Shown one piece after another: positions 1-64,000 of a stretch of 64,000 nt of DNA. Every line of letters begins with the position of its first letter. The stretch's first letter is position 1. A program made the translations under genes and the position numbers. The notes under the pieces are model-generated. The model did not search any database and was not told the origin of the DNA. It saw only the letters and a list, made by a program, of their open reading frames with translations. Source of the stretch: Actinorugispora endophytica (GTDB lineage Bacteria; Actinomycetota; Actinomycetes; Streptosporangiales; Streptosporangiaceae). Location of the stretch: NCBI RefSeq assembly GCF_004363075.1, contig NZ_SNYN01000008.1:62001-126000 (forward strand), written 5' to 3'.

Positions 1-2
1 CC

Positions 3-815
3 GAGTTCGCCCGGGCCCTGCCCCGACTGGGCGTGTTCTCCGAGGTCTACGTGCACGTGGGCGAGATCGGGACGGACGGCTCGGTCGACCCGGCGGGGTA
101 CGCGGGAGCGGAGGCGTTCCTGGGGCGTATGGAGCGGGAGCTCCCCGATGTGCGGGTGCTCGGCTGGCTGAGCAGCACCGCCGACGGCTCGTCGCTGATC
201 GAGGACCGCTTCGACGACGAGGCCAGGGCGCGCCTGGCCGAGGGCGCGGGCGCGGTGGTGGACGCGGGCTTCGACGGGGTGCACTACGGCATCACCCCGG
301 TCAGCGTGAACGACCCGAGCTTCCCCGACCTGCTCGAACTCACCCGCGAGGCGATCGGCGAGGAGGCCGTCCTGTCGGTGGAGGCCCTGCAGATCGAGCT
401 GATCCCGGGGCTTCGGCTGCCGGTGTTCTTCGCCGCCCGCGGGGAGCGCTACTGGTCCTCGGGGTACCTGCGGCAGGTCGCGGAACTGGCCGACGGGATC
501 GTGATCCGGGGGCACGGCACGGGAATGCCGGGCGGCTCGCTGTACGGCGGGTTCATGGTGCGCCAGACCGAACTGGCCCTGGACGCGGTGCCGGAGGACG
601 TGACGCTGCGGATCGGCGCGCCGTCGTTCCAGCACGAGTCGTGGGGCCCGGTGTCGGGCTCCGAGAGCGTGGCCGGCGCCGCCGAGGCGGTGCGCATCGG
701 GCTCACCGCGCACGGCGAGCGGGACGGCTTCGGGATGGCGCTGTACGTGCTGGACGACACGGGCGAGGAGGACTGGGCGGCCTTCGAGGAGGGCTGGCTG
801 GACCCGGCGCGCTGA
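3..815 (+). CDS. Unrecognised TIM-barrel-like protein, 5' end outside the window
   Basis: The reading frame is open from base 3 and enters from the left edge, so the GTG at 33 is probably internal. The visible 270 residues alternate hydrophobic strands and helices as in a (beta/alpha)8 glycoside-hydrolase-like fold: strand-like FSEVYVHVG, VRVLGWLSS, GFDGVHYGI, AVLSVEAL, DGIVIRG and GFGMALYVLDD follow one another at regular spacing. An acidic HVGEIG near the first strand and a GVHYG segment could line an active site, but I cannot assign a family or catalytic pair. GH18- or GH114-type folds are possible by analogy only. The stop is followed by rpsT after about 225 bases, and I see no strong terminator between them. 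Function unknown. Confidence 0.7.
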   Translation, partial: EFARALPRLGVFSEVYVHVGEIGTDGSVDPAGYAGAEAFLGRMERELPDVRVLGWLSSTADGSSLIEDRFDDEARARLAEGAGAVVDAGFDGVHYGITPVSVNDPSFPDLLELTREAIGEEAVLSVEALQIELIPGLRLPVFFAARGERYWSSGYLRQVAELADGIVIRGHGTGMPGGSLYGGFMVRQTELALDAVPEDVTLRIGAPSFQHESWGPVSGSESVAGAAEAVRIGLTAHGERDGFGMALYVLDDTGEEDWAAFEEGWLDPAR

Positions 816-1040
816 CGCCCCCGGCCGGCGGGCCTCCGACGCGGAGCGTCGGCGGCGCGAGCAGTCGCGCGGCCGATGCATAATGGAGGTCCGTGTCTCG
901 GACGTTCCACGTTCGGTTTGAGCCCTTCGGACTCACCCTCGCGTCGGCCCGCCGCGGACCCTTCGTGGATCGGCTGCCCACATCGGCGTTCCGCGCGTTT
1001 TCCGACGCATGATCTGACATTAACTGGAGCACGTTTTCGC

Positions 1041-1310
1041 ATGGCGAACATCAAGTCGCAGAAGAAGCGCAACCGGCAGAACGAGAAGGCCCGTATGCGC
1101 AACAAGGCGGTGAGGTCGTCCCTGAAGACGGCTATCCGCAAGTTCCGCGAAGCTGCCGAGGCCGGGAACCCCGAAGAGGCCGCCACCCTGCAGCGCGCCG
1201 CGGCGCGCCAGCTGGACAAGGCCGTCAGCAAGGGCGTCATCCACAAGAACCAGGCCGCGAACCGCAAGAGCGCGATCGCCAAGCGTCTGGACTCGCTGAA
1301 GAGCGCCTGA
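1041..1310 (+). CDS. rpsT: 30S ribosomal protein S20
   Basis: This 89-residue, strongly basic protein begins [18 protein letters not shown] and continues with Lys/Arg/Ala-rich helices, the normal size and composition of bacterial S20. S20 binds 16S rRNA early in small-subunit assembly. The open frame extends upstream to 876, but the ATG at 1041 gives the family N-terminus and has GGAG at 1026-1029, so I use it. A perfect 20-bp inverted repeat follows the stop, so it is probably transcribed alone. In many actinomycetes rpsT lies near holA and lepA. Here holA is 4.5 kb away beyond comEA-comEC, and lepA is not in the window. Confidence 0.98.
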
Positions 1311-1324
1311 CCACCCCGGTCCTC

Positions 1325-1364
1325 ATCGGAGCCGGTCGCCCCCGCGGGGGCGACCGGCTCCGAT
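1325..1364 (+). terminator. Intrinsic terminator of rpsT
   Basis: A perfect 20+20 palindrome (ATCGGAGCCGGTCGCCCCCG and its reverse complement) begins 14 bases after the rpsT stop. It has no U-tract, only GCTTTC, as is usual in high-GC actinomycetes. Confidence 0.75.
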
Positions 1365-1409
1365 GCTTTCGGCGGGCCCGATCCCTCCGGAGCACGTGCG
1401 CGAGCCTCA

Positions 1410-1933
1410 ATGGAATCCCCCGTGTCTCCCGAGGTGTTCCCGCTCAGCGGACGGACCCGTCGTCTGGGGCGGTTGACGGTCGGGCTCCTCACCGCCGCGG
1501 CCGTCGGCGGCGCGTGCGTCCTGTTCTGGTCCGCCGCCCTGATCGCCGGAGAGGCGGCGGCTCCCCCGGCGCCCTCGCGGACGGCGCCGGACGTGTCGGG
1601 GCCGGCGGGCTGGTGCCGCCGGCCGTCCTGCGGGTCCCCACGGCGGCCGTCCTCTCGCTGTGGATCGGGAGCGGGCGCCGCGACCTCCTCTCCGCCGCCG
1701 GCGACCGGCCCAGGACGGGGCCCGCCGACAAGCGGACGGTCCGCTTCCTCGACGACCGCGCCCCCTGGACGGTCACGATCGCCGCGGTCGTCTTCTGCGG
1801 ATCGGGGGGTGTGCTCATCGGCGGACTGATCGCGGCCGCGGTCTGCCCGGAGAGCGGGCCGGAGGAGATGGTCGTGGGCCGGCCGCCCTCGCCGTCGCCG
1901 CGGCCTCCCTCCGCGCCCTCGTCCCCGCGGTGA
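1410..1933 (+). pseudogene. Possible frameshifted small membrane protein
   Basis: Two overlapping frames each look like half of one two-helix membrane protein. The frame starting at 1410 gives MESPVSPEVFPLSGRTRR followed by a hydrophobic helix (LTVGLLTAAAVGGACVLFW), then degenerates after about 1545. The frame covering about 1540-1933 gives a polar segment, FLDDRAPWTV, a second hydrophobic helix (IAAVVFCGSGGVLIGGLIAA) and a proline-rich tail. A short extracytoplasmic region between two helices resembles DUF3592-type actinobacterial membrane proteins, by layout only. If real, one frameshift between about 1540 and 1620 separates the halves; a sequencing error is equally possible. Nothing convincing was seen from 1934 to 2147. 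Confidence 0.3.
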
Positions 1934-2147
1934 GGGCTGCTCTGGGGCGCGGCGACCTGACGCGCTCATTCGTGGCGGAGCGCCACCGGCTCTGGCCCGT
2001 CCCCGAGGACTCGCCGTTGGGGGCCGCGATGAGGACGCACTCCGGCACCGCCTTCTGAGGAGGCCGTTCCGCGCGGCGGCTCCGGGTTTTCCACAGGCCG
2101 GGAATCCGGCTCGGCGCGGCCCGGCGCGCGTTCCTACCGTCACTGGT

Positions 2148-3149
2148 ATGGCACGACGCACTCCTCCCGAGACCGGGGACGTGGCGGCTCGGCGGCTCCG
2201 GGCGCTGAACCCGGCCGCCGGTCCCCCGCCCCCGCGCGAACCCGACCCGGTGGCCGACACCTCTCCCCTGCCCTCCCTGCCCGCGCCGCCCTACGCCGTG
2301 CCCGACGGCACTCCGGACGACGGTGGCGAGGGGGCCGGGCGGGGACGCGCGCGGGGACGCCGGCGGCGGCCGGACTCCCCACCGCCCGACGACCCGCCGT
2401 CGGAGCCCGGCGGTGCCCCCGCGCCACCGGGCGACCCCCCTCCCGGTTACGTGGAGGTGGACGCCGGTCCCCCGCGGCCGCGTGCGGCGGCGCTGCGCGG
2501 CCTGCTGGCCCGAGCCGCGCCGGACCGGGTCGGGCTCCCCCGGCTCGGTCCGCCCGGCGTGCGGGCGCTGGCCCTGGTGTGCCTGCTCGCGGCGGGGGCC
2601 ACCTGCTGGTTCGTGGTGAGTGCCCGGCCTGCTCCCGAACCCGCCCCGGTGCTGCGCGCCGAGAGCTCCCCCACCGATCCGTCCACCGCCGCGCCCAGCC
2701 CGCCGGGCGAGGTCGTGGTACACGTGGGCGGCGAGGTCGAGTCGCCCGGCGTCATCACCCTTCCCTCGGGATCCCGGGTGGCCGACGCCATCGAGGCCGC
2801 GGGCGGGGCCTCCCCCGGATCGGACCCCGGCCTGCTCAACCTGGCCCGCCCCCTGGTGGACGGCGAGCAGGTCCTGGTCGGCGTCACTCCGCCCCCGGGC
2901 GTCGGGCCCGGGGGCGTCCCCGCTCCCCCGGGCCCGGCACCCGCACCACCCGTCGACCTCAACACCGCCACGGCGGAGCAGTTGCAGACCCTGCCGGGGG
3001 TCGGCCCGGTGCTGGCCCGGCGCATCATCGACCACCGCACCGCCAGCGGCGGCTTCACCTCGGTGGAGCAGCTGCGCGACGTCACGGGCATCGGCGACCG
3101 CCGCTTCGAGGAGCTGAACGGCCTCGTCCACGTGGGCGGCGCGTCGTGA
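2148..3149 (+). CDS. comEA: ComEA-type DNA-binding competence protein
   Basis: A 333-residue membrane-anchored DNA-binding protein. Residues 1-130 are a proline/arginine-rich, probably disordered cytoplasmic region, unusually long for ComEA. One transmembrane helix lies at about 138-159 (VRALALVCLLAAG...). An SLBB-like beta-grasp domain covers about 186-246 (VVVHVGGEVESPGVITLPSG). Paired helix-hairpin-helix motifs lie at about 269-328 (VDLNTATAEQLQTLPGVGP, then VTGIGDRRFEEL). In transformable bacteria ComEA binds incoming DNA outside the membrane and hands it to ComEC; natural transformation in this organism is not shown. The stop overlaps the comEC start as GTGA, so the pair is one translationally coupled operon. 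Confidence 0.93.
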   Translation: MARRTPPETGDVAARRLRALNPAAGPPPPREPDPVADTSPLPSLPAPPYAVPDGTPDDGGEGAGRGRARGRRRRPDSPPPDDPPSEPGGAPAPPGDPPPGYVEVDAGPPRPRAAALRGLLARAAPDRVGLPRLGPPGVRALALVCLLAAGATCWFVVSARPAPEPAPVLRAESSPTDPSTAAPSPPGEVVVHVGGEVESPGVITLPSGSRVADAIEAAGGASPGSDPGLLNLARPLVDGEQVLVGVTPPPGVGPGGVPAPPGPAPAPPVDLNTATAEQLQTLPGVGPVLARRIIDHRTASGGFTSVEQLRDVTGIGDRRFEELNGLVHVGGAS

Positions 3150-5500
3150 GCCTCCTGGGCACCGACGCCCCCGGCGAGCGCGTGCCGCTGGACCTGCGGC
3201 TGTGCGCGCCCGCGGTGGGGACGTGGCTGGCGGCGCTGGCACTGCTGGGCGTTCCGGCGGACGCCGCGCTCGCCGGGGCCGCCGTACTGGGCGTCCTCGC
3301 CCTGGCGGCGTTCCTGCCGCTGCGGCGCGGGGTCCGGTTCGAGGGCGCGGTCGCTCTCGTCGCCGCGACGCTGGTGTGCGCGGCGGGCGGGGCCCTGGCG
3401 GTGGCGGGGAGGTCGGCCGCGGTGGCGGACAGCCCCGTCACCGCGTTGGCCGAGGCCGAGGGGCGCGCGCGGCTCGTGGTGCGCCTCTCACTCGACCCGC
3501 GCCCCCGGGCCGCTCCCACCGTCCCGGGGCGCCCCGAGTTCGTCGTGGCGGCCCGGACCGAATGGGTGGATGTGGACGGCCGGCAGGTCCGCACCCGGGT
3601 CCCGGTGGTGCTGCTGGTGCACGGCGAGGAGTGGCGCCACCTGGTGCCCAGTCAGCCCGTGCTGCTGGACGGCAGGCTCGTGCCCGCCGGGGACGGCGGT
3701 CTCGAGGCCGCGCTGGTGCTGGTGCGCGGTCCGCCCGCCGGCGTCGGTCCGCCCACGGCCGCGCACGCCTGGGCGGGCGGGGTCCGCGCCCGGCTGCGCC
3801 AGGCGTGCGCGGTGCTGCCGCAGCCCGAGCGGGGGCTGCTGCCCGCGCTCGTGGTCGGGGACGTGTCCGGACTCGACGAGGAGGCCGCCGAGGACTTCAG
3901 GGCCACCGGAATGACGCACCTGCTGACCGTCTCGGGGACCAACCTCTCGGTGATGACCGGCGTGGTGCTGGGAGCGGCCCGTTGGTTCAGGGCCCCGCCC
4001 TGGTGCCCGGTCGCTCTCGGCACGGTCGTGATCGCGGTGTTCGTGCTGGTGGCGCGGCCCGAGCCGAGCGTGCTGCGGGCGGCGTTCATGGGCGCGATCG
4101 CGCTGCTGGCCCTGGCGTTGGGGCGGCCCTCGGTCGGTGTCGCGGCGCTGTCGGCCTCGGTGATCGGGCTGCTGCTGTTCTCACCGGGCCTGGCCGCCTC
4201 CTACGGTTTCGCGCTGTCGGTGCTGGCCACCGCCGGGATTCTGGTGCTGGCGCCGCGCTGGCGGGACGCCTGGTCGGCGCGGGTCCCGGTGTGGCTGGCC
4301 GAGGCGGTCGCGGTCGCGCTGGCCGCGCAGGTGGCGTGCGCGCCGGTGCTGGTCGTGCTGTCCGCGGAGGTCAGCTGGGTGTCCGTTCCGGCGAACGTGC
4401 TGGCCGGCCCGTTCGTCCCGGTCGCCACGGTGGGCGGGTTCGCGGTCGCCGGGCTGGCCCTGGTCGCCATGCCCGCGGCGCAGGTCGCGGTGTGGGTTCC
4501 GGGGACGGCCGTCGCCCTGGTCCGGGCGGTCGCCGGCGCGGGCGCGCGGGTCCCCCAGGGCGCGCTGCCGTGGCGCGCGGACCTGGCCGGGGCGCTGCTG
4601 CTGGCCGTGCTCATCGCGGCGCTCCTCGCGTTGCGGGGCCGGGTCCGGCGCGCGGTGGCCGCGGTGTCGGGCGCGGTCGCGGGAACGGTGCTGGTGGTGA
4701 GCTGCGTCGCCCCGGGCTGGCCGCCCGGCGACTGGGCCGTCGTGGCCTGCGACGTGGGCCAGGGCGACGCGTTGGTGCTGTCGGCCGGGCCCGGCCGCGC
4801 GGTCGTGGTGGACGCCGGGATCGACCCGCGGGCGGTCGACCTCTGCCTGGACGACCTGGGGGTGCGGGAGGTGGTGCTGCTGGTGCTCACCCACCACGAC
4901 TCCGACCACGCGGGCGGCGCCCCGGGGGTGCTGCGCGGCCGCGGGGTCGGCGCGGTGCTCGTCCCGCCGGGGTTCGACGCGCCGGAGACCCTGGAGGCGC
5001 TGGCCGACGCGGGGGCCGTCCCGGACACCGCCACCGCGGGCCGGCGCTACGCGGTGGGCCCGTGGCGGCTGTCCGTGCTGTGGCCGCGGCGCGGGTTCGC
5101 CGGGGATCCCAACGAGGGCAGCGTGGTGCTGCTGGCGTCCTGGTCCCCGCCGCCCGACGCGGCCGCCGAGCCGCTGTCGGTGCTGCTCACCGGTGACATC
5201 GAGGAGTCCGCGCAGCGCGGGCTGCTGTCCGAGCCGGGGATCCGGGACGTGGACGTGCTCAAGACCCCGCACCACGGCGCGGGGACCCAGGAGCCCGCCT
5301 TCCTGGCCGCGACCCGCCCCCGGGTGACGCTCACCTCGGTGGGCGCGGACAACCCGTACGGCCACCCCGCCCCTCGGACCTGGGCGCTGCTGACGGGCCT
5401 CACCCCGGCCTCCTACCGGACCGATCTGCACGGGGACGTCGCGGTGTCGCCCGGCCCTGACGGGCCGTCGGTGCGCTGGCGCGGCCCGGACGCCCGGTGA
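3146..5500 (+). CDS. comEC: ComEC/Rec2 DNA-uptake channel protein
   Basis: A 784-residue polytopic membrane protein, the predicted channel for single-stranded DNA entry. The frame is open well upstream, but the GTG at 3146 overlaps the comEA stop and starts directly before the first helices. N-terminal helices lie at about 22-88, an OB-like soluble part at about 105-195, and the competence domain at about 225-500 with MTHLLTVSGTNLSVM. The C-terminus is a metallo-beta-lactamase-like domain from about 530 with DVGQGDALVLS, the metal-ligand motif HHDSDH at about 583-588, and TPHHG. Keeping these ligands suggests an active nuclease-like domain. Length and domain order are typical of full-length ComEC. 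Confidence 0.95.
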   Translation: MSLLGTDAPGERVPLDLRLCAPAVGTWLAALALLGVPADAALAGAAVLGVLALAAFLPLRRGVRFEGAVALVAATLVCAAGGALAVAGRSAAVADSPVTALAEAEGRARLVVRLSLDPRPRAAPTVPGRPEFVVAARTEWVDVDGRQVRTRVPVVLLVHGEEWRHLVPSQPVLLDGRLVPAGDGGLEAALVLVRGPPAGVGPPTAAHAWAGGVRARLRQACAVLPQPERGLLPALVVGDVSGLDEEAAEDFRATGMTHLLTVSGTNLSVMTGVVLGAARWFRAPPWCPVALGTVVIAVFVLVARPEPSVLRAAFMGAIALLALALGRPSVGVAALSASVIGLLLFSPGLAASYGFALSVLATAGILVLAPRWRDAWSARVPVWLAEAVAVALAAQVACAPVLVVLSAEVSWVSVPANVLAGPFVPVATVGGFAVAGLALVAMPAAQVAVWVPGTAVALVRAVAGAGARVPQGALPWRADLAGALLLAVLIAALLALRGRVRRAVAAVSGAVAGTVLVVSCVAPGWPPGDWAVVACDVGQGDALVLSAGPGRAVVVDAGIDPRAVDLCLDDLGVREVVLLVLTHHDSDHAGGAPGVLRGRGVGAVLVPPGFDAPETLEALADAGAVPDTATAGRRYAVGPWRLSVLWPRRGFAGDPNEGSVVLLASWSPPPDAAAEPLSVLLTGDIEESAQRGLLSEPGIRDVDVLKTPHHGAGTQEPAFLAATRPRVTLTSVGADNPYGHPAPRTWALLTGLTPASYRTDLHGDVAVSPGPDGPSVRWRGPDAR

Positions 5501-5767
5501 GCCGTGGTGCCGCGGCCCGCCGTCGGTGGCCATGAGGGGCGGCGTCGTCTCGGGTCCGGCGGTGGGCATCCCGTCGACGCGGCCCCCGGCGTTCCGATGT
5601 CGCGGGGCCTCCATGGCCGAGCTCGGGACCATCGAGGCCGCCAGGCGCTCCACTCGCCGGGCCGACCGTCTACGGCGGGACCGGCGGGATCCAGCGCGCC
5701 GCCGTCGGCCGGAGCCACCGCCTCCGACCGCGCCCGCCGGTCGGCCCGGCGTGGCATGCTGGCGTCC

Positions 5768-6739
5768 ATGGACTCCGCTTCCGTTCCGCCGCTGACCGTC
5801 ATCGTGGGCGACGAGGAGCTTCTCGTCGACCGCGCCGTCGCCTCGCTCGTGGCGGCGGTGCGCGCCGACGACCCGGAGGTCGACGTGCACGACCTCGTGC
5901 CGTCACAGGTGAACGCGGGCAAGCTGGTGGAGGTGACCTCGCCCTCGCTGTTCGGGGAGCGCCGGGTGGTGGTGCTGCGTTCGGCGCAGGACCTCACCAA
6001 GGAGCCCGCGGGCGTGGTCACCGGCTACCTCAGGGATCCCGCCGACGACGTGGTGCTGGTGCTGTCCCACGCGGGCGGGGCCAAGGGCCGGGCCCTGCTG
6101 GAGGCCGCGGTCAAGGCGGGGGCGCACCGGGTCGACTGCGCCAAGCCGACCAAGGCGGCCGAGCGGACCAGGTTCATCAAGGACGAGTTCTCCCGGGCCG
6201 GACGCCAGATCACCCCGGACGCCGCCCAGGCGCTGCTGGACGCGGTCGGCAACGACCTGCGCGAGATCGCGGCGGCCTGCACCCAGCTGGTCGCCGACAC
6301 CGACGGCCGCGTGGACGCCGCCGCCGTGGCCCGCTACCACACGGGCCGGGCCGAGGCCTCGGGCTTCACCGTCGCCGACCGCGCCGTGGAGGGCCGTCTG
6401 CCCGAGGCGCTGGAGCAGCTGCGCTGGTCGCTGTCGGTGGGGATGGCGCCGGTGCTGATCAACAGTGCCCTGGCCGGGGCCGTGCGCGGAATCGCGGTGG
6501 CCGCCCAGCCGCCGCGCGGGATGTCGGAGGCCGAGCTCGCCAAACGCGCCAAGGTCCCCCCGTGGAAGCTGCGGTCCCTGCGCCAGCAGTCGCGGGGCTG
6601 GACCCCGCAGGGCGTCGCGCACGCGCTGCGCGTGGTGGCCGAGACCGACGCCCTGATCAAGGGCGCGGGCCGCGATCCGGCCTACGCCCTGGAGCGGGCC
6701 GTCATCGAGATCGCCACGGCGCGGACCCGCCGCGGCTGA
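5768..6739 (+). CDS. holA: DNA polymerase III delta subunit
   Basis: A 323-residue clamp-loader subunit that opens the beta sliding clamp during replication. The start is the ATG at 5768, giving MDSASVPPLTVIVGDEELLV; GDEELLVDRAV is the usual start of actinobacterial HolA. The middle has KAAERTRFIKDEFSRAGRQI and AAQALLDAVGNDLREI, and the C-terminal collar region has LAKRAKVPPWKLRSLRQQSR, a typical HolA motif. Length is normal. It lies 267 bases after comEC on the same strand, the gene order comEA-comEC-holA found in many actinomycetes. No convincing ribosome-binding site precedes the start, so the start is slightly uncertain. Confidence 0.95.
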   Translation: MDSASVPPLTVIVGDEELLVDRAVASLVAAVRADDPEVDVHDLVPSQVNAGKLVEVTSPSLFGERRVVVLRSAQDLTKEPAGVVTGYLRDPADDVVLVLSHAGGAKGRALLEAAVKAGAHRVDCAKPTKAAERTRFIKDEFSRAGRQITPDAAQALLDAVGNDLREIAAACTQLVADTDGRVDAAAVARYHTGRAEASGFTVADRAVEGRLPEALEQLRWSLSVGMAPVLINSALAGAVRGIAVAAQPPRGMSEAELAKRAKVPPWKLRSLRQQSRGWTPQGVAHALRVVAETDALIKGAGRDPAYALERAVIEIATARTRRG

Positions 6740-6797
6740 CCCGTCCCGGGTCGGGCCCCGGGGAACGGCTCCGCGCCGACGGTCTAGGGTGCCTCCC

Positions 6798-7607
6798 ATG
6801 GACGGTGAGACCCTCAACGGCGGTGTGAACCAGGTCGTGCGGATCGGAAGGACCGTGCGCAGGCCGACGGGAGCGTGGACGCCCGCCGTGCACTCCCTGC
6901 TGCGGCACCTGGCGGAGACCGGTTTCACCGGGGCGCCGCGGGTGCGCGGGATCGACGAGGAGGGCCGCGAGATCCTGGACTTCGTTCCCGGCGAGGTGGC
7001 GCACTACCCGATCCCCGAGTACGTCCGGGGCGACGTCGCGCTCGCGGCCGCGGGGCGGCTGCTGCGCCGCTACCACGACGCCTCGGCCGGTTTCACGGCC
7101 CCCGACGGCGCGGTGTGGCAGCTCCCGGCGCGCGAGCCGCGCGAGGTGGTCTGCCACGGGGACGCGGCCACCTACAACACCGTGTTCCGCGTCGGCCTGC
7201 CGGTGGCGCTCATCGACTTCGACGCCGCCCACCCCGGCCCCCGCGTGTGGGATCTGGCCTACACCGCCTACCGGTTCGCCCCCCTGGGCGCGCCCGGAAG
7301 CAACGGCGAGCACGTCCCGGTCGCCGAGCAGGCCCGGCGGCTGCGGCTGCTGGCCGACGCCTACGGCCTCGGCCCGGCGGACCGCCGCGCGCTCCCCCGG
7401 ACCGTGTGCGACCGGCTGCACGCGCTGGTGGCGTTCATGACCGAGCGCGCCGCGGCGGGCGACACCGCGTTCGCGCGGCACCTCGCCGACGGGCACGACG
7501 CGCTCTACCGGACCGACGCCGCCCACGTGCGGGCGCACGAGGAGCGGTTCGCCGAAGCACTGCTGTCAGGAGCATCGACGGAGCCCCCGCCGGCGGCCGC
7601 CACCTGA
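6798..7607 (+). CDS. Aminoglycoside phosphotransferase-family kinase
   Basis: A 269-residue protein with the APH/choline-kinase fold. The catalytic loop reads VVCHGDAATYNTVF (HGDxxxxN) and the metal-binding motif LIDFDAAHPGPRVWDLAY (IDFD...G...DLA), so the phosphotransfer residues are present. The N-terminal lobe has RRPTGAWTPAVHSLLRHLAE, as in many actinobacterial APH-family proteins of unknown substrate. Membership does not by itself mean antibiotic resistance. I start at the ATG at 6798; a GTG at 6789 would add three residues. It converges with the amidohydrolase gene on the other strand, and a palindromic repeat lies between them. Confidence 0.85.
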   Translation: MDGETLNGGVNQVVRIGRTVRRPTGAWTPAVHSLLRHLAETGFTGAPRVRGIDEEGREILDFVPGEVAHYPIPEYVRGDVALAAAGRLLRRYHDASAGFTAPDGAVWQLPAREPREVVCHGDAATYNTVFRVGLPVALIDFDAAHPGPRVWDLAYTAYRFAPLGAPGSNGEHVPVAEQARRLRLLADAYGLGPADRRALPRTVCDRLHALVAFMTERAAAGDTAFARHLADGHDALYRTDAAHVRAHEERFAEALLSGASTEPPPAAAT

Positions 7608-7658
7608 TCAGGCTCTGCTCGTGTCCCGCGTCGGGGGTCCCCTCTTCTCGGCGGTCTT

Positions 7659-7702
7659 GGCCTTTCCGGGGTCTCGACCGCCGCTGAGACCCCGGAGAGG
7701 TC
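7659..7702. repeat. GATC-type intergenic palindrome, copy 1 (also a likely terminator)
   Basis: Arms 7659-7675 and 7686-7702 pair at 15 of 17 positions around CCTTTCCGGGGTCTC. It sits between two convergent genes and could terminate both. Read on the reverse strand it begins GATCGTGACCTCTCCGG and closely matches the palindrome at 62103-62148. Confidence 0.75.
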
Positions 7703-7739
7703 ACGATCAGCGAGGCCCGCGGCCGCCGGGCCCAGGGCG

Positions 7740-8945
7740 CTAGCGGATCGCCTCTCCGCCGCGCCAGACGCGCATCGCCTTCAGTCCGTAGGCCCACGCG
7801 AAGGCGCCCTCGTGATCGGTGTCCCACTGGACGATGTCGGCGACGCTGCCCGGGGCGATGATCCCGCGGTCGGTGACTCCCAGCGCGATGGCGCCGCCGA
7901 CGGTCGCGGCGCGCAGGGCCTCCTGGATGCTGAGCCCGTACATGGCGATCGCCATGCAGATGACCAGCGACATCATGGTGGACCCCGACTGCGCCGGGTT
8001 GTGGTCGGTGCCCAGCGCGACCGGCACCCCGTGGTCGAGCAGTGCGCGCACCGGCGGGGTGCGGTGCTCGTGCAGGGAGGCGGTGGGGCAGATGACGACC
8101 GGGGTGCTGGACTTGGCCAGCGCCAGCACGTCGTCGTCGTCGGTCTCGTGCAGCAGGTCCACCGAGGAGCACTGCATGTCCGCGGCCATGCGCACCGCGC
8201 CGTGGCGGGGCTTGGAGCAGGCGTGCATCCGGGCCTGGAGCCCGGCCGCGCGGCCCGTGGACAGCAGCCAGCGCGCGTCGTCGGGGGTGAACTGGCGGCT
8301 GTCGCAGTACACGTCCACACCGTCGGCCCCGGCCTGGGCCGCGTCGCCCAGCCACGAGCCGACCGCCTGCACGTATTCGCGCGGGCGGCCGAAGTACTCG
8401 GGCGGCACCGCGTGCGCGGCGAAGAAGGTGACGTGCAGCCGGGGCATGCCCGGCTCCTCCTCCAGCGAGCGCAGCAGCCGCACGTCCGCGAGTTCGCCGT
8501 CCCGGGTCAGGTGGTACCCGGTCTTGGCCTCGACCGTGGTGGTCCCCCACAGCAGCCAGTGCCGCAGCCGGTCCCGCACGTCGTTGCACAGGGTCCACGG
8601 GTCCGTCCCGCGGGTCACCGTCACCGTCGACGCCACTCCGCCGCCCGCGGCGACGATCTCGCTCTGGCTCGCGCCGTCGGCGCGCACCGCGATCTCGGCG
8701 AACCGGTTCCCGGCGTAGACGGGGTGGGTGTGCGCGTCGATCAGCCCCGGTGTGACGAGGGCCCCTCCGGCGTTGTCGATCTCGGCGTCGACGATGTTGT
8801 CGATGACCCCGGGGATGCCCTGGGGAAGCTCGGCCGCGGGTCCGACCCAGGCGACGTGGCCCTTGTCCATGATGATCGCGGCGTTACTGATCAGCTCGGC
8901 GCCTGTCCACAGACGCCCGATATTCGTCAGTAGTCGTACCGTCAT
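7740..8945 (-). CDS. Imidazolonepropionase-like amidohydrolase with altered active site
   Basis: A 401-residue amidohydrolase, closest by motif to HutI, the imidazolonepropionase of histidine degradation. Shared motifs are the metal pair and following arginine in DAHTHPVYAGNRF, VEAKTGYHL, FFAAHAVPPEY, VDVYCDSRQFT, the third metal His in ARMHA, and GTDHNPAQSGSTMMSL with the metal Asp. Two substrate residues of characterised HutI differ: the usual HADE is HACS here, and the usual ADHL is VDLL, so the substrate-binding Glu and His appear lost. HutI is remembered family knowledge; the substitutions are visible in the sequence. No hutU, hutH or hutG is nearby. It is probably an amidohydrolase acting on a related cyclic amide, not proven HutI. 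Confidence 0.75.
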   Translation of the reverse strand: MTVRLLTNIGRLWTGAELISNAAIIMDKGHVAWVGPAAELPQGIPGVIDNIVDAEIDNAGGALVTPGLIDAHTHPVYAGNRFAEIAVRADGASQSEIVAAGGGVASTVTVTRGTDPWTLCNDVRDRLRHWLLWGTTTVEAKTGYHLTRDGELADVRLLRSLEEEPGMPRLHVTFFAAHAVPPEYFGRPREYVQAVGSWLGDAAQAGADGVDVYCDSRQFTPDDARWLLSTGRAAGLQARMHACSKPRHGAVRMAADMQCSSVDLLHETDDDDVLALAKSSTPVVICPTASLHEHRTPPVRALLDHGVPVALGTDHNPAQSGSTMMSLVICMAIAMYGLSIQEALRAATVGGAIALGVTDRGIIAPGSVADIVQWDTDHEGAFAWAYGLKAMRVWRGGEAIR

Positions 8946-8969
8946 CGTCTCACCGCTCGCCCACCCGCG

Positions 8970-9038
8970 TTAGTCATGGCTGCCGTCCGGCGCGCAGGAG
9001 ACAGCACGGCCGTACGGACAGTCCTGACACGACTTCAT
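8970..9038 (-). CDS. Possible 22-residue Cys-containing leader peptide
   Basis: A short frame, MKSCQDCPYGRAVSCAPDGS plus HD, ends 24 bases before the amidohydrolase start on the same strand. It has three Cys in 22 residues. AGGG lies about 10 bases before its ATG. The position suggests an upstream leader peptide; only position and composition support it. Chance is quite possible. Confidence 0.25.
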   Translation of the reverse strand: MKSCQDCPYGRAVSCAPDGSHD

Positions 9039-9169
9039 ATATCGATGCCCTGGCTGAGATAGGGGGTAGCCAACGCGGCCGGAAAGGGCCGGGCAGCAGC
9101 ATCTAACGTCAGTGAAGGCAACCGTAGCCCACGGTCCGTTCGGATGTACACCTCCGCCGCTGAACAGTG

Positions 9170-9201
9170 AACGGCGGAACACCCGAGGGAGTTCCGCCGT
9201 T
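9170..9201 (-). terminator. Terminator of hflX
   Basis: A perfect 10-bp stem (AACGGCGGAA / TTCCGCCGTT at 9170-9179 and 9192-9201) with a 12-base loop lies 21 bases past the hflX stop on the reverse strand. Confidence 0.7.
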
Positions 9202-9221
9202 CCGCAGCTGTTCTACGCGGC

Positions 9222-10736
9222 CTACAGCGCCGCTGTGGCGTACTCGTCCAGCTGGTTGGCGAGCATCTGGGGCACCCAGGCGTGCAGCGCGGTGCCGTCT
9301 CCGGTGTGCTCCTCCTTGAGGATCCGGCCTTCCTGGTAGACCCGGGAGACCAGGTCGCCCCGCTCGTAGGGGACCAGGACGACGACCTCGCGGTCGAGCA
9401 CGGGGAGCGCCTCGGTCACGGCCCGGATCAGCTCGTCGATGCCCTCGCCGGTGCGCGCGGAGACCTCGACGGCCCCGTTCAGCTTGGTGCGCAGCTGCTT
9501 GAGCAGGGTCGGGTCGGCGGCGTCGACCTTGTTGATGATGACCAGTTCGGGCACGTCGGAGGCCTCGATGTCGGCCAGGACCTCGCGCACCGACGCGAGC
9601 TGCTGCTCGGGGTCGGGGTGCGAGCCGTCCACGACGTGCAGGATCAGGTCGGCGTCGGCGACCTCCTCCAGGGTGGAGCGGAACGCCTCGACGAGCTGGT
9701 GCGGCAGGTGCCGCACGAACCCGACGGTGTCGCTGAGCGTGAACGCGCGGCCGTCCGGCGTGCGCGCCTGGCGCACGGTCGGGTCCAGGGTGGCGAACAG
9801 CGCGTTCTCCACCAGCACGCCCGCCCCGGTGAGGCGGTTGAGCAGGCTGGACTTGCCCGCGTTGGTGTACCCGGCGATGGCCACGGCGGGCACCTGGCGG
9901 GTGCGCCGCTGGTCGCGCTTGACGTCGCGGGCCACCGACATGTGCGCCAGCTGACGGCGCAGCTTGGCCATCTTGGCGTTGATCCGGCGCCGGTCGGTCT
10001 CGATCTTGGTCTCACCGGGACCGCGCAGCCCCACGCCGCCGTTTCCGCCGCCTCCGGCGCCGCCGCCCTGCCGGGACAGCGAGTCGCCCCAGCCGCGCAG
10101 GCGCGGCAGCAGGTAGGTGAGCTGCGCGAGTTCGACCTGGGCCTTGCCCTCGCGGCTGCGCGCGTGCTGGGCGAAGATGTCCAGGATCAGGGCGGTGCGG
10201 TCGACCACCTTGACCTTGACGACGTCCTCCAGCTGGCGCAGCTGGCCGGGTGTCAGCTCTCCGTCGCAGATGACGGTGTCGGCTCCGGTGCTCTCGACGA
10301 TGTCGCGGAGCTCGGCGGCCTTGCCGCTGCCGACGTAGGTGGCGGGGTCGGGCTTGGAGCGGCGCTGGGTGAGCCCTTCCAGCACCATGGCGCCCGCGGT
10401 CTCGGCGAGCTGCTTGAGCTCGACCAGCGAGTTGTCGGCGTCCAGCTGCGTTCCGCTGGTCCAGACCCCGATGAGGACGACGCGCTCCAGGCGCAGCGAC
10501 CGGTACTCGACCTCGGTGACGTCCTCGAGTTCGGTGGACAGCCCCTGCACGCGGCGCAGGGCGTACCGGTCCTCGAGTTCGAGCTGCCCCTGGTCGGGGA
10601 GGTCGTCGGTGCCGCGTCGGTTCTCCGCGAAGGTCACCACATCGGTGTCTGCGTCGTCGACGACGATCGCGTCGCGGTCGGCGTCGTGGCCGTCGAAGGG
10701 ATCGTGGTCATTGAAAGCAGTACGTGTCATATCCAT
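9222..10736 (-). CDS. hflX: GTPase HflX
   Basis: A 504-residue ribosome-associated GTPase of the Obg-HflX group, which splits stalled ribosomes under stress in studied bacteria. The N-terminal nucleotide-binding-like domain has TWTSGTQ-type strands and AGAMVLEGLTQRRSKPDPAT. The linker holds GGVGLRGPGETKIETDRRRI, the HflX signature. The G domain has GYTNAGKSSLLNRL (Lys at about 295), LDPTVRQARTPDG, DTVGFVRHLPHQLVEAFRST and IINKVD. An acidic N-terminal extension of about 60 residues (NDHDPFDGHDADRDAI) is common in actinomycetes. ATG codons at 10736 and 10730 are both possible starts. It is divergent from aceB across 301 bases, and a hairpin terminator follows it. Confidence 0.96.
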   Translation of the reverse strand: MDMTRTAFNDHDPFDGHDADRDAIVVDDADTDVVTFAENRRGTDDLPDQGQLELEDRYALRRVQGLSTELEDVTEVEYRSLRLERVVLIGVWTSGTQLDADNSLVELKQLAETAGAMVLEGLTQRRSKPDPATYVGSGKAAELRDIVESTGADTVICDGELTPGQLRQLEDVVKVKVVDRTALILDIFAQHARSREGKAQVELAQLTYLLPRLRGWGDSLSRQGGGAGGGGNGGVGLRGPGETKIETDRRRINAKMAKLRRQLAHMSVARDVKRDQRRTRQVPAVAIAGYTNAGKSSLLNRLTGAGVLVENALFATLDPTVRQARTPDGRAFTLSDTVGFVRHLPHQLVEAFRSTLEEVADADLILHVVDGSHPDPEQQLASVREVLADIEASDVPELVIINKVDAADPTLLKQLRTKLNGAVEVSARTGEGIDELIRAVTEALPVLDREVVVLVPYERGDLVSRVYQEGRILKEEHTGDGTALHAWVPQMLANQLDEYATAAL

Positions 10737-10958
10737 CCAGGGAGAGGTAACGCGGAGGCGCCGCGATTTCTTCCCCCGATGCTCCCACGCGCACCGAGGA
10801 ACAGCACCTGTTTTTCACCGTGGCCCGCACAGCCGGACCTCCCCCCGAAACGCGCCCCGAACCAGGATGGTGGAGATCTTTACCCTGCTTTGGGCAGAGA
10901 AGAACGCGCTTCCTTCCGATCCGGAGAAAAACCGGGGTCGTATGGGACGGCCGCGGCG

Positions 10959-10987
10959 TTGACCGTGTTCCACCGGCGGAGTAGCGT
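10959..10987 (+). promoter_or_regulatory. Candidate aceB promoter
   Basis: TTGACC at 10959-10964 and TAGCGT at 10982-10987 are separated by 17 bases and lie 50 bases before the aceB ATG. Both match the actinobacterial housekeeping consensus well. The rest of the 301-base hflX-aceB gap holds no gene that I can support. Confidence 0.55.
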
Positions 10988-11037
10988 CACATTCCACATA
11001 CCAGAAGCAAATTTCGCGATGCGGAAGGCAGGATTCC

Positions 11038-12636
11038 ATGGGCGCCACCAACGGGGTCGAGATCACCGGCCCGATGCACGAGCGTTACGACGAGATCCTC
11101 ACCGATGACGCGCTCGCGCTCGTCGCGGACCTGCACCGCCGGTTCGAGTCCCGCCGCCAGGAGCTCCTCGCCGCGCGAGGGCGCCGCCAGGAGGAGATCT
11201 CCGCAGGCGCCGACCTGGACTTCCTCCCCGAGACCAAGGCCGTGCGCGACGACCCCGACTGGCGCGTCGCCCCTCCGGCCCCGGGCATCACCGACCGCCG
11301 CGTCGAGATCACCGGTCCCACCGACCGCAAGATGACCGTCAACGCGCTCAACTCCGGCGCCAAGGTGTGGCTGGCCGACTTCGAGGACGCCAACACCCCG
11401 CTGTGGGAGAACATGATCGGCGGCCAGCTCAACCTGCGCGACGCGCTGGACCGCGCCATCGACTTCAGCACGCCCGAGGGCAGGGAGTACACGCTCGGGG
11501 ACGACTCGGAACTGGCCACCATCGTGGTCCGCCCGCGCGGCTGGCACCTGGACGAGAAGCACATCCTCGTCGACGGGCAGCGCGTCTCCGGCGGCGTCGT
11601 CGACTTCGCGCTGTACCTCTTCCACTGCGCGCGCCGCCAGATCGCCAAGGGCAAGGGCCCGTACTTCTACCTGCCCAAGATGCAGAGCCACCTCGAGGCG
11701 CGGCTGTGGAACGAGATCTTCGTGCGCGCCCAGGAGTCCCTCGGCATCGAGCGCGGCACCATCCGCGCCACCGTCCTGATCGAGACCGTCCCGGCCGCGT
11801 TCGAGATGGAGGAGATCCTGTACGAGCTGCGCGAGCACTCCGCGGGCCTCAACGCGGGCCGCTGGGACTACCTGTTCAGCATCATCAAGACGCACCGCAC
11901 CCGGGGCCGGCGGTTCCTGCTGCCCGAGCGCAACGCCGTCACGATGACCGCGCCGTTCATGCGCGCCTACACCGAACTGCTGGTCAGGACCTGCCACAAG
12001 CGCGGCGCGCACGCGATCGGCGGCATGGCCGCGTTCATCCCGAGCCGCCGCGACCCCGAGGTCAACAAGGTCGCCCTCGCCAAGGTCCGCGACGACAAGT
12101 CCCGCGAGTCCGGCGACGGCTTCGACGGCTCCTGGGTCGCGCACCCCGACCTCGTCCCGGTCGCCATGGAGGTCTTCGACGGCGTCCTCGGGGAGAGGCC
12201 CCACCAGATCGACCGCACCCGCGACGACGTCTCCGTCTCCGCCGCCGACCTGCTGGACGTGGCGAGCGCGGGCGGCGGCGTCACCGAGGCGGGCCTGCGC
12301 GGCAACGTCAACGTCGCCGTCCAGTACCTGGCCGCCTGGCTGGGCGGCAACGGCGCGGTGGCGATCCACAACCTGATGGAGGACGCCGCCACCGCCGAGA
12401 TCTCCCGGTCCCAGATCTGGCAGTGGCTGCACAACGACGTCGCCCTGGACGACGGCACCCCGGTGACCGGCGCGCTCGTGGAGCGCCTGATCCGCGAGGA
12501 GCTGGCGGCGGTCCGCGCGGCCGGGAACCTGGACCCCGCCCTCCTGGAGCGCGCCACCGCCCTGTTCAAGGACGTCGCGCTGGCCGACGACTACGCCGAG
12601 TTCCTCACCCTGCCCGCCTACGAGCAGATGCCGTAG
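11038..12636 (+). CDS. aceB: Malate synthase A
   Basis: A 532-residue cytosolic enzyme joining glyoxylate and acetyl-CoA to form malate. The family signature is at [19 protein letters not shown]. Other landmarks are [55 protein letters not shown] and the C-terminal [18 protein letters not shown]. Size matches malate synthase A and not the larger G form. No isocitrate lyase gene is adjacent. The glycolate oxidase genes glcD and glcE follow on the same strand, so here AceB probably consumes glyoxylate made from glycolate, in addition to any glyoxylate-shunt role. A good -35/-10 pair precedes it, and a GC-rich 205-base gap separates it from glcD. Confidence 0.97.
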
Positions 12637-12767
12637 ACCGCTGACGGGAGGGCCCCGCCCGGCCGGCCGGAAGCGGTGGGCCGACCGGGTGGTCCTCCCG
12701 GCCCGGCCGGGCCCCACCGGACCGCGGTCGCCCGTCGGCGGCCCGGACACCGTGCCCGCCGTTACCC

Positions 12768-12805
12768 CGCCCCCGCCGGGGGGAAGGACTCTCAGGGCGG
12801 GGGCG
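12768..12805 (+). terminator. Hairpin between aceB and glcD
   Basis: CGCCCCCGCC at 12768-12777 pairs perfectly with GGCGGGGGCG at 12796-12805. It lies 132 bases after the aceB stop and 36 bases before glcD. It could end aceB transcription or sit in the glcD leader; the sequence does not decide. Confidence 0.4.
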
Positions 12806-12841
12806 CCGTTCCCGCCACACCGTGATCGGGGGCGACCTCCC

Positions 12842-14314
12842 ATGCCGGACGCGATGACCGGTCCCGCCGCGCTGGCGCCGCGGCTGCGCGCCGTCTGCGG
12901 CGCGGACGGGGTCGTCACCGACCCCGCGCGGCGCCGCACCTATGAGAGCGACGGCATCACCTACCACTCGGCCGTGCCCGGGATCGTGGTGCTGCCCGAG
13001 ACCACCGGGCAGGTGGCCGCCGTGGTGCGGCTGTGCGCCGAGCACGGCGTGCCGTTCGTGCCGCGCGGTTCGGGCACGGGCCTGTCCGGCGGAGCGCTGC
13101 CCCGCCCCGACGGGGTCCTCGTCGTCACCTCCCGGATGCGCCGCGTCATCGAGGTGGACATCCCCAACGAGCGCGCCGTCGTCCAGCCCGGCGTGTTCAA
13201 CCTGGACGTGACCAGGGCCGCCGCCCCGCACGGCTACCACTACGCGCCCGATCCGTCCAGCCGGCAGGTGTGCTCGGTGGGCGGCAACATCGCGGAGAAC
13301 TCGGGCGGGGCGCACTGCCTCAAGTACGGGTTCACCGTGAACCACGTGACCGGCCTGGAGATCGTCACCCCGCGCGGGGACGTGGTGCGCCTGGGCGGCA
13401 AGGCCCCCGACGCGCCCGGATACGACCTGATCGGCGTGTTCGTCGGCTCCGAGGGCACGCTCGGCATCGCCACCGAGATCACCGTGCGGCTGACGCGCGC
13501 CCCGCAGCGGACCAGCACTCTGCTGGCGGCCTTCCCCACCATGGACGCGGGCGGCAGGGCGGTCTCGGCGATCATCGCCGCCGGGGTGCTGCCCGCCGCC
13601 GTCGAGATGATGGACGCCCTCGCCGTCGAGGCCGCCGAGGCCGCCGTGCGGTGCGGCTACCCCGAGGGCGCGGGCGCGGTGCTCATCGTGGAGCTGGACG
13701 GCGCGGCCGAGGACGTCGCCGCCCAGTTCGAGGCGGTCACGGCGCTGTGCCGCGCGGCGGGCGCCTTCGCGGTCCGCGCCGCCGACGACCCGGCCGAGCG
13801 CGCCCGGATCTGGAAGGGCCGCAGGTCCGCGTTCGCCGCGGTCGGCCGGATCAGCCCCGCCTACATCGTGCAGGACGGCGTGGTGCCGCGCACCGCGCTG
13901 GGCGGGGTGCTGGCCCGGATCTCCGAGCTGTCGGCGCGCTCGGGCATCCGGGTGGCCAACGTCTTCCACGCCGGGGACGGGAACCTGCACCCGCTGGTGC
14001 TGTTCGACGACGCCGAGCCCGGCGCCGCCGAACGCGCCGCCGAGGTCTCCGGGGCGATCCTGGACCTGTGCGTCGAACACGGCGGATCCATCACCGGCGA
14101 GCACGGCGTGGGCGTGGACAAGGCCTGCCACATGCCGCGCATGTTCAGCGACGACGACCTGGCCACGATGGACCTGTTCCGGCGGGCCTTCGACCCCGAC
14201 GGCATCGCCAATCCCGAGAAGGTGCTGCCGACGCCGCGGCTGTGCGGGGAGCGGCCGGGCGTGGTCAGGGGCGAGCACCCGCTGGTGGCGAGCGGGCAGG
14301 CCGAACTTTTCTGA
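12842..14314 (+). CDS. glcD: Glycolate oxidase FAD subunit GlcD
   Basis: A 490-residue FAD-dependent oxidase subunit of the VAO/PCMH fold. The FAD-binding part has PFVPRGSGTGLSGGALP near residues 70-86 and SVGGNIAENSGGAHCLKYG; the cap and C-terminal part have NVFHAGDGNLHPLVLFDD and SITGEHGVGVDK, both typical of GlcD and D-lactate dehydrogenases. With GlcE and GlcF it should oxidise glycolate to glyoxylate at the membrane, passing electrons to the quinone pool. The frame extends upstream to 12689, but the MPDAMTGPAALAPRLR start at 12842 (or the ATG at 12854) matches the family. glcE follows after 32 bases. D-lactate as a substrate cannot be excluded. Confidence 0.92.
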   Translation: MPDAMTGPAALAPRLRAVCGADGVVTDPARRRTYESDGITYHSAVPGIVVLPETTGQVAAVVRLCAEHGVPFVPRGSGTGLSGGALPRPDGVLVVTSRMRRVIEVDIPNERAVVQPGVFNLDVTRAAAPHGYHYAPDPSSRQVCSVGGNIAENSGGAHCLKYGFTVNHVTGLEIVTPRGDVVRLGGKAPDAPGYDLIGVFVGSEGTLGIATEITVRLTRAPQRTSTLLAAFPTMDAGGRAVSAIIAAGVLPAAVEMMDALAVEAAEAAVRCGYPEGAGAVLIVELDGAAEDVAAQFEAVTALCRAAGAFAVRAADDPAERARIWKGRRSAFAAVGRISPAYIVQDGVVPRTALGGVLARISELSARSGIRVANVFHAGDGNLHPLVLFDDAEPGAAERAAEVSGAILDLCVEHGGSITGEHGVGVDKACHMPRMFSDDDLATMDLFRRAFDPDGIANPEKVLPTPRLCGERPGVVRGEHPLVASGQAELF

Positions 14315-14346
14315 CCGGGGCGTCCGGAGGTGTCGGGAGGGGGCGG

Positions 14347-15576
14347 ATGGGTCCGGAGCAGGTGTTGGCCGCGATCGGCGCGACGGGGGTGCGGGCCCGG
14401 CCCGGCACGGGGGACGACGCGGTGGTCGGGACCGTCCCCGCGGTGGTGGCGCGCCCGCGGGACACCCCGGAGGTGTCCGCGCTGCTGGGCGCCGCGGCGC
14501 GGCACGGCCTGCGAGTGGCGGCCGCGGGCAACGGCACCAAGCGGGACTGGGGCGCCGCCCCGACCGGCTGCGACCTGCTGGTGGAGACCGGGGAGCTGGC
14601 CGGGATCGAGCATGCGCGGGGCGACCTGGTGGTGCGGACCGGAGCGGGCGCGCCGATGGACGGGCTGCGCGCGCTGCTGGGCCGGGCGGGGCAGCGACTG
14701 ACCGCTGACCCGATGGTCCCCGGGGCGACCGTCGGCGGGACGGTGGCGGCGGGGGTCAGCGGGCCGCTGCGGATGCTGCACGGGCCCCTGCGGGACCTCG
14801 TCATCGGGATGACCGTGGTGCGCGCCGACGGGGTGGCGGCCAGTTCGGGCGGCGTCGTGGTCAAGAACGTGGCCGGCTTCGACCTCGGCAAGCTGCACAC
14901 CGGCGGCTGGGGGACGCTGGGGGTGATCACCTCGGTCACCTTCCGCCTGCACCCGGTGCCCGCCGCCTTCCGGCTGGTCGGGGCGCGCTTCCCGGACCCG
15001 GTCGCGGCCGCCGGTCCCGTCGGCGCGGTGCTGGCCTCCCAGGCGGTCCCTGCGGCCGTCGAACTGGACTGGCCGCCGGGTGGCGGGCCGGTCCGGCTGT
15101 TCGTCCTCGTGGAGGGCGCGGCCGAGGGCGTGGACGCCCGGGCGGGCGGGATCGCGGCCCTGCTCGGCGCGCGGGACGTGCGGGACGCGCTCCCCGACGG
15201 CTGGGGGACCCTTCCCGGGGAGCCGGAGTGCACGGTGCTGAAGATCGCCGCGCCGATCCGCGGGCTGCCCGTGGCGCTCACCGCGCTGCGCGCCGAGGCG
15301 GGGACGGGCTGCTCCTTCCGCGGCTCGGCCGGTGCGGGCGTCGGCTACGCCGCGCTGCCCGTCGGCACCGGCGCGGACCGCGTCGCCCGGGTCCTGGCCC
15401 GGACCCGGGACGCGCTCCCCGACGGCTCGGTCACCGTCCTGCGCCAGTCCCCGGACCTGCGCGGGCTCCCCCTCGACCGGTGGGGCGAGGTCCCGGGCGC
15501 CGAGCTGATGCGCGCGGTCAAGGACCGCTTCGACCCCGCCCACCGCCTCGCACCGGGCCGCTTCCTGGACCACTGA
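14347..15576 (+). CDS. glcE: Glycolate oxidase FAD-binding subunit GlcE
   Basis: A 409-residue second flavin-domain subunit of glycolate oxidase. The FAD-binding region has RVAAAGNGTKRDWGAAPTGC near residues 57-76, TADPMVPGATVGGTVAAGVS, GPLRDLVIGMTVVRADG and VVKNVAGFDLGKLHTGGWGT, which is diagnostic of GlcE. The open frame runs back to 13033 inside glcD, but the ATG at 14347 has GGGAGGGGG just upstream and gives a normal length. It is probably cotranscribed with glcD. glcF is not next: a reverse-strand gene of unknown function intervenes, so glcF needs its own promoter or readthrough of about 860 bases. Confidence 0.93.
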   Translation: MGPEQVLAAIGATGVRARPGTGDDAVVGTVPAVVARPRDTPEVSALLGAAARHGLRVAAAGNGTKRDWGAAPTGCDLLVETGELAGIEHARGDLVVRTGAGAPMDGLRALLGRAGQRLTADPMVPGATVGGTVAAGVSGPLRMLHGPLRDLVIGMTVVRADGVAASSGGVVVKNVAGFDLGKLHTGGWGTLGVITSVTFRLHPVPAAFRLVGARFPDPVAAAGPVGAVLASQAVPAAVELDWPPGGGPVRLFVLVEGAAEGVDARAGGIAALLGARDVRDALPDGWGTLPGEPECTVLKIAAPIRGLPVALTALRAEAGTGCSFRGSAGAGVGYAALPVGTGADRVARVLARTRDALPDGSVTVLRQSPDLRGLPLDRWGEVPGAELMRAVKDRFDPAHRLAPGRFLDH

Positions 15577-15633
15577 CGTCCGTTCGGGCCCTGTCGGCGC
15601 GGCCGGCCCGGCGGGGCTCCGAGAGCCCGGGGC

Positions 15634-16311
15634 TCAGTCGACCGCGGCCTCGGCGGGGAAGCGGGCGTCCAGGTCGGCGCGCATGGCCGCCAGGGCGGCC
15701 CTGGACTCGGCCAGGCCCCGGAGCGGTCGGCGCTCCCGCAGGTAGCGGGCGGCCCCGGCGCGCTGCCCGGCGTCCCACTCCCCGTTGACCGGGAGGGCGT
15801 CGCCGCGCCACCGGCCCCGCCCGCCCGCGACCATCCGGGACTGGCGCGACGCGCGCGAGGTCGTGTCCGGCCCCCGGGACCGCCAGGCGATGGCGTCGAG
15901 CTCCTCCGGGGTGGGGCCCAGCGGGAGCAGCCCGGACTCCACGACCTGGACCAGCGCGTCCAGCGCGGTCAGCCCACTGCCGACCAGCGTCGCCACGCGG
16001 GTGCGGACGTCGTCGCCGGCCTCCGCGAGGTCCGGCGCGAAGCCGCCGAGCAGCCTCCCGGCCTCGGTGAGCGCGGCCGCCTGCGCCCGGACGGCGGCGG
16101 CGCCTCGCTCCGCGGCCCCCGGACGCCCCGCGACCCTGTCGTCCAGGGACGCGGCGACCTCCTCGGCGGCCGACACGGCCTCGTCCAGCCGGTCGCGGAG
16201 GCGGCGGAGTCCGGCCCCGACCTCGGGCCGCCTCCCGGCCCGCTCCGGCGCGTCCAGCACCGGCACCGCCGCCGACGCGACCTCGACGAGCATCATGGTG
16301 AAGGCGAGCAT
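15634..16311 (-). CDS. Unrecognised helical protein between glcE and glcF
   Basis: A 225-residue acidic protein on the reverse strand, in the glc region but opposite to it. The N-terminus (MLAFTMMLVEVASAAVPVLD) is hydrophobic. Long Ala/Glu/Arg-rich stretches (LRDRLDEAVSAAEEVAASLD) suggest bundled helices or a coiled coil, and the C-terminal third is charged. I recognise no domain or catalytic motif. I use the ATG at 16311, seven bases after GGGAAGGG; a TTG at 16317 is an alternative. Codon use looks coding, and the opposite frame is Ser/Arg/Pro-rich as expected of a shadow. The 5' leader contains a perfect inverted repeat shared with the glcF upstream region, so regulation linked to glcF is possible. 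Confidence 0.6.
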   Translation of the reverse strand: MLAFTMMLVEVASAAVPVLDAPERAGRRPEVGAGLRRLRDRLDEAVSAAEEVAASLDDRVAGRPGAAERGAAAVRAQAAALTEAGRLLGGFAPDLAEAGDDVRTRVATLVGSGLTALDALVQVVESGLLPLGPTPEELDAIAWRSRGPDTTSRASRQSRMVAGGRGRWRGDALPVNGEWDAGQRAGAARYLRERRPLRGLAESRAALAAMRADLDARFPAEAAVD

Positions 16312-16326
16312 GTCCAAGCCCTTCCC

Positions 16327-16366
16327 TGAGGGGGTTCACCGGACATTGTGTCGGGTAACCCCCTCA
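16327..16366. promoter_or_regulatory. Inverted repeat in the divergent glcF / unknown-gene spacer
   Basis: TGAGGGGGTT at 16327-16336 and AACCCCCTCA at 16357-16366 are perfect arms around a 20-base spacer, and the spacer edges (ACC / GGG) pair partly. On the reverse strand it abuts the ribosome-binding site of the unknown gene; on the forward strand it lies 67 bases before glcF. It could be an operator or an RNA hairpin. Confidence 0.5.
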
Positions 16367-16432
16367 TCAGTACACATCCCGCCGGGAACGGGCCGGGGCG
16401 TCCGCGCTCGCACGAGGGGACGGAGGCGACCG

Positions 16433-17767
16433 ATGACCGATTTCCCGACCGGTGCCGAGACAGGGCCTCCCTCCCCCCGACGCTCCTTCGACGACCTGCT
16501 CGGCGACTGCGTGCACTGCGGGTTCTGTCTGCCGACCTGCCCCACCTACGTGCTGTGGGGGGAGGAGATGGACTCCCCGCGCGGGCGGATCCACCTCATG
16601 GCCCAGACCAGGGACGACGTGCTCACCCCCGAGGTCGTCCAGCACTTCGACCGCTGCCTCGGCTGCCTGGCGTGCGTGAGCTCGTGCCCGTCGGGGGTGC
16701 GGTACGACTCGCTCATCGAGTCCACCCGGGCCCGGGTGGAGGCCGAGCACCAGCGGGGCCCGCGCGAGCGGCTGCTGCGGGCGCTGGTCTTCGCGCTGTT
16801 CCCGTACCGGCGCAGGCTGGACCTGCTGCGCGGGCCGCTGCGCGCCTACCGGGCCTGCGGCGCGTCCGCGTGGCTGCGCCGCAGTGGGGTGCTGGAGCGG
16901 GTCTCGCCGTCGCTGGCCGCCATGGAGCGGGTCGCGCCGCCGCTGCGGACCGTGCCCGCGCTGCCCGGGCGGCTGCCCGCCGTGGGGAGGCGGCGGGCCG
17001 TGGTGGGCCTGCTCACCGGGTGCGTGCAGGGCTCGCTCCTCCCCCAGGTGAACACCGCGACCGCGCGCGTGCTGGCGAGCGAGGGCTGCGAGGTGCTGAC
17101 CCCCCGCGCCCAGGGGTGCTGCGGGGCGCTGTCGGCGCACTCGGGCCGGGCCGCCGAGGCCGCCCGGTTCGCGCGCGCCACCGTCGAGACCTTCGAACGC
17201 GCGGGCGTGGACACGGTCGTGGTGAACTCGGCGGGCTGCGGAAGCAGCATGAAGCACTACGCCGACGTCCTGGCCGAAGCGGGGGCCGGGCCCTCCTGGG
17301 AGCGGCGGGCCCGCGCCCTGTCCGCACGGACCGCGGACCTCACCGAGTTCCTGGTGCGGCTGGGGCCGGTCGCCGAACGGCACCCGCTGCCCGTCCGCGC
17401 GGCCTACCACGACGCCTGCCACCTGTCGCACGGGCAGGGGGTGCGGGACCAGCCGCGCGAACTGCTGCGCGCGATCCCCGGCCTGGAGCTGCTCGACCTG
17501 CCCGACCCGGACCTCTGCTGCGGCTCCGCCGGGGTGTACAACCTGCTGCGCCCCGACGCGGCCCGCGAGCTGGGCGACCGCAAGGCCGGAAACCTGCGCT
17601 CGACCGGCGCGCGCCTGCTGGTCACGGGCAACCCCGGCTGCTCGCTGCAGATCGCCTCCGCGATGGAGCGCGGCGGACACCCCGTGTCCGTGGCGCACCC
17701 CGCCCAGGTCCTGGACGCCTCCATCCGGGGCCTGGACGCGTCGGCCCTGCTGGAGGACGCGCCCTAG
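16433..17767 (+). CDS. glcF: Glycolate oxidase iron-sulfur subunit GlcF
   Basis: A 444-residue iron-sulfur electron-transfer subunit of glycolate oxidase. Two 4Fe-4S binding sets are complete: CVHCGFCLPTCP (Cys 26, 29, 32, 36) and CLGCLACVSSCP (Cys 75, 78, 81, 85). Two CCG cysteine-rich domains follow, QGCCGALSAHSGR and LCCGSAGVYNLL, each typical of the GlpC/GlcF/HdrB family. The frame is open back to 15785, but that part is the shadow of the reverse-strand gene. The ATG at 16433 follows a GGAGG-containing leader. Stop at 17767, followed by a repeat-rich noncoding stretch. It should pass electrons from the GlcD/GlcE flavins to the quinone pool. Confidence 0.93.
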   Translation: MTDFPTGAETGPPSPRRSFDDLLGDCVHCGFCLPTCPTYVLWGEEMDSPRGRIHLMAQTRDDVLTPEVVQHFDRCLGCLACVSSCPSGVRYDSLIESTRARVEAEHQRGPRERLLRALVFALFPYRRRLDLLRGPLRAYRACGASAWLRRSGVLERVSPSLAAMERVAPPLRTVPALPGRLPAVGRRRAVVGLLTGCVQGSLLPQVNTATARVLASEGCEVLTPRAQGCCGALSAHSGRAAEAARFARATVETFERAGVDTVVVNSAGCGSSMKHYADVLAEAGAGPSWERRARALSARTADLTEFLVRLGPVAERHPLPVRAAYHDACHLSHGQGVRDQPRELLRAIPGLELLDLPDPDLCCGSAGVYNLLRPDAARELGDRKAGNLRSTGARLLVTGNPGCSLQIASAMERGGHPVSVAHPAQVLDASIRGLDASALLEDAP

Positions 17768-17782
17768 AGAGTCTCCGACGCG

Positions 17783-17907
17783 GGGGTGAATTCGGGCACC
17801 GGTGGTTTTGTTGACGGTCTTGGGCTTTCTGCCCGTTTCGGGGGCTGGAAGGGCGGAAAGCCCATGATCATTCCGGGGCAGAGCAGGACCGGCCCTCGAA
17901 CCTCCGC
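17783..17907 (+). repeat. Dispersed intergenic repeat, short copy (A)
   Basis: This stretch matches the reverse complement of 35474-35687. It holds GGGTGAATTCGGGCACCGGT, then TTGACGG, a hairpin (GGGCTTTCTGCCC 17822-17834 with GGGCGGAAAGCCC 17851-17863), CATGATCATTCCGGG and GACCGGCCCTCGAA. Compared with the other copy it lacks about 125 internal bases. Around 17951-17970 a further 19-base match (GCCGTCGCCGCCCGCCGTG) looks like the remnant of a second arm. The rest of the gap to 18152 contains no gene that I can support. Confidence 0.75.
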
Positions 17908-18152
17908 GTCACGGACACCCGGCGGGGACGCGCGGGCCTCCGGCCGCGCTCGCCGTCGCCGCCCGCCGTGCGCACCGCCGGGTCCGCTGAGGGTGATGCC
18001 GTGCTCGCTGACGCGGCGCGCGCGGCCGCCTCCCCACAGCGTCGAGCACGTCCACGCCCACGCCCCCGGGGCCGTATTGCCGGAACAGCAATTTTCCGTG
18101 CCAAAAGATAGAGGTTCCGTTGAGACTGGGCGCACCCGACAGAAGGAGCCCC

Positions 18153-19235
18153 ATGAGCACCAACGAAGCGGCCGCGTTCTGGGACGGCGTCCACGCCCCC
18201 CGACCGGCGACCACCCCGCGGCCGTCCCCGCGCGGCACCCTTCTCCCCGCGCGGGCGGGGGTCAACATCGTGCTCACCCTCCTGCTCCTGATCGGCGCCG
18301 CGGCCTGCGCCACGTCGGCCCCCGAGGAGGACGCTCCCCCCTACGCGGCCGCCACCCGGGGCGACCCCGAGTTCGAGGGCGCCTTCCGGCACGAGTTCGC
18401 CGACGTCGACGGAGTCCGCATGCACTACGTGACCGGCGGCAGCGGCACGCCGTTGGTGCTGGTCCACGGCTGGCCGCAGACCTGGTTCGGCTGGTGGTCG
18501 ATCATGCCGGAACTCGCCGAGCACCACACCGTCTACGCCGTGGACCTCCCCGGGCTGGGTGACAGCACCGGTTCGCCGACCGGTTACGACAAAGCCACCC
18601 TGGCCCGGTACGTGCACGCCCTGATCGCCGATGAGCTCGGGGTGGACGACGCCAACGTCATCGGGCACGACCTCGGAGCCGCGGTGGCCTTCCAGTACGC
18701 CAGCCAGTTCCCCGACGACACCGAGCGCCTCGGCTACCTCGACCTGCCGCTCCCCGGGCCCGGGATCGACGCGTCCGCGTACCGCTCGATGAGCTGGCAC
18801 ATCGCCTTCCACTCCCAGCCCGAGGTCCCCGAGGCCGTGGTCGGCGACGACGTCCGCGACTACCTGGCGCTGTTCTACCCCCAGGTCTCCTTCAACGGAA
18901 CGGCGTTCGGGGGCACTTCGGACCAGTCCCCGTTCACCGACGCCGAGATCGACGAGTACGCACGGACCTACGCCAGGCCCGAGGCCCTCACCGGCGGTTT
19001 CGAGCTCTACCGCACCCTCGACGAGGACGTCCGCGACACCGTGGAAGCGGAACCGGTCGACACCCCGGCCCTGGTCATGACCGCCCAGGGACAACTCGAC
19101 CCGGTCCGAGCCACCGTGGACACGCGCATGACCGACATCGTGCGCGCGGTGGAGGTGCCGGGCGCGGGGCACTGGCTCGTCGAGGAGAACCCCGAGTTCG
19201 TCACCGCGGAGTTGCTCCGCTTCCTCGACGGATGA
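18153..19235 (+). CDS. Alpha/beta hydrolase, epoxide-hydrolase-like, N-terminally anchored
   Basis: A 360-residue alpha/beta hydrolase. The start at 18153 follows AAGGAG with correct spacing. Residues 1-37 are a polar lead, 38-52 a hydrophobic helix ending GAAACATSAPEED, so it is probably exported and membrane-anchored; the Cys at 52 is a weak lipobox since position -3 is Ala. The hydrolase domain has the oxyanion motif VHGWPQTWFGWW, the nucleophile elbow IGHDLGAAVAFQ with Asp173 as nucleophile, and the catalytic His340 in GAGHWLVEENP. An Asp nucleophile in HDLG points to epoxide hydrolases or haloalkane dehalogenases and away from esterases. Substrate unknown. From the stop to the next gene at 19530 I see nothing. 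Confidence 0.85.
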   Translation: MSTNEAAAFWDGVHAPRPATTPRPSPRGTLLPARAGVNIVLTLLLLIGAAACATSAPEEDAPPYAAATRGDPEFEGAFRHEFADVDGVRMHYVTGGSGTPLVLVHGWPQTWFGWWSIMPELAEHHTVYAVDLPGLGDSTGSPTGYDKATLARYVHALIADELGVDDANVIGHDLGAAVAFQYASQFPDDTERLGYLDLPLPGPGIDASAYRSMSWHIAFHSQPEVPEAVVGDDVRDYLALFYPQVSFNGTAFGGTSDQSPFTDAEIDEYARTYARPEALTGGFELYRTLDEDVRDTVEAEPVDTPALVMTAQGQLDPVRATVDTRMTDIVRAVEVPGAGHWLVEENPEFVTAELLRFLDG

Positions 19236-19529
19236 CCCGGCCCCGGGAGCGGCGCGGGGGCGGCACCGCTCGAACGGTCGGGGCGCGCTGCCCCTCGCGG
19301 GGCGCCTCGGTGCTCGTGGAGGAGCGGGGCAGGCGCGGGACCGGCCCGGGTCGCGGTCGGGTCCGCAGGGGAGGGCCGGCTGTCCGTGCCGGTGGACGAA
19401 GTTCCCGTACCGCTCGTCCTGGCCACCGTCACGGTCACGGCGGGGTGGGGGAACCGGCCCTTCACCGCACCGGCGCACTCGGTCGGGAGGCCTCCGCGCG
19501 CGCCGGGCCGCTTCCCCGGTGCTCCGGGG

Positions 19530-21239
19530 TCAGCTCTCGGCGGTGTACCCGATGTCGGCGTAGTCCAGTGTGCCGAAGCCGGGGGCGCCCGCGTTGGCCA
19601 GGGTCCCCCGGACGGCGAAGAGCTGGGGGCGCTGGTAGAGGGGGAGGGTGTGGCCCGCCTCCCACAGCAGGCGGTCGGCCTCGTTGATCCGCTCGGCCGC
19701 GGCGCCGTCGTCCCGCGGCTCCAGCGCCGCGGCCAGCGCCTCGTCGATCCGGTCCGAGCCGATCCGCCCGACGTTGGAGCGCCACTGCGGCTCCCCGTCG
19801 GGGCCGGCCACCGCGTCGGACCACTGGTACAGGAACTCCGACACGGGGAAGCCCGAACCGGAGTTGACGAAGGCGACCAGGTCGTAGTTGCCGGGCAGCA
19901 CGTAGTTCCCGAAGAGCTGGTCCCCGGGGACGCCCTCGATCTCGACGTCGAAGCCGATCTCGCCGAGCATCGCCTGCACCAGTTCGGCCTCGCTCCGGGC
20001 CGGGGCGAAGCCCTGCGGGACCACGAAGCGCAGCCTCAGGGGCTCGCCGTCCCTGGTGCGGACCCCGCCGTCCTCCCCGGCCGTCCAGCCCGCCTCCTCC
20101 AGCAGCCGCGCGGCCCGCTCGGGGTCGTACTCGCCCCACTCCCCGCTGTTGTCGGCGTACCCCGGCTGGTTGGGCATCAGGAAGCGGTTGCCGACCACCG
20201 ACGGCGGCCAGTCGACGGAGCTGAACGCCGACTCGGCGAGGGCCGAGCGGTCGATACCGAGGAAGACCGCGTGCCGCACGTCAACGTCGTCGAGCACCGG
20301 GCTCTGGCCGTTGAGGGTGATGTGCCGGTAGTCGGGGGCGAGGGCGGTGCGGATCTCGCCGTCGGAGGCGTCTCGGACCCGCTCGTAGGAGCCCGAGTCG
20401 ACGGGGAGCGCGTACAGGTCGATGCCGCCGTCCAGGAAGGCCGCGTCCAGCGCGTCGGGGGCCAGCGAGCGGAAGACGATCCGGTCGAGCTTCGCGGGAT
20501 CGCCCCACCAGTCGCCGTCGCGGCGCAGGGTGACGCTCTGGGCGGTGCGGTCGATCTCCCCGGTCTCGAACGGGCCCGCGGTGGCCGGGATCGCGTCCAG
20601 GTAGCCCTCGTTGAACGCCTCGGGGCTCTCGGTGTACTCCTCCGGCAGCAGGGGCGAGAACAGCGACCGGTAGTCGGCGAAGGGCTCGGCGAAGGTGATG
20701 ACCACCTGGTACTCGTCCTCGCCCGCGCGCACCCGCTCGATGCGGTCGTAGCCGACCGTGCCGAGGACCTGGTAGTCGGGGTCGGCTCCGGACAGCGCCT
20801 CGGCCATGGACGCGTAGTCGCGCCAGGTGACGGGGTCCCCGGTGGACCACCGGGCCTCGGGGTTGAGGGTGAGCGTGACGACCTGCCGCGGCTCGGTGTC
20901 GACCTCGACGTCCGTCACGTAGTCGGGGTCGGGGTGCGCCTGCCCCTCGGAGTCGGTGCTGAACGGCGCTGGCAGCAGCCCGCGCAGGACGGTGTCGACG
21001 GTGCCCAGGTTCCCGGCCGCGTGGTGCGGGTTCCACTGGGTGGGGAACTCGTTGATGCCCCAGCGCAGCGTCCCGCCGTCGGCGAGCAGGGCACGGTCCA
21101 CGGCGTTGATCGAGGCCGAGGGCAGTTCGTCCGGGGACGGCGGCCGCCCCGGCTCTCCCGTCCCGCAGCCCGCCAGTGCGGTGGCGAGGGCCAGCAGGGC
21201 CGCCCCCACCGGAAGCACGCGCCGTTTCCCTAATCGCAC
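19530..21239 (-). CDS. Family-5 (peptide/nickel type) ABC substrate-binding lipoprotein
   Basis: A 569-residue extracellular solute-binding protein of the DppA/OppA class. I use the GTG at 21239: it gives a basic start, a hydrophobic signal and the lipobox LAGC with Cys25. The longer frame to 21422 adds residues unlike a signal. Family landmarks are GGTLRWGINEFPTQWNPHH, the DPDYVTDVEV region, VTLTLNPEARWSTGDPVTW, AGPFETGEI, WWGDPAKLDRIVFR, and DVRHAVFLGIDRSALAES. It probably binds oligopeptides at the outer face of the membrane. A single permease lies 167 bases upstream on the same strand; no second permease or ATPase gene is nearby, so partners must be elsewhere. Confidence 0.9.
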   Translation of the reverse strand: MRLGKRRVLPVGAALLALATALAGCGTGEPGRPPSPDELPSASINAVDRALLADGGTLRWGINEFPTQWNPHHAAGNLGTVDTVLRGLLPAPFSTDSEGQAHPDPDYVTDVEVDTEPRQVVTLTLNPEARWSTGDPVTWRDYASMAEALSGADPDYQVLGTVGYDRIERVRAGEDEYQVVITFAEPFADYRSLFSPLLPEEYTESPEAFNEGYLDAIPATAGPFETGEIDRTAQSVTLRRDGDWWGDPAKLDRIVFRSLAPDALDAAFLDGGIDLYALPVDSGSYERVRDASDGEIRTALAPDYRHITLNGQSPVLDDVDVRHAVFLGIDRSALAESAFSSVDWPPSVVGNRFLMPNQPGYADNSGEWGEYDPERAARLLEEAGWTAGEDGGVRTRDGEPLRLRFVVPQGFAPARSEAELVQAMLGEIGFDVEIEGVPGDQLFGNYVLPGNYDLVAFVNSGSGFPVSEFLYQWSDAVAGPDGEPQWRSNVGRIGSDRIDEALAAALEPRDDGAAAERINEADRLLWEAGHTLPLYQRPQLFAVRGTLANAGAPGFGTLDYADIGYTAES

Positions 21240-21405
21240 CTGTCCCCCAAACGTCCTGGCTCCGGAGCGGTGAGAGGCCCCGCGTTCGCGGGTGTCGCCA
21301 CCGGATCGACGCGCTCTGACCGACCCAACGAAAGGCACCAATGGAACAATTGGGAAATAATACTTGCTTCGGGTACGGAGGAGGAGTCCCCGCCCCCGAC
21401 ACTTC

Positions 21406-22389
21406 TCACGCCGTGCGGACACGGGGATCCAGCAGGAAGCTCACGGTGTCGACGAGGAACCCCGCCGCGATCACGCACGCCGCGCCGAAGCAGCAGACCG
21501 CCGCCACCGCGTTGACGTCCCCCTGGCCGACCGAGTCCAGCAGGTACTCCCCCGCCCCGTGCCAGCCGAACACCTTCTCGGTGAAGACCGCGCTGGTCAG
21601 CAGCAGTGCCAGGGAGTACCCGAAGTAGGCGACCGCCGGGGCGAGCGCGGTGCGCAGCGCGTGCCGCACGAGCGCCCTCCTCCGGGTCAGCCCCTTCGCC
21701 CGCGCCGTGCGCACGTAGTCCGCGTCGACCTGGTCGGCCATGAGGTTGCGCTGGTAGCGGCTGTACAGGGCGATCTGCGGCAGCGCCACGGTCAGGGTCG
21801 GCAGGACCAGGTGGCGCGACCGGTCCAGCAGCCACGCCCCCGCCCCGCCCTCCAGGCCGGGGGTGTACTCGCCCGTGGCCCGCAGCAGCTCCACACCCGT
21901 CCCCTGGTTCACCCACAGCGCCGCGTTCTGCAGCGACACCGCGACGACCACCACCGGAACCGATATCAACACGAAGGACACCGCGGTGGCGGCCCGGTCC
22001 GCCGGGCCGTGCCTGCGGCTGCCCGCCCAGGCCCCCAGCAGCACCCCGCCGACGCAGCCGACCACCGCCCCGGGCAGCAGCAGGCGGACGCTGACCCCGA
22101 TCCGCCGTCCCAGCTCCTCGGTGACCGGGGCGCCGTCCCAGGTCCGGCCGAAGTCGCCGGTCGCCACGCCGGAGACCCAGACCGCGTAGCGCTGGGCCAG
22201 CGGTGTGGCGTCGTTGAGGTTGTACGCGTCGAGCGCGGCGTCGACCACCTCGGCCGGCGGGGGCGGGCGCCTCCCCTCGTAGTTCGCGCGCGGGTTCAGC
22301 GCCCCGGCGGCGAGCAGGTAGGCGCAGCTCGCCGCCACGAACAGCAGCAGCAGGCGGCCCGCAAGCCGACGCAGCAGGAAACGGGCCAC
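21406..22389 (-). CDS. DppB/OppB-type ABC transporter permease
   Basis: A 327-residue inner-membrane permease. The N-terminus RFLLRRLAGRLLLLFVAASC is the usual DppB amphipathic start and first helix. Helices follow at about 100-130, 138-165, 205-235 and 285-320. The coupling loop toward the ATPase is ADYVRTARAKGLTRRRALVRH, the EAA-type motif of this family. The frame is open far upstream inside dapF, so the start is chosen by GGAG at 22395-22398: GTG at 22389, or 22392. It starts about 35 bases after the dapF stop, so cotranscription is likely. The usual DppC, DppD and DppF partners are absent. Confidence 0.88.
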   Translation of the reverse strand: MARFLLRRLAGRLLLLFVAASCAYLLAAGALNPRANYEGRRPPPPAEVVDAALDAYNLNDATPLAQRYAVWVSGVATGDFGRTWDGAPVTEELGRRIGVSVRLLLPGAVVGCVGGVLLGAWAGSRRHGPADRAATAVSFVLISVPVVVVAVSLQNAALWVNQGTGVELLRATGEYTPGLEGGAGAWLLDRSRHLVLPTLTVALPQIALYSRYQRNLMADQVDADYVRTARAKGLTRRRALVRHALRTALAPAVAYFGYSLALLLTSAVFTEKVFGWHGAGEYLLDSVGQGDVNAVAAVCCFGAACVIAAGFLVDTVSFLLDPRVRTA

Positions 22390-22424
22390 CACGGCTCCAT
22401 CACGGCTAGAGCGGGTCTCGCGGA

Positions 22425-23252
22425 TCAGACGGGCAGGAGGAGTTCGCCTTCGGCGACGATCACGGCGGGGCCGCGCAGCCGGGCCGCGCCCGCCGCCAGG
22501 AGCACCGTGCACACCCCTCCGGGGACGCGCACCGTCCACTCGGCGTCCGCCCCCGGGGCGGTGGCCGCCGCGGCCGCGGCCACGATCCCGGTCCCGCACG
22601 AGCGGGTCTCGGCCGCGCCGCGCTCGTACACGCGCATCTCCAGCACACCGGGCTCGACCTCGCGGAACACCTCGACGTTGGCTCCGGCGGGGAACTCCTC
22701 GGGGTCCAGCACCGGGGCGCGGTCCAGGTCGACCTCCGCGACGGGCCGCTCCACCCGGCAGGCCAGGTGCGGGTTGCCCACCGAGATCCGCTCGCCGCGC
22801 ACGGCCCCGTCCGCCAGCAGCGCGCCGCCCGGACCCAGGACGCGCACCGGGCCCATGTCCACGGTGACGTCCCCGTCGTCCTCGACCGTCACCCGGCGCG
22901 CGCCCGCGCGGGTGCCCACCTCGAACACCCCGTCCGCCAGGAGGCCCGCGTGCAGCAGGTAGCGGGCGAACACCCGGACCCCGTTGCCGCACATCTCGGC
23001 GACGCTGCCGTCGGCGTTGCGGTAGTCCATGAACCACTCGCAGCCCAGCGACGAGGCCGCCGCGCCGTCCAGCCGCTCGTCCAGCGCCTTGGTGCGCACG
23101 ACCCTGAGGACGCCGTCCGCGCCCAGTCCCGCGCGCCGGTCGCACAGCGCGGCGACGGCGGACGCGGTGAGCTCCAGCGCGCCGTCCGGATCGGGGAGGA
23201 TCACGAAGTCGTTCTCGGTGCCATGACCTTTGGCGAAGCGCATGCTGCTCAT
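22425..23252 (-). CDS. dapF: Diaminopimelate epimerase
   Basis: A 275-residue enzyme converting LL- to meso-diaminopimelate for lysine and peptidoglycan synthesis, in the cytosol. The two catalytic Cys lie in AEMCGNGVRVFARY (Cys88) and TRSCGTG (Cys219). The N-terminus has KGHGTENDFVILPDPDG, the actinobacterial variant. An ATG at 23243 is an alternative start that would remove three residues. A short open frame ends one base before the dapF ATG (TAG-G-ATG), suggesting translational coupling. Downstream on the same strand is an oligopeptide-type permease, and divergently lies miaA, the arrangement familiar from Streptomyces. Confidence 0.97.
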   Translation of the reverse strand: MSSMRFAKGHGTENDFVILPDPDGALELTASAVAALCDRRAGLGADGVLRVVRTKALDERLDGAAASSLGCEWFMDYRNADGSVAEMCGNGVRVFARYLLHAGLLADGVFEVGTRAGARRVTVEDDGDVTVDMGPVRVLGPGGALLADGAVRGERISVGNPHLACRVERPVAEVDLDRAPVLDPEEFPAGANVEVFREVEPGVLEMRVYERGAAETRSCGTGIVAAAAAATAPGADAEWTVRVPGGVCTVLLAAGAARLRGPAVIVAEGELLLPV

Positions 23253-23253
23253 C

Positions 23254-23421
23254 CTAGATCGTTGGTGTGGAACCGCCGTCCGGTCGGGGACGGCGGTCCG
23301 GCCGGGCCGTTCCGCCGGCGCGGGGCCCGCGCGGCGACGCCCCGCGGCCCTGGGCGGTCACCCGTGGCCGAGGGGACCACTCGACCGCCCCGAAGCCCTC
23401 GACCAGGTGATATTCCCACAT
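23254..23421 (-). CDS. Possible 55-residue coupled small protein before dapF
   Basis: This frame starts MWEYHLVEGFGAVEWSPRPR and ends in an Arg/Pro/Gly-rich tail; its TAG stop lies one base before the dapF ATG. It has high GC3 and starts like some DUF4177 proteins (MWEY), but it is too short to assign. The spacing would couple its translation to dapF. It may also be chance, since the miaA-dapF spacer is only 245 bases. Confidence 0.35.
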   Translation of the reverse strand: MWEYHLVEGFGAVEWSPRPRVTAQGRGASPRGPRAGGTARPDRRPRPDGGSTPTI

Positions 23422-23497
23422 CGCGGCCCCGAACGGGTTTCCCCGGGCCGTCGGCCGGACGGCCGGCGGAGCGTCGGGGCACTGCCACACTGGGAAG

Positions 23498-24421
23498 ATG
23501 AGCACAGTGATCGCGGTCGTCGGGGCGACCGCAGCGGGAAAATCCGACCTGAGCGTCGGGCTGGCACTGCGACTGGGCGCCCACGGCTCCCCCGCGGAGA
23601 TCGTCAACGCCGACTCCATGCAGCTGTACCGGGGCATGGACATCGGCACGGCCAAGCTCACCGTGCCCGAGCGGCGCGGCGTCCCGCACCACCTGCTCGA
23701 CGTCTGGGACGTCACCCAGGCCGCGAACGTGGCCGACTACCAGCGGATGTCCCGCGCGCTCATCGACGAGCTGCGCGCCCTCGGGCGCGTCCCGGTCCTG
23801 GTCGGAGGGTCGGGCCTGTACCTGCGCGGCGCACTGGACGAACTGGACTTCCCCGGCACCGACCCGGCCGTGCGCGCCCGGCTGGAGGCCGAACTCGCCG
23901 CGCAGGGCCCGCTCGCGCTGCACGCCCGGCTCGCCCGGCTCGACCCCGCCGCGGGCGAGGCCGTCCTGCCCACCAACGGGCGCCGCGTCGTGCGCGCGCT
24001 GGAGGTCATCGAACTCACCGGCGGGCCGTTCGCCGCCACCATGCCCGAGCACGTCTCGCGCTACCCGTGCGCGCAGATCGGGCTGGCCGTGCCGCGCCCC
24101 GAACTGGACGCGCGGATCGAACTGCGGGTGGCGCGGATGTGGGAGGCGGGCCTGGTGGACGAGGTCCGCGCGCTGGAGAAGGCCGGGCTCCGCGAGGGCT
24201 TCACCGCCTCCCGCGCCCTCGGCTACGCCCAGGTGCTGCGTTTCCTGGCCGGGGAGTGCTCCGAGGCCGAGGCCCGGGAGGAGACCGTGCGGGCCACCCG
24301 CCGCTTCGCCCGCCGCCAGGAGTCCTGGTTCCGCCGCGACCCGCGCGTGCACTGGCTTCCCCACGACGCCCCCGACCTGCTCGACCGAGCGTTCGCCCTG
24401 GCCACTGGGCCTGTCGGGTAG
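23498..24421 (+). CDS. miaA: tRNA dimethylallyltransferase
   Basis: A 307-residue enzyme that adds a dimethylallyl group to A37 of tRNAs reading codons that start with U. The P-loop is GATAAGKSDLS near residues 9-19. Other signatures are VNADSMQLYRGMDIGTAK, HHLLDVWDV, PVLVGGSGLYLRG and the C-terminal RRFARRQESWFRRDPRVHWL. Length is normal. MiaB, encoded 4.8 kb away at 27763-29256, then methylthiolates the same base, so the window carries both steps. The ATG at 23498 is directly preceded by GGGAAG. It diverges from dapF. Confidence 0.97.
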   Translation: MSTVIAVVGATAAGKSDLSVGLALRLGAHGSPAEIVNADSMQLYRGMDIGTAKLTVPERRGVPHHLLDVWDVTQAANVADYQRMSRALIDELRALGRVPVLVGGSGLYLRGALDELDFPGTDPAVRARLEAELAAQGPLALHARLARLDPAAGEAVLPTNGRRVVRALEVIELTGGPFAATMPEHVSRYPCAQIGLAVPRPELDARIELRVARMWEAGLVDEVRALEKAGLREGFTASRALGYAQVLRFLAGECSEAEAREETVRATRRFARRQESWFRRDPRVHWLPHDAPDLLDRAFALATGPVG

Positions 24422-24487
24422 AAGAATCTCCTCCCCTTTTACCGAAACCCCCCGGTGGCGTCCTCGAACGCGCGTACGATCCGCTGT

Positions 24488-25246
24488 ATGAGCGAGATCA
24501 CCGCGTACCCGCCGGGCGCACCGGCCTGGTTCGACATGACCGTGCCCGACCTCGGTTCCGCCCAGCGCTTCTACTCGACGCTGCTGGGCTGGGAGTTCGA
24601 CGAGGGCCCCTACTCCCTGGCGGGGATCGGCGGCAGGCGGGTCGCCGGGCTCGCCGAGCCCTGGGGCGACGCCCCACCACCCGAGCAGTCCAACTGGACG
24701 GTGTACCTGTCCACCAACGACATCGACGCGACCCTCGCCGCGGTCCGCGAGGCGGGCGGAAGCGTGGTCTCCGGGCGCGGCGACATGCCGGGGATCGGGT
24801 CGATGGCGATCATCCGCGAGCCCACCGGCACGGTCTGCGCCCTCTGGCAGGGCGACGGCCTCCCGGGCACCGAGGCCTCGGGCGTCCCGGGGGCGCCTGT
24901 CTGGTCCGAGGTGACCAGCACGGACACCGCGGCGGCCACGGACTTCCTCGTCTCGGTCTTCGGCTACGAGACCGAACGCACCCTGGGGTTCGACTACGTC
25001 ACCCTGTACAGCGGCGGCGAGCCGGTGTGCGGCGTCTACGGCGGCTCCGACGGGCGCGTCCACCGGGGGCACGGCGCGTGGCTGCCGTACTTCGCGGTCC
25101 GGAACGCCGACGCGGCGGGCGAGCTGGCCGAACGCGAGGGCGGCAAGATCCTGCGCGGCGCGGAGAACTCCCCCTACGGCCGGTGGGCGATGCTCGCCGA
25201 CCCCGTGGGCGCCCACTTCGCGGTGGTCGGGTCCGCCGACCGCTAG
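24488..25246 (+). CDS. VOC-superfamily (glyoxalase-like) two-domain protein
   Basis: A 252-residue protein made of two repeated beta-alpha-beta-beta-beta modules of the vicinal-oxygen-chelate fold. Module 1 (about 10-115) begins PAWFDMTVPDLGSAQRFYST and ends IIREPTGTVCALWQ; module 2 (about 130-250) begins PVWSEVTSTDTAAATDFLVS and ends MLADPVGAHFAVV. This layout resembles the hydroxylase-like proteins of actinomycetes such as mycobacterial CFP30B. Substrate and activity are unknown. The ATG at 24488 lacks a ribosome-binding site; TACGAT at 24475-24480 could be a -10 element giving a leaderless transcript. It lies 66 bases after miaA and converges with the next gene across a perfect 36-bp palindrome. 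Confidence 0.88.
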   Translation: MSEITAYPPGAPAWFDMTVPDLGSAQRFYSTLLGWEFDEGPYSLAGIGGRRVAGLAEPWGDAPPPEQSNWTVYLSTNDIDATLAAVREAGGSVVSGRGDMPGIGSMAIIREPTGTVCALWQGDGLPGTEASGVPGAPVWSEVTSTDTAAATDFLVSVFGYETERTLGFDYVTLYSGGEPVCGVYGGSDGRVHRGHGAWLPYFAVRNADAAGELAEREGGKILRGAENSPYGRWAMLADPVGAHFAVVGSADR

Positions 25247-25253
25247 CAGAGCC

Positions 25254-25332
25254 CGCCCCTGTCGATGTCCTGACGCCACCGCCCTGAAATCCGTGGTTTC
25301 AGGGCGGTGGCGTCAGGACATCGACAGGGGCG
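25254..25332. repeat. Perfect 36-bp inverted repeat, likely bidirectional terminator
   Basis: Bases 25254-25289 and 25297-25332 are exact reverse complements over 36 bases with a 7-base loop (TCCGTGG). The element fills nearly all the space between two convergent genes whose stops are at 25246 and 25340. Termination of both is likely; the perfect length is far beyond what termination needs. Confidence 0.9.
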
Positions 25333-25339
25333 CGGCGGG

Positions 25340-26026
25340 TCAGCGGGGGAGCCACCGCGCGACGAAGTAGCCGACCCCGTAGGGCGCTTCGTGGGCGAGG
25401 AGCTCTCCGGCGAGTCCGGCGCCGTCCGCGGCGCCCGCGAGGACCTGCCAGGCGGCGCGGCCCTCCGCCATCAGGTCGTCCGACAGCGCCGGGTCGAGTC
25501 CGGCGAGGGCGCGGACGTCGGCCCTCTCCAGGGCTTCGGCCAGCGCCTCGTCGTAGCCCGCCGCGCGCCCGTCCATCCGGCCGGGCGAGTTCGCCGCGCG
25601 CCGCGCGCTGCCGTCGCCCATCACCAGCAGGGCCACCCGGGGCGCCTCCTCGGCCAGGGCCGCCCCCAGCACCAGGCACTCCTCGGTCCTGGCGTCACCC
25701 GCGACCTCGGCGTAGGAGTGCGGAGCGGCGCCGCACCGCTCGGCCAGCCAGCGCCCCAGGGTCAGCGACAGCGGCAGCGTTCCCGGCCCCCGCCCCACCA
25801 CCACGTCGACGCCGTACCCGGCCAGGCTCCCCGCGGCTCCGGCCGGGTGGACCCGGGTCCGCCCGCCGCCGCCGACCACCGTGAGCCGGTCGGGGCGCGC
25901 GGCGGCCAGCGCGGCCACGGCGCGCTCGCAGGCCGCGCGCACGCGGGCGAGTTCGGCCGCGGCGCCACCGGCGACCCGGGGGACCAGCAGGGGCGGGTAG
26001 GGGCACACGGCGGCGGCGATCAGCAC
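25340..26026 (-). CDS. Class III extradiol-dioxygenase-like (LigB/MEMO fold) protein
   Basis: A 228-residue protein of the LigB/MEMO-like class found near miaA in many actinomycetes. It starts VLIAAAVCPYPPLLVPRVAG at a GTG at 26026. Landmarks are DRLTVVGGG, ALLVMGDGSARR with a Gly-Asp-Gly turn, and GVGYFVARWLPR at the C-terminus. The usual iron-binding His pair of real dioxygenases is not obvious: the HPAGAAGS His is one candidate and CPYPP replaces the typical HGxP-type motif. Catalysis is therefore unproven. The family has no settled function that I know of. From 26027 to 26439, ahead of the P450 gene, I see no supported gene or strong signal. Confidence 0.75.
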   Translation of the reverse strand: MLIAAAVCPYPPLLVPRVAGGAAAELARVRAACERAVAALAAARPDRLTVVGGGGRTRVHPAGAAGSLAGYGVDVVVGRGPGTLPLSLTLGRWLAERCGAAPHSYAEVAGDARTEECLVLGAALAEEAPRVALLVMGDGSARRAANSPGRMDGRAAGYDEALAEALERADVRALAGLDPALSDDLMAEGRAAWQVLAGAADGAGLAGELLAHEAPYGVGYFVARWLPR

Positions 26027-26439
26027 GTGTCGAGCGTATCGGGCGCACCGGTAAGCGCTTCGTACCGACTCCGCGACTGGCCGCCCGCCCCGCGCCGGGT
26101 CACCATGGCCGTGTGACCGAATCCCGGATCCGGCCACACGGTCGCACGGTCGCAACAGAAGGACGCGGCGTCCGTGGCCGTGTCCGCATCCGCCTCCCCG
26201 GCTTTCCCGGCACCGCGCGTCCTCGACGCCGCGGCCGGGCCCCGGTCGCCCGGGTCCACCGGCGAGCCATCGTGGACGAGGCCGCCCGGGCGCGGCCCGG
26301 ACGAACGCGCGGCGCCCCGGCGAGGTCCTGCCGACGCCGCGGCCCGGCCCGTCACCGGCCTCCACGAGCGGGCCGAGGAGCCGTCCCGCCAGGAGACGCG
26401 GCGCCAACCGAGGCAGTAGACACAGAGGGAGCAACGACG

Positions 26440-27717
26440 ATGACGTCAGCCGCCAATCCGCTGGGCGCGCACGTGGGCGAGCACCCCGGCGAGCCGAACC
26501 TCGCGGACCCCGGCCTGGTCTCCGACCCGTTCGGAGGCTACGGCGCGATCCGCGAGCACGGGGCCGTCACGCGGGGCCGGTACTTCGACGGAACGCCCGT
26601 GTGGCTCGTGACCCGCTTCGACGACGTGCTCACCGTGCTGAACGACCGCCGCTTCGCCAACGACCCGCTGTCCGTACCCGGCCAGGAGACCGACACCACC
26701 GCCGCGTACGCGGCGGAGGCGCTGGGCCTCCCCGAGCAGTTCGTCCCGTACCTGCTGGGCAACCTGCTGCGGAAGGACCCGCCGGACCACACCCGGCTGC
26801 GCAGGCTCGTCTCGCGCGCGTTCACCGTGCGCCGGGTGTCCGAGCTGCGCCCGCGCGTGGAGCTGATCGCCGAGGACCTGCTGGACCGGCTGCCCGACCA
26901 CGCCGAGGACGGCGTGGTCGACCTGATCGAGCACTTCGCCTACCCGCTGCCGATCACCGTCATCTGCGAACTGGTGGGCATCCCCGAGCAGGACCGCCCG
27001 CGATGGCGCGAGTGGGGCGCCGCCCTGGTGTCGCTGCGGCCCGAGCCGTTCGCCGACGCGATCAGGGCGATCGTCGAGCACGTCCACGCGCTGGTCCTCG
27101 AACGGCGCGCGGCACCGACCGGCGACCTCCTCAGCGGGCTCGTCCGGGCCCGCGACGAGGACGACCGGCTCACCGACACCGAACTGGTCACCATGGTCCT
27201 GACCCTGGTCCTGGCCGGGCACGAGACCACCGCGCACCTGATCGGCAACGGCGTCGAGGCGCTGCTCGCCCACCCCGACCAGCGCGCCGCGCTCCAGGCC
27301 GACCCCGGCCTGCTGCCGGACGCCGTCCACGAGCTGATGCGCCGGTGCGGCCCCGTGCACCTGACCCGGCTGCGCTACGCGACCGAGGACGTCGAACTCG
27401 CCGGGACCCTCGTCCGCCGGGGCGACGTCGTGCAGCCCGTCCTGGTCGCGGCGAACTCCGACCCCCGCCGGTACTCCGCGCCGGACCGGCTCGACCTCTC
27501 CCGCGAGCGCGGGGGGCACGGGGAGGGCCACCTCGGCTTCGGGCACGGGGCGCACTACTGTCTCGGCGCCGCGCTCGCCCGCCAGGAGGGCGAGGTCGCC
27601 TTCGGCTCGCTGCTGCGCCGCTACCCGGACCTGTCCCCGGCCGTGCCCCCGGAGAAGCTGGCACGCGTGCCGGTCCCCGGATCGTGGCGTCTCACCAGCC
27701 TCCCGGTCCGCCTCTGA
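26440..27717 (+). CDS. Cytochrome P450
   Basis: A 425-residue soluble bacterial class I P450. Landmarks are the I-helix LAGHETTAHL (AGxET), the K-helix ExxR in HELMRR, and the haem loop GFGHGAHYCLGAALAR with Cys374 as the axial ligand. The start at 26440 follows GAGGGAG. The frame is open back to 26113, but that region is not P450-like. Bacterial P450s need a ferredoxin and a reductase; none is adjacent, and no biosynthetic gene is adjacent either, so the substrate is unknown. It lies between miaB and the LigB-like gene that in Streptomyces are near neighbours, so it may be an insertion. It converges with miaB. Confidence 0.95.
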   Translation: MTSAANPLGAHVGEHPGEPNLADPGLVSDPFGGYGAIREHGAVTRGRYFDGTPVWLVTRFDDVLTVLNDRRFANDPLSVPGQETDTTAAYAAEALGLPEQFVPYLLGNLLRKDPPDHTRLRRLVSRAFTVRRVSELRPRVELIAEDLLDRLPDHAEDGVVDLIEHFAYPLPITVICELVGIPEQDRPRWREWGAALVSLRPEPFADAIRAIVEHVHALVLERRAAPTGDLLSGLVRARDEDDRLTDTELVTMVLTLVLAGHETTAHLIGNGVEALLAHPDQRAALQADPGLLPDAVHELMRRCGPVHLTRLRYATEDVELAGTLVRRGDVVQPVLVAANSDPRRYSAPDRLDLSRERGGHGEGHLGFGHGAHYCLGAALARQEGEVAFGSLLRRYPDLSPAVPPEKLARVPVPGSWRLTSLPVRL

Positions 27718-27723
27718 CCGCGC

Positions 27724-27753
27724 GGGCCGCCGGGCTCGGGGTCCCGGCGGCCC
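27724..27753. terminator. Bidirectional terminator between P450 and miaB
   Basis: GGGCCGCCGGG at 27724-27734 pairs perfectly with CCCGGCGGCCC at 27743-27753, with an 8-base loop, in the 45-base gap between two convergent genes. Confidence 0.65.
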
Positions 27754-27762
27754 TCGGTCGGC

Positions 27763-29256
27763 TCAGGCCGGGGCGCAGCCGCCCGATACGGCGGGGAGCG
27801 GCTCGGGGACGCCCACCTTCGGGATGCCCAGGAGGACGCCGGGGGCCGACGCGGCGGGGGCGGCGTTGCGGGCCTCCCAGGCGTCGCCCGAGCGGGTGCG
27901 GCGCACCGCGCGCACCCCGGAGTCGGCGACCAGGTGGTGCGGGGCCGCGTAGGTGACGCCCACCGTGGCCAGGTCCCCCGGGCGCAGGACGGCGGCGGTC
28001 TCATCGTCCACCGAGAAGTGCACCAGGCGGTTGTCGGGGGCGCGGCCCGACAGGCGGCGGCGGACGCCGTCCTTGCGGCCCTCGCCCTCGGCCACCAGCA
28101 CCTCGACCTCGCGGCCGACCAGCGCGGCGTTCTCCTCCTCGGAGACGCGCTCCTGGAGTTCGACCAGGCGCATGTACCGCTCCTGCACGACCTCCTTGGG
28201 CAACTGGCCGTCCATCGAGGCGGCCGGGGTGCCCGGGCGCTTGGAGTACTGGAAGGTGTAGGCGTGCGAGAAGCGCGCCTCCTCGACCACCCTGAGGGTC
28301 TCGGCGAAGTCCTCCTCGGTCTCGCCGGGGAAGCCCACGATGATGTCGGTGCTGACGGCCGCCTCGGGCATGGCGGCGCGGACCTTCTCGACGATCCCCA
28401 GGAACCGGTCCTGGCGGTAGGAGCGGCGCATGGCCCGCAGCACCCGGTCCGAGCCCGACTGCAGCGGCATGTGCAGCTGCGGCATGACGTTGGGCGTCTC
28501 GGCCATCGCCGCGATCACGTCGTCGGTGAAGTCGCGGGGGTGCGGGGAGGTGAACCGGACCCGCTCCAGGCCCTCGACCTCGCCGCAGGCGCGCAGCAGC
28601 TTGGAGAACGCCTGGCGGTCGCCGAACTCGGAGCCGTACGCGTTGACGTTCTGCCCCAGCAGGGTGACCTCGATGGCCCCCTCGGCGACGACCGCGCGGA
28701 CCTCGGCGAGGATGTCGCCGGGGCGGCGGTCCTTCTCCTTGCCGCGCAGCGCCGGGACGATGCAGAACGTGCAGGTGTTGTTGCAGCCCACCGAGATGGA
28801 GACCCAGGCCGCGTAGACCGACTCGCGGCGGGTCGGCAGGGTGGAGGGGAAGGTCTCCAGCGACTCGGCGATCTCCACCTGCGCCTCGCGCTGGACCCTG
28901 GCCCGCTCCAGCAGCACCGGCAGGGAGCCGATGTTGTGCGTCCCGAAGACCACGTCCACCCAGGGCGCCCGGCGGGTGATCTCGCCGCGGTCCTTCTGGG
29001 CGAGGCAGCCGCCCACCGCGATCTGCATGCCGGGGTTGGCGTCCTTGACCGGGCGCAGGTGCCCGAGGTTGCCGTAGAGGCGGTTGTCCGCGTTCTCACG
29101 TACCGCGCAGGTGTTGAACACGACGATGTCCGGCGTGGCGTCCTGGGCTGCCCGCTGGTACCCCGCGTCCTCGAGCAGGCCCGAAAGGCGCTCGGAGTCG
29201 TGGACGTTCATCTGGCAGCCGTAGGTCCGCACTTCATAGGTACGACTCTGGCTCAC
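27763..29256 (-). CDS. miaB: tRNA-2-methylthio-N6-dimethylallyladenosine synthase
   Basis: A 497-residue radical-SAM methylthiotransferase acting on A37 of tRNA after MiaA. The N-terminal cluster Cys are 14, 50 and 84 ([23 protein letters not shown]). The radical SAM cluster is CNNTCTFC, Cys 158, 162 and 165. A TRAM domain follows at about 375-445 ([20 protein letters not shown]). A further 50 or so Ala/Pro-rich residues extend the C-terminus. Starts [20 protein letters not shown], a normal actinobacterial start. It diverges from gluA, with a 333-base spacer. Confidence 0.97.
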
Positions 29257-29543
29257 CCGTCCAGGCTAGGGCATGTTCGGCGGACCGGTTCAGGTCCGCT
29301 GCGCCGGTGCGCCCGCGCGGCCGGCCGGGCGCCCCGCCGCGCGGGCCCGCTCCGGGGCTCCCGCGCCGGTCCGAAAGCCCTCGTCCGCCCCGCCCCGGCG
29401 CTCGCCCGGGGGGGCGACCGCAACCGGCCAAGTTGACGCGACGGGCTGTGACCGGTGAGACGCCTGAGGCGATTTCTGGCTGTTTAAGTAACATTTGTAC
29501 TGATTTCGGAGTAACAAGTCTGCTACTCCGTCTCGCCAGGGCG

Positions 29544-29564
29544 TTTCTTGTGATGACAAGGAAA
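29544..29564. promoter_or_regulatory. Imperfect palindrome overlapping the gluA -35 region
   Basis: TTTCTTGT (29544-29551) and ACAAGGAAA (29556-29564) form an imperfect inverted repeat around GATG. It covers the proposed -35 element of gluA, which would suit a repressor. A second short hairpin (CGGAGTA 29507-29513 / TACTCCG 29524-29530) lies upstream. The rest of the miaB-gluA gap holds no gene. Confidence 0.4.
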
Positions 29565-29581
29565 TCTTCGCCGACTAGGTT
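29553..29581 (+). promoter_or_regulatory. Candidate leaderless promoter of gluABCD
   Basis: ATGACA at 29553-29558, 17 bases, then TAGGTT at 29576-29581. The -10 lies eight bases before the gluA ATG at 29590, so transcription would begin at or next to the start codon. There is no ribosome-binding site before gluA, which fits a leaderless mRNA. Confidence 0.5.
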
Positions 29582-29589
29582 CCCGTCAC

Positions 29590-30333
<744 letters not shown>

Positions 30334-30464
30334 GAGGTGCTCTCCGGCCGCTTCCGGGCGGGCGAACGTCCTTCGGGACGCGGACCCGGAACGGTCAGAG
30401 GGACACCCCCAGGGCACCTGGCGTTCCCCGCACGAACAAGAAGAAGGAAGAAGAGGTTCCGAAC

Positions 30465-31322
30465 ATGCGATTCCGCCGCATCAGCACGACCCTGGCCGGA
30501 GCATCCGTCCTGGCTCTCTCCCTCGCCGCCTGCGGCACCGCCGAGGTCGGCGGTGGCGGCGGCGGTGAGGGCGAAGGCGAAGGCGACCGCATCACCATCG
30601 GCGTGAAGTACGACCAGCCGGGCCTGGGCCTGCTCGAGGGCCAGGCCCCGGTCGGCTTCGACGTGGACGTGGCCACCTACATCGCCGGCGAGCTGGGCTA
30701 CTCCCCCGAGCAGATCGACTGGACCGAGGCCGCCTCGGCCAACCGCGAGTCCTTCCTCCAGCAGGGCACCGTGGACATGATCGTGGCCACCTACTCCATC
30801 ACCGACGAGCGCAAGAACGTGGTGGACTTCGCCGGGCCGTACTACGTCGCCCAGCAGGACATCCTCGTGGCGGCCGACAACGACGACATCAGCGGCCCCG
30901 AGGACCTCGACGGCAAGGTGCTGTGCTCGGCGTCCGGCTCCCGCTCGGCCAACAACATCGTCGACAGCGAGGAGGACGGCGGCCTGGGCATCGGCGCCGA
31001 ACTGCGCGAGGCCGGCAACTACTCCGAGTGCCTGGAGCTGCTCGGCAACGGCACCGTCGACGCGGTGACCACCGACAACACCATCCTGGCCGGGTTCGCC
31101 GCGCAGAACCCCGACGCGTACAAGATGGTGAACAACCCGTTCGGCGAGGAGAAGTACGGCGTGGGCCTGCCCAAGGGCTCCACCGAGCGCTGCGAGGAGA
31201 TCAACGCCGCCATCACCAAGATGTGGGACGAGGGCGTGACCACCGAGTACCTGGAGACCGCCTTCGGCGAGACCGGGTTCGCCTACGCCGAAGAGCAGCC
31301 CGCGGTCGAAGGCTGCGCGTAA
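30465..31322 (+). CDS. gluB: Glutamate-type ABC transporter substrate-binding lipoprotein
   Basis: A 285-residue family-3 solute-binding lipoprotein. MRFRRISTTLAGASVLALSL leads into the lipobox LAAC with Cys23, followed by a Gly/Glu-rich linker of about 20 residues. The binding domain has RITIGVKYDQPGLGLLEG, GFDVDVATYIAGELGY, and VDMIVATYSITDERK, typical of glutamate binders. The start at 30465 follows AAGAGG. The 131-base gap after gluA and the strong hairpin just after the stop suggest that GluB is made in excess over the other subunits, as usual for binding proteins. Confidence 0.95.
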   Translation: MRFRRISTTLAGASVLALSLAACGTAEVGGGGGGEGEGEGDRITIGVKYDQPGLGLLEGQAPVGFDVDVATYIAGELGYSPEQIDWTEAASANRESFLQQGTVDMIVATYSITDERKNVVDFAGPYYVAQQDILVAADNDDISGPEDLDGKVLCSASGSRSANNIVDSEEDGGLGIGAELREAGNYSECLELLGNGTVDAVTTDNTILAGFAAQNPDAYKMVNNPFGEEKYGVGLPKGSTERCEEINAAITKMWDEGVTTEYLETAFGETGFAYAEEQPAVEGCA

Positions 31323-31338
31323 CATCTGACCGCACGCT

Positions 31339-31370
31339 CCGGCCGGCAGGGGTCCGCCCCCGCCGGCCGG
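31339..31370 (+). terminator. Hairpin between gluB and gluC
   Basis: CCGGCCGGC at 31339-31347 pairs perfectly with GCCGGCCGG at 31362-31370, and the inner AGGGG can partly pair with CCCCC. It begins 17 bases after the gluB stop and could protect or partly terminate the mRNA to raise GluB over the permeases. Confidence 0.6.
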
Positions 31371-31391
31371 GCACATGACCGGCTGGGATCC

Positions 31392-32066
31392 ATGGAAGCC
31401 TTCCTCAGCAATATCGACAAGGTCGTCGACGGTTTCTCCTGGACCGTCCGGCTCACCCTCTTCAGTGCCCTGTTCTCGTTCCTCCTGGGCATCCTCCTGA
31501 CCGCGATGCGGGTCTCCCCGGTTCCGCTGCTGCGCGGTGTGTCCACCGCGTACGTGGAGACGATCCGCAACACCCCGCTCACCCTGGTCCTGCTCTTCTG
31601 CGGCCTGGGTCTCAACAGCGCGCTGGGTCTGAGCCTGGCCGGCAGCGTGGCCTGGGACGTGTTCTGGTGGGCCGTGGTCGGCCTGTCCGCGTACACCTCC
31701 TGCTTCGTGTCCGAGTCCCTGCGGTCGGGCATCAACACCATCCCGCTCGGCCAGGTCGAGGCGGCCCGCTCGCTCGGCCTGACCTTCACCCAGAACCTGC
31801 GCCTGATCGTCATCCCGCAGGCCCTGCGCACCGTCGTGGGCCCGCTGGGCAGCGTGCTCATCGCGCTCCTCAAGAACACGACCGTGGCCTCCGTCGCCGG
31901 ACTCGGCGTGCAGGAGGCCTCACGAGAGATGAAACTGATGTTCGACCAGGGCATCGCGCCGGTCCTGCCGACCTTCGTCGGCTTCGCGATCGGCTTCCTC
32001 ATCCTGACCCTGCCACTGGGGTACTTCTTCGGCTGGCTGAGCAAGCGAGTGGCGGTGGCCCGATGA
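31392..32066 (+). CDS. gluC: Glutamate ABC transporter permease GluC
   Basis: A 224-residue His/Glu/Gln/Arg-type permease. It has about five transmembrane helices and the coupling motif at LGQVEAARSLGLTFTQNLRL. Substrate-gate landmarks are ETIRNTPLTLVLLFCGLG. The stop overlaps the gluD start as ATGA, so the two permeases are translationally coupled and probably form the heterodimeric pore. The start MEAFLSNIDKVVDGF is followed directly by the first helix. The hairpin in the gluB-gluC gap lies just upstream. Confidence 0.94.
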   Translation: MEAFLSNIDKVVDGFSWTVRLTLFSALFSFLLGILLTAMRVSPVPLLRGVSTAYVETIRNTPLTLVLLFCGLGLNSALGLSLAGSVAWDVFWWAVVGLSAYTSCFVSESLRSGINTIPLGQVEAARSLGLTFTQNLRLIVIPQALRTVVGPLGSVLIALLKNTTVASVAGLGVQEASREMKLMFDQGIAPVLPTFVGFAIGFLILTLPLGYFFGWLSKRVAVAR

Positions 32067-33073
32067 GCGCGCAGAACGTCCTGTTCGACGTTCCGGGCCC
32101 CAGGGCCCGGGCCCGCTACGCGGTGTACACCGTGTTCACGGTGCTGGCCTTCGCCGCCGCGCTGGCGGTGGTGTACCTGGGCTTCAACCGGACCTTCGGC
32201 GAGGGCGCGCCCCCGCTGCTCAGCGCCCGGGCGTGGGCCGTCAACCCCGAGGGGCAGTGGGCCGCCGACAAGTGGGCGCCCTTCCTGGACCCGGCCACCT
32301 GGACGGACTACGTCATCCCGGGTCTGCAGAACACGCTGACCGCCGCGCTGCTGGCCTCCGTGCTGGCGATCGTGTTCGGCCTGGTGTTCGGCATCGGGCG
32401 GCTCTCGGACAACCGGGGGATCCGGACGGTGTCCGGAGCGGTGGTGGAGTTCTTCCGCGGCATCCCGCTGCTGATGCTCATCTTCTTCACCATGGCGCTG
32501 CCGATCGCCGTGAACCAGTTGCTGCAGGCCTTCGGAATGCCGCCCCTGACACCGGGCACCTTCCAGGTCACCGCGCTGACCGCGGTCGTGACCGGGCTGA
32601 CCCTGTACAACGGCTCGGTGCTGGCCGAGGTGTTCCGCGCCGGGATCAACGCCGTGCCCAAGGGCCAGTCCGAGGCGGCGTACTCGATCGGCATGAACAA
32701 GGGCAAGGTGATGCGGCTGATCCTGATCCCGCAGGCCGTCACCTCGATGATGCCCGCGATCGTGGCCCAGCTGGTGGTGCTGCTCAAGGACTCCGCGCTC
32801 GGCTACATCATCGCCTTCCCCGAGCTGCTGCGCAGCTTCACGCTGATCGGCACCCGGTACGGCAACGTGATCCCCGCGGCGATCATCTGCGCGGTCATCT
32901 ACGTCGTCATCAACATCTCGCTGAGCCGCCTGGCCATCTGGCTGGAACGGCGCAACTCCCGGCGCGGCAGGGCGACGCCCCACGTCGGCGCGGTGGGCGT
33001 GGAGCCCTCCGACGTCGAACCGGTCGGCGCCGCCGACACCGGGAAGCGGCCCGACGAACCGGGCGGACACTAG
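32063..33073 (+). CDS. gluD: Glutamate ABC transporter permease GluD
   Basis: A 336-residue permease, longer than GluC because of an N-terminal cytoplasmic lead and helix (RYAVYTVFTVLAFAAALAVV), a loop of about 60 residues, and a C-terminal hydrophilic tail of about 45 residues (VGVEPSDVEPVGAADTG). The core has EFFRGIPLLMLIFFTMALP and the coupling motif PKGQSEAAYSIGMNKGKVMR. The frame is open far upstream inside gluC; the ATG overlapping the gluC stop is chosen. A perfect 19-bp hairpin ends the operon. Confidence 0.94.
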   Translation: MSAQNVLFDVPGPRARARYAVYTVFTVLAFAAALAVVYLGFNRTFGEGAPPLLSARAWAVNPEGQWAADKWAPFLDPATWTDYVIPGLQNTLTAALLASVLAIVFGLVFGIGRLSDNRGIRTVSGAVVEFFRGIPLLMLIFFTMALPIAVNQLLQAFGMPPLTPGTFQVTALTAVVTGLTLYNGSVLAEVFRAGINAVPKGQSEAAYSIGMNKGKVMRLILIPQAVTSMMPAIVAQLVVLLKDSALGYIIAFPELLRSFTLIGTRYGNVIPAAIICAVIYVVINISLSRLAIWLERRNSRRGRATPHVGAVGVEPSDVEPVGAADTGKRPDEPGGH

Positions 33074-33107
33074 GCCCCGCCCCGGACCGTTCCGGGGCCC
33101 GCGGCCG

Positions 33108-33150
33108 ACGGAGCCCCGCCCCCGAGTACTCCTCGGGGGCGGGGCTCCGT
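33108..33150 (+). terminator. Terminator of gluABCD
   Basis: A perfect 19-bp stem, ACGGAGCCCCGCCCCCGAG at 33108-33126 with 33132-33150, a 5-base loop, then CTTCTCC. It begins 34 bases after the gluD stop. Confidence 0.85.
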
Positions 33151-33267
33151 CTTCTCCACCCGGCGGGCCCCGACGGCTAAGGTCGGTCCTGGGCGCGAAC
33201 CGGGGGACCCTCGGGTCGGCGGCCCACCCGTCCTCCACTCGTCATCCAACGACCCGGGACCGCATCC

Positions 33268-35256
33268 ATGACCGAACGCGTGACCCTTCCCTACGGCAGC
33301 TGGCCCTCACCCGTCGCCGCCGCCGACATCGCCCGCGGGACGAGCCGCCTGGGCTTCCCCTCCGTCGTCGGAGACGAGATCTGGTGGGAGGAGTCCCGCC
33401 CCGATGAGGACGGCCGTAACACGGTGATGCACCGCGCGGCCGACGGAACGGTCACCGACCTGCTGCCGCCCCCGTGGAACGCCCGCACCCGGGTGCACGA
33501 GTACGGCGGGCGCGCCTTCCTACCGGTGCCGCGCCGCGACGACAAGGCGCTGACCCGGTGGGGGATCGTCTTCTCCGACCTCACCGACCAGCGTCTGCAC
33601 CTGCTGGAGAAGGGCGCGCGCGAGCCCCGCCCCCTCACCCCCGAACCCGCCTCCCCGGCGGCACTGCGGTACGCCGACCCCGTCCTGTCCCCCGACCAGA
33701 AGCACGTCGTCTGCGTGCGGGAGAGCCACGAGGGCGGCTCCCCGGTCCGCGCGATCGTGTCCGTCCCGCTGTCGGGCCGGGCCGCCGAAGACCCCTCCGC
33801 GGTGCGCGAGCTGGTCACCGGCTCGGACTTCTTCGCCTCCCCGGTCCCCTCGCCCGACGGCACGAAGCTGGCGTGGATCTCCTGGAACCACCCGCGCATG
33901 CCCTGGGTCGGCACCGAGCTGCGCGTGGGCGACCTCGACGGGTCCGGCCCGGTGACCGCCCCCTACACCCTCAGGGGCGGACCGAAGGAGTCGGTGCTGG
34001 CGCCGCTCTGGCGCGACTCCCGGACGCTGTACTTCGTGTCCGACTGGGCCGGCTGGTGGAACCTGTACGAGATCGGGACACGCGGCCCGGCGATGGCCCT
34101 GTTCCCCGAGGAGGCGGAGTTCACCCCTGCCCCCTGGCAGCTCGGCACCACCCCGTTCCGCGTGCTCGACGACGGCCGGATGGTCGTCCTGTACGGCAAC
34201 GCCGACCTCGGGCCCGGGGTCTACGACCCCGCCACCGCCGAACTGGTCCCGCTGAAATCCCCTCTGACCAGCTGGCAGACCCTGGCCTGCGACGGCACCA
34301 GCGTCGTGGGGATCGCGGCCTCCCCCACCGAGCCCGCCTCCCTCGTCCGGCTCGACCCCGACACCGGGGCCACGACCACGCTGCGCCGCTCCCCCGGCCG
34401 GCTCCCCGACACCGCCCTTCTGCCGGTCCCCGTCGAGGAGACCCTGCCGGGCCGGTACGGCGGGACCGTGCACGCCTTCGTCTACCCCCCGACCAGCCCC
34501 GACGCCGTGGGCGAGGGTCCCGCTCCCTACGTGGTGTGGGCGCACGGCGGGCCGACCACCGCGGCCGGCAGCGCGCTCGACCTGGAGAAGGCCTACTTCA
34601 CCAGCCGGGGCATCGGCGTCGTCGAGGTCAACTACGGCGGTTCCACCGGCTACGGGCGCTCCTACCGGGAGCGGCTGGACGGCCAATGGGGCGTGGTCGA
34701 CGTCGAGGACGCCGTCGCGGCGGCGCGGGCCCTGGTCGACCGGGGCGTCGCCGACCCCGCCCGCCTGGCCATCCGCGGTGGCAGCGCGGGCGGGACCACC
34801 ACCCTGCTCGCGCTGACCGGGGACACCTTCGCGTGCGGCGCCTCCTACTACGGCGTCACCGACCTGCTGCGCCTCGCCGAGGAGACGCACGACTTCGAGT
34901 CGCGCTACCTCGACACCCTCGTCGGGCCGCTGCCGGGCTACGCCTCGACCTACCGGGAGCGCTCCCCCGTCCACCGGGCCGCCGAGATCGACGTCCCCGT
35001 CCTGCTCCTGCAGGGCGCGGACGACCCTGTGGTGCCCCCCGCGCAGGCCAGGAAGCTCGTCGCGGTGCTGCGCGAGCGGGGGGTCCCGCACGCCCACGTG
35101 GAGTTCCCCGGCGAGAGCCACGGCTTCCGCGGGGCCGCCGCCGTCACCACCGCTCTGGAGACCGAACTCGCCTTCTACTGCAAGGTGTTCTTCGGCTTCA
35201 CCCCGCCCGGCGTTCCCCCCGTCGAACTGACCGGCGAACTGCGGCACTCGTACTAG
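33268..35256 (+). CDS. Prolyl-oligopeptidase-family serine peptidase (S9)
   Basis: A 662-residue two-domain S9 enzyme, probably cytosolic, of the acylaminoacyl-peptidase/dipeptidyl-peptidase-like group. Residues 20-400 form a beta-propeller-like part with TolB-type strands (LSPDQKHVVCVRESHEGG, PSPDGTKLAWISWNHPRMPW). The hydrolase part has the nucleophile elbow GGSAGGTT (Ser506), acid in GADDPVVPPA (Asp 585/586) and His618 in GESHGF. PWVGTELRVGDLDG is typical of the group. No signal peptide. The ATG at 33268 is chosen from the family-like start. Substrate is unknown; peptides with small N-terminal groups are typical. Confidence 0.9.
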   Translation: MTERVTLPYGSWPSPVAAADIARGTSRLGFPSVVGDEIWWEESRPDEDGRNTVMHRAADGTVTDLLPPPWNARTRVHEYGGRAFLPVPRRDDKALTRWGIVFSDLTDQRLHLLEKGAREPRPLTPEPASPAALRYADPVLSPDQKHVVCVRESHEGGSPVRAIVSVPLSGRAAEDPSAVRELVTGSDFFASPVPSPDGTKLAWISWNHPRMPWVGTELRVGDLDGSGPVTAPYTLRGGPKESVLAPLWRDSRTLYFVSDWAGWWNLYEIGTRGPAMALFPEEAEFTPAPWQLGTTPFRVLDDGRMVVLYGNADLGPGVYDPATAELVPLKSPLTSWQTLACDGTSVVGIAASPTEPASLVRLDPDTGATTTLRRSPGRLPDTALLPVPVEETLPGRYGGTVHAFVYPPTSPDAVGEGPAPYVVWAHGGPTTAAGSALDLEKAYFTSRGIGVVEVNYGGSTGYGRSYRERLDGQWGVVDVEDAVAAARALVDRGVADPARLAIRGGSAGGTTTLLALTGDTFACGASYYGVTDLLRLAEETHDFESRYLDTLVGPLPGYASTYRERSPVHRAAEIDVPVLLLQGADDPVVPPAQARKLVAVLRERGVPHAHVEFPGESHGFRGAAAVTTALETELAFYCKVFFGFTPPGVPPVELTGELRHSY

Positions 35257-35269
35257 GGGACCCCCGGCG

Positions 35270-35687
35270 CGAGGGTGGTTCGCGTGCCGGTGCTTGGGGG
35301 GCCTTTTCGACCTCACGCCACGCGGACCACGAGGCCACGGCGGGTGCGGGTGCGGGTCGAGACCGTGCCCACGGCGTCCGTTTCGCGTGGTTTCCGTTGA
35401 TGATCTTGCTGTTTCCCCCTGAAACCAAGGATTCCGTGGGGAAAACAGCAAGATCACCGGACATTCGAGGGCCGGTCCCACCCCACCCGGAATGATCATG
35501 GGCTTTCCGCCCTTCCCGGCCCCGAAACGGGCAGAAAGCCCAAGGCCGTCAACGGAACCCTCACGCAACGGACATCATGGGCACGGCCCCGGCCCCACCC
35601 GCCGTCGCCGCCCGCCGTGACCTCGCGATCCGCGTGGCGTGAGGTCGAAAAGGCCCCCGAAGCACCGGTGCCCGAATTCACCCTCGC
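35270..35687. repeat. Composite inverted-repeat element with two palindromes (copy B)
   Basis: Left arm 35270-35400 and right arm 35549-35687 are imperfect reverse complements (both contain GGCCTTTTCGACCTCACGCC and CCGTGCCCA). Just inside them lie two different hairpins: TGATCTTGCTGTTTCCCC at 35401-35418 with 35438-35456, and GGGCTTTCCGCCC at 35500-35512 with GGGCAGAAAGCCC at 35529-35541. A shared middle (CATTCGAGGGCCGGTCC) lies between. The right half matches the repeat at 17783-17907. It fills the S9-rny convergent spacer. No gene is seen in it. Confidence 0.85.
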
Positions 35688-35704
35688 GCCGGAGGAGGGT
35701 CCCG

Positions 35705-37246
35705 TCAGCGCGCGGTCTCGGTGGCCCTGGACTCGCGGATCACCGTGACCCGGATCTGCCCCGGGTAGGTGAGCTCCTCCTCGACTCGCTTGGCGATGTC
35801 GCGCGCGATCACCTGCGCCTGCACGTCGTCCACCGCCTCGGGTCTGACCATCACCCGGATCTCCCGCCCCGCCTGCATCGCGAAGACCTTCTCCACGCCC
35901 TCGTTGGCGCGGGCGATCTCCTCCATCCGCTGCAACCGCTCCACATAGGACTCCAGCGACTCCCGGCGCGCCCCCGGGCGGCTCCCGCTGATCGCGTCGG
36001 CGGCCTGGGTCAGCACCGCCTCGACCGTGCGCACCTCCACCTCGTTGTGGTGCGCCTCGATGGCGTGCACGACGTCCTCGTTCTCGCCGTAGCGGCGGGC
36101 GATCTCCGCGCCGATCATCGCGTGGCTGCCCTCGACCTCGTGCGTCAGCGCCTTGCCGATGTCGTGCAGCAGCGCGCAGCGCTTCATCAACCGCGCGTCC
36201 ATCCCCAGCTCCGCGGCCATCATCCCGGCCAGGTGCGCGCACTCCACCAGGTGCGCCAGCACGTTCTGGCCGTAGGAGGTGCGGTAGCGCAGCTGACCGA
36301 GCAGAGTGACCAGCTCGGGGTGCATGTCGGTGAGGCCGACCTCGACGAGGGCGTCCTCACCCGCGCGCACGCAGAGCTGGTCCACCTCCACACGGCTGGT
36401 CTCGTAGACCTCCTCGATCCGGTGCGGATGAATCCGCCCGTCCAGGACGAGCTTCTCCAGGGTGAGGCGGGCGACCTCTCTGCGGACCGGGTCGAAGCAC
36501 GACAGCAGCACCGCCTCGGGGGTGTCGTCGATGATCAGGTTGACCCCCGTGACCATCTCGAAGGCGCGGATGTTGCGGCCCTCACGACCGATGATCCGGC
36601 CTTTCATGTCGTCGCCGGGCAGATGGACGACCGAGACGACCGACTCGCTCGTCTGCTCGCTCGCCAACCGCTGGATGGCCAGCGTGATGATCTTCCGGGC
36701 CCGCGCCTCGCCGTTCTTCCGCGCGTCCTTCTCGATGTCCCGCGCGATCAGCGCGGCCTCGCGCTTGGCCTGGTTCTCCACCTCCGCCACCAGCGCCGCT
36801 CTGGCGTCCTCCGCGCTCAGCGCCGCGGCGGCCTCGAGGACGGCGAGCCGCTCCCGGTCGAGTCCGGCGAGTTCGGCCTCGCGCACGTCCAGGCCCGCGG
36901 CGCGCTCCTCGTCCCGGCGGCGGGCCTCGGCAAGTCGGCGGGCGTCCTCGTCGAGGCGCTGCTCCCGCTCGCCCACACGCCGCTCCCGGCGTTCCAGATC
37001 CGCGCGACGCCCGTCCAGCCGCGCCTCGACCTCGGCCTGCTCGGCCACGGCGGCCGCGGTCCTGCGCTCGGCGGCCTGCTCGGCCTCGACCCGGATGCGG
37101 TCGGCCTGCTGCCGGGCCTCCTCCACGAGCACGGTCGCGCGGGCCCTCACCGCGCGCGCCGACCTGGCCAGCAGGAACCCGCCGGTGAGGAGCACGGCCA
37201 GCGCCACGAGGAACACCGCGACCAGCAGGCCGGTCACGCCGTCCAT
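35705..37246 (-). CDS. rny: Ribonuclease Y
   Basis: A 513-residue membrane-anchored endoribonuclease. An N-terminal transmembrane helix lies at about 5-27 (TGLLVAVFLVALAVLLTGGF). A long charged coiled coil follows to about 180. A KH domain follows (VVHLPGDDMKGRIIGREGRN), then the HD domain with catalytic His361-Asp362 in ALLHDIGKALTHEVEGSH and IEAHHNEVE. RNase Y starts mRNA decay in Firmicutes. This organism also encodes RNase J at 55993-57678. The gap to recX (37247-37451) contains the rny promoter region; I do not see a clear -35/-10 there. Confidence 0.95.
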   Translation of the reverse strand: MDGVTGLLVAVFLVALAVLLTGGFLLARSARAVRARATVLVEEARQQADRIRVEAEQAAERRTAAAVAEQAEVEARLDGRRADLERRERRVGEREQRLDEDARRLAEARRRDEERAAGLDVREAELAGLDRERLAVLEAAAALSAEDARAALVAEVENQAKREAALIARDIEKDARKNGEARARKIITLAIQRLASEQTSESVVSVVHLPGDDMKGRIIGREGRNIRAFEMVTGVNLIIDDTPEAVLLSCFDPVRREVARLTLEKLVLDGRIHPHRIEEVYETSRVEVDQLCVRAGEDALVEVGLTDMHPELVTLLGQLRYRTSYGQNVLAHLVECAHLAGMMAAELGMDARLMKRCALLHDIGKALTHEVEGSHAMIGAEIARRYGENEDVVHAIEAHHNEVEVRTVEAVLTQAADAISGSRPGARRESLESYVERLQRMEEIARANEGVEKVFAMQAGREIRVMVRPEAVDDVQAQVIARDIAKRVEEELTYPGQIRVTVIRESRATETAR

Positions 37247-37451
37247 GGACTACCCCCCACCGTGCCCTGTCCGGACTCGGCCGCTCCCCGCACTTCACAC
37301 GGGACGGCTCCACCACGTGGTCGCACACGTGTCGTCCGTCGGGTTATGGCTACCCGTCGCGCAAGCGAGCTAACTCGCCCTCTGCCGTGAGGTTAGGGTG
37401 CGCGGGGCCTCTCGGGCAACCAGGGCTCCGCCGGCGGCCGCGCCGGTCACC

Positions 37452-38021
37452 TCACCCGGGGCCGGGCTCGTCGAGGCCGGCGTCGAGCCCCTCGGCCTCC
37501 AGCTCCGCGCGGATCAGCCGGTAGGCGAGCCCCGCCGGGTAGCCCTTGCGGGCGAGCATGCCCATGAGCCTGCGGGTGCGCACCTCCGCGCTCCTGCCCC
37601 GGGTCCCGGCGAGCTTCCGGCGGATCAGGGAGCGCGCGGTGGCCTCCTCCTGTTCGGGGCTGAGCTCGTCCACCGCTCCGCGCACCGTCTCCTCGTCGAC
37701 CCCGCGCCGGCGCAGCTCGGAGGCCAGGGCGCGCCGGGCCAGTCCCCGGCCGGCGTGCCGGGACTCCACCCACGCCCCGGCGAAGGCGGCGTCGTCGATG
37801 ATGCCGACCTCGCTGTACCGGCTGAGGACCGCCTCGGCCGCTTCGTCGGGGATATCGCGTTTGCGCAGCGCGTCGGCGAGCTGGGCCCGGGTGCGCGGGG
37901 CGAAGGTGAGCAGTCGCAGGCAGATCTCGCGGGCCTTGGCCTCGGGGTCCGCCTCCGGCCGCGTACCGGCGACCGGAGGCTCCTCGTACTCCGTGTGGTG
38001 GTCGGTCTCCCGATCAGGCAT
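37452..38021 (-). CDS. recX: RecA regulator RecX
   Basis: A 189-residue all-helical RecX protein that binds RecA filaments and limits their activity. Three-helix repeats are visible: [20 protein letters not shown], then [20 protein letters not shown], and the later [20 protein letters not shown]. The open frame extends to 38201, but that part overlaps recA in another frame and is low complexity. The ATG at 38021 gives [16 protein letters not shown] and overlaps the recA TGA by eight bases (ATGCCTGA), so recA and recX are translationally coupled. Confidence 0.95.
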
Positions 38022-40287
38022 CGGTGGCGGTGACCGGCTTGGACTCCACCACCGGCTTGGGCTCCGCCACCGGCTTGGGCTCCGCCACGGCCTTGGGCTC
38101 CGCCGCGGCCTTGCCGCGCGGCGTCCGCTTCGCGGTGGCCGGAGCCGCGGCCGGCTCCTTGGCGGCCTTGGCGGGCTCGCTGGTCGCGCTGTCGTCCCCA
38201 CCGGTGGGGATGCCCAGCTTGTCCTTGATCCGCTTCTCGATCTCGTTGGCCATGTCGACGTTCTCGCGCAGGAAGTTCCGCGCGTTCTCCTTGCCCTGGC
38301 CGAGCTGGGTGCCCTCGTAGGTGTACCAGGCCCCGGACTTGCGCACGATCCCGTTCTCGACGCCGAGGTCGATCAGACCGCCCTCGCGGGAGACCCCGAC
38401 ACCGTAGAGGATGTCGAACTCCGCCTGCTTGAACGGCGGCGCGGTCTTGTTCTTGACGACCTTGACCCGGGTCCGGTTGCCGACCGCGTCGGTACCGTCC
38501 TTCAGCGTCTCGATCCGGCGCACGTCCAGTCGCACCGACGCGTAGAACTTCAGCGCCCGCCCGCCCGAGGTGGTCTCGGGGCTGTTGTGCACCATTACCC
38601 CGTCGACGAAGTAATTGTGGTTTCCTTCGACCTCGATGTCGAACTTGCGCATGCTGCGGGTCTGCGGCTTGACACGCACGTCGAGGATCGGAGCGGGGAC
38701 CAGCCTCTCGACGGGCTCGGCGAACTGAGGCTCGACCTCGCAGCGGCCGCGGAACCGTGGCAGCAGCTTGTAGTCCATGGACTCGTGCACGTAGGGAGCG
38801 ACGATCTCCATGAACTTGGCCGAGGCCTCCGTGTTGAACACGATGAAGCTCTTCTTCTCGGTACCGCGCTCGGCCAGCTTGACGCTGAGCCCGTGGGTGT
38901 CGCGCAGGTAATCGGCCAACCGAACCCTGGAACCCGGACTCATCGCCTCGACGCAGATTTCGATCCGGCCGCTGCCGCCCTCCGTGCGGGCCTGGACACC
39001 CTTGGAACCCGGGGTGAAGCACCCGTCGTCCATGTACCACACGGCCAGCGCGAGTGGGGTCAGTTCCTTCAGGAACTCCCAGGTGAAGTGCTTCTTGCCA
39101 TCACCGAAGTACACGACCTTACGCAGCTCTTCGAGCTCGGGCAGCGGGGTGAAGTCGGCGAACACCGCCTGCTTGGCGTTGGCGGTCCGAGAATGTCCGA
39201 TGTTGGACAGCAGCGAGACCTTCCAGTCGAGGTACTCCTCCTGCGTGACTCCGTGCCCCATTCGGAATCGCACGCCGGTGCGGCCTCGGCGGTCGGGCGA
39301 GAGGTTGCCGTCTCCCATAACGGAGCCATAGACGACCTGGCGCTGTTGGTCGCTCAGGTAGTGCGTCTCGTTGGCCAGGACCCGATCCCCGGTGATGAGC
39401 TCGCCCGCCTCACGCCATCCGCCCGGCGTGCGGACCAGGTGGTTGGGCGTGGCGGCGAACTGCGCCTTGCCGTTCTTCCCCGACTTACCCACGGTGAACT
39501 GCAGGAAGTACTCGGCGTTGCCGTTGTCGAACCAGTTCACGACCCTGCGGGGGACGACCTGGTCCGTCTCGGGGTCGTAGGAGAGGACCTCGACGTCCAT
39601 CTTCTGGTCGACGATCTTGCCGATCTTCTCCTGGGATCCGTCGGCGAGCGTTACCCGGGTGCTGTAGTTCATGCACCCGAACATCACCCCGACCTTCTCG
39701 CGGAGCTGGTTGATGAAGATGGCAGTGGTGTTCGTCTGGTGCAGGGCGCCCGCGATCTTGCGCAGGGCCTGGGACATCAGGCGGGCCTGCAGACCCACGT
39801 GGCTGTCGCCCATCTCGCCCTCGATCTCGGCGCGCGGCACGAGCGCGGCGACGGAGTCGATGACGATGATGGAGACCGCGCCGGAGCGGATCAGCATGTC
39901 GACGATCTCCAGCGCCTGCTCGCCCGTGTCGGGCTGGGACAGCAGGAGGTCGTCGGTGTTCACGCCGATCTTCTTGGCGTAGGAGGGGTCGAGCGCGTGC
40001 TCGGCGTCCACGAACGCCGCGATGCCGCCCAGCCGCTGCGCGCTGGCCACGGCGTGCAGCGCGACGGTCGTCTTGCCGGAGGACTCCGGACCGTAGATCT
40101 CGACGATCCGTCCCCGGGGGATGCCGCCGATGCCCAGGGCCACGTCCAGGGAGATGGCCCCGGTGGGGATGGACTCGATGGGCGGACGCTCGTCATCGCC
40201 CAAGCGCATGATGGAGCCCTTGCCGAACTGGCGCTCGATCTGCGCGAGTGCGGTTTCAAGAGCTTTGTCTCGATCAGCAGCTGCCAC
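38014..40287 (-). CDS. recA: Recombinase RecA precursor with internal intein
   Basis: A 757-residue precursor; removal of the 364-residue intein leaves a 393-residue RecA. N-extein: [20 protein letters not shown], Walker A GPESSGKT at about 66-73, and [13 protein letters not shown], where the intein begins after Gly204. C-extein resumes [20 protein letters not shown]. The C-terminal tail is long and contains degenerate AEPKPV repeats. The GTG at 40287, six bases after AGGGG, gives [10 protein letters not shown] as in relatives; an ATG at 40323 and one at 40356 are alternatives. RecA drives strand exchange and LexA cleavage. The recX start overlaps its stop. A LexA box lies about 190 bases upstream. 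Confidence 0.96.
38584..39675 (-). other. RecA intein with LAGLIDADG homing endonuclease
   Basis: An in-frame 364-residue insertion between Gly and Ser of the RecA MFG/SPETT sequence. Intein numbering: block A Cys1 in [14 protein letters not shown]; block [11 protein letters not shown] with Thr76 and His79; endonuclease motifs [10 protein letters not shown] at about 114-123 and [11 protein letters not shown] at about 208-218, each with its acidic residue; block [19 protein letters not shown]; block G VMVHN with penultimate His363 and terminal Asn364; then Ser as the +1 residue. All splicing residues are present, so autosplicing is expected. From memory, the M. leprae RecA intein sits at the same site and has a closely similar sequence, whereas the M. 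tuberculosis one is elsewhere in RecA. Family knowledge, not searched. Confidence 0.97.
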
Positions 40288-40469
40288 GGGAAACCCCTGT
40301 TGGGTCGATGCCTTCTTCTTCATGATGAGGATGACGCTACGCGGCGCCGGTGACATTTCGCGACGCGTTCGCCCCTCCTGTGGACAACCGCCGAGCGGTC
40401 CTCCTACCTGGGCGGCTTCGGCCGCCCGCCGGGTGGCACGGCGGCCACTCCAGGCCCGGGTACACCACC

Positions 40470-40475
40470 ACCCTA
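40470..40475 (-). promoter_or_regulatory. Candidate recA -10 element
   Basis: TAGGGT on the reverse strand lies two bases downstream of the LexA box, so LexA bound at 40478-40491 would cover the -10 to -35 spacer. Confidence 0.35.
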
Positions 40476-40477
40476 CC

Positions 40478-40491
40478 CGAACCTCTGTTCG
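40478..40491 (-). promoter_or_regulatory. LexA (SOS) box of recA
   Basis: CGAACCTCTGTTCG is a perfect CGAAC-N4-GTTCG palindrome, the LexA site used in Firmicutes and actinomycetes. It lies 191 bases before the recA GTG and 55 bases past the end of the DUF3046 gene, so recA should have its own damage-inducible promoter. Confidence 0.85.
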
Positions 40492-40545
40492 ATTCTCGTC
40501 CGCTCCGCGTGCGCCGGGCGTGTCGGCACCGCGCCCCGCGGGCGG

Positions 40546-40740
40546 TCAGCGGGCGGCGGCGGGCAGGCCGAAGGACTCGCACACCGCGCGCCACACCTCC
40601 TTTGCGGCGACGCCGTCGTCGAGGGCCTGGCGGACCGTGCGCGAGCCGAGTTCCTCGATCACGTGGTCGCGCGCCAGGCTGTCGGCGTAGGCCTCGCCGA
40701 ACTGCTCGTTCATCCGCTGCCAGAACTGGGAGAGTCTCAT
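40546..40740 (-). CDS. DUF3046 family protein
   Basis: A 64-residue protein, MRLSQFWQRMNEQFGEAYAD then ARDHVIEELGSRTVRQALDD, a small helical family confined to actinomycetes and usually found just upstream of recA, as here. Function unknown; Trp and basic residues and proximity to recA have led to suggestions of a DNA-related role, which I cannot support from the sequence. GGAGGGG directly precedes the ATG, at close spacing. It diverges from a GNAT gene with a 66-base gap. Confidence 0.9.
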   Translation of the reverse strand: MRLSQFWQRMNEQFGEAYADSLARDHVIEELGSRTVRQALDDGVAAKEVWRAVCESFGLPAAAR

Positions 40741-40806
40741 CCCCTCCAGTATCGGCCCCGTCCCGACCGCTTTCACTCCGTCCGCCCCCGACGGCAGACT
40801 GGGGGG

Positions 40807-41292
40807 ATGGACGTCGAGACGAGACCGATGGAGCCGGACGACCTGGACCGGCTGGTCGAGGTGAGCCTGGCCGCCGACACCCTGTTCGCCGGGGCCGGGC
40901 TGGAACTGCCGCCGGACGACCCGGCGCCGGTGCTGGCGCGCTGCTCCCCGGTCCTGGTCGCGGGGCGTCCCGCGATGGGGCTGGCCGCGCTGGTCGAGCT
41001 GGACGGCGGGGCGCACCTGGAGCAGCTCGCGGTGCACCCCGGGCACGGGCGGCGCGGGGTCGGGACCGCGCTGCTGGAGGCGGCCTGCTCCGACGCCCGG
41101 CGGCGCGGGCACCGGGGCATGACCCTGACCACCTTCCGCGACCTGCCCTGGAACGGCCCCTGGTACGCCCGCCGCGGCTTCTCCGAGCTCCCCGAGTCCG
41201 CGTGGGGCCCTGAACTGGCCGCCCGGTGGCGGGCGGAGGCCGACGCCGGAATCGTGGTCGCCCCGCGGCTGGTGATGCGCCGCGCGCTCTGA
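40807..41292 (+). CDS. GNAT-family N-acetyltransferase
   Basis: A 161-residue acetyltransferase of unknown substrate. The acetyl-CoA pyrophosphate loop is HPGHGRRGVGTALLEAACSD, with the Q/RxxGxG/A pattern intact. DVETRPMEPDDLDRLVEVSL is the common N-terminal beta1-alpha1 region, and WYARRGFSELPE is the motif D/B C-terminal part (YxxxGF). The frame runs back to 40663 but the ATG at 40807 follows a G-rich leader. The gene ends 47 bases from the ROK regulator on the other strand. Confidence 0.88.
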   Translation: MDVETRPMEPDDLDRLVEVSLAADTLFAGAGLELPPDDPAPVLARCSPVLVAGRPAMGLAALVELDGGAHLEQLAVHPGHGRRGVGTALLEAACSDARRRGHRGMTLTTFRDLPWNGPWYARRGFSELPESAWGPELAARWRAEADAGIVVAPRLVMRRAL

Positions 41293-41339
41293 GCCACGGC
41301 GGCCCCGCGCACCGCACCCGTCGCCGCCGGGCGGGGCGG

Positions 41340-42557
41340 TCAGCCGACCGTGGAGGCGAACAGCTCCTCGCGTGCCCGCTTCAGCGCCGCCAGGACCGCG
41401 CCGCGCAGGACGGGGTTTCCCTCGACCCCGCTGACGGCGACCTCGGAGGCGTTGGGGCCTATGCGGCCCGCCGCGGCCGCGACCCGCCGGGCCAGGTCGG
41501 CGCCGCCCGCCAGCGGGAGGTCACCGCCCAGGACGACCAGGCCCGGGTCCAGGATCACGCAGACCGAGGCGACGCCCCGGGCGATGCGCCGGGCCAGCTC
41601 GTCCAGGAACTCCTCGCCCCCCTCGGCCCCGGCCGCGGCCGCGCGCACCGCCGCGGTGGCGCCCTCGGCCCGCAGGCCGTGCGCGGCGGCCAGCGCCTGG
41701 ACCTCCTTCGCCTTCACCAGGGACTGGAAGCCGTGCGCCAGCGAAGGGCGGCCGTAGGCGGTCCGCGCGGGCTGGTAGCCGCCCGGCAGGCCGACGTCGT
41801 CGGGGAGCGGGGCGCCGGGGACCGGGAGGTAGCCGATCTCGCCCGCGCCGCCGGAGCGGCCGCGGTGGATGCGGTCGCCCAGCATGATCGACATGCCGAC
41901 GCCGCCGGAGCCGTTGATCCAGATCAGGACGAAGTCGGGGACGCCCGCGGCGACGCCCTCGGTGTGCTCGGCCAGCGCGGCCAGGTTGACGTCGTTCTCG
42001 ATGGCCACCGAGCGCTTGAGGTCGGTGCGCAGCGCCTCCAGGACCCCCTCGTGCCAGGAGGACAGGTCGAAGGAGAAGCGGACGTCCCCGGTGCGCGGGT
42101 CCACCACGCCGGGCGTGCCGATGACGCAGGCGGTGAGGCGGTCGAGCGGGACCCCCGCGTTCTCCACGAGCCGCATGACGGCGGTGTGCACGAGCTCCAC
42201 CGGCTCGTCCGAGCCGCTGGGGTCGATGGCGACCTCGGTGACGATCCGCCCCGTCACGTCCGCGATGGCGGCGGTGACCTCGTTGGGCCCCACGTCCAGG
42301 GCGGCGACGTAGGCACTGGAGGGCACCACGGCGTACAGCGCGGCGTTGGGCCCCCTGCCGCCCGCCCGCGCCCCGATCACGTGCACCAGCTCCCGCTCCT
42401 CCAGCCTGGAGAGCAGCTGGGAGGCGGTCACCTTGGACAGCCCCGTGGCCTCCCCCAGCTGGGTGCGGGTGAGCGGTCCGGACGACAGGAGCAGCTCCAG
42501 CGCCGCTCGATCGTTGAGCTGCCGCAGCAGCCGCGGGGTCCCCGGGCGTCGAGACAT
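41340..42557 (-). CDS. ROK-family transcriptional regulator
   Basis: A 405-residue repressor-type ROK protein. Residues 10-60 are a winged helix-turn-helix (LTRTQLGEATGLSKVTASQL). The remainder is the ROK sugar-kinase-like fold with AALDVGPNEVTAAIADVTG, IGTPGVVDPRTG, IENDVNLAALAEH and INGSGGVGMSIM. The zinc motif of typical ROK proteins (C-x-CG-x2-GC) is missing: the corresponding region reads PVPGAPLPDDVGLPGG. It begins after AGGAGGT and diverges from the sugar ABC operon, with an AT-rich operator-like element close to its start. It is likely to repress that operon and itself, released by a sugar ligand. Confidence 0.92.
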   Translation of the reverse strand: MSRRPGTPRLLRQLNDRAALELLLSSGPLTRTQLGEATGLSKVTASQLLSRLEERELVHVIGARAGGRGPNAALYAVVPSSAYVAALDVGPNEVTAAIADVTGRIVTEVAIDPSGSDEPVELVHTAVMRLVENAGVPLDRLTACVIGTPGVVDPRTGDVRFSFDLSSWHEGVLEALRTDLKRSVAIENDVNLAALAEHTEGVAAGVPDFVLIWINGSGGVGMSIMLGDRIHRGRSGGAGEIGYLPVPGAPLPDDVGLPGGYQPARTAYGRPSLAHGFQSLVKAKEVQALAAAHGLRAEGATAAVRAAAAGAEGGEEFLDELARRIARGVASVCVILDPGLVVLGGDLPLAGGADLARRVAAAAGRIGPNASEVAVSGVEGNPVLRGAVLAALKRAREELFASTVG

Positions 42558-42583
42558 AACCGTGACACCTCCTTATCTATTTA

Positions 42584-42604
42584 TTAGGAAAGTTTCTTGT
42601 TAGT
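42584..42604. promoter_or_regulatory. Candidate ROK operator
   Basis: TTAGGAAAGTTTCTTG at 42584-42599 is an imperfect inverted repeat, followed by TTAGT. It stands out as AT-rich in this GC-rich genome and lies in the ROK leader, 27 bases before its start. A short perfect hairpin (AGCGGG / CCCGCT, 42607-42621) follows. The rest of the 270-base spacer contains no gene. Confidence 0.5.
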
Positions 42605-42827
42605 TTAGCGGGCAACCCGCTCGAGGTCACGCGGGTCGCACTCCTCCCGCCGGAGCCGCCCTGGTTGCGGAGGGCTGAGCCGACTCGGTACTCCACTGTC
42701 TTATCCCAGCACACCCCGCACCAACGACGAAGCCCGTACAGCGTTCGCAGCCGACCGAGATGTTCCCGGGGGCCTGGTCTTCGAAGGCTCGTCGCAGGCG
42801 AGGCGATTCGTGAAAGGGAGATCCGAA

Positions 42828-44120
42828 GTGAACAAGTTCGCGAAAGTCGCAGCGGCATCCTCGCTGCTTCTTCTGGCCTCCGCCTGCGGCGGCGGATCCG
42901 ACGACGGCAGCGCCGACGGCGGGGCCCCCGAGGAGATGACCGTCTGGATCATGGGCGACTCCCAGCCGCACATCGTCGAGTACTTCGGCGAGGCGGAGGC
43001 CGCCTGGCAGGAGGCCCACCCCGGGAGCGCCCTCAACGTCGAGTTCATCCCCTGGCCCGACGTGCAGACCACGCTGACCAACGCGCTGGCCGGCGGCGAC
43101 AGCCCCGACGTCATCGAGATCGGCAACGACCAGAGCTCCAACTGGGCCTCCCAGGGCGCGCTGGTGGACATCACCGAGACCGTCGACGCCTGGGACGAGG
43201 CCGCGGACCTGGACCAGAACGCGCTGGAGTTCGCCTCCTACGAGGGTTCCGTCTACGGCGTGCCGTGGTACTCGGGCGTGCGCACCCTGTACTACCGCGC
43301 CGACTGGCTGGGCGACCTCGACATCGAGCCCCCCACCGACTGGGAATCCCTCCGCGACGCCGCCGAGAGGATCAACGAGGAGCACGACGTCCCCGGCTTC
43401 TGCGCGCCGACCGACTTCACCAACGGCATCGCCAGCTTCATCTGGAGCAACGGCGGCGAGATCGCGGTGCACGACGGCTCCGCCTGGGAGGGCCGGCTGA
43501 CCGACCCGGCCACCCGGGAGGCCATCGAGTTCTACGCGGACCTGAGCGCGGACGGCGACGTCTCCCCGTCCGCGGCCCTGGGCGCGAACGAGAACGACGG
43601 CTGCCTCAACGACATGGCCAACGGCAACCTCGGCATGTACATCGACGGCAGCTGGGCCCGCGGGGCCTGGGAGGGCGTCGCCGAGGACCCGGCCGTCCTC
43701 GACCAGATCGAGACGACCGTGCTGCCCGGCGCCGACGGCATGGCCCCGGCCTTCGCCGGCGGTTCCAACCTGTCGGTGTGGAGCACCACCGAGAACCCCG
43801 AGGCCGCCGCCGAGCTGCTCCAACTGCTCGCCGGCAAGGAGTGGGGCGACCGGTTCGCCGAGACCGCGGGCTTCTTCCCGGCCTACCCCGAGCTCCTGGA
43901 GCAGGACAAGTACACCTCCGACCCGCTGAAGGCGGCCGGCGCGGAGCAGATGACGAACACCCAGTTCTTCCCGGCCACCCCGAACTGGAACTCCGCCGAC
44001 CAGGAGCAGAAGATCCTGCCCAAGGCCGTCCTCGAGATCGCCCAGGGCGGAGACGCCGAGGAGATCCTGGCCGGGTACAACGACCAGCTCACCGAGATCC
44101 TGAACACGCCCGTCGAGTAG
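42828..44120 (+). CDS. Family-1 sugar ABC transporter substrate-binding lipoprotein
   Basis: A 430-residue lipoprotein that binds an oligosaccharide outside the membrane. VNKFAKVAAASSLLLLASAC is the signal with Cys20 as the lipidated residue. EMTVWIMGDSQPHIVEYFGE and FIPWPDVQTTLTNALAGGDS, SPDVIEIGNDQ and ENDGCLNDMANGNLGMYIDG are typical of the MalE/DasA class. The GTG at 42828 follows GGGAG with seven bases between; a GTG at 42810 is less likely. The divergent ROK gene, two permeases and a GH3 enzyme suggest that the ligand is a beta-linked sugar such as chitobiose or cellobiose; the genes cannot decide which. Confidence 0.92.
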   Translation: MNKFAKVAAASSLLLLASACGGGSDDGSADGGAPEEMTVWIMGDSQPHIVEYFGEAEAAWQEAHPGSALNVEFIPWPDVQTTLTNALAGGDSPDVIEIGNDQSSNWASQGALVDITETVDAWDEAADLDQNALEFASYEGSVYGVPWYSGVRTLYYRADWLGDLDIEPPTDWESLRDAAERINEEHDVPGFCAPTDFTNGIASFIWSNGGEIAVHDGSAWEGRLTDPATREAIEFYADLSADGDVSPSAALGANENDGCLNDMANGNLGMYIDGSWARGAWEGVAEDPAVLDQIETTVLPGADGMAPAFAGGSNLSVWSTTENPEAAAELLQLLAGKEWGDRFAETAGFFPAYPELLEQDKYTSDPLKAAGAEQMTNTQFFPATPNWNSADQEQKILPKAVLEIAQGGDAEEILAGYNDQLTEILNTPVE

Positions 44121-44156
44121 GCGGGCCGGTCGCACCCGACCGCGCCGCCCTCCCCG

Positions 44157-44190
44157 CCGGTGGCCGACGGCCCCTCCCGTCGGCCACCGG
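44157..44190 (+). terminator. Hairpin between sugar-binding protein and permeases
   Basis: A perfect 14-bp stem (CCGGTGGCCGACGG at 44157-44170 with 44177-44190) and a 6-base loop, starting 36 bases after the binding-protein stop. It probably raises the binding protein over the permeases by stabilising or ending part of the mRNA. Confidence 0.65.
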
Positions 44191-44222
44191 TCCCGTGTCC
44201 CCCGATCGAGAAACTCCGAGCC

Positions 44223-45251
44223 ATGGCACACACCACAGAGGCGGCCAGGACGGCCGAACCACCGCCCGGTCCCGATCGGCACCCGAAACCGGGGGGACGC
44301 GGCGTCCGTCCCGCGCCCGTTCCGCTCACCCGCAGGATCACGCGGAGTCTCCCGCCCTACGCCCTGATCGCCCCCGCCGTCGTCGTGCTCGGCGTCGTGC
44401 TGCTGTGGCCGATGCTGCAGATGGTGTGGAACTCGCTGCACTCCTACACCATCCGGCACCTGATGCCCGCCGGCCCCGACCCGGAGTGGAACGACTTCGC
44501 GCACTACCGCACCCTGCTCACCGACCCGTACTTCTGGTCGGTGCTGGGCAAGACCGTCCTGGTCTGCGTGACCATGGTCGTGTGCACCATCGTCCTGGGC
44601 ACCCTGGTCGGCCTGCTGCTCAACAGGCTGCCCAAGGCCTTCTCCACGTTCGTGGCCGTCGGCACGATGCTGGCCTGGGCCACCCCGGCGATCAGCGCCT
44701 CGCTGGTCTTCCGCTGGCTCTTCTTCCCGGAGCGCGGCTTCGCCAACCACGTCCTGGACGCGCTCCCGGACCTGCTGGTGGGCTCGGGCTGGCTCCGGTA
44801 CAACTGGTTCCTGGACGAGGGCCCGCTGTTCACGCTGCTGGTCCTGGTGGTCGTCTGGCAGGGCTTCCCGTTCGTGGCCATGACCGTGCTGGCCGGGCTC
44901 AAGAGCATCCCGTACGAGCTCTACGAGGCCGCCCGGATGGACGGCGCGAGCGCGTGGCGCTCCTTCTGGGCCGTCACCGTCCCGATACTCAGGCCGCTGT
45001 TCGCCCTGATCGTCGTCCTGCAGATCATCTGGGACCTGCGGGTGTTCACCCAGCTGTACATCCTGACCGGCAGCAGTTTCGCCAACCCGGACGCGTACCT
45101 GCTCTCGTACTACGTCTACCAGCAGGGCTTCAACGCCAGCCCGGCCAACTTCGGCCTCGGCTCGGCCATCGCGGTGGTCATGACGGTCCTCGTCCTCGGC
45201 ATCACCGTGTACTACCTGCGCGTCATGATCCGTCAGGGGGAGACCCGATGA
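44223..45251 (+). CDS. Sugar ABC transporter permease 1 (MalF type)
   Basis: A 342-residue permease. A polar N-terminus of about 50 residues precedes the first helix (YALIAPAVVVLGVVLLWPML). The conserved coupling loop is LYEAARMDGASAWRSFWAVT (EAAxxDGA). MVCTIVLGTLVGLLL and FVAMTVLAGLKSIPYELY mark further helices. It pairs with permease 2, whose start overlaps its stop (ATGA). The frame is open to 44160, but the ATG at 44223 is preferred because that part is noncoding hairpin. Confidence 0.92.
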   Translation: MAHTTEAARTAEPPPGPDRHPKPGGRGVRPAPVPLTRRITRSLPPYALIAPAVVVLGVVLLWPMLQMVWNSLHSYTIRHLMPAGPDPEWNDFAHYRTLLTDPYFWSVLGKTVLVCVTMVVCTIVLGTLVGLLLNRLPKAFSTFVAVGTMLAWATPAISASLVFRWLFFPERGFANHVLDALPDLLVGSGWLRYNWFLDEGPLFTLLVLVVVWQGFPFVAMTVLAGLKSIPYELYEAARMDGASAWRSFWAVTVPILRPLFALIVVLQIIWDLRVFTQLYILTGSSFANPDAYLLSYYVYQQGFNASPANFGLGSAIAVVMTVLVLGITVYYLRVMIRQGETR

Positions 45252-46168
45252 GCGCCACCACGGCCACCCGGCCCGCCGCCCGCCGGACCGACCCGCTGCT
45301 GCGCGCCCGCCGGATCGCGGGCCGGACCGGGCTCTACGCCGCCGGTCTCGCGGTCTTCGCCTTCTCGGTCTTCCCCGTGTACTGGATGATCGCGACCGCC
45401 TTCAAACCCGGCGGCGAGCTGTTCGCCCGGGAGCCGACGCTCCTGCCGCGGAACCCCACGCTGGACAACTTCGACCAGGTGGTCAACGGCAACGTGATCC
45501 CCGGTGTGGACTTCTGGCAGTTCCTGGTGAACAGCCTCACCGTCACCCTCGGCTCGGTGGCGGTCGGCGCGGTCCTGGCGCTGCTGGCCGCCATCGCGGT
45601 GGCGCGCTTCAGGTTCAGGCTGCGCACCACGCTGATCGTGACGCTCATGGTGGTCCAGATGGTGCCGGTCGAGGCGCTGATCATCTCGATCTTCATCAAC
45701 TTCCGGCAGATCCAGGAGGGCACCGGCGTCGAGCTGCTGGGGACGCTGACCGGCCTGGTCCTCGCCTACAGCGCGGTGTCGCTGCCGATCACCATCATGA
45801 TGCTGCGCGGCTTCGTGGCCGCGGTCCCCAAGGAGCTGGAGGAGGCCGCCGCGATCGACGGCGCGGGCCACTGGACGGTCTTCTGGCGCATCCTGATGCC
45901 GCTGGTCGCCCCCGGCCTGGTCGCCGCGAGCATCTTCGCCTTCATCACGGCCTGGAACGAGTTCATCATCGCGCTCACCTTCCTGGGCCGCAGCAGCGAG
46001 ACGTACACCCTTCCGCTGACGCTCTCCTACTACTTCGGCCGCTACGGCACCGACTGGGGTTCGATCATGGCCGCCTCCAGCCTGCTGACCGTGCCGGTGA
46101 TGATCTTCTTCCTGTTCGTGCAGCGCCGCATGGTGTCGGGTCTCACCATGGGCGCGGTCAAGGGCTGA
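45248..46168 (+). CDS. Sugar ABC transporter permease 2 (MalG type)
   Basis: A 306-residue permease with six predicted helices. FPVYWMIATAFKPGGELFAR and the coupling loop KELEEAAAIDGAGHWTVFWR are typical of MalG-type partners, and the C-terminus VQRRMVSGLTMGAVKG is the family ending (GLTxGAVKG). It overlaps permease 1 by four bases. No ATPase gene is present in the operon, so a shared ATPase such as MsiK, encoded elsewhere as in Streptomyces, is inferred. Confidence 0.93.
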   Translation: MSATTATRPAARRTDPLLRARRIAGRTGLYAAGLAVFAFSVFPVYWMIATAFKPGGELFAREPTLLPRNPTLDNFDQVVNGNVIPGVDFWQFLVNSLTVTLGSVAVGAVLALLAAIAVARFRFRLRTTLIVTLMVVQMVPVEALIISIFINFRQIQEGTGVELLGTLTGLVLAYSAVSLPITIMMLRGFVAAVPKELEEAAAIDGAGHWTVFWRILMPLVAPGLVAASIFAFITAWNEFIIALTFLGRSSETYTLPLTLSYYFGRYGTDWGSIMAASSLLTVPVMIFFLFVQRRMVSGLTMGAVKG

Positions 46169-46189
46169 TGGTCCGCCACCGCCCCTGAC

Positions 46190-46221
46190 GGCGCCGCGCG
46201 CCGCCCCCGGGGCGCGGCGCC
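46190..46221 (+). terminator. Hairpin between permease 2 and GH3 gene
   Basis: GGCGCCGCGC at 46190-46199 pairs perfectly with GCGCGGCGCC at 46212-46221. It may partly separate the GH3 gene from the transport genes. Confidence 0.45.
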
Positions 46222-46279
46222 TCCGCCGCGCCCCGCCCGCCCCTATCTCGCCCGTCGAGGGCCTGGAACGGAGTCCGTG

Positions 46280-47737
46280 ATGCCCGCTGACCGGAGCCTG
46301 GAACGTCTCGCCAACGCCACCCTGCTGGTGCCCTTCGAGGCGTACACCCCGCCCCGCTGGCTGCTGGACGGCCTGGCCGACGGCTTCGCCGGCGTCTGCG
46401 TCTTCCACAACAACATCGAGGACGCCGAACAGATCACCTCGGTCAACGCGAGGATCCGCGAGGCCTCGGACACCCCGCTGGTCTCCCTGGACGAGGAGGG
46501 CGGCGACGTCACCCGGATCGGGCAGCGCGCCGGCAGCGAGTATCCGGGCAACGCGGCGCTCGGCGCGATCGACGACCCCGCGCTGACCCGGTCGGTGCAC
46601 CGCTCCCTGGCCGCCGAACTGCACGCTCTGGGCTTCAACCTGGACCTCGCCCCGTCGGTGGACGTCAACACCGCCGCGGACAACCCGGTGATCGGCACCC
46701 GCTCCTTCGGCGCGGACGCCGGACTGGTCGCCCGGCACGCCGCGGCCGCCGTCACCGGCCTGCAGGAGGGCGGGGTCGCCGCGTGCGCCAAGCACTTCCC
46801 CGGCCACGGCGCCACCCGCCAGGACTCGCACGAGGTGCTCCCCGTCATCGACGCCGACCCGGACCTGCTGGCGGAGCGCGAACTGCTGCCCTTCCGGGCC
46901 GCCATCGACGCGGGGGTGCGCAGCGTCCTGACCGCGCACATCGAGCTTCCCGGCCTCGGCGTGCGCGGACCGGCCACGCTGGCGCCCGAGATCGTGACCG
47001 GCCTGCTCCGCGACGGGCTGGGCTTCGACGGCATGATCATCTCCGACGCCCTGGACATGCGGGGGGTGAGCGGGGACATCGGGGTCCCCGAGGCGTCCGT
47101 GCGCGCGCTGGCCTCGGGCTGCGACCTGCTGTGCCTGGGCCGGTTCGCCTACGCGGACCAGGTCGCCGCGGTGCGCGAGGCGATCGTGGCGGCCGTTCGG
47201 ACGGGGCGGCTCGGCGCCGAGCGGTTGGAGGAGGCCGCCGCCCGCACGGACGCGGCGCGCGCGTGGGTCGCCGGGCACTCCGCCCGCCCGGGGCCGGGCG
47301 AGGCGGGGATCGGCCTGGACGGGGCCCGCCGGGCGGTGCGGGTGGTCGGCGAGCTCGGACCGCTGCGCGCCCCGTTCGTCGTCGAGGTGGACGCTCCGGC
47401 GGGGATGGCCGTGGGCGAGGTCCCGTGGGGGCTCTCCCCCTGGTTCCCCCGGACCGTGCGACTGGAGGCCGAGACGGCCGACGTGGCGGCGCTGCTCGCC
47501 GAGGCGGCCGGGTACGACCTGGTGGTCGTGGTCCGCGACGCGCACCGCTACCCCGCGACCCGGACCCTGGTCGACCGCCTGTGCCGGGCGCGTCCCGACT
47601 GCGTCGTGGTCGAGATGGGCCTGCCGGTCTGGCGGCCCGACAGCCGCGCCCACATCAGCACCTACGGCGCGGCGCGCGTCAACGGCCAGAGCGCGGCCGA
47701 GCTCCTGGGATCAGCCGAAACGGCGCCGGCGCGCTGA
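46280..47737 (+). CDS. NagZ-type glycoside hydrolase family 3 enzyme
   Basis: A 485-residue GH3 enzyme. The NagZ signature KHFPGHGATRQDSHEVLP has Lys171-His172 and the distant DSH; in NagZ the His of this mobile loop is the acid-base. The nucleophile is expected at Asp256 in IISDALDMRGV. LVSLDEEGGDVTRIGQR is a further GH3 N-domain motif. No signal peptide is visible, so it should act in the cytosol on imported sugar, most likely as beta-N-acetylhexosaminidase; beta-glucosidase is an alternative. The extra C-terminal domain of about 130 residues is like that of two-domain actinobacterial NagZ-like proteins. Start at the ATG at 46280, or GTG at 46277. Confidence 0.88.
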   Translation: MPADRSLERLANATLLVPFEAYTPPRWLLDGLADGFAGVCVFHNNIEDAEQITSVNARIREASDTPLVSLDEEGGDVTRIGQRAGSEYPGNAALGAIDDPALTRSVHRSLAAELHALGFNLDLAPSVDVNTAADNPVIGTRSFGADAGLVARHAAAAVTGLQEGGVAACAKHFPGHGATRQDSHEVLPVIDADPDLLAERELLPFRAAIDAGVRSVLTAHIELPGLGVRGPATLAPEIVTGLLRDGLGFDGMIISDALDMRGVSGDIGVPEASVRALASGCDLLCLGRFAYADQVAAVREAIVAAVRTGRLGAERLEEAAARTDAARAWVAGHSARPGPGEAGIGLDGARRAVRVVGELGPLRAPFVVEVDAPAGMAVGEVPWGLSPWFPRTVRLEAETADVAALLAEAAGYDLVVVVRDAHRYPATRTLVDRLCRARPDCVVVEMGLPVWRPDSRAHISTYGAARVNGQSAAELLGSAETAPAR

Positions 47738-47823
47738 GGCCGGAGGCCGGCGCTGCCGGCGGGACCGCCCGCCCCGTCCCGACAGGAGAACCCGTGGTCG
47801 GTGCGGCCCTCGGGCGCCGCACC

Positions 47824-47856
47824 GGGGCCGCGCCGCCACCCCACCGGCGCGGCCCC
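47824..47856 (+). terminator. Terminator of the sugar operon
   Basis: GGGGCCGCGCCG at 47824-47835 pairs perfectly with CGGCGCGGCCCC at 47845-47856 with a 9-base loop, followed by TCTCC. It lies 86 bases after the GH3 stop and just upstream of the Rrf2 promoter. Confidence 0.7.
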
Positions 47857-47870
47857 TCTCCGATTCACGG

Positions 47871-47876
47871 CATAAT
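47871..47876 (+). promoter_or_regulatory. -10 element of the Rrf2 gene, likely leaderless
   Basis: CATAAT at 47871-47876 ends six bases before the ATG at 47883, leaving no room for a ribosome-binding site, which fits a leaderless transcript. A good -35 is not visible; an activator or self-regulation may compensate. Confidence 0.4.
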
Positions 47877-47882
47877 CGCAGC

Positions 47883-48335
47883 ATGCGCCTTTCCGCACGA
47901 GTCGATTACGCGTTGCGTGCCGCGGCCGAACTCGCGGCCGCCAGTGGCGGCCCTGTCACGGCCGAGCAACTCGCGCGCGCCCAGGCCATACCCGGCAAGT
48001 TCCTGGAGAACATCCTCACCCAGCTGCGCCGCGCCGGTCTGGTGCGCAGCCAGCGGGGCCCGGTGGGCGGCTACTGGCTCGCCCGCCCGGCCTCGGAGAT
48101 CTCCCTCGCCGACATCATCCGCGCGGTGGACGGCCCACTGGCCAACGTGCGCGGTGAGCGTCCCGAGCACGTCGACTACGACGGCGCGGCGCGCAGTCTC
48201 CAGCAGGTGTGGATCGCCCTGCGCGCCAGCGAGCGGGCCATCCTGGAGACGGTGACCCTGGAGCACGTGTCCACGGCCAGGCTTCCGGAGTCGGTCCGCG
48301 TCCTGGCCGAGAACCCCGAGGCCTGGACCAGCTGA
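47883..48335 (+). CDS. Rrf2-family transcriptional regulator without cluster cysteines
   Basis: A 150-residue Rrf2 protein. MRLSARVDYALRAAAELAAA is the family start and the winged helix carries LENILTQLRRAGLVRSQRGP and VGGYWLARPASEISLADIIR. Fe-S-sensing Rrf2 proteins (IscR, NsrR, RsrR) carry cysteines in the C-terminal half; this protein has none, so it cannot bind a cluster through Cys and is more like the CymR type. The signal it senses is unknown. It is divergent from nothing and followed by the convergent dps gene, whose stop is 48 bases away. Confidence 0.9.
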   Translation: MRLSARVDYALRAAAELAAASGGPVTAEQLARAQAIPGKFLENILTQLRRAGLVRSQRGPVGGYWLARPASEISLADIIRAVDGPLANVRGERPEHVDYDGAARSLQQVWIALRASERAILETVTLEHVSTARLPESVRVLAENPEAWTS

Positions 48336-48383
48336 CCCGCGGCGGCGCGCGGCCCGCGTCGGTGAACCGCGCGCCGCCCGCGC

Positions 48384-48851
48384 TCAGCGCATCGCCTCGA
48401 ACATCCAGTGCTGCTGTTCGAGGTCCTGCGCGGCGGCGATCAGGAGGTCCTGGGTGACCGGGTCGGCCTCTTCGGTGGCGCCGATGTGCTCGCGGAAGCG
48501 CTCGACCACGCCGCTCAGCGCGTCGACGGCCAGCGCGATGACCTTGTCGTCCTGGAGGTAGCCGGGGTCCGGCTGGGAGATCCGGGTGTCCTGCGCGACC
48601 TTGCCCGAGCGCCCGTCCGGGTTGACCCCGATCGCCACGGCGCGTTCGGCGAGGACGTCGGTGTGGCCGCGCGCGGCCTCGACGAGCTCGTCGAGTTGCA
48701 GGTGGATGGAGCGGAAGGTCCGGCCCACCACGTTCCAGTGCGCCTGCTTGGCCACCAGTGACAGATCGATCAGATCGACGATCGCGGCCTGCAGCGCCTG
48801 GCCGGTGACCTTGCGCGCGTCTTCCGCGAGTGCCCCGTGGATCTTCGCCAT
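48384..48851 (-). CDS. dps: Dps-family ferritin-like protein
   Basis: A 155-residue four-helix Dps protein, which stores iron and shields DNA during stress. The start of helix A carries KQAHWNVVGRTFRSIHLQLD, the Dps motif with His38, and His50-x3-Asp54, and ARGHTDVLAERAVAIGV follows. AAQDLEQQHWMFEAMR ends the protein, giving a length typical of actinobacterial Dps. AAGGGG lies about ten bases before the ATG. It lies on the same strand as clgR, 151 bases downstream of it; I see no strong terminator in between. Confidence 0.9.
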   Translation of the reverse strand: MAKIHGALAEDARKVTGQALQAAIVDLIDLSLVAKQAHWNVVGRTFRSIHLQLDELVEAARGHTDVLAERAVAIGVNPDGRSGKVAQDTRISQPDPGYLQDDKVIALAVDALSGVVERFREHIGATEEADPVTQDLLIAAAQDLEQQHWMFEAMR

Positions 48852-49002
48852 CGTTGATCATCCCCTTGTGTCTCGTGGACGGCACCAGAGCCACTGCCCG
48901 GCCCCGCCCCACCGAAAACACCCGGAGCGGACACCCCCGGAAACAGCAATGCGTCGGCCGCGCCATTGCGACCGACGGCATCGTGGCTGTGTGGGCCGGG
49001 GG

Positions 49003-49359
49003 TCAGACGCCCACCATGTCGATGACTTCTGGAACGCGATCGGGGATCGAGTCGATGCCGAGTCGGTCGGAGCCCGATACGGACGCGGCCGGAACCGATC
49101 CGCTGAGCGCCGCCTCCTGGAGCTCGGCGAGTGCCAGCTGGTCGGAGACCTCGCGCAGCACCTGGGAGAGGGGAACCCCCAGTGCCCCGCAGATCGAGGA
49201 GAGCAGTTCGGAGGACGCCTCCTTCTGTCCTCGCTCGACCTCCGACAAGTAACCCAACGAGACCCGGGCATCGGCCGACACCTCGCGGAGAGTGCGGCCC
49301 TGCCGCTGCCGGAGCTGCCGTAGCACGTCACCAATCAGGTGACGAAGCAGGACCATCAT
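49003..49359 (-). CDS. clgR: ClgR-like XRE-family transcriptional activator
   Basis: A 118-residue regulator. The helix-turn-helix at about 20-75 has [20 protein letters not shown] followed by [19 protein letters not shown], almost the same as I remember for ClgR of Streptomyces and mycobacteria, which activates clp protease genes and others under stress. The tail [13 protein letters not shown] is also typical; the end DMVGV differs from the Ala-Ala end through which some ClgR proteins are degraded. AGGAGGGAG precedes the first ATG. A 10-bp palindrome (CTACCGGTAG, 49372-49381) lies just upstream and could be an operator. It follows cinA after about 157 bases on the same strand. Confidence 0.9.
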
Positions 49360-49516
49360 TCGCGCTCCCTCCTACCGGTAGCGACCTTCATAAAAACACC
49401 GTACCTGGCCGAAGCCCGATCGTCGCACCTCATGGCTTCCTGTTCGCTGGAGGGATAACACGATCTTGGTGAGGGTTTGTTCCCAGGGACCGACCGCTTG
49501 AACAGGATGCGGTCCG

Positions 49517-50017
49517 CTAATTCGCGGTGGTCTCGGACACGCCGTCCAGCAGGAGGGACAGGGCGCTCTCGACGGTCCGCTCCCGGATGGCGGCGCGGTC
49601 GCCCTCCAGACGCAGCTCCAGCACGCGATGGCGCTGGTCAGGGCCTGCGAGCGCGGTGTAGACGGTCCCGACCGGCCTGCCGTCCTGGGGTTCGGGCCCG
49701 GCGACGCCGGTGACGGCGAGGCCGAATGTGGCCTTCAGCAGCCCGCGCGCGCCCCGGGCCATGGCGACGGCCACGTCCGGGTGCACCGCCCCGTGCTCGG
49801 CCAACAGCGCGGCCGGGACGCCCAGGACGTCGGCCTTGGCCCGGGTGGCGTACGCGATCACGCCGCCCCTGAAGACGGCCGAGATCCCGGGCACACCGGT
49901 CAGGGTCGCGCCGATCAGGCCGCCGGTCAGCGACTCGGCGACGGCGAGCGTCTCCCCGCGGCCCCGGAGCAGCGTGTGCGCCCTGGAGGCGAGCTCCGCG
50001 GCGGCGGGGCCCGTCAC
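49517..50017 (-). CDS. cinA: CinA-family protein, amidohydrolase domain only
   Basis: A 166-residue protein that equals the C-terminal domain of CinA (PncC-type nicotinamide mononucleotide deamidase). Landmarks are AVAESLTGGLIGATLTGVPG, FRGGVIAYATRAKADVLGVP, GLAVTGVAGPEPQDGRPVGT. The N-terminal MoaB-like domain of full CinA is absent, as usual in actinomycetes. The GTG at 50017 overlaps the pgsA stop as GTGA, after GGAGGAGG, so it is the third gene of a coupled rimO-pgsA-cinA operon. Predicted role: return of nicotinamide mononucleotide to NAD synthesis, with a possible link to DNA damage. Confidence 0.92.
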   Translation of the reverse strand: MTGPAAAELASRAHTLLRGRGETLAVAESLTGGLIGATLTGVPGISAVFRGGVIAYATRAKADVLGVPAALLAEHGAVHPDVAVAMARGARGLLKATFGLAVTGVAGPEPQDGRPVGTVYTALAGPDQRHRVLELRLEGDRAAIRERTVESALSLLLDGVSETTAN

Positions 50018-50628
50018 CGGTCCTCCTCCGTACCCGGCTGCAGCCCGGCGCGGGACCTCCCGCGCAGTCTCAGGGCCTGGACGACGTAGTCCGCGCCGGT
50101 CCACAGCGTGACCGCCACCGCCACCGCCATGACGGTGTGCGCGACGACCTGGAAGAACAGCAGGTCGGGAAGGGGGAACAGGTAGACGCTGATCGCGACG
50201 ATCTGGAGGACCGTCTTGAGTTTGCCGCCGCGGCTGGCCGGGATGACCCCGTACCTGATCACCGCGAAGCGCAGCGCGGTGATGCCCCACTCGCGGACCA
50301 GGATGACGACGGTCACCCACCACCACAGGTCGCCGAGCATCGACAGCACCACGAGCGCGGCGCCGGTGAGCGCCTTGTCCGCGATGGGGTCGGCGATCTT
50401 GCCGAAGTCGGTGACCAGGTTGCGGCGGCGGGCGAGCTCTCCGTCGATGCGGTCGGTGATCGCGGCGATCACGAAGACCGAGAAGGCGGCCAGGCGCCAC
50501 CACAGGCCGTCCTGGAACATGCAGACGACGAAGAACGGCACCATGACGAGCCTGCTCACCGTCAGGATGTTCGCGATGTTCAGCACCGGCACGGGGCCGG
50601 CCTGGGCCGCGGGGTCCGGGGTGCTCAC
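50014..50628 (-). CDS. pgsA: CDP-diacylglycerol-glycerol-3-phosphate 3-phosphatidyltransferase
   Basis: A 204-residue integral membrane enzyme that makes phosphatidylglycerol phosphate from CDP-diacylglycerol and glycerol-3-phosphate. The CDP-alcohol transferase motif [12 protein letters not shown]...G...D...D is present at about residues 59-83. [20 protein letters not shown] is the first helix; several helices follow, ending with [20 protein letters not shown]. Start GTG at 50628 overlaps the rimO stop, and its own stop overlaps the cinA start. Phosphatidylinositol phosphate synthase is the main paralogue that must be told apart; the position between rimO and cinA supports PgsA. Confidence 0.93.
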
Positions 50629-52079
50629 GTCGTGCCCGCGTCTTCCTCGTGCTCGGCGACGAGATCGACGCCCATGGCCGCCATGACGGTCGCCCGGACG
50701 ATGTCGCCCACCCGGAGTTCGGTGTCGGCGTGCACGATCGTGCTGCCGTCCACCTCGGGGGCCTGGTGCGCGGCGCGCCCCTCGTAGGCGCCCTCCCCCA
50801 GTTCGGCCTCGATGAGCACGTCCACCGTCGAGCCGACGCGCTCCTCGGCGCGCTGGGCCATCAGCTCCTCCGCGAGCTGGTTGAGCCGCTCGACGCGGGC
50901 GTTGACGACCTCCTCGGGGAGTTTGCCGTCGTGCCCGACCGCCTCGGTGCCGTCCTCGTCGGAGTAGCCGAAGACTCCGATGGCGTCCAGGCGCGCCTCC
51001 TCCAGGAAGGCGACCAGCTCGGCGAACTCCTCCTCGGTCTCGCCGGGGAAACCGACGATGAAGTTGGAGCGGGCCCCCGCCTCCGGCACGGTCTCGCGGA
51101 CCGTCCCCAGCAGCTCCAGGAAGCGCTCGCGGTCCCCGAAACGGCGCATCCGGCGCAGCAGCGTCCCGCTGGCGTGCTGGAAGGACAGGTCGAAGTAGGG
51201 CACGACCTTGGGGGTGCGGGTGAGCACCTCGATCAGGCCGGGGCGCACCTCGGCGGGCTGGAGGTAGCTGACCCGGACCCGTTCGATGCCGGGGACCTCC
51301 GCCAGGCGGGGCAGCAGCCGTTCCAGGGCCCGCAGGTCGCCCAGGTCCTTGCCGTAGGAGGTGGAGTTCTCGCTGACCAGGAAGAGTTCGCGGACGCCCT
51401 CTCCCGCCAGCCACTCGGCCTCGCGCACGACGTCGTCGGGGTCGCGGGAGATGTAGGCGCCGCGGAAGGCCGGGATCGCGCAGAAGGTGCAGCGCCGGTC
51501 GCAGCCCGAGGCGATCTTGAGGTTGGCCACCGGGCCGCCGGTGAGCCGCAGGCGCGGAACGACCGGCCCCGAGGCCGGGGCGACGCCGTCGGGCAGCGGG
51601 GTGAGGGCGTCGGCGCCGAAGGACGCGTGGCCGGGCACGTGCACGCCGGGTCCCGCGGCGCGCTCGACCGGGGAGATCGGCAGCAGGGTGCGGCGGTCGC
51701 GCGGGGTGTGCGGCACGAGCGGCCGGCCCTGGACGACGTCGTCGAGGCGCTCCCCGATGTCGGCGTAGTCGTCGAAGCTGATGACCTGGGCCTCGGGCAT
51801 GGCCTCGGCGAGCTCCGAACCGTACCGCTCGGCCATGCAGCCGGCGGCGACGACCTTCGTCCCGTCCTCGGCCGCGGACAGCAGCGCGTCGATGGAGTCC
51901 TGCTTGGCGGCTTCGATGAAGCCGCAGGTGTTGACGACGACGACGTCGGCGGCCTCCCCCTCCTCGGGGTCGACCAGGTTCCAGCCGCCGGCGGCCAGGC
52001 GTCCGGCGAGTTCTTCGGAGTCAACCTCGTTGCGCGCGCACCCCAGGGTGACGAGCGAAACAGTACGGCGCGATGACAT
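50625..52079 (-). CDS. rimO: Ribosomal protein S12 methylthiotransferase
   Basis: A 484-residue radical-SAM enzyme that methylthiolates an Asp of ribosomal protein S12. N-terminal cluster Cys are 14, 52 and 81 ([20 protein letters not shown] is the RimO hallmark); the radical SAM motif is CDRRCTFC, Cys 193, 197 and 200. The C-terminal TRAM domain ends at about 480. About 60 extra residues at 118-178 ([19 protein letters not shown]) separate the N-terminal domain from the radical SAM domain, as in other actinomycetes. The frame is open to 52184, but the ATG at 52079 matches the family. It heads the coupled rimO-pgsA-cinA group. Confidence 0.95.
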
Positions 52080-52241
52080 GGCTTCCAAGGTTACGGGAGG
52101 GCGTGGGCACGGCGGGGCCGCGCGGGCCGGCGTCGGGCACCCGCGCCGGCACTCCGGCGCCGGTGGCCGCCAAACCGTCCACACGACCCCTTAAGGGTAG
52201 GTCTTCCCAGGTGCGCTTCGGCCCCGGCCCCCACCCGCCCC

Positions 52242-53165
52242 TCATCCCCGCCCCGGATCCCGCGCGTCGAAGGTGAGTCGGGCCACCTCGCCGGAGTCGC
52301 CGGGAACGCCGAGGTCCTCGCCGTTGACCCGCAGCCGGACGCTGCCCGCGTCGCCCAGGTGCAGCCGCAGCCGCCCGGGCGCGGTCCAGTCGCGGCTCTC
52401 GCCCTCGTCGAGGATCCCGGCGAAGAGGGCGTCGCCGTCCCCGTCGTACACGCTGGCCCAGGTGCTCTCCCGGACCTCGACGTGGAGCGTCACCTCGCCG
52501 TCCCCCTCCGCCTCCGCGGCCCGCCGTTCCGCCTCGGCGGCCTGGAGTTCGGCCCGGCGCTGCTCGGCCTCCCAGTCCTGGACGGGCCTGGGCTCGTCGG
52601 GGGGCGCGGGGTCGCCCGCGCTGCGCACCGACACCTGGGCGGCCTCCTCCTCGGGCTCCCCCAGGTTCGCCCAGACCAGCACCGCCGCCGCGATCGCGAT
52701 GGCGACCGCGGCGACCGCCCAGCGCAGCCAACCGCCCGGGGGCGTGGCCGCCTCCCCCTCGGGCTCCCCCGGGTCTTCGCCCTCGTTCCTCTCCCCGGTC
52801 TCGGCCTCGTCGCCGGTCGCGTCCTCGTCGCCGGGGTCGGCCTCGAACCCGGCCACGGCCCCCGGAGCCCGCGCGGGGGCCGCGCCCCCCTCCGCGCTCA
52901 CCTCGGCGAGGCTCCTGGGCTGCGCCGGGGCCTCGGCGTACTCGGCGTCGAAACGGGCCAGCAGCGGACCGGCGTCGACGCCCAGCGTCCGGCATATCGT
53001 CCGAAGGTGCCCCCTCGCGTAGAAGTCCCCCCCGCACGCGGCGAAGTCATCGCGCTCCATCGCCCGGATGACCGTCCCACTGATGCGAGTGGTCTCGTGA
53101 AGCCGCTGAACCGAGCAACCCGCCTCTTCCCGGGCACTCGCGAGGGCCTGACCGATCGTCGTCAT
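52242..53165 (-). CDS. RodZ-like membrane protein with HTH domain
   Basis: A 307-residue protein. Residues 3-70 form a Cro/CI-like helix-turn-helix of the RodZ kind (ALASAREEAGCSVQRLHETT, AMERDDFAACGGDFYARGHL). An acidic linker at about 90-145 is followed by one transmembrane helix at about 145-167 (WLRWAVAAVAIAIAAAVLVW). The outer part has a Glu/Ala-rich segment that could form a helix, then a DUF4115-like beta domain (STWASVYDGDGDALFAGILD ... GSVRLRVNGEDLGVPG). RodZ supports MreB-linked cell shape in rods; in actinomycetes the role is unclear. The ATG at 53165 follows GGGAG. It lies between ftsK and rimO, a typical actinobacterial order. Confidence 0.85.
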   Translation of the reverse strand: MTTIGQALASAREEAGCSVQRLHETTRISGTVIRAMERDDFAACGGDFYARGHLRTICRTLGVDAGPLLARFDAEYAEAPAQPRSLAEVSAEGGAAPARAPGAVAGFEADPGDEDATGDEAETGERNEGEDPGEPEGEAATPPGGWLRWAVAAVAIAIAAAVLVWANLGEPEEEAAQVSVRSAGDPAPPDEPRPVQDWEAEQRRAELQAAEAERRAAEAEGDGEVTLHVEVRESTWASVYDGDGDALFAGILDEGESRDWTAPGRLRLHLGDAGSVRLRVNGEDLGVPGDSGEVARLTFDARDPGRG

Positions 53166-53328
53166 ACCCGCTCCCATCGCCGACACATGACGTTGTCCGC
53201 CCACTACCCAATGTGTCGCCATCGGGGCGGCCGAAAGGGCAGGCACGCCCACTCGGGAGGTCAAAAAACAGTCAGCCGGCCACGGGGCAGCGCGCCCCCC
53301 TGACGGCTCCCCGCAGCGGGAAACGGGG

Positions 53329-55824
53329 TCAGTCCCCCCGCAGCGCGGCCAGCACCTCCGGCAGCCCCTCGGGCGTCACCAGGACGTCCCGCGCCTTGGA
53401 GCCCTCGCTGGGGCCGACGATGTCGCGGCTCTCCATCAGGTCCATCAGCCGCCCCGCCTTCGCGAAGCCGACCCGGAGCTTGCGCTGCAGCATCGAGGTC
53501 GACCCGAACTGGGTGGTGACCACCAGCTCGATCGCCTGGAGGAGCAGGTCGAGGTCGTCGCCGACCTCCTCGTCGACCTCCTTCTTCCTGGCCTCCCCGA
53601 CCCCCACGTCCTCGCGGTAGGTCGGCTGGGCCTGCTTCTTGCAGTGCTCGACGATCGCCCGGATCTCCTTCTCCGAGACCCAGGCGTTCTGGAGCCGGAT
53701 GGGCTTGGACGAGCCCATCGGCAGGAACAGCGCGTCGCCCTTGCCGACCAGCTTCTCCGCGCCCGGCTGGTCCAGGATGACCCGGCTGTCCGAGAGGCTG
53801 GAGGTGGCGAAGGCCAGCCGGGAGGGCACGTTCGCCTTGATCAGGCCGGTGACCACGTCGACGCTGGGACGCTGGGTGGCCAGCACCAGGTGGATGCCCG
53901 CCGCGCGGGCCAGCTGGGTGATGCGCACGATCGCCTCCTCGACGTCGCGCGGGGCGACCATCATGAGGTCGGCGAGCTCGTCCACGATGACCAGCAGGTA
54001 CGGGTACGGCTCGTAGGTGCGCTCGCTGCCCGGCGGCGCGGTGAGCTCCCCCGACCGGACAGCGGCGTTGAAGTCGTCGACGTGCCGGTAGCCCGACGCC
54101 GCGAGGTCGTCGTAGCGCCGGTCCATCTCGCCGACGACCCACTGGAGCGCGTCGGCGGCCTTCTTCGGGCTGGTGATGATCGGCGTGATGAGGTGCGGGA
54201 TGCCCTCGTACATGGTCAGCTCGACCCGCTTGGGGTCGACCAGGATGAGCCGGACCTCGTCGGGGGTGGCGCGCATCATGATCGAGGTGATGAGCCCGTT
54301 GATACAGGTCGACTTGCCCGCGCCGGTCGCGCCCGCGACCAGCACGTGCGGCATCTTGGCCAGGTTGGCCACCACGTCGGCGCCCTCGACGTCCTTGCCC
54401 AGGCCCACCAGCATCGGGTGGTCGTCGGATGTCGCGGCGGTGGAGCTCATGACGTCGCCGAGGCTGACCAGGTCCTTGTCGGTGTTGGGGATCTCCACCC
54501 CGATCGCGGACTTGCCCGGGATCGGCGACAGGATCCGCACGTCGGCGCTCTTGACGGAGAGCGAGATGTTCTTGGTCAGGGCGGTGACCTTCTCGACCTT
54601 CACCGCCGGGCCCAGTTCGATCTCGTAGCGGGTGACCGTCGGGCCCCGGGTGAACCCGGTGATCTCGGCGTCCACGTTGAACTGCTCCATGACGCCGGTG
54701 AGCGCCTCCACCACGGCGTCGTTGGCCCTGGTGCGGGGCTTGGGCGGGGTCCCCGGCTTGAGCAGGCGCGGGGACGGCAGCCCGTAGTCGCCGTCCACCA
54801 CCCGCGACGGGATGGACAGCTGCTCGACGCCGCTCGGCGCGGGCGTGGGGTCGGGGGCCGTGAGGGGGGCGGGCACGGTTTCGGGCCTCGTCCTCGCCCT
54901 GCCGGCGGCCACCACGGGGGTGTCGAAGGGGCGCTCGTGGTCCCCGGCGTGGGTCTCGAACTCGGCGGTGTTCTTCCTCGCCCCCGTTCTGCGCCTGCGC
55001 CGGGGAGCGGCCTCCTCCCCTCCGTCGAGGACGTCCGTCCCCGCGGAGGTGTCGTCGTCGCGGACCGCGATCCCGCCGAGGAGCCGGCCGAGCCGTTCGG
55101 GGATCCGGTGGACCGGCGTCGCCGTGACGACGAGGAGGCCGAACAGCACCAGCATGAACAGGAGCGCGCCGGTCAGCCATGGCGTGATGAGCAGGCTGAG
55201 CGGGCCCGAGGCCGCGAACCCCAGGAGCCCGCCCGCGCGGCGTACCGCCTCCTGCCCCTCGGAGGGCCAGGGGACGCCGTGCCCGATGTGGATGAGGCCC
55301 AGCAGGCCGATCAGCAGCGCCGCGGAGCCGATGGCCAGGCGGCCCCCGTCGGTTCGGCCGGTGCCGGGGGTGCGCATGAGCCGCCACGCGAACGGCAGGC
55401 AGACCAGCGGGACCACCGGCGCGAAGGTGCCCACGCCGCCGGCGATCACCATGCGGGTGGCGTCCAGCAGCGGGCTCTCGGCGTCCCACCACACGGCCGC
55501 GGCGATCAGGAGCCCCGCGGCGAGCAGGATCATCCCCGCGCCGTCCCTGCGCAGGTCCGGGTCGAGACCTCGGGCGCTCCGGCCGGTGGCGCGGGCCAGG
55601 CCGCCCACCGTGTGCGCGAGCAGCCGCCAGATCATCAGCAGGAACCGTCCGAACAGGGTGAACAGCAGCGCGATGGGCCCCTCGGAGGTCTCCGGCCGCC
55701 TGGCCGGGGCCCGCTTGGCGGGCTGCCTGGACCGGGGAACCGTGGTCGAGGGGCGGCGGGCCGGGGCCTTTCTTCCCGATCCGCCACTGGAACGCTGGGA
55801 GGTCTTGGGCGCACGGGTGGCCAT
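53329..55824 (-). CDS. ftsK: DNA translocase FtsK/SpoIIIE
   Basis: An 831-residue DNA pump that moves chromosomes through the closing septum. N-terminal basic lead of about 50 residues, then four or more helices between about 50 and 245. A linker at about 255-355 is followed by the motor. The beta/ATPase part has GATGAGKSTCINGLITSIMM (Lys504) and VIVDELADLMMVAPRDVEEA (Asp615). The C-terminal gamma domain (DDLDLLLQAIELVVTTQFGS) binds polar DNA signals. In Streptomyces this protein acts at sporulation septa. The gene is followed by the RodZ-like gene 164 bases downstream. Confidence 0.96.
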   Translation of the reverse strand: MATRAPKTSQRSSGGSGRKAPARRPSTTVPRSRQPAKRAPARRPETSEGPIALLFTLFGRFLLMIWRLLAHTVGGLARATGRSARGLDPDLRRDGAGMILLAAGLLIAAAVWWDAESPLLDATRMVIAGGVGTFAPVVPLVCLPFAWRLMRTPGTGRTDGGRLAIGSAALLIGLLGLIHIGHGVPWPSEGQEAVRRAGGLLGFAASGPLSLLITPWLTGALLFMLVLFGLLVVTATPVHRIPERLGRLLGGIAVRDDDTSAGTDVLDGGEEAAPRRRRRTGARKNTAEFETHAGDHERPFDTPVVAAGRARTRPETVPAPLTAPDPTPAPSGVEQLSIPSRVVDGDYGLPSPRLLKPGTPPKPRTRANDAVVEALTGVMEQFNVDAEITGFTRGPTVTRYEIELGPAVKVEKVTALTKNISLSVKSADVRILSPIPGKSAIGVEIPNTDKDLVSLGDVMSSTAATSDDHPMLVGLGKDVEGADVVANLAKMPHVLVAGATGAGKSTCINGLITSIMMRATPDEVRLILVDPKRVELTMYEGIPHLITPIITSPKKAADALQWVVGEMDRRYDDLAASGYRHVDDFNAAVRSGELTAPPGSERTYEPYPYLLVIVDELADLMMVAPRDVEEAIVRITQLARAAGIHLVLATQRPSVDVVTGLIKANVPSRLAFATSSLSDSRVILDQPGAEKLVGKGDALFLPMGSSKPIRLQNAWVSEKEIRAIVEHCKKQAQPTYREDVGVGEARKKEVDEEVGDDLDLLLQAIELVVTTQFGSTSMLQRKLRVGFAKAGRLMDLMESRDIVGPSEGSKARDVLVTPEGLPEVLAALRGD

Positions 55825-55920
55825 GGGCGCAGCCTACTAAGGAAGGCCCGCCGGATTCAGGCACCCGCGGGGGCGTGTCGCGGTCCGGTGCGGACGGACC
55901 GCGCGGGAGCGCCCCCGCGC

Positions 55921-55980
55921 CGTGGCCCTGTGTTCTCCCCGGTGCCGGCCCGGGGACCGGGGGGAGGCCACAGGACCACG
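55921..55980 (-). terminator. Nested hairpin terminator after rnj
   Basis: CGTGGCCCTGTG at 55921-55932 pairs with 55969-55980 with one mismatch, enclosing a further GC-rich stem (CCCCGGT / ACCGGGG). It begins 12 bases past the rnj stop on the reverse strand. Confidence 0.75.
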
Positions 55981-55992
55981 GTGGGGAGCGGC

Positions 55993-57678
55993 CTAGATCT
56001 CGACCACCACGGGCACGATCATCGGCCTGCGCCGGTAGGTGTCGCTGACCCAGCGGCCGATGCTGCGGCGCACCAGCTGGCGGAGCTGGCTGGTGTCGTT
56101 GATCCCCTCGGTGGCGGCCCGGTCCAGGGCGTCCTGGATCCTGGGGAGGACGTCGTCGTACGCCTCGGCGTCGATGCCCGCGCCGCGGGTGTGGATCTGC
56201 GGCTCCCCGATGATCTTGCCGGTCGTGGACTCCACCGCGATGATCACCGAGATGAAGCCCTCCTCGCCGAGGATGCGGCGGTCCTTGAGCGCCGCCTCGG
56301 TGACGCCGCCGACGGAGGTGCCGTCCACGTAGACGTACCCGGCCTCCACGACGCCCGTGATGCGCGCCCTGCCCTTGTACAGGTCGACCACGACGCCGTC
56401 CTCGGCGATGGCCACCCGGTCCTCGGGGATCCCGCTGAGCCTGGCCAGCTGGGCGTGGGCGCGCAGGTGCCGCCACTCGCCGTGCACCGGCATGAAGTTG
56501 CGCGGCCGGACCATGTTGAGCACGTACAGCAGCTCACCGGCGGGGGCGTGACCGGACACGTGCACCAGGGCGTTGCCCTTGTGCACGACCTTGGCGCCCC
56601 AGCGGGTCAGCCCGTTGATCACCCGGTTGACCGAGTTCTCGTTGCCCGGGATCAGCGAGGAGGCCAGGACGACCGTGTCGCCCGGCTCGATGTGGATCTG
56701 GTGGTCCCGGTTGGCCATCCGGCTCAGCGCGGCCATGGGCTCGCCCTGCGAACCGGTGCACACCAGCACGACCTTCTCGGGCGGCAGGCCGTCGAGCTCC
56801 TTGACGTCGACCAGCAGCCCGCCGGGGATCTTCAGGTAGCCCAGGTCGCGCGCGATGTTCATGTTGCGCACCATCGAGCGGCCCACGAAGGCGACCTTGC
56901 GGCCGTGCGTGTGGGCGGCGTCCAGCACCTGCTGCACGCGGTGGATGTGCGAGGCGAAGCTGGCCGTGATGATGCGCTTGTCGGCCTTGGCGAAGACGCT
57001 GTCGATGACGTTGGCGATGTCGCGCTCGCTGGTGACGAACCCGGGCACCTCGGCGTTGGTGGAGTCCGACAGCAGCAGGTCCACGCCCTCGGCCCCGAAG
57101 CGGGCGAACCCGCCGAGGTCGGTGATGCGGCCGTCCAGCGGCAGCTGGTCCATCTTGAAGTCGCCGGTGTGCAGCAGCGTGCCGGCGGGCGTCCGGACGC
57201 CGACGGCCAGCGCGTCCGGGATGGAGTGGTTGACCGCGAAGAACTCCAGGTCGAACGCGCCGAAGGAGTGTCGCTCCCCCTCGGACACCTGGACCAGTTC
57301 GGGCTTGATGCGGTGCTCGCCGAGCTTGGCCGAGATGAACGCCAGCGTCAGCCGCGAGCCCACCAGCGGGATGTCCGCGCGCTCGCGCAGCAGGAACGGG
57401 ACCGCGCCGATGTGGTCCTCGTGCCCGTGGGTCAGCACGATCGCCTCGATGTCGTCGAGACGGTCCCGGATGTACTCGAAGTCCGGGAGGATCAGGTCGA
57501 TTCCGGGCTGCTCCTCCTCGGGGAACAGCACACCGCAGTCGATGACCAGCAGCTTTCCGGCGTACTCGAACACCGTCATGTTGCGGCCGATCTCGCCCAG
57601 GCCGCCGAGAGCGACGACTCTCAGCGCGCCCTTGGGCAGTGGTGGCGGCGGGCCGAGTTCGGGATGGGGATGGCTCAT
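55993..57678 (-). CDS. rnj: Ribonuclease J
   Basis: A 561-residue metallo-beta-lactamase/beta-CASP ribonuclease with 5'-exonuclease and endonuclease activity in related organisms. The metal motif is HGHEDHIG (His84 to His89), followed by HTGDFKMDQLPLDGRI. The beta-CASP part has ITASFASHIHRVQQVLDAAH and GNALVHVSGHAPAGELLYVL. A C-terminal domain of about 100 residues follows. Start at 57678 overlaps the dapA stop by four bases (ATGA), so dapA and rnj are one coupled operon, as in other actinomycetes. A nested hairpin terminates it. RNase Y is also encoded in the window. Confidence 0.96.
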   Translation of the reverse strand: MSHPHPELGPPPPLPKGALRVVALGGLGEIGRNMTVFEYAGKLLVIDCGVLFPEEEQPGIDLILPDFEYIRDRLDDIEAIVLTHGHEDHIGAVPFLLRERADIPLVGSRLTLAFISAKLGEHRIKPELVQVSEGERHSFGAFDLEFFAVNHSIPDALAVGVRTPAGTLLHTGDFKMDQLPLDGRITDLGGFARFGAEGVDLLLSDSTNAEVPGFVTSERDIANVIDSVFAKADKRIITASFASHIHRVQQVLDAAHTHGRKVAFVGRSMVRNMNIARDLGYLKIPGGLLVDVKELDGLPPEKVVLVCTGSQGEPMAALSRMANRDHQIHIEPGDTVVLASSLIPGNENSVNRVINGLTRWGAKVVHKGNALVHVSGHAPAGELLYVLNMVRPRNFMPVHGEWRHLRAHAQLARLSGIPEDRVAIAEDGVVVDLYKGRARITGVVEAGYVYVDGTSVGGVTEAALKDRRILGEEGFISVIIAVESTTGKIIGEPQIHTRGAGIDAEAYDDVLPRIQDALDRAATEGINDTSQLRQLVRRSIGRWVSDTYRRRPMIVPVVVEI

Positions 57679-58652
57679 GCGGATCCTTCCGTCAGCCGTT
57701 CCACTCCCACGACGCTCGCCGGGACGGCCTGGTGCGGGGCCAGTCCGATCGGCCCCTTCACCCCCGCCGCGGCCAGGTCCTCGCGCAGCAGCGCCTGCAG
57801 CTCCGCCGAGGCGTCGGCGAGCGGTGTGCGCACCGAGCCGCCCGGCAGCCCGAACATGTTGAGCACGGCCTTGGTCGTGATCACGCCCTGGGTGCGGAAC
57901 ATCCCGGTGTAGACCGGGGTCAGCCGACGGTGGATGGCCAGTGCCCGGGTGACGTCGCCGGAGTGGTAGGCCTCGATCATTTCGTACAGATCTGAGCCGA
58001 CGATGTGGCTGACCACGCTCACAAAGCCGGCGGCGCCGATGGAGAGCATCGGCAGGTTGAACATGTCGGTTCCGCAGTAGTAGGCCAGGCCGGTGCGCTC
58101 CATCACCCAGGAGCTGGCGCCGAGGTCGTCCTTGGCGTCCTTGTTGGCGACGATGCGGGGGTGTTCGGCCAGGCGGACCAGCGTCTCCGAGGCGATCGGG
58201 GTCCCGGTGCGGTGCGGGATGTCGTAGAGCATCACCGGCAGCCCGGTGGAGTCAGCGATCGCGGTGAAGTGGCGCAGCAGCCCCTCCTGGGGCGGCTTGT
58301 TGTAGTAGGGGGTGACCGTCAGCAGGCCGTGCGCGCCCGCGCGCTCGGCGGCTTCGGCCAGCTCGATACTGTGCCGGGTGTCGTTGGTCCCGACCCCCGC
58401 GACAACGGTGACCCGGTCGCCGACCGCCTCGACGACGGTGCGCAGGATGCGGTCCTTCTCGTCGTCGCTCGTGGTCGCGGACTCTCCGGTGGTCCCGCTG
58501 ATGACGAGGCCGTCGTTGCGCTGCTCGTCGACCAGGTACACCGCCAGTCGGGCCACTCCGTCGTAGTCGACGTCGCCGTTGTCGTGCATGGGGGTGACCA
58601 TCGCGGTCAACATCTGGCCGAAGGGCGCGTTCGGCGTAGTACTGCCTACCAT
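57675..58652 (-). CDS. dapA: 4-hydroxy-tetrahydrodipicolinate synthase
   Basis: A 325-residue enzyme that condenses pyruvate with aspartate semialdehyde in the lysine/diaminopimelate pathway. The Schiff-base lysine is Lys171 in IVANKDAKDDLGAS; the catalytic Tyr143 is in YDIPHRTG, and GTTGESATTSDDEK and TPYYNKPPQEGLLRHF complete the active site. With dapF at 22425 the window has two dap genes. The N-terminus MVGSTTPNAPFGQMLTAMVT is normal. dapB and thyX, often adjacent in actinomycetes, are absent. Coupled to rnj. Confidence 0.96.
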   Translation of the reverse strand: MVGSTTPNAPFGQMLTAMVTPMHDNGDVDYDGVARLAVYLVDEQRNDGLVISGTTGESATTSDDEKDRILRTVVEAVGDRVTVVAGVGTNDTRHSIELAEAAERAGAHGLLTVTPYYNKPPQEGLLRHFTAIADSTGLPVMLYDIPHRTGTPIASETLVRLAEHPRIVANKDAKDDLGASSWVMERTGLAYYCGTDMFNLPMLSIGAAGFVSVVSHIVGSDLYEMIEAYHSGDVTRALAIHRRLTPVYTGMFRTQGVITTKAVLNMFGLPGGSVRTPLADASAELQALLREDLAAAGVKGPIGLAPHQAVPASVVGVERLTEGSA

Positions 58653-58733
58653 GCTGCAAACGGTACCGCGAAAGCCGGACGGAGCGCGCCAAGGGCCCTC
58701 GTCGCAGGTCGCCGTGGCGCGCTGTCCGGTGTC

Positions 58734-59114
58734 CTACTCGTCGTCGTCCCCGCCGACGAACAGGCTCAGCAGCCAGCTGACGACCGCGACGATGATGGCG
58801 CCCCAGAAGGCGGCCCAGAAGCCGTCGATCTCGAAGGGGAGGCCCAGCAGGCCCGCGAACCAGTCGGTGAGCAGGAGCAGCAGCGCGTTGACGACCAGGC
58901 CGACCAGGCCGAGCGTGAGGACGTAGAAGAGGCAGCCCACCGTCTTGACGATCGGCTTGATGACGGCGTTGACGAGGCCGAAGATCGCTCCGACCGCGAG
59001 GTAGACAAGGACCGTGGTGACCGTGTCGTCGGTGGTGACCCTGATTCCCTCGACCAGGAACACCGCCGCCCAGAGCGCGACCGCGTTGACGATGACTCGA
59101 ATAAGGATGCTCAC
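58734..59114 (-). CDS. Phage-holin-family (DUF1469/holin IV type) membrane protein
   Basis: A 126-residue protein with four predicted transmembrane helices: about 6-24, 33-54, 60-83 and 92-118. The sequence ISVNAVALW-type first helix, VNAVIKPIVKTVGCLFYVLT and WGAIIVAVVSWLLSLFVGGD match the YvlD/phage-holin IV family common in bacteria outside phage. No phage genes are nearby. Function unknown; membrane-associated. The end GGDDDE is acidic. Confidence 0.88.
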   Translation of the reverse strand: MSILIRVIVNAVALWAAVFLVEGIRVTTDDTVTTVLVYLAVGAIFGLVNAVIKPIVKTVGCLFYVLTLGLVGLVVNALLLLLTDWFAGLLGLPFEIDGFWAAFWGAIIVAVVSWLLSLFVGGDDDE

Positions 59115-59260
59115 ACCGACGATGCTCCCACGCCGGGCCTTCCGGTTGAATACCGGTTCCCGGTGTCAGGGGGAATCCCAGGGTCGTGCCGGAGCCGTCT
59201 CGGGGGCTGGGACGATGGGTCCCGGTCGAGTGGACTGCCGAGCGAAGAGGGACCCCTGCC

Positions 59261-59803
59261 GTGTCGACACAGCGTTTTGTCCGGGCCGCCCGTGGCGAGG
59301 ACGTCGGAGCCATCGTGAGCGTGCAGGTGGCCGCCTGGCGGGACATGTACGGCGGGGTGCTGCCCGAGCAGGTGCTGGCCGAGCTGTCCGGCGCGGAGGC
59401 CGGCGAGCGGTTCGCCGGGCAGTGGCGGGCCGCGGTCGACCACCCCCCGACGTCGCGGCACCGGCTGCTGGTCGCCACCGACGAGCGGGCGGTCGTGGGC
59501 TTCGCGGCGGTCGGCCCGGCCGAGGACCCGGACCGCTGGCCCGGCACCGACGCCGAGGTCTACGCGCTGCACGTGGACCCCCCGCACGCGCGTCAGGGGC
59601 ATGGCAGCCGACTGCTGAACGCGCTGGTCGACCACCTGGTCGACGACGGCTTCCAGGCGGTCTACGTGTGGACGCTGGAGCAGGACAACCCGCTGCGCTC
59701 CTTCCTGGAGGACGCGGGATGGCGGGCCGACGGCGCCCGCCGCGAACTGGACATGGGGGTCCTCGTCCCGATGGTCCGGCTGCACGCGGCCATCAGCCGC
59801 TGA
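59261..59803 (+). CDS. GNAT-family N-acetyltransferase
   Basis: A 180-residue acetyltransferase. The acetyl-CoA loop is DPPHARQGHGSRLLNALVDH (QGHGS), and ALHVDPPHAR is the preceding beta-strand. The C-terminal part has VYVWTLEQDNPLRSFLEDAG, the usual GNAT motif B with AG-W. Substrate unknown. The GTG at 59261 follows AAGAGGG after about ten bases; the open frame extends to 59186. It is followed after 75 bases by menA and diverges from the holin-like gene. Confidence 0.85.
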   Translation: MSTQRFVRAARGEDVGAIVSVQVAAWRDMYGGVLPEQVLAELSGAEAGERFAGQWRAAVDHPPTSRHRLLVATDERAVVGFAAVGPAEDPDRWPGTDAEVYALHVDPPHARQGHGSRLLNALVDHLVDDGFQAVYVWTLEQDNPLRSFLEDAGWRADGARRELDMGVLVPMVRLHAAISR

Positions 59804-59878
59804 CCGGGCACCCGGTCCCCGGCGATACGGTGGACCGGATGTGCAGGGCGCCTGCTCGCAGCGGGCGAGCGGGCCGGG

Positions 59879-60766
59879 ATGGAAGTGGGTCCGACGGTGG
59901 CCACGGTCAGCCAATGGGTGGCGGGTGCGCGCCCGCGCACACTGCCTAGCTCGATCGTCCCGGTGGCCGTGGGCACCGGCGTCGCCTTCGGCGCCGACTC
60001 CGCCGTCTGGTGGAGGGCGCTGCTGGCGATGGCCGTGGCGCTGGCGCTCCAGGTCGGGGTGAACTACGCCAACGACTACAGCGACGGGATCCGCGGCACC
60101 GACGAGGGGCGGGTGGGGCCGGTCCGGCTGACCGCGACCCGCCTCGCCGCGCCCCGGCAGGTGCTCGCCGCCGCCTGGGCGTCCTTCGCCGCGGCGGCGG
60201 CCGCCGGGCTGGTCCTGGTCGCCGTGTCCTCCTGGTGGCTGCTGCTGGTGGGCGCGGCCGCGATCACGGCCGCCTGGTTCTACACCGGCGGGAAGAACCC
60301 CTACGGCTACCGGGCGCTGGGCGAGGTGTCGGTGTTCGTGTTCTTCGGCCTGGTCGCGGTGGCCGGGACGGTCTTCGTGCAGGTGGGTTCGGTGCCGTGG
60401 CAGGGCTGGGTCGCGGCCGTCCCCGTGGGGCTGCTGTCGTGCTCGGTGCTGGTGATCAACAACGTCCGCGACATCCCCACCGACGTCGGGAGCGGCAAGC
60501 GGACCCTGGCGGTGCTGCTCGGCGACACCCGGGCCCGGTGGCTGTTCGCCGCGTGCGTGGCCGGCGCGTTCGCGACCGCCCTCGTCACGACCGCGGTGAG
60601 CTGGTGGGTGCCGCTGGTGCTGCTGTCGGCCCCCCTGGCGGTCCGCCCGTGCGCGCGGGTGCTGCGCGGCGAGACCGGCCCCGCCCTGGTCCTCGGCCTC
60701 GGCGAGACCGGCCGGTTCCAGCTGGCCTTCGGCGTGCTCTACACGGTCGGCCTCGCGCTGGGGTGA
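59879..60766 (+). CDS. menA: 1,4-dihydroxy-2-naphthoate polyprenyltransferase
   Basis: A 295-residue UbiA-type membrane enzyme of menaquinone synthesis. The first Asp-rich motif is NYANDYSDGIRGTDEGRVGP, the second is INNVRDIPTDVGSGKRTLAV, both typical of MenA. Eight or nine hydrophobic segments are visible. ALAVRPCARVLRGETGP and ALGLGETGRFQLAFGVLYT near the C-terminus are also family features. The product feeds the quinone pool to which GlcF should deliver electrons. Start ATG at 59879; the Val at VATVSQW is a shorter alternative. No other men gene is in the window. Confidence 0.94.
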   Translation: MEVGPTVATVSQWVAGARPRTLPSSIVPVAVGTGVAFGADSAVWWRALLAMAVALALQVGVNYANDYSDGIRGTDEGRVGPVRLTATRLAAPRQVLAAAWASFAAAAAAGLVLVAVSSWWLLLVGAAAITAAWFYTGGKNPYGYRALGEVSVFVFFGLVAVAGTVFVQVGSVPWQGWVAAVPVGLLSCSVLVINNVRDIPTDVGSGKRTLAVLLGDTRARWLFAACVAGAFATALVTTAVSWWVPLVLLSAPLAVRPCARVLRGETGPALVLGLGETGRFQLAFGVLYTVGLALG

Positions 60767-60886
60767 CGGGAGCGCGCCGGACACCGCGACACCTCGGCGG
60801 GCCGTTCGGTTCGGGCCGCTCGCGGCCTTCCCCCGACCCCGTCCCGTCATCGAATCGTGACGGCCCGCCTACTACGCTCGGGTGCC

Positions 60887-61468
60887 ATGAGACCTCCTCG
60901 AACCCCTCTCACCACGGCGCTGTCGCTCGCCGCGTGCTCCCTACTGCTGGCGGGATGCAGCGCGGTCGGCGACGGCGAGAACCCGGAGCAGGCCCCCGAC
61001 CGGTCTTCGGAACCGGTGAACGGCGGCAGGGTCGAGCCCGGAGAGAGCGAACCGCGCGAGACCCTCGCGAGCCAGGACGTGACCGACAACGGGGCCGACC
61101 TGCACATCGCGATCCACGAACTGGCCCGGCGCGGCGAGACCGTGGAGCTCACCTTCTCCCTGACCAACACCGACAGCGACGACGACTGGAGCTTCGCGGG
61201 CCGGCTCGCCGGGGTGAACATCCTGCACGAGGACGCCAACACCGTCGCCGCGGTGGAGCTGGTCGACCCGGTCAACAGCAAGGTGCACCTGGTCGCCCGC
61301 GACAGCGAGGACAACTGCGTGTGCTCGGACGCGCCGTGGGGCGACATCCTCGAACCGGGCGACTCGGTGCTGATCAGCGCGACCTTCGGCGCTCCCCCCG
61401 AGGACGTGTCGGCCATGACCGTGCGCATGCCGATGGCAGGGAGCTTCAACGATGTCCCGATCGGCTGA
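60887..61468 (+). CDS. Unrecognised lipoprotein overlapping an OmpA-domain gene
   Basis: A 193-residue lipoprotein. MRPPRTPLTTALSLAACSLL leads to the lipobox LAGC with Cys24. The mature part has an acidic low-complexity start (GDGENPEQAPDRSSEPVNGG) and an Ig-like beta fold is suggested by alternating strands (DNGADLHIAIHELARRGETV, ELTFSLTNTDSDDDWSFAGR). Two Cys in DNCVCSDAP may form a disulfide. It overlaps the next gene by 17 bases, so the two are cotranslated. Similar lipoprotein-OmpA pairs occur in actinomycetes; function unknown. Confidence 0.75.
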   Translation: MRPPRTPLTTALSLAACSLLLAGCSAVGDGENPEQAPDRSSEPVNGGRVEPGESEPRETLASQDVTDNGADLHIAIHELARRGETVELTFSLTNTDSDDDWSFAGRLAGVNILHEDANTVAAVELVDPVNSKVHLVARDSEDNCVCSDAPWGDILEPGDSVLISATFGAPPEDVSAMTVRMPMAGSFNDVPIG

Positions 61469-62099
61469 GCCGCGGGGCCGCGCCCGCACGCTGCTGGGCG
61501 CCGTGCTGCTGCTCGGCACCGCCTCGCTGGTCCCCGCGGGCTCGGCGGCGGCCGACGAGACCGCGCAGCCCCTTTCCGAGGACTTCTCCGACCAGCAGGT
61601 CGCCTCGGCGCCCATCCTCGACCTCGAACTGCCCGTGCGCGACCTGGCCGCGCCGGTGCGGGACCTGACGTTCGCCACCGCCAACGAGGACGGCTCGGTC
61701 ACCGACTCGGTGGACACCGAGGAGCGCACCGTCACGCTGGCCGCCGACGTGCTGTTCGAGTTCGACGAGGCCGCCCTCGGCCCCGAGGCCGAGGACGTGC
61801 TGGCGGAGGCCGCCGGAATCCTGCGCTCCGACGCGGTCGGCGCGACCGTGCGGATCGACGGCCACACCGACGCCAGGGGCTCGGAGGAGTACAACCAGAC
61901 CCTGTCGGAGGAGCGCGCCCGGACGGTCGAGACGGAACTGGACGCCCTGCTGGCCGACGTGGACGTCTCCTTCGAGACCGAGGGCCACGGCTCCGCCGAC
62001 CCGGTCGAACCCAACGAGCTCGACGGGGAGGACAACCCCGACGGCCGCGCGGCGAACCGCCGGGTGGAGATCAGCTTCCCGCCCCCGGAACCGCGCTGA
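61452..62099 (+). CDS. OmpA-domain envelope protein
   Basis: A 215-residue secreted protein with a signal peptide (about 1-35, SLVPAGSAAADE) and an OmpA-like C-terminal domain at about 98-210. That domain has LFEFDEAALGPEAEDVLAEA, IDGHTDARGSEEYNQTLSEE, and AANRRVEISFP. OmpA-like domains bind peptidoglycan through meso-diaminopimelate. Gram-positive versions are found in actinomycetes near lipoproteins like the one that overlaps this start by 17 bases. Probably the pair acts together in the cell wall; this is inference. Confidence 0.9.
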   Translation: MSRSAEPRGRARTLLGAVLLLGTASLVPAGSAAADETAQPLSEDFSDQQVASAPILDLELPVRDLAAPVRDLTFATANEDGSVTDSVDTEERTVTLAADVLFEFDEAALGPEAEDVLAEAAGILRSDAVGATVRIDGHTDARGSEEYNQTLSEERARTVETELDALLADVDVSFETEGHGSADPVEPNELDGEDNPDGRAANRRVEISFPPPEPR

Positions 62100-62102
62100 T
62101 CC

Positions 62103-62148
62103 TGACCTTTCCGGGGTCTCGGAGACGGTCGAGACCCCGAAAAGGTCA
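62103..62148. repeat. GATC-type intergenic palindrome, copy 2 (also a likely terminator)
   Basis: TGACCTTTCCGGGGTCTCG at 62103-62121 and 62130-62148 pair at 18 of 19 positions with an 8-base loop, four bases after the OmpA-domain stop. Read on the reverse strand it starts GATCTTGACCTTTTCGGGG. It closely matches the palindrome at 7659-7702. Confidence 0.85.
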
Positions 62149-62214
62149 AGATCGGCGGGAAACACCACGAACCGGACGCCTTCCCGCGGTCCCCTCCCCG
62201 ATCGAAGCGCGCCT

Positions 62215-62266
62215 TTCGGAACCCGGGCTCCGAACGGGTTGGAAACCGTGCAATCACATGTTGGAA
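62215..62266. promoter_or_regulatory. Possible glpK operator region
   Basis: TTCGGA / TCCGAA arms at 62215-62234 are followed by two direct repeats, GTTGGAA at 62238-62244 and 62260-62266, 22 bases apart or two helical turns. An IclR-type regulator such as GylR would fit, by analogy only. The rest of the 315-base gap holds no gene. Confidence 0.35.
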
Positions 62267-62414
62267 TTGGCTGGTCCCTTCCCGCAGCCAGGGCCTCCGC
62301 GCCACGCCGCCGAAACGACCACCGGACCGGCGGGGCGGCGGACGTTCCCGTTCACGAGAGAGCTGGTAGAACACGCACGGCCCAGTCCCCACGCACCACC
62401 GGAGGCGAACACCG

Positions 62415-63914
62415 ATGACCCAGCAGTACGTGGCCGCGATCGACCAGGGAACCACGTCGAGCCGCTGCATCATCTTCGACCACGACGGGCGCATCGTGTC
62501 CGTCGGGCAGCGCGAGCACCGGCAGATCTTCCCCCAGCCCGGCTGGGTCGAACACGACGCTCTGGAGATCTGGGAGAACGTCCAGCAGGTCGTGCGATCC
62601 GCGCTGGAGGAGGGCGGCATCACCACGGCCCAGCTCGCCGCGGTCGGCATCACCAACCAGCGCGAGACCACCCTGGTCTGGGACCGCGAGACCGGTGAGC
62701 CCGTCCACAACGCGATCGTCTGGCAGGACACCCGCACGGACTCCCTGATCCGCGAACTCGGCGGCGACGTCGGCCAGGAGCGGTTCCGGGAGCGCTGCGG
62801 GCTGCCGCTGGCCACCTACTTCTCCGGTCCCAAGCTCCGCTGGCTGCTCGACGAGGTCCCGGGGCTGCGCGACCGCGCGGAGCGCGGCGAGGTGCTGTTC
62901 GGCACCATGGACACCTGGATCATCTGGAAGCTCACCGGCCGGCACGTCACCGACGTCACCAACGCCAGCCGCACCATGCTGATGAACCTGCGGACCCTGC
63001 AGTGGGACCCGGAATGCCTGGACGAGATCGGCGTCCCCGCGGCGATGCTGCCCGAGATCCGCTCCAGCGCCGAGGTGTACGGCGAGGCCACCGGGTTCCT
63101 GGAGGGCGTGCCCGTGGCGGCCGCCCTGGGCGACCAGCACGCCGCGCTGTTCGGCCAGACCTGCTTCTCCCCCGGCGAGGTCAAGGGCACCTACGGCACC
63201 GGCACCTTCCTGGTGCTCAACACCGGCACCGAGCCGGTCACGTCCGCCAACGGCCTGCTCACCACCATGGGCTACCAGATCGGCGACCAGCCCGCGGTGT
63301 ACGCGCTGGAGGGCTCCATCGCCGTGACCGGCTCGCTCGTGCAGTGGCTGCGCGACAACCTGGGCCTGATCTCCAGCGCCCCGGAGGTCGAGACTCTGGC
63401 GCTGACCGTCGAGGACAACGGCGGCTGCTACATCGTCCCGGCCTTCTCCGGCCTGTTCGCGCCGCACTGGCGCAGCGACGCGCGCGGCGTCGTCACCGGG
63501 CTGACCGCCTACGTGAACAAGGGGCACCTGGCCCGCGCCATCCTGGAGGCCAGCGCCTGGCAGACCCGCGAGGTCGTGGACGCGATGAACAGCGACTCGG
63601 GCATCCCGCTGACCACGCTCAAGGTCGACGGCGGCATGACCTCCGACGACCTGCTGATGCAGATCCTCTCCGACGTCCTGGACGTGGAGGTCGTGCGCCC
63701 GTTGGTCTCCGAGACCACCTGCCTGGGCGCCGCCTACGCCGCCGGGCTGGCGGTGGGCTACTGGGCGGACATGGAGAGCCTGCGCGCCAACTGGCACAAG
63801 GCCGCCGAGTGGAACCCGAAGATGGACCCCAGGGTCCGCGACCGCGAGTACCGCAACTGGAACAAGGCCGTGCGGCGCACCCTCGACTGGGTCGAGCACG
63901 ACAGCGCCGAGTAG
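62415..63914 (+). CDS. glpK: Glycerol kinase
   Basis: A 499-residue FGGY-family kinase converting glycerol to glycerol-3-phosphate. Landmarks are [45 protein letters not shown] and the FGGY signatures at about 360-385 and 445-450 ([14 protein letters not shown]). Length is typical. GGAGG precedes the ATG. The phosphorylated product is also the PgsA substrate, but no regulatory link is shown. glpF or glpD might follow or precede outside the window. Confidence 0.97.
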
Positions 63915-63929
63915 CGCCCGCCCCGGCGT

Positions 63930-63953
63930 GGTCCGCGCCCGGGGGCGCGGACC
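63930..63953 (+). terminator. Terminator of glpK
   Basis: GGTCCGCGCCC at 63930-63940 pairs perfectly with GGGCGCGGACC at 63943-63953 with a two-base loop, 15 bases after the stop. Confidence 0.7.
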
Positions 63954-64000
63954 GCGCCCTTCCCCGACCGGCCTCGCCGTCCCACCGAGTCCCGAGCATC

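Follow-up and report, generated by a model that had tools for sequence, protein, structure and literature searches.

Stop-codon landing and apparently interchangeable hairpins in a putative IS630-type MITE family of Actinorugispora endophytica

In Actinorugispora endophytica, the convergent genes for an S9 prolyl oligopeptidase and for RNase Y (rny) are separated by a long, near-palindromic sequence, which raises the question of what this sequence is and how it came to lie there. All positions given for the locus refer to the window, the whole 64,000-nucleotide stretch of DNA analysed here; genes were called with a simple codon-usage script. The initial annotation had described a composite element at 35270-35687, made of two imperfect inverted arms that each carry their own inner palindrome. 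Arms and palindromes are present where they had been placed, and this core stands, while the true limits are slightly wider (35254-35704, about 451 bp); the element takes up the entire gap between the two genes, as had also been claimed (Table 1). The outermost segments of the arms (35261-35277 and 35679-35695) are 94% complementary, followed inward by a 66-nt pair (35279-35344/35611-35676; 89%) and a less well conserved one (35354-35415/35534-35595; 74%), and the two inner palindromes have stems of 19 nt (HA; 95%) and 21 nt (HB; 81%). The element contains no transposase gene, and only its left end retains a TA. Elsewhere in the window (38014-40356), the predicted RecA is 780 residues long and contains an insertion that, judging from the open reading frame list only, looks like an intein.

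Table 1. Features of the element in the S9 peptidase/rny gap, its flanking genes, and the second copy in the window
Feature	Position	Strand	Remarks
Whole element: putative MITE (two long arms, two hairpin cassettes)	35254..35704	+	From the S9 stop codon to the base adjoining the rny stop
Left terminal inverted repeat TAGGGGACCCCCGGCGCGAGGGTG	35254..35277	+	2 mismatches vs family consensus
Left long arm, modules A1-A2	35278..35400	+	
Hairpin cassette HA (TGATCTTGCTGTTT... / ...AACAGCAAGATCA)	35401..35456	+	
Shared centre separating HA and HB	35457..35498	+	
Hairpin cassette HB (TGGGCTTTCCGCCC... / ...GGGCAGAAAGCCCA)	35499..35542	+	
Right long arm, modules A2-A1, inverted copy	35543..35680	-	
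Right terminal inverted repeat, decayed	35681..35704	-	Terminal TA lost, small insertion
S9 prolyl oligopeptidase gene	33268..35256	+	TAG stop = first 3 bases of the element
rny (RNase Y) gene, convergent	35705..37246	-	Stop codon adjoins the element
Second copy, right-truncated	17765..17990	-	Left terminal repeat at 17765, short arm, HB; right limit approximate

The sequence is one member of a dispersed family. A search of the host's own genome with the window segment returned at least 40 scored places, and similarity alone, once left-half and right-half queries were added, returned at least 73 distinct places. Comparison of flanks revealed sharp ends common to the copies, TAGGGARNCTCCGGCGCGGGGGTG together with a TATGGGG variant, and a pattern search for the terminal repeat, allowing up to 3 mismatches, found 264 sites (133 + 131) in the 5.25-Mb genome, against 0 for the reversed pattern used as a control. 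The family therefore has at least 130 copies in this genome. Identity among copies averages about 83% (best, 97%), and most of them are thus probably old.

Fifty-two elements, delimited from terminal repeat to terminal repeat, range from 71 to 566 bp (mean, 350 bp) and fall into length classes near 260, 350, and 455 bp. A typical complete copy begins with a long arm (A1-A2), continues with one or two hairpins, and ends in a second arm that is long, short, or one of three other kinds; the core consists of HA plus HB in 24 copies, of HB alone in 23, and of a third hairpin, HC, in 3. The copies are thus mosaics in which swappable arms surround three interchangeable hairpins, which bears out the swapped or deleted modules that had initially been suspected. 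That suspicion had arisen from a recurrence of the right half of the element with an inner part of the arm missing. This recurrence is the second copy in the window, in which HB lies at about 17820-17864 and the left terminal repeat supplies the TAG stop for the gene upstream (16433-17767); its short arm, found in 32 of the 52 complete elements, is a common variant and not a private deletion. Adjacent copies have a single TA in common. Two minimal copies, of 94 bp (L145, 1501-1594) and 71 bp (L161, 19496-19566), have two nearly intact terminal repeats and scant interior.

The HA half-site occurs 79 times in the host genome and 0 to 2 times elsewhere. HC, a 79-bp palindrome (TGATCKTGACCTTTYCGGGGTCTC plus its inverse), is present in about 190 genomic copies, its half-sites numbering 189 + 194 genome-wide (control, 0). 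HC sites lie in the window at 62087-62165 and 7691-7711, and many are found within the first 400 kb of contig C1 (C1:1-400000). Both sides of the HC stem are often altered jointly, and HC was sought in the loci of relatives and not found there. Shuffle tests of sequence kinship between HA or HB and the HC palindrome gave p values of 0.005 to 0.1, and a relationship of HA and HB to HC is only suggestive. Taken together, these observations suggest that the transposon shells exchange terminator-like cassettes.

Across 341 genomes of the same taxonomic family, the terminal-repeat pattern reached 264 sites here and 0 to 3, the control level, in any other; the roughly 340 other genomes of this taxonomic family lack the elements, in a sample in which the host, a draft assembly, is the sole representative of its genus. 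Plasmid and phage records that were searched for the element gave no match. Weak DNA matches at the family level were rejected as short and GC-rich, those in one genome (G072) belonging to another palindromic repeat array. Three loci of another genus (L091, L111, and L117) hold dense arrays of imperfect palindromic repeats that have a short GCCGTCGCCGCCCG motif in common with an arm module.

Relatives retrieved through the S9 protein were Nocardiopsaceae and Actinomadura-like species; Thermobifida fusca is the closest (76% protein identity). Their loci (1.03 Mb) contained one weak terminal-repeat match. Many of these relatives show the convergent arrangement of the S9 and rny genes, and in many the gap measures 4 to 100 bp and lacks the element; T. 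fusca has a gap of 42 bp and T. cellulosilytica one of 39 bp, compared with 448 bp here. At eight further loci where an element end coincides with a gene stop, the orthologues in relatives (up to four per locus, one for some) likewise lack the element, bringing the orthologous sites that are empty in relatives to nine. At these eight loci, the C-termini of the orthologous proteins coincide or differ by about 0 to 3 residues; the insertions therefore hit or adjoined existing stops and left the genes untruncated.

How often elements abut stop codons was assessed at 144 distinct ends, a set biased to the retrieved loci, 56 of which form the in-frame stop of a neighbouring gene pointing at the element (55 TAG and 1 TAA); three further ends fall in frame 2 and none in frame 1. 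An unbiased 400-kb sample taken from contig C1 agrees with this, a gene stop lying exactly at one end in seven of its nine paired elements (six left and one right). Unbiased background statistics were drawn from 464 kb of this genome (73% GC), in which 120 of 4077 TA dinucleotides serve as stop codons. A general preference for TA combined with selection against coding insertions was rejected as an explanation: stop TAs make up 106 of about 1232 free TAs (stop plus intergenic), too few to yield 39% of ends, so that a preference for CTAG is needed. In the same 464 kb, CTAG was observed 121 times where base composition would lead one to expect 1127, a depletion of about nine-fold; stops account for 45% of its occurrences and coding DNA for 5%. 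Of 110 ends, 81 have C as the base outside the TA. The TA itself is kept by 67 of 104 ends, and only 22 of the 52 complete elements have it on both sides, which counts against a MITE model; when the flanks of these 22 are joined, 11 read CTAG, against a background of 3.0% of TAs. IS630 is reported to favour TA within CTAG (Tenzen and Ohtsubo 1991, cited in PMC2170065). Overall, a CTAG preference is enough to account for landing on stop codons, because CTAG is rare and almost absent from coding DNA.

A search of the host genome for DDE_3 domains identified one convincing IS630-type gene (L148), at a contig end. Its first part encodes helix-turn-helix (HTH) domains and its second part DDE_3 (PF13358; E value, 5e-22), and the two parts lie in frames that overlap at an AAAAAAA (A7) run, suggesting a frameshift. 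The activity of this IS copy is uncertain because of the two overlapping frames and because its last ~17 bases are lost at the contig end. Its left end reads TAGAGAGGTTCCGGTTTGGGGGTG, and the IS630 right end, TAGAGAGTTTCCGGGGTGGGGGTT, is seen in a fragment elsewhere, where a single TA joins it to a full MITE copy. The IS ends agree with the MITE consensus at 20 of 24 positions on the left and 20 of 24 on the right, a likeness that falls short of identity, the consensus being degenerate. IS630 relatives found in other genera, at identities of up to 70%, carry TAGAGA... ends with TA; most of these ends are without the CCGG...GGGGGTG part, and the match to the MITE is therefore specific to this genome. 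In a nested insertion cluster (L149, about 1374-1640), an IS630 fragment shares a TA with a MITE copy and has a further MITE end behind it.

We consider it highly probable that the sequence is a non-autonomous MITE and that a transposase of the IS630/Tc1-mariner family mobilises it in trans, the involvement of an IS630 transposase being inferred from sequence. The MITE-like character first suspected is thus well supported by the copy number, the empty sites, the TA-flanked ends that most often give CTAG when joined, and the IS630 partner with matching repeats. An IS630-type transposase would paste the element into CTAG, duplicating the TA. Because CTAG seldom occurs in coding DNA and close to half of its sites are TAG stops, copies would repeatedly land on stop codons, and since G follows the TA in the terminal repeat, insertion would rebuild TAG and leave the gene product unchanged. 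Recombination between arms and swapping of the HA, HB, and HC cassettes may then have made the copies diverse. Less certainly, the cassettes may act as putative two-way transcript-end hairpins, a hypothesis under which insertion behind a gene would be harmless; weak covariation and the failure to find a T-run terminator in the element tell against such a function. Only tentatively do we suggest the fuller scheme, in which a transposon shell with interchangeable two-way terminator hairpins, inserting at stops by CTAG preference, would replace the 3' end signals of many genes while leaving their proteins unaltered, and in which the solo HC palindromes would represent donors or remnants.

Landing on TAG stops that are restored by the element's own first bases would allow spread at gene ends with little damage. 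A CTAG-preferring transposase would meet almost only stop codons and intergenic DNA, which would offer a simple quantitative answer to the question of how a mobile element reaches more than 100 copies in a compact, high-GC genome, and would provide a case in which landing sites are largely dictated by how rare the target is within genes. The family also lends itself to a natural test of whether transcript ends become taken over by mobile hairpins.

An alternative is that the copies are domesticated two-way terminators or mRNA-end repeats of the REP/BIME kind, which selection maintains at the 3' ends of genes and which gene conversion, not a DDE transposase, has spread. Strong hairpins directly behind stop codons would fit this explanation, as would the placement of HC, which lies between convergent genes in 17 of 24 sampled cases when convergent gaps make up 61 of 330 overall. 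However, the defined TA ends, the CTAG targets, the matching IS630 partner, the precision of stop-codon insertion, and the empty sites in relatives all argue for transposition, and no terminator consisting of a GC-rich stem and a T-run was found in 35150-35800 by a scan that is blind to terminators without a T-run. We therefore regard this alternative as improbable. Less likely still is a structured noncoding RNA gene repeated across the genome, an RNA-producing element having been the other initial suggestion. Both strands are predicted to fold far more stably than shuffled sequences (-320.7 kcal/mol and z = -18.2 for the plus strand; -354.1 kcal/mol and z = -20.5 for the minus strand), but the window gave no Rfam match at or above any family's gathering threshold, neither a sigma-70 promoter nor a T-tailed terminator was found, the covariation term is unfavourable (+6.1) with two-sided change in 15 of 166 pairs, and a size range of 71 to 566 bp with swapped modules speaks against a conserved RNA. 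Ordinary old intergenic sequence with chance palindromes, in whose favour stands the partial decay of the right end and nothing else, is scarcely credible and is refuted by the copy number, with its zero controls, and by the empty sites.

Returning to transposition, we propose that these elements represent a new, RUP-like family of IS630-type MITEs, apparently unusual in its stop-codon landing and its interchangeable hairpins. RUP is non-autonomous and intergenic, with about 100 copies, ends like those of a resident IS630 element (IS630-Spn1), and TA targets (PMC2229807); the window family resembles it, by analogy only, in being non-autonomous with IS630-like terminal repeats and TA targets. 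Whereas RUP is 107 bp long and uniform in design, the window family consists of 71- to 566-bp mosaics with hairpin cassettes and with ends falling on stop codons. IS630 and ISY100 (IS630-Tc1-mariner), as described in PMC2170065, likewise duplicate TA, and IS630 is also reported there to prefer CTAG, but both are autonomous. MITEPsy1 of Pseudomonas syringae is a MITE that inserts at CTAG or YTAA (PMC3189936) and so resembles the window element in its CTAG insertion; it differs in its 4-bp duplication, its probable link to ISPsy2, its length of 100 bp, and its six copies. REP/BIME sequences are also mosaic intergenic palindromes of high copy number. REPs are 20 to 40 bp long and tied to Y1 transposases (PMC3733652), whereas the window family has long terminal repeats and a DDE partner.
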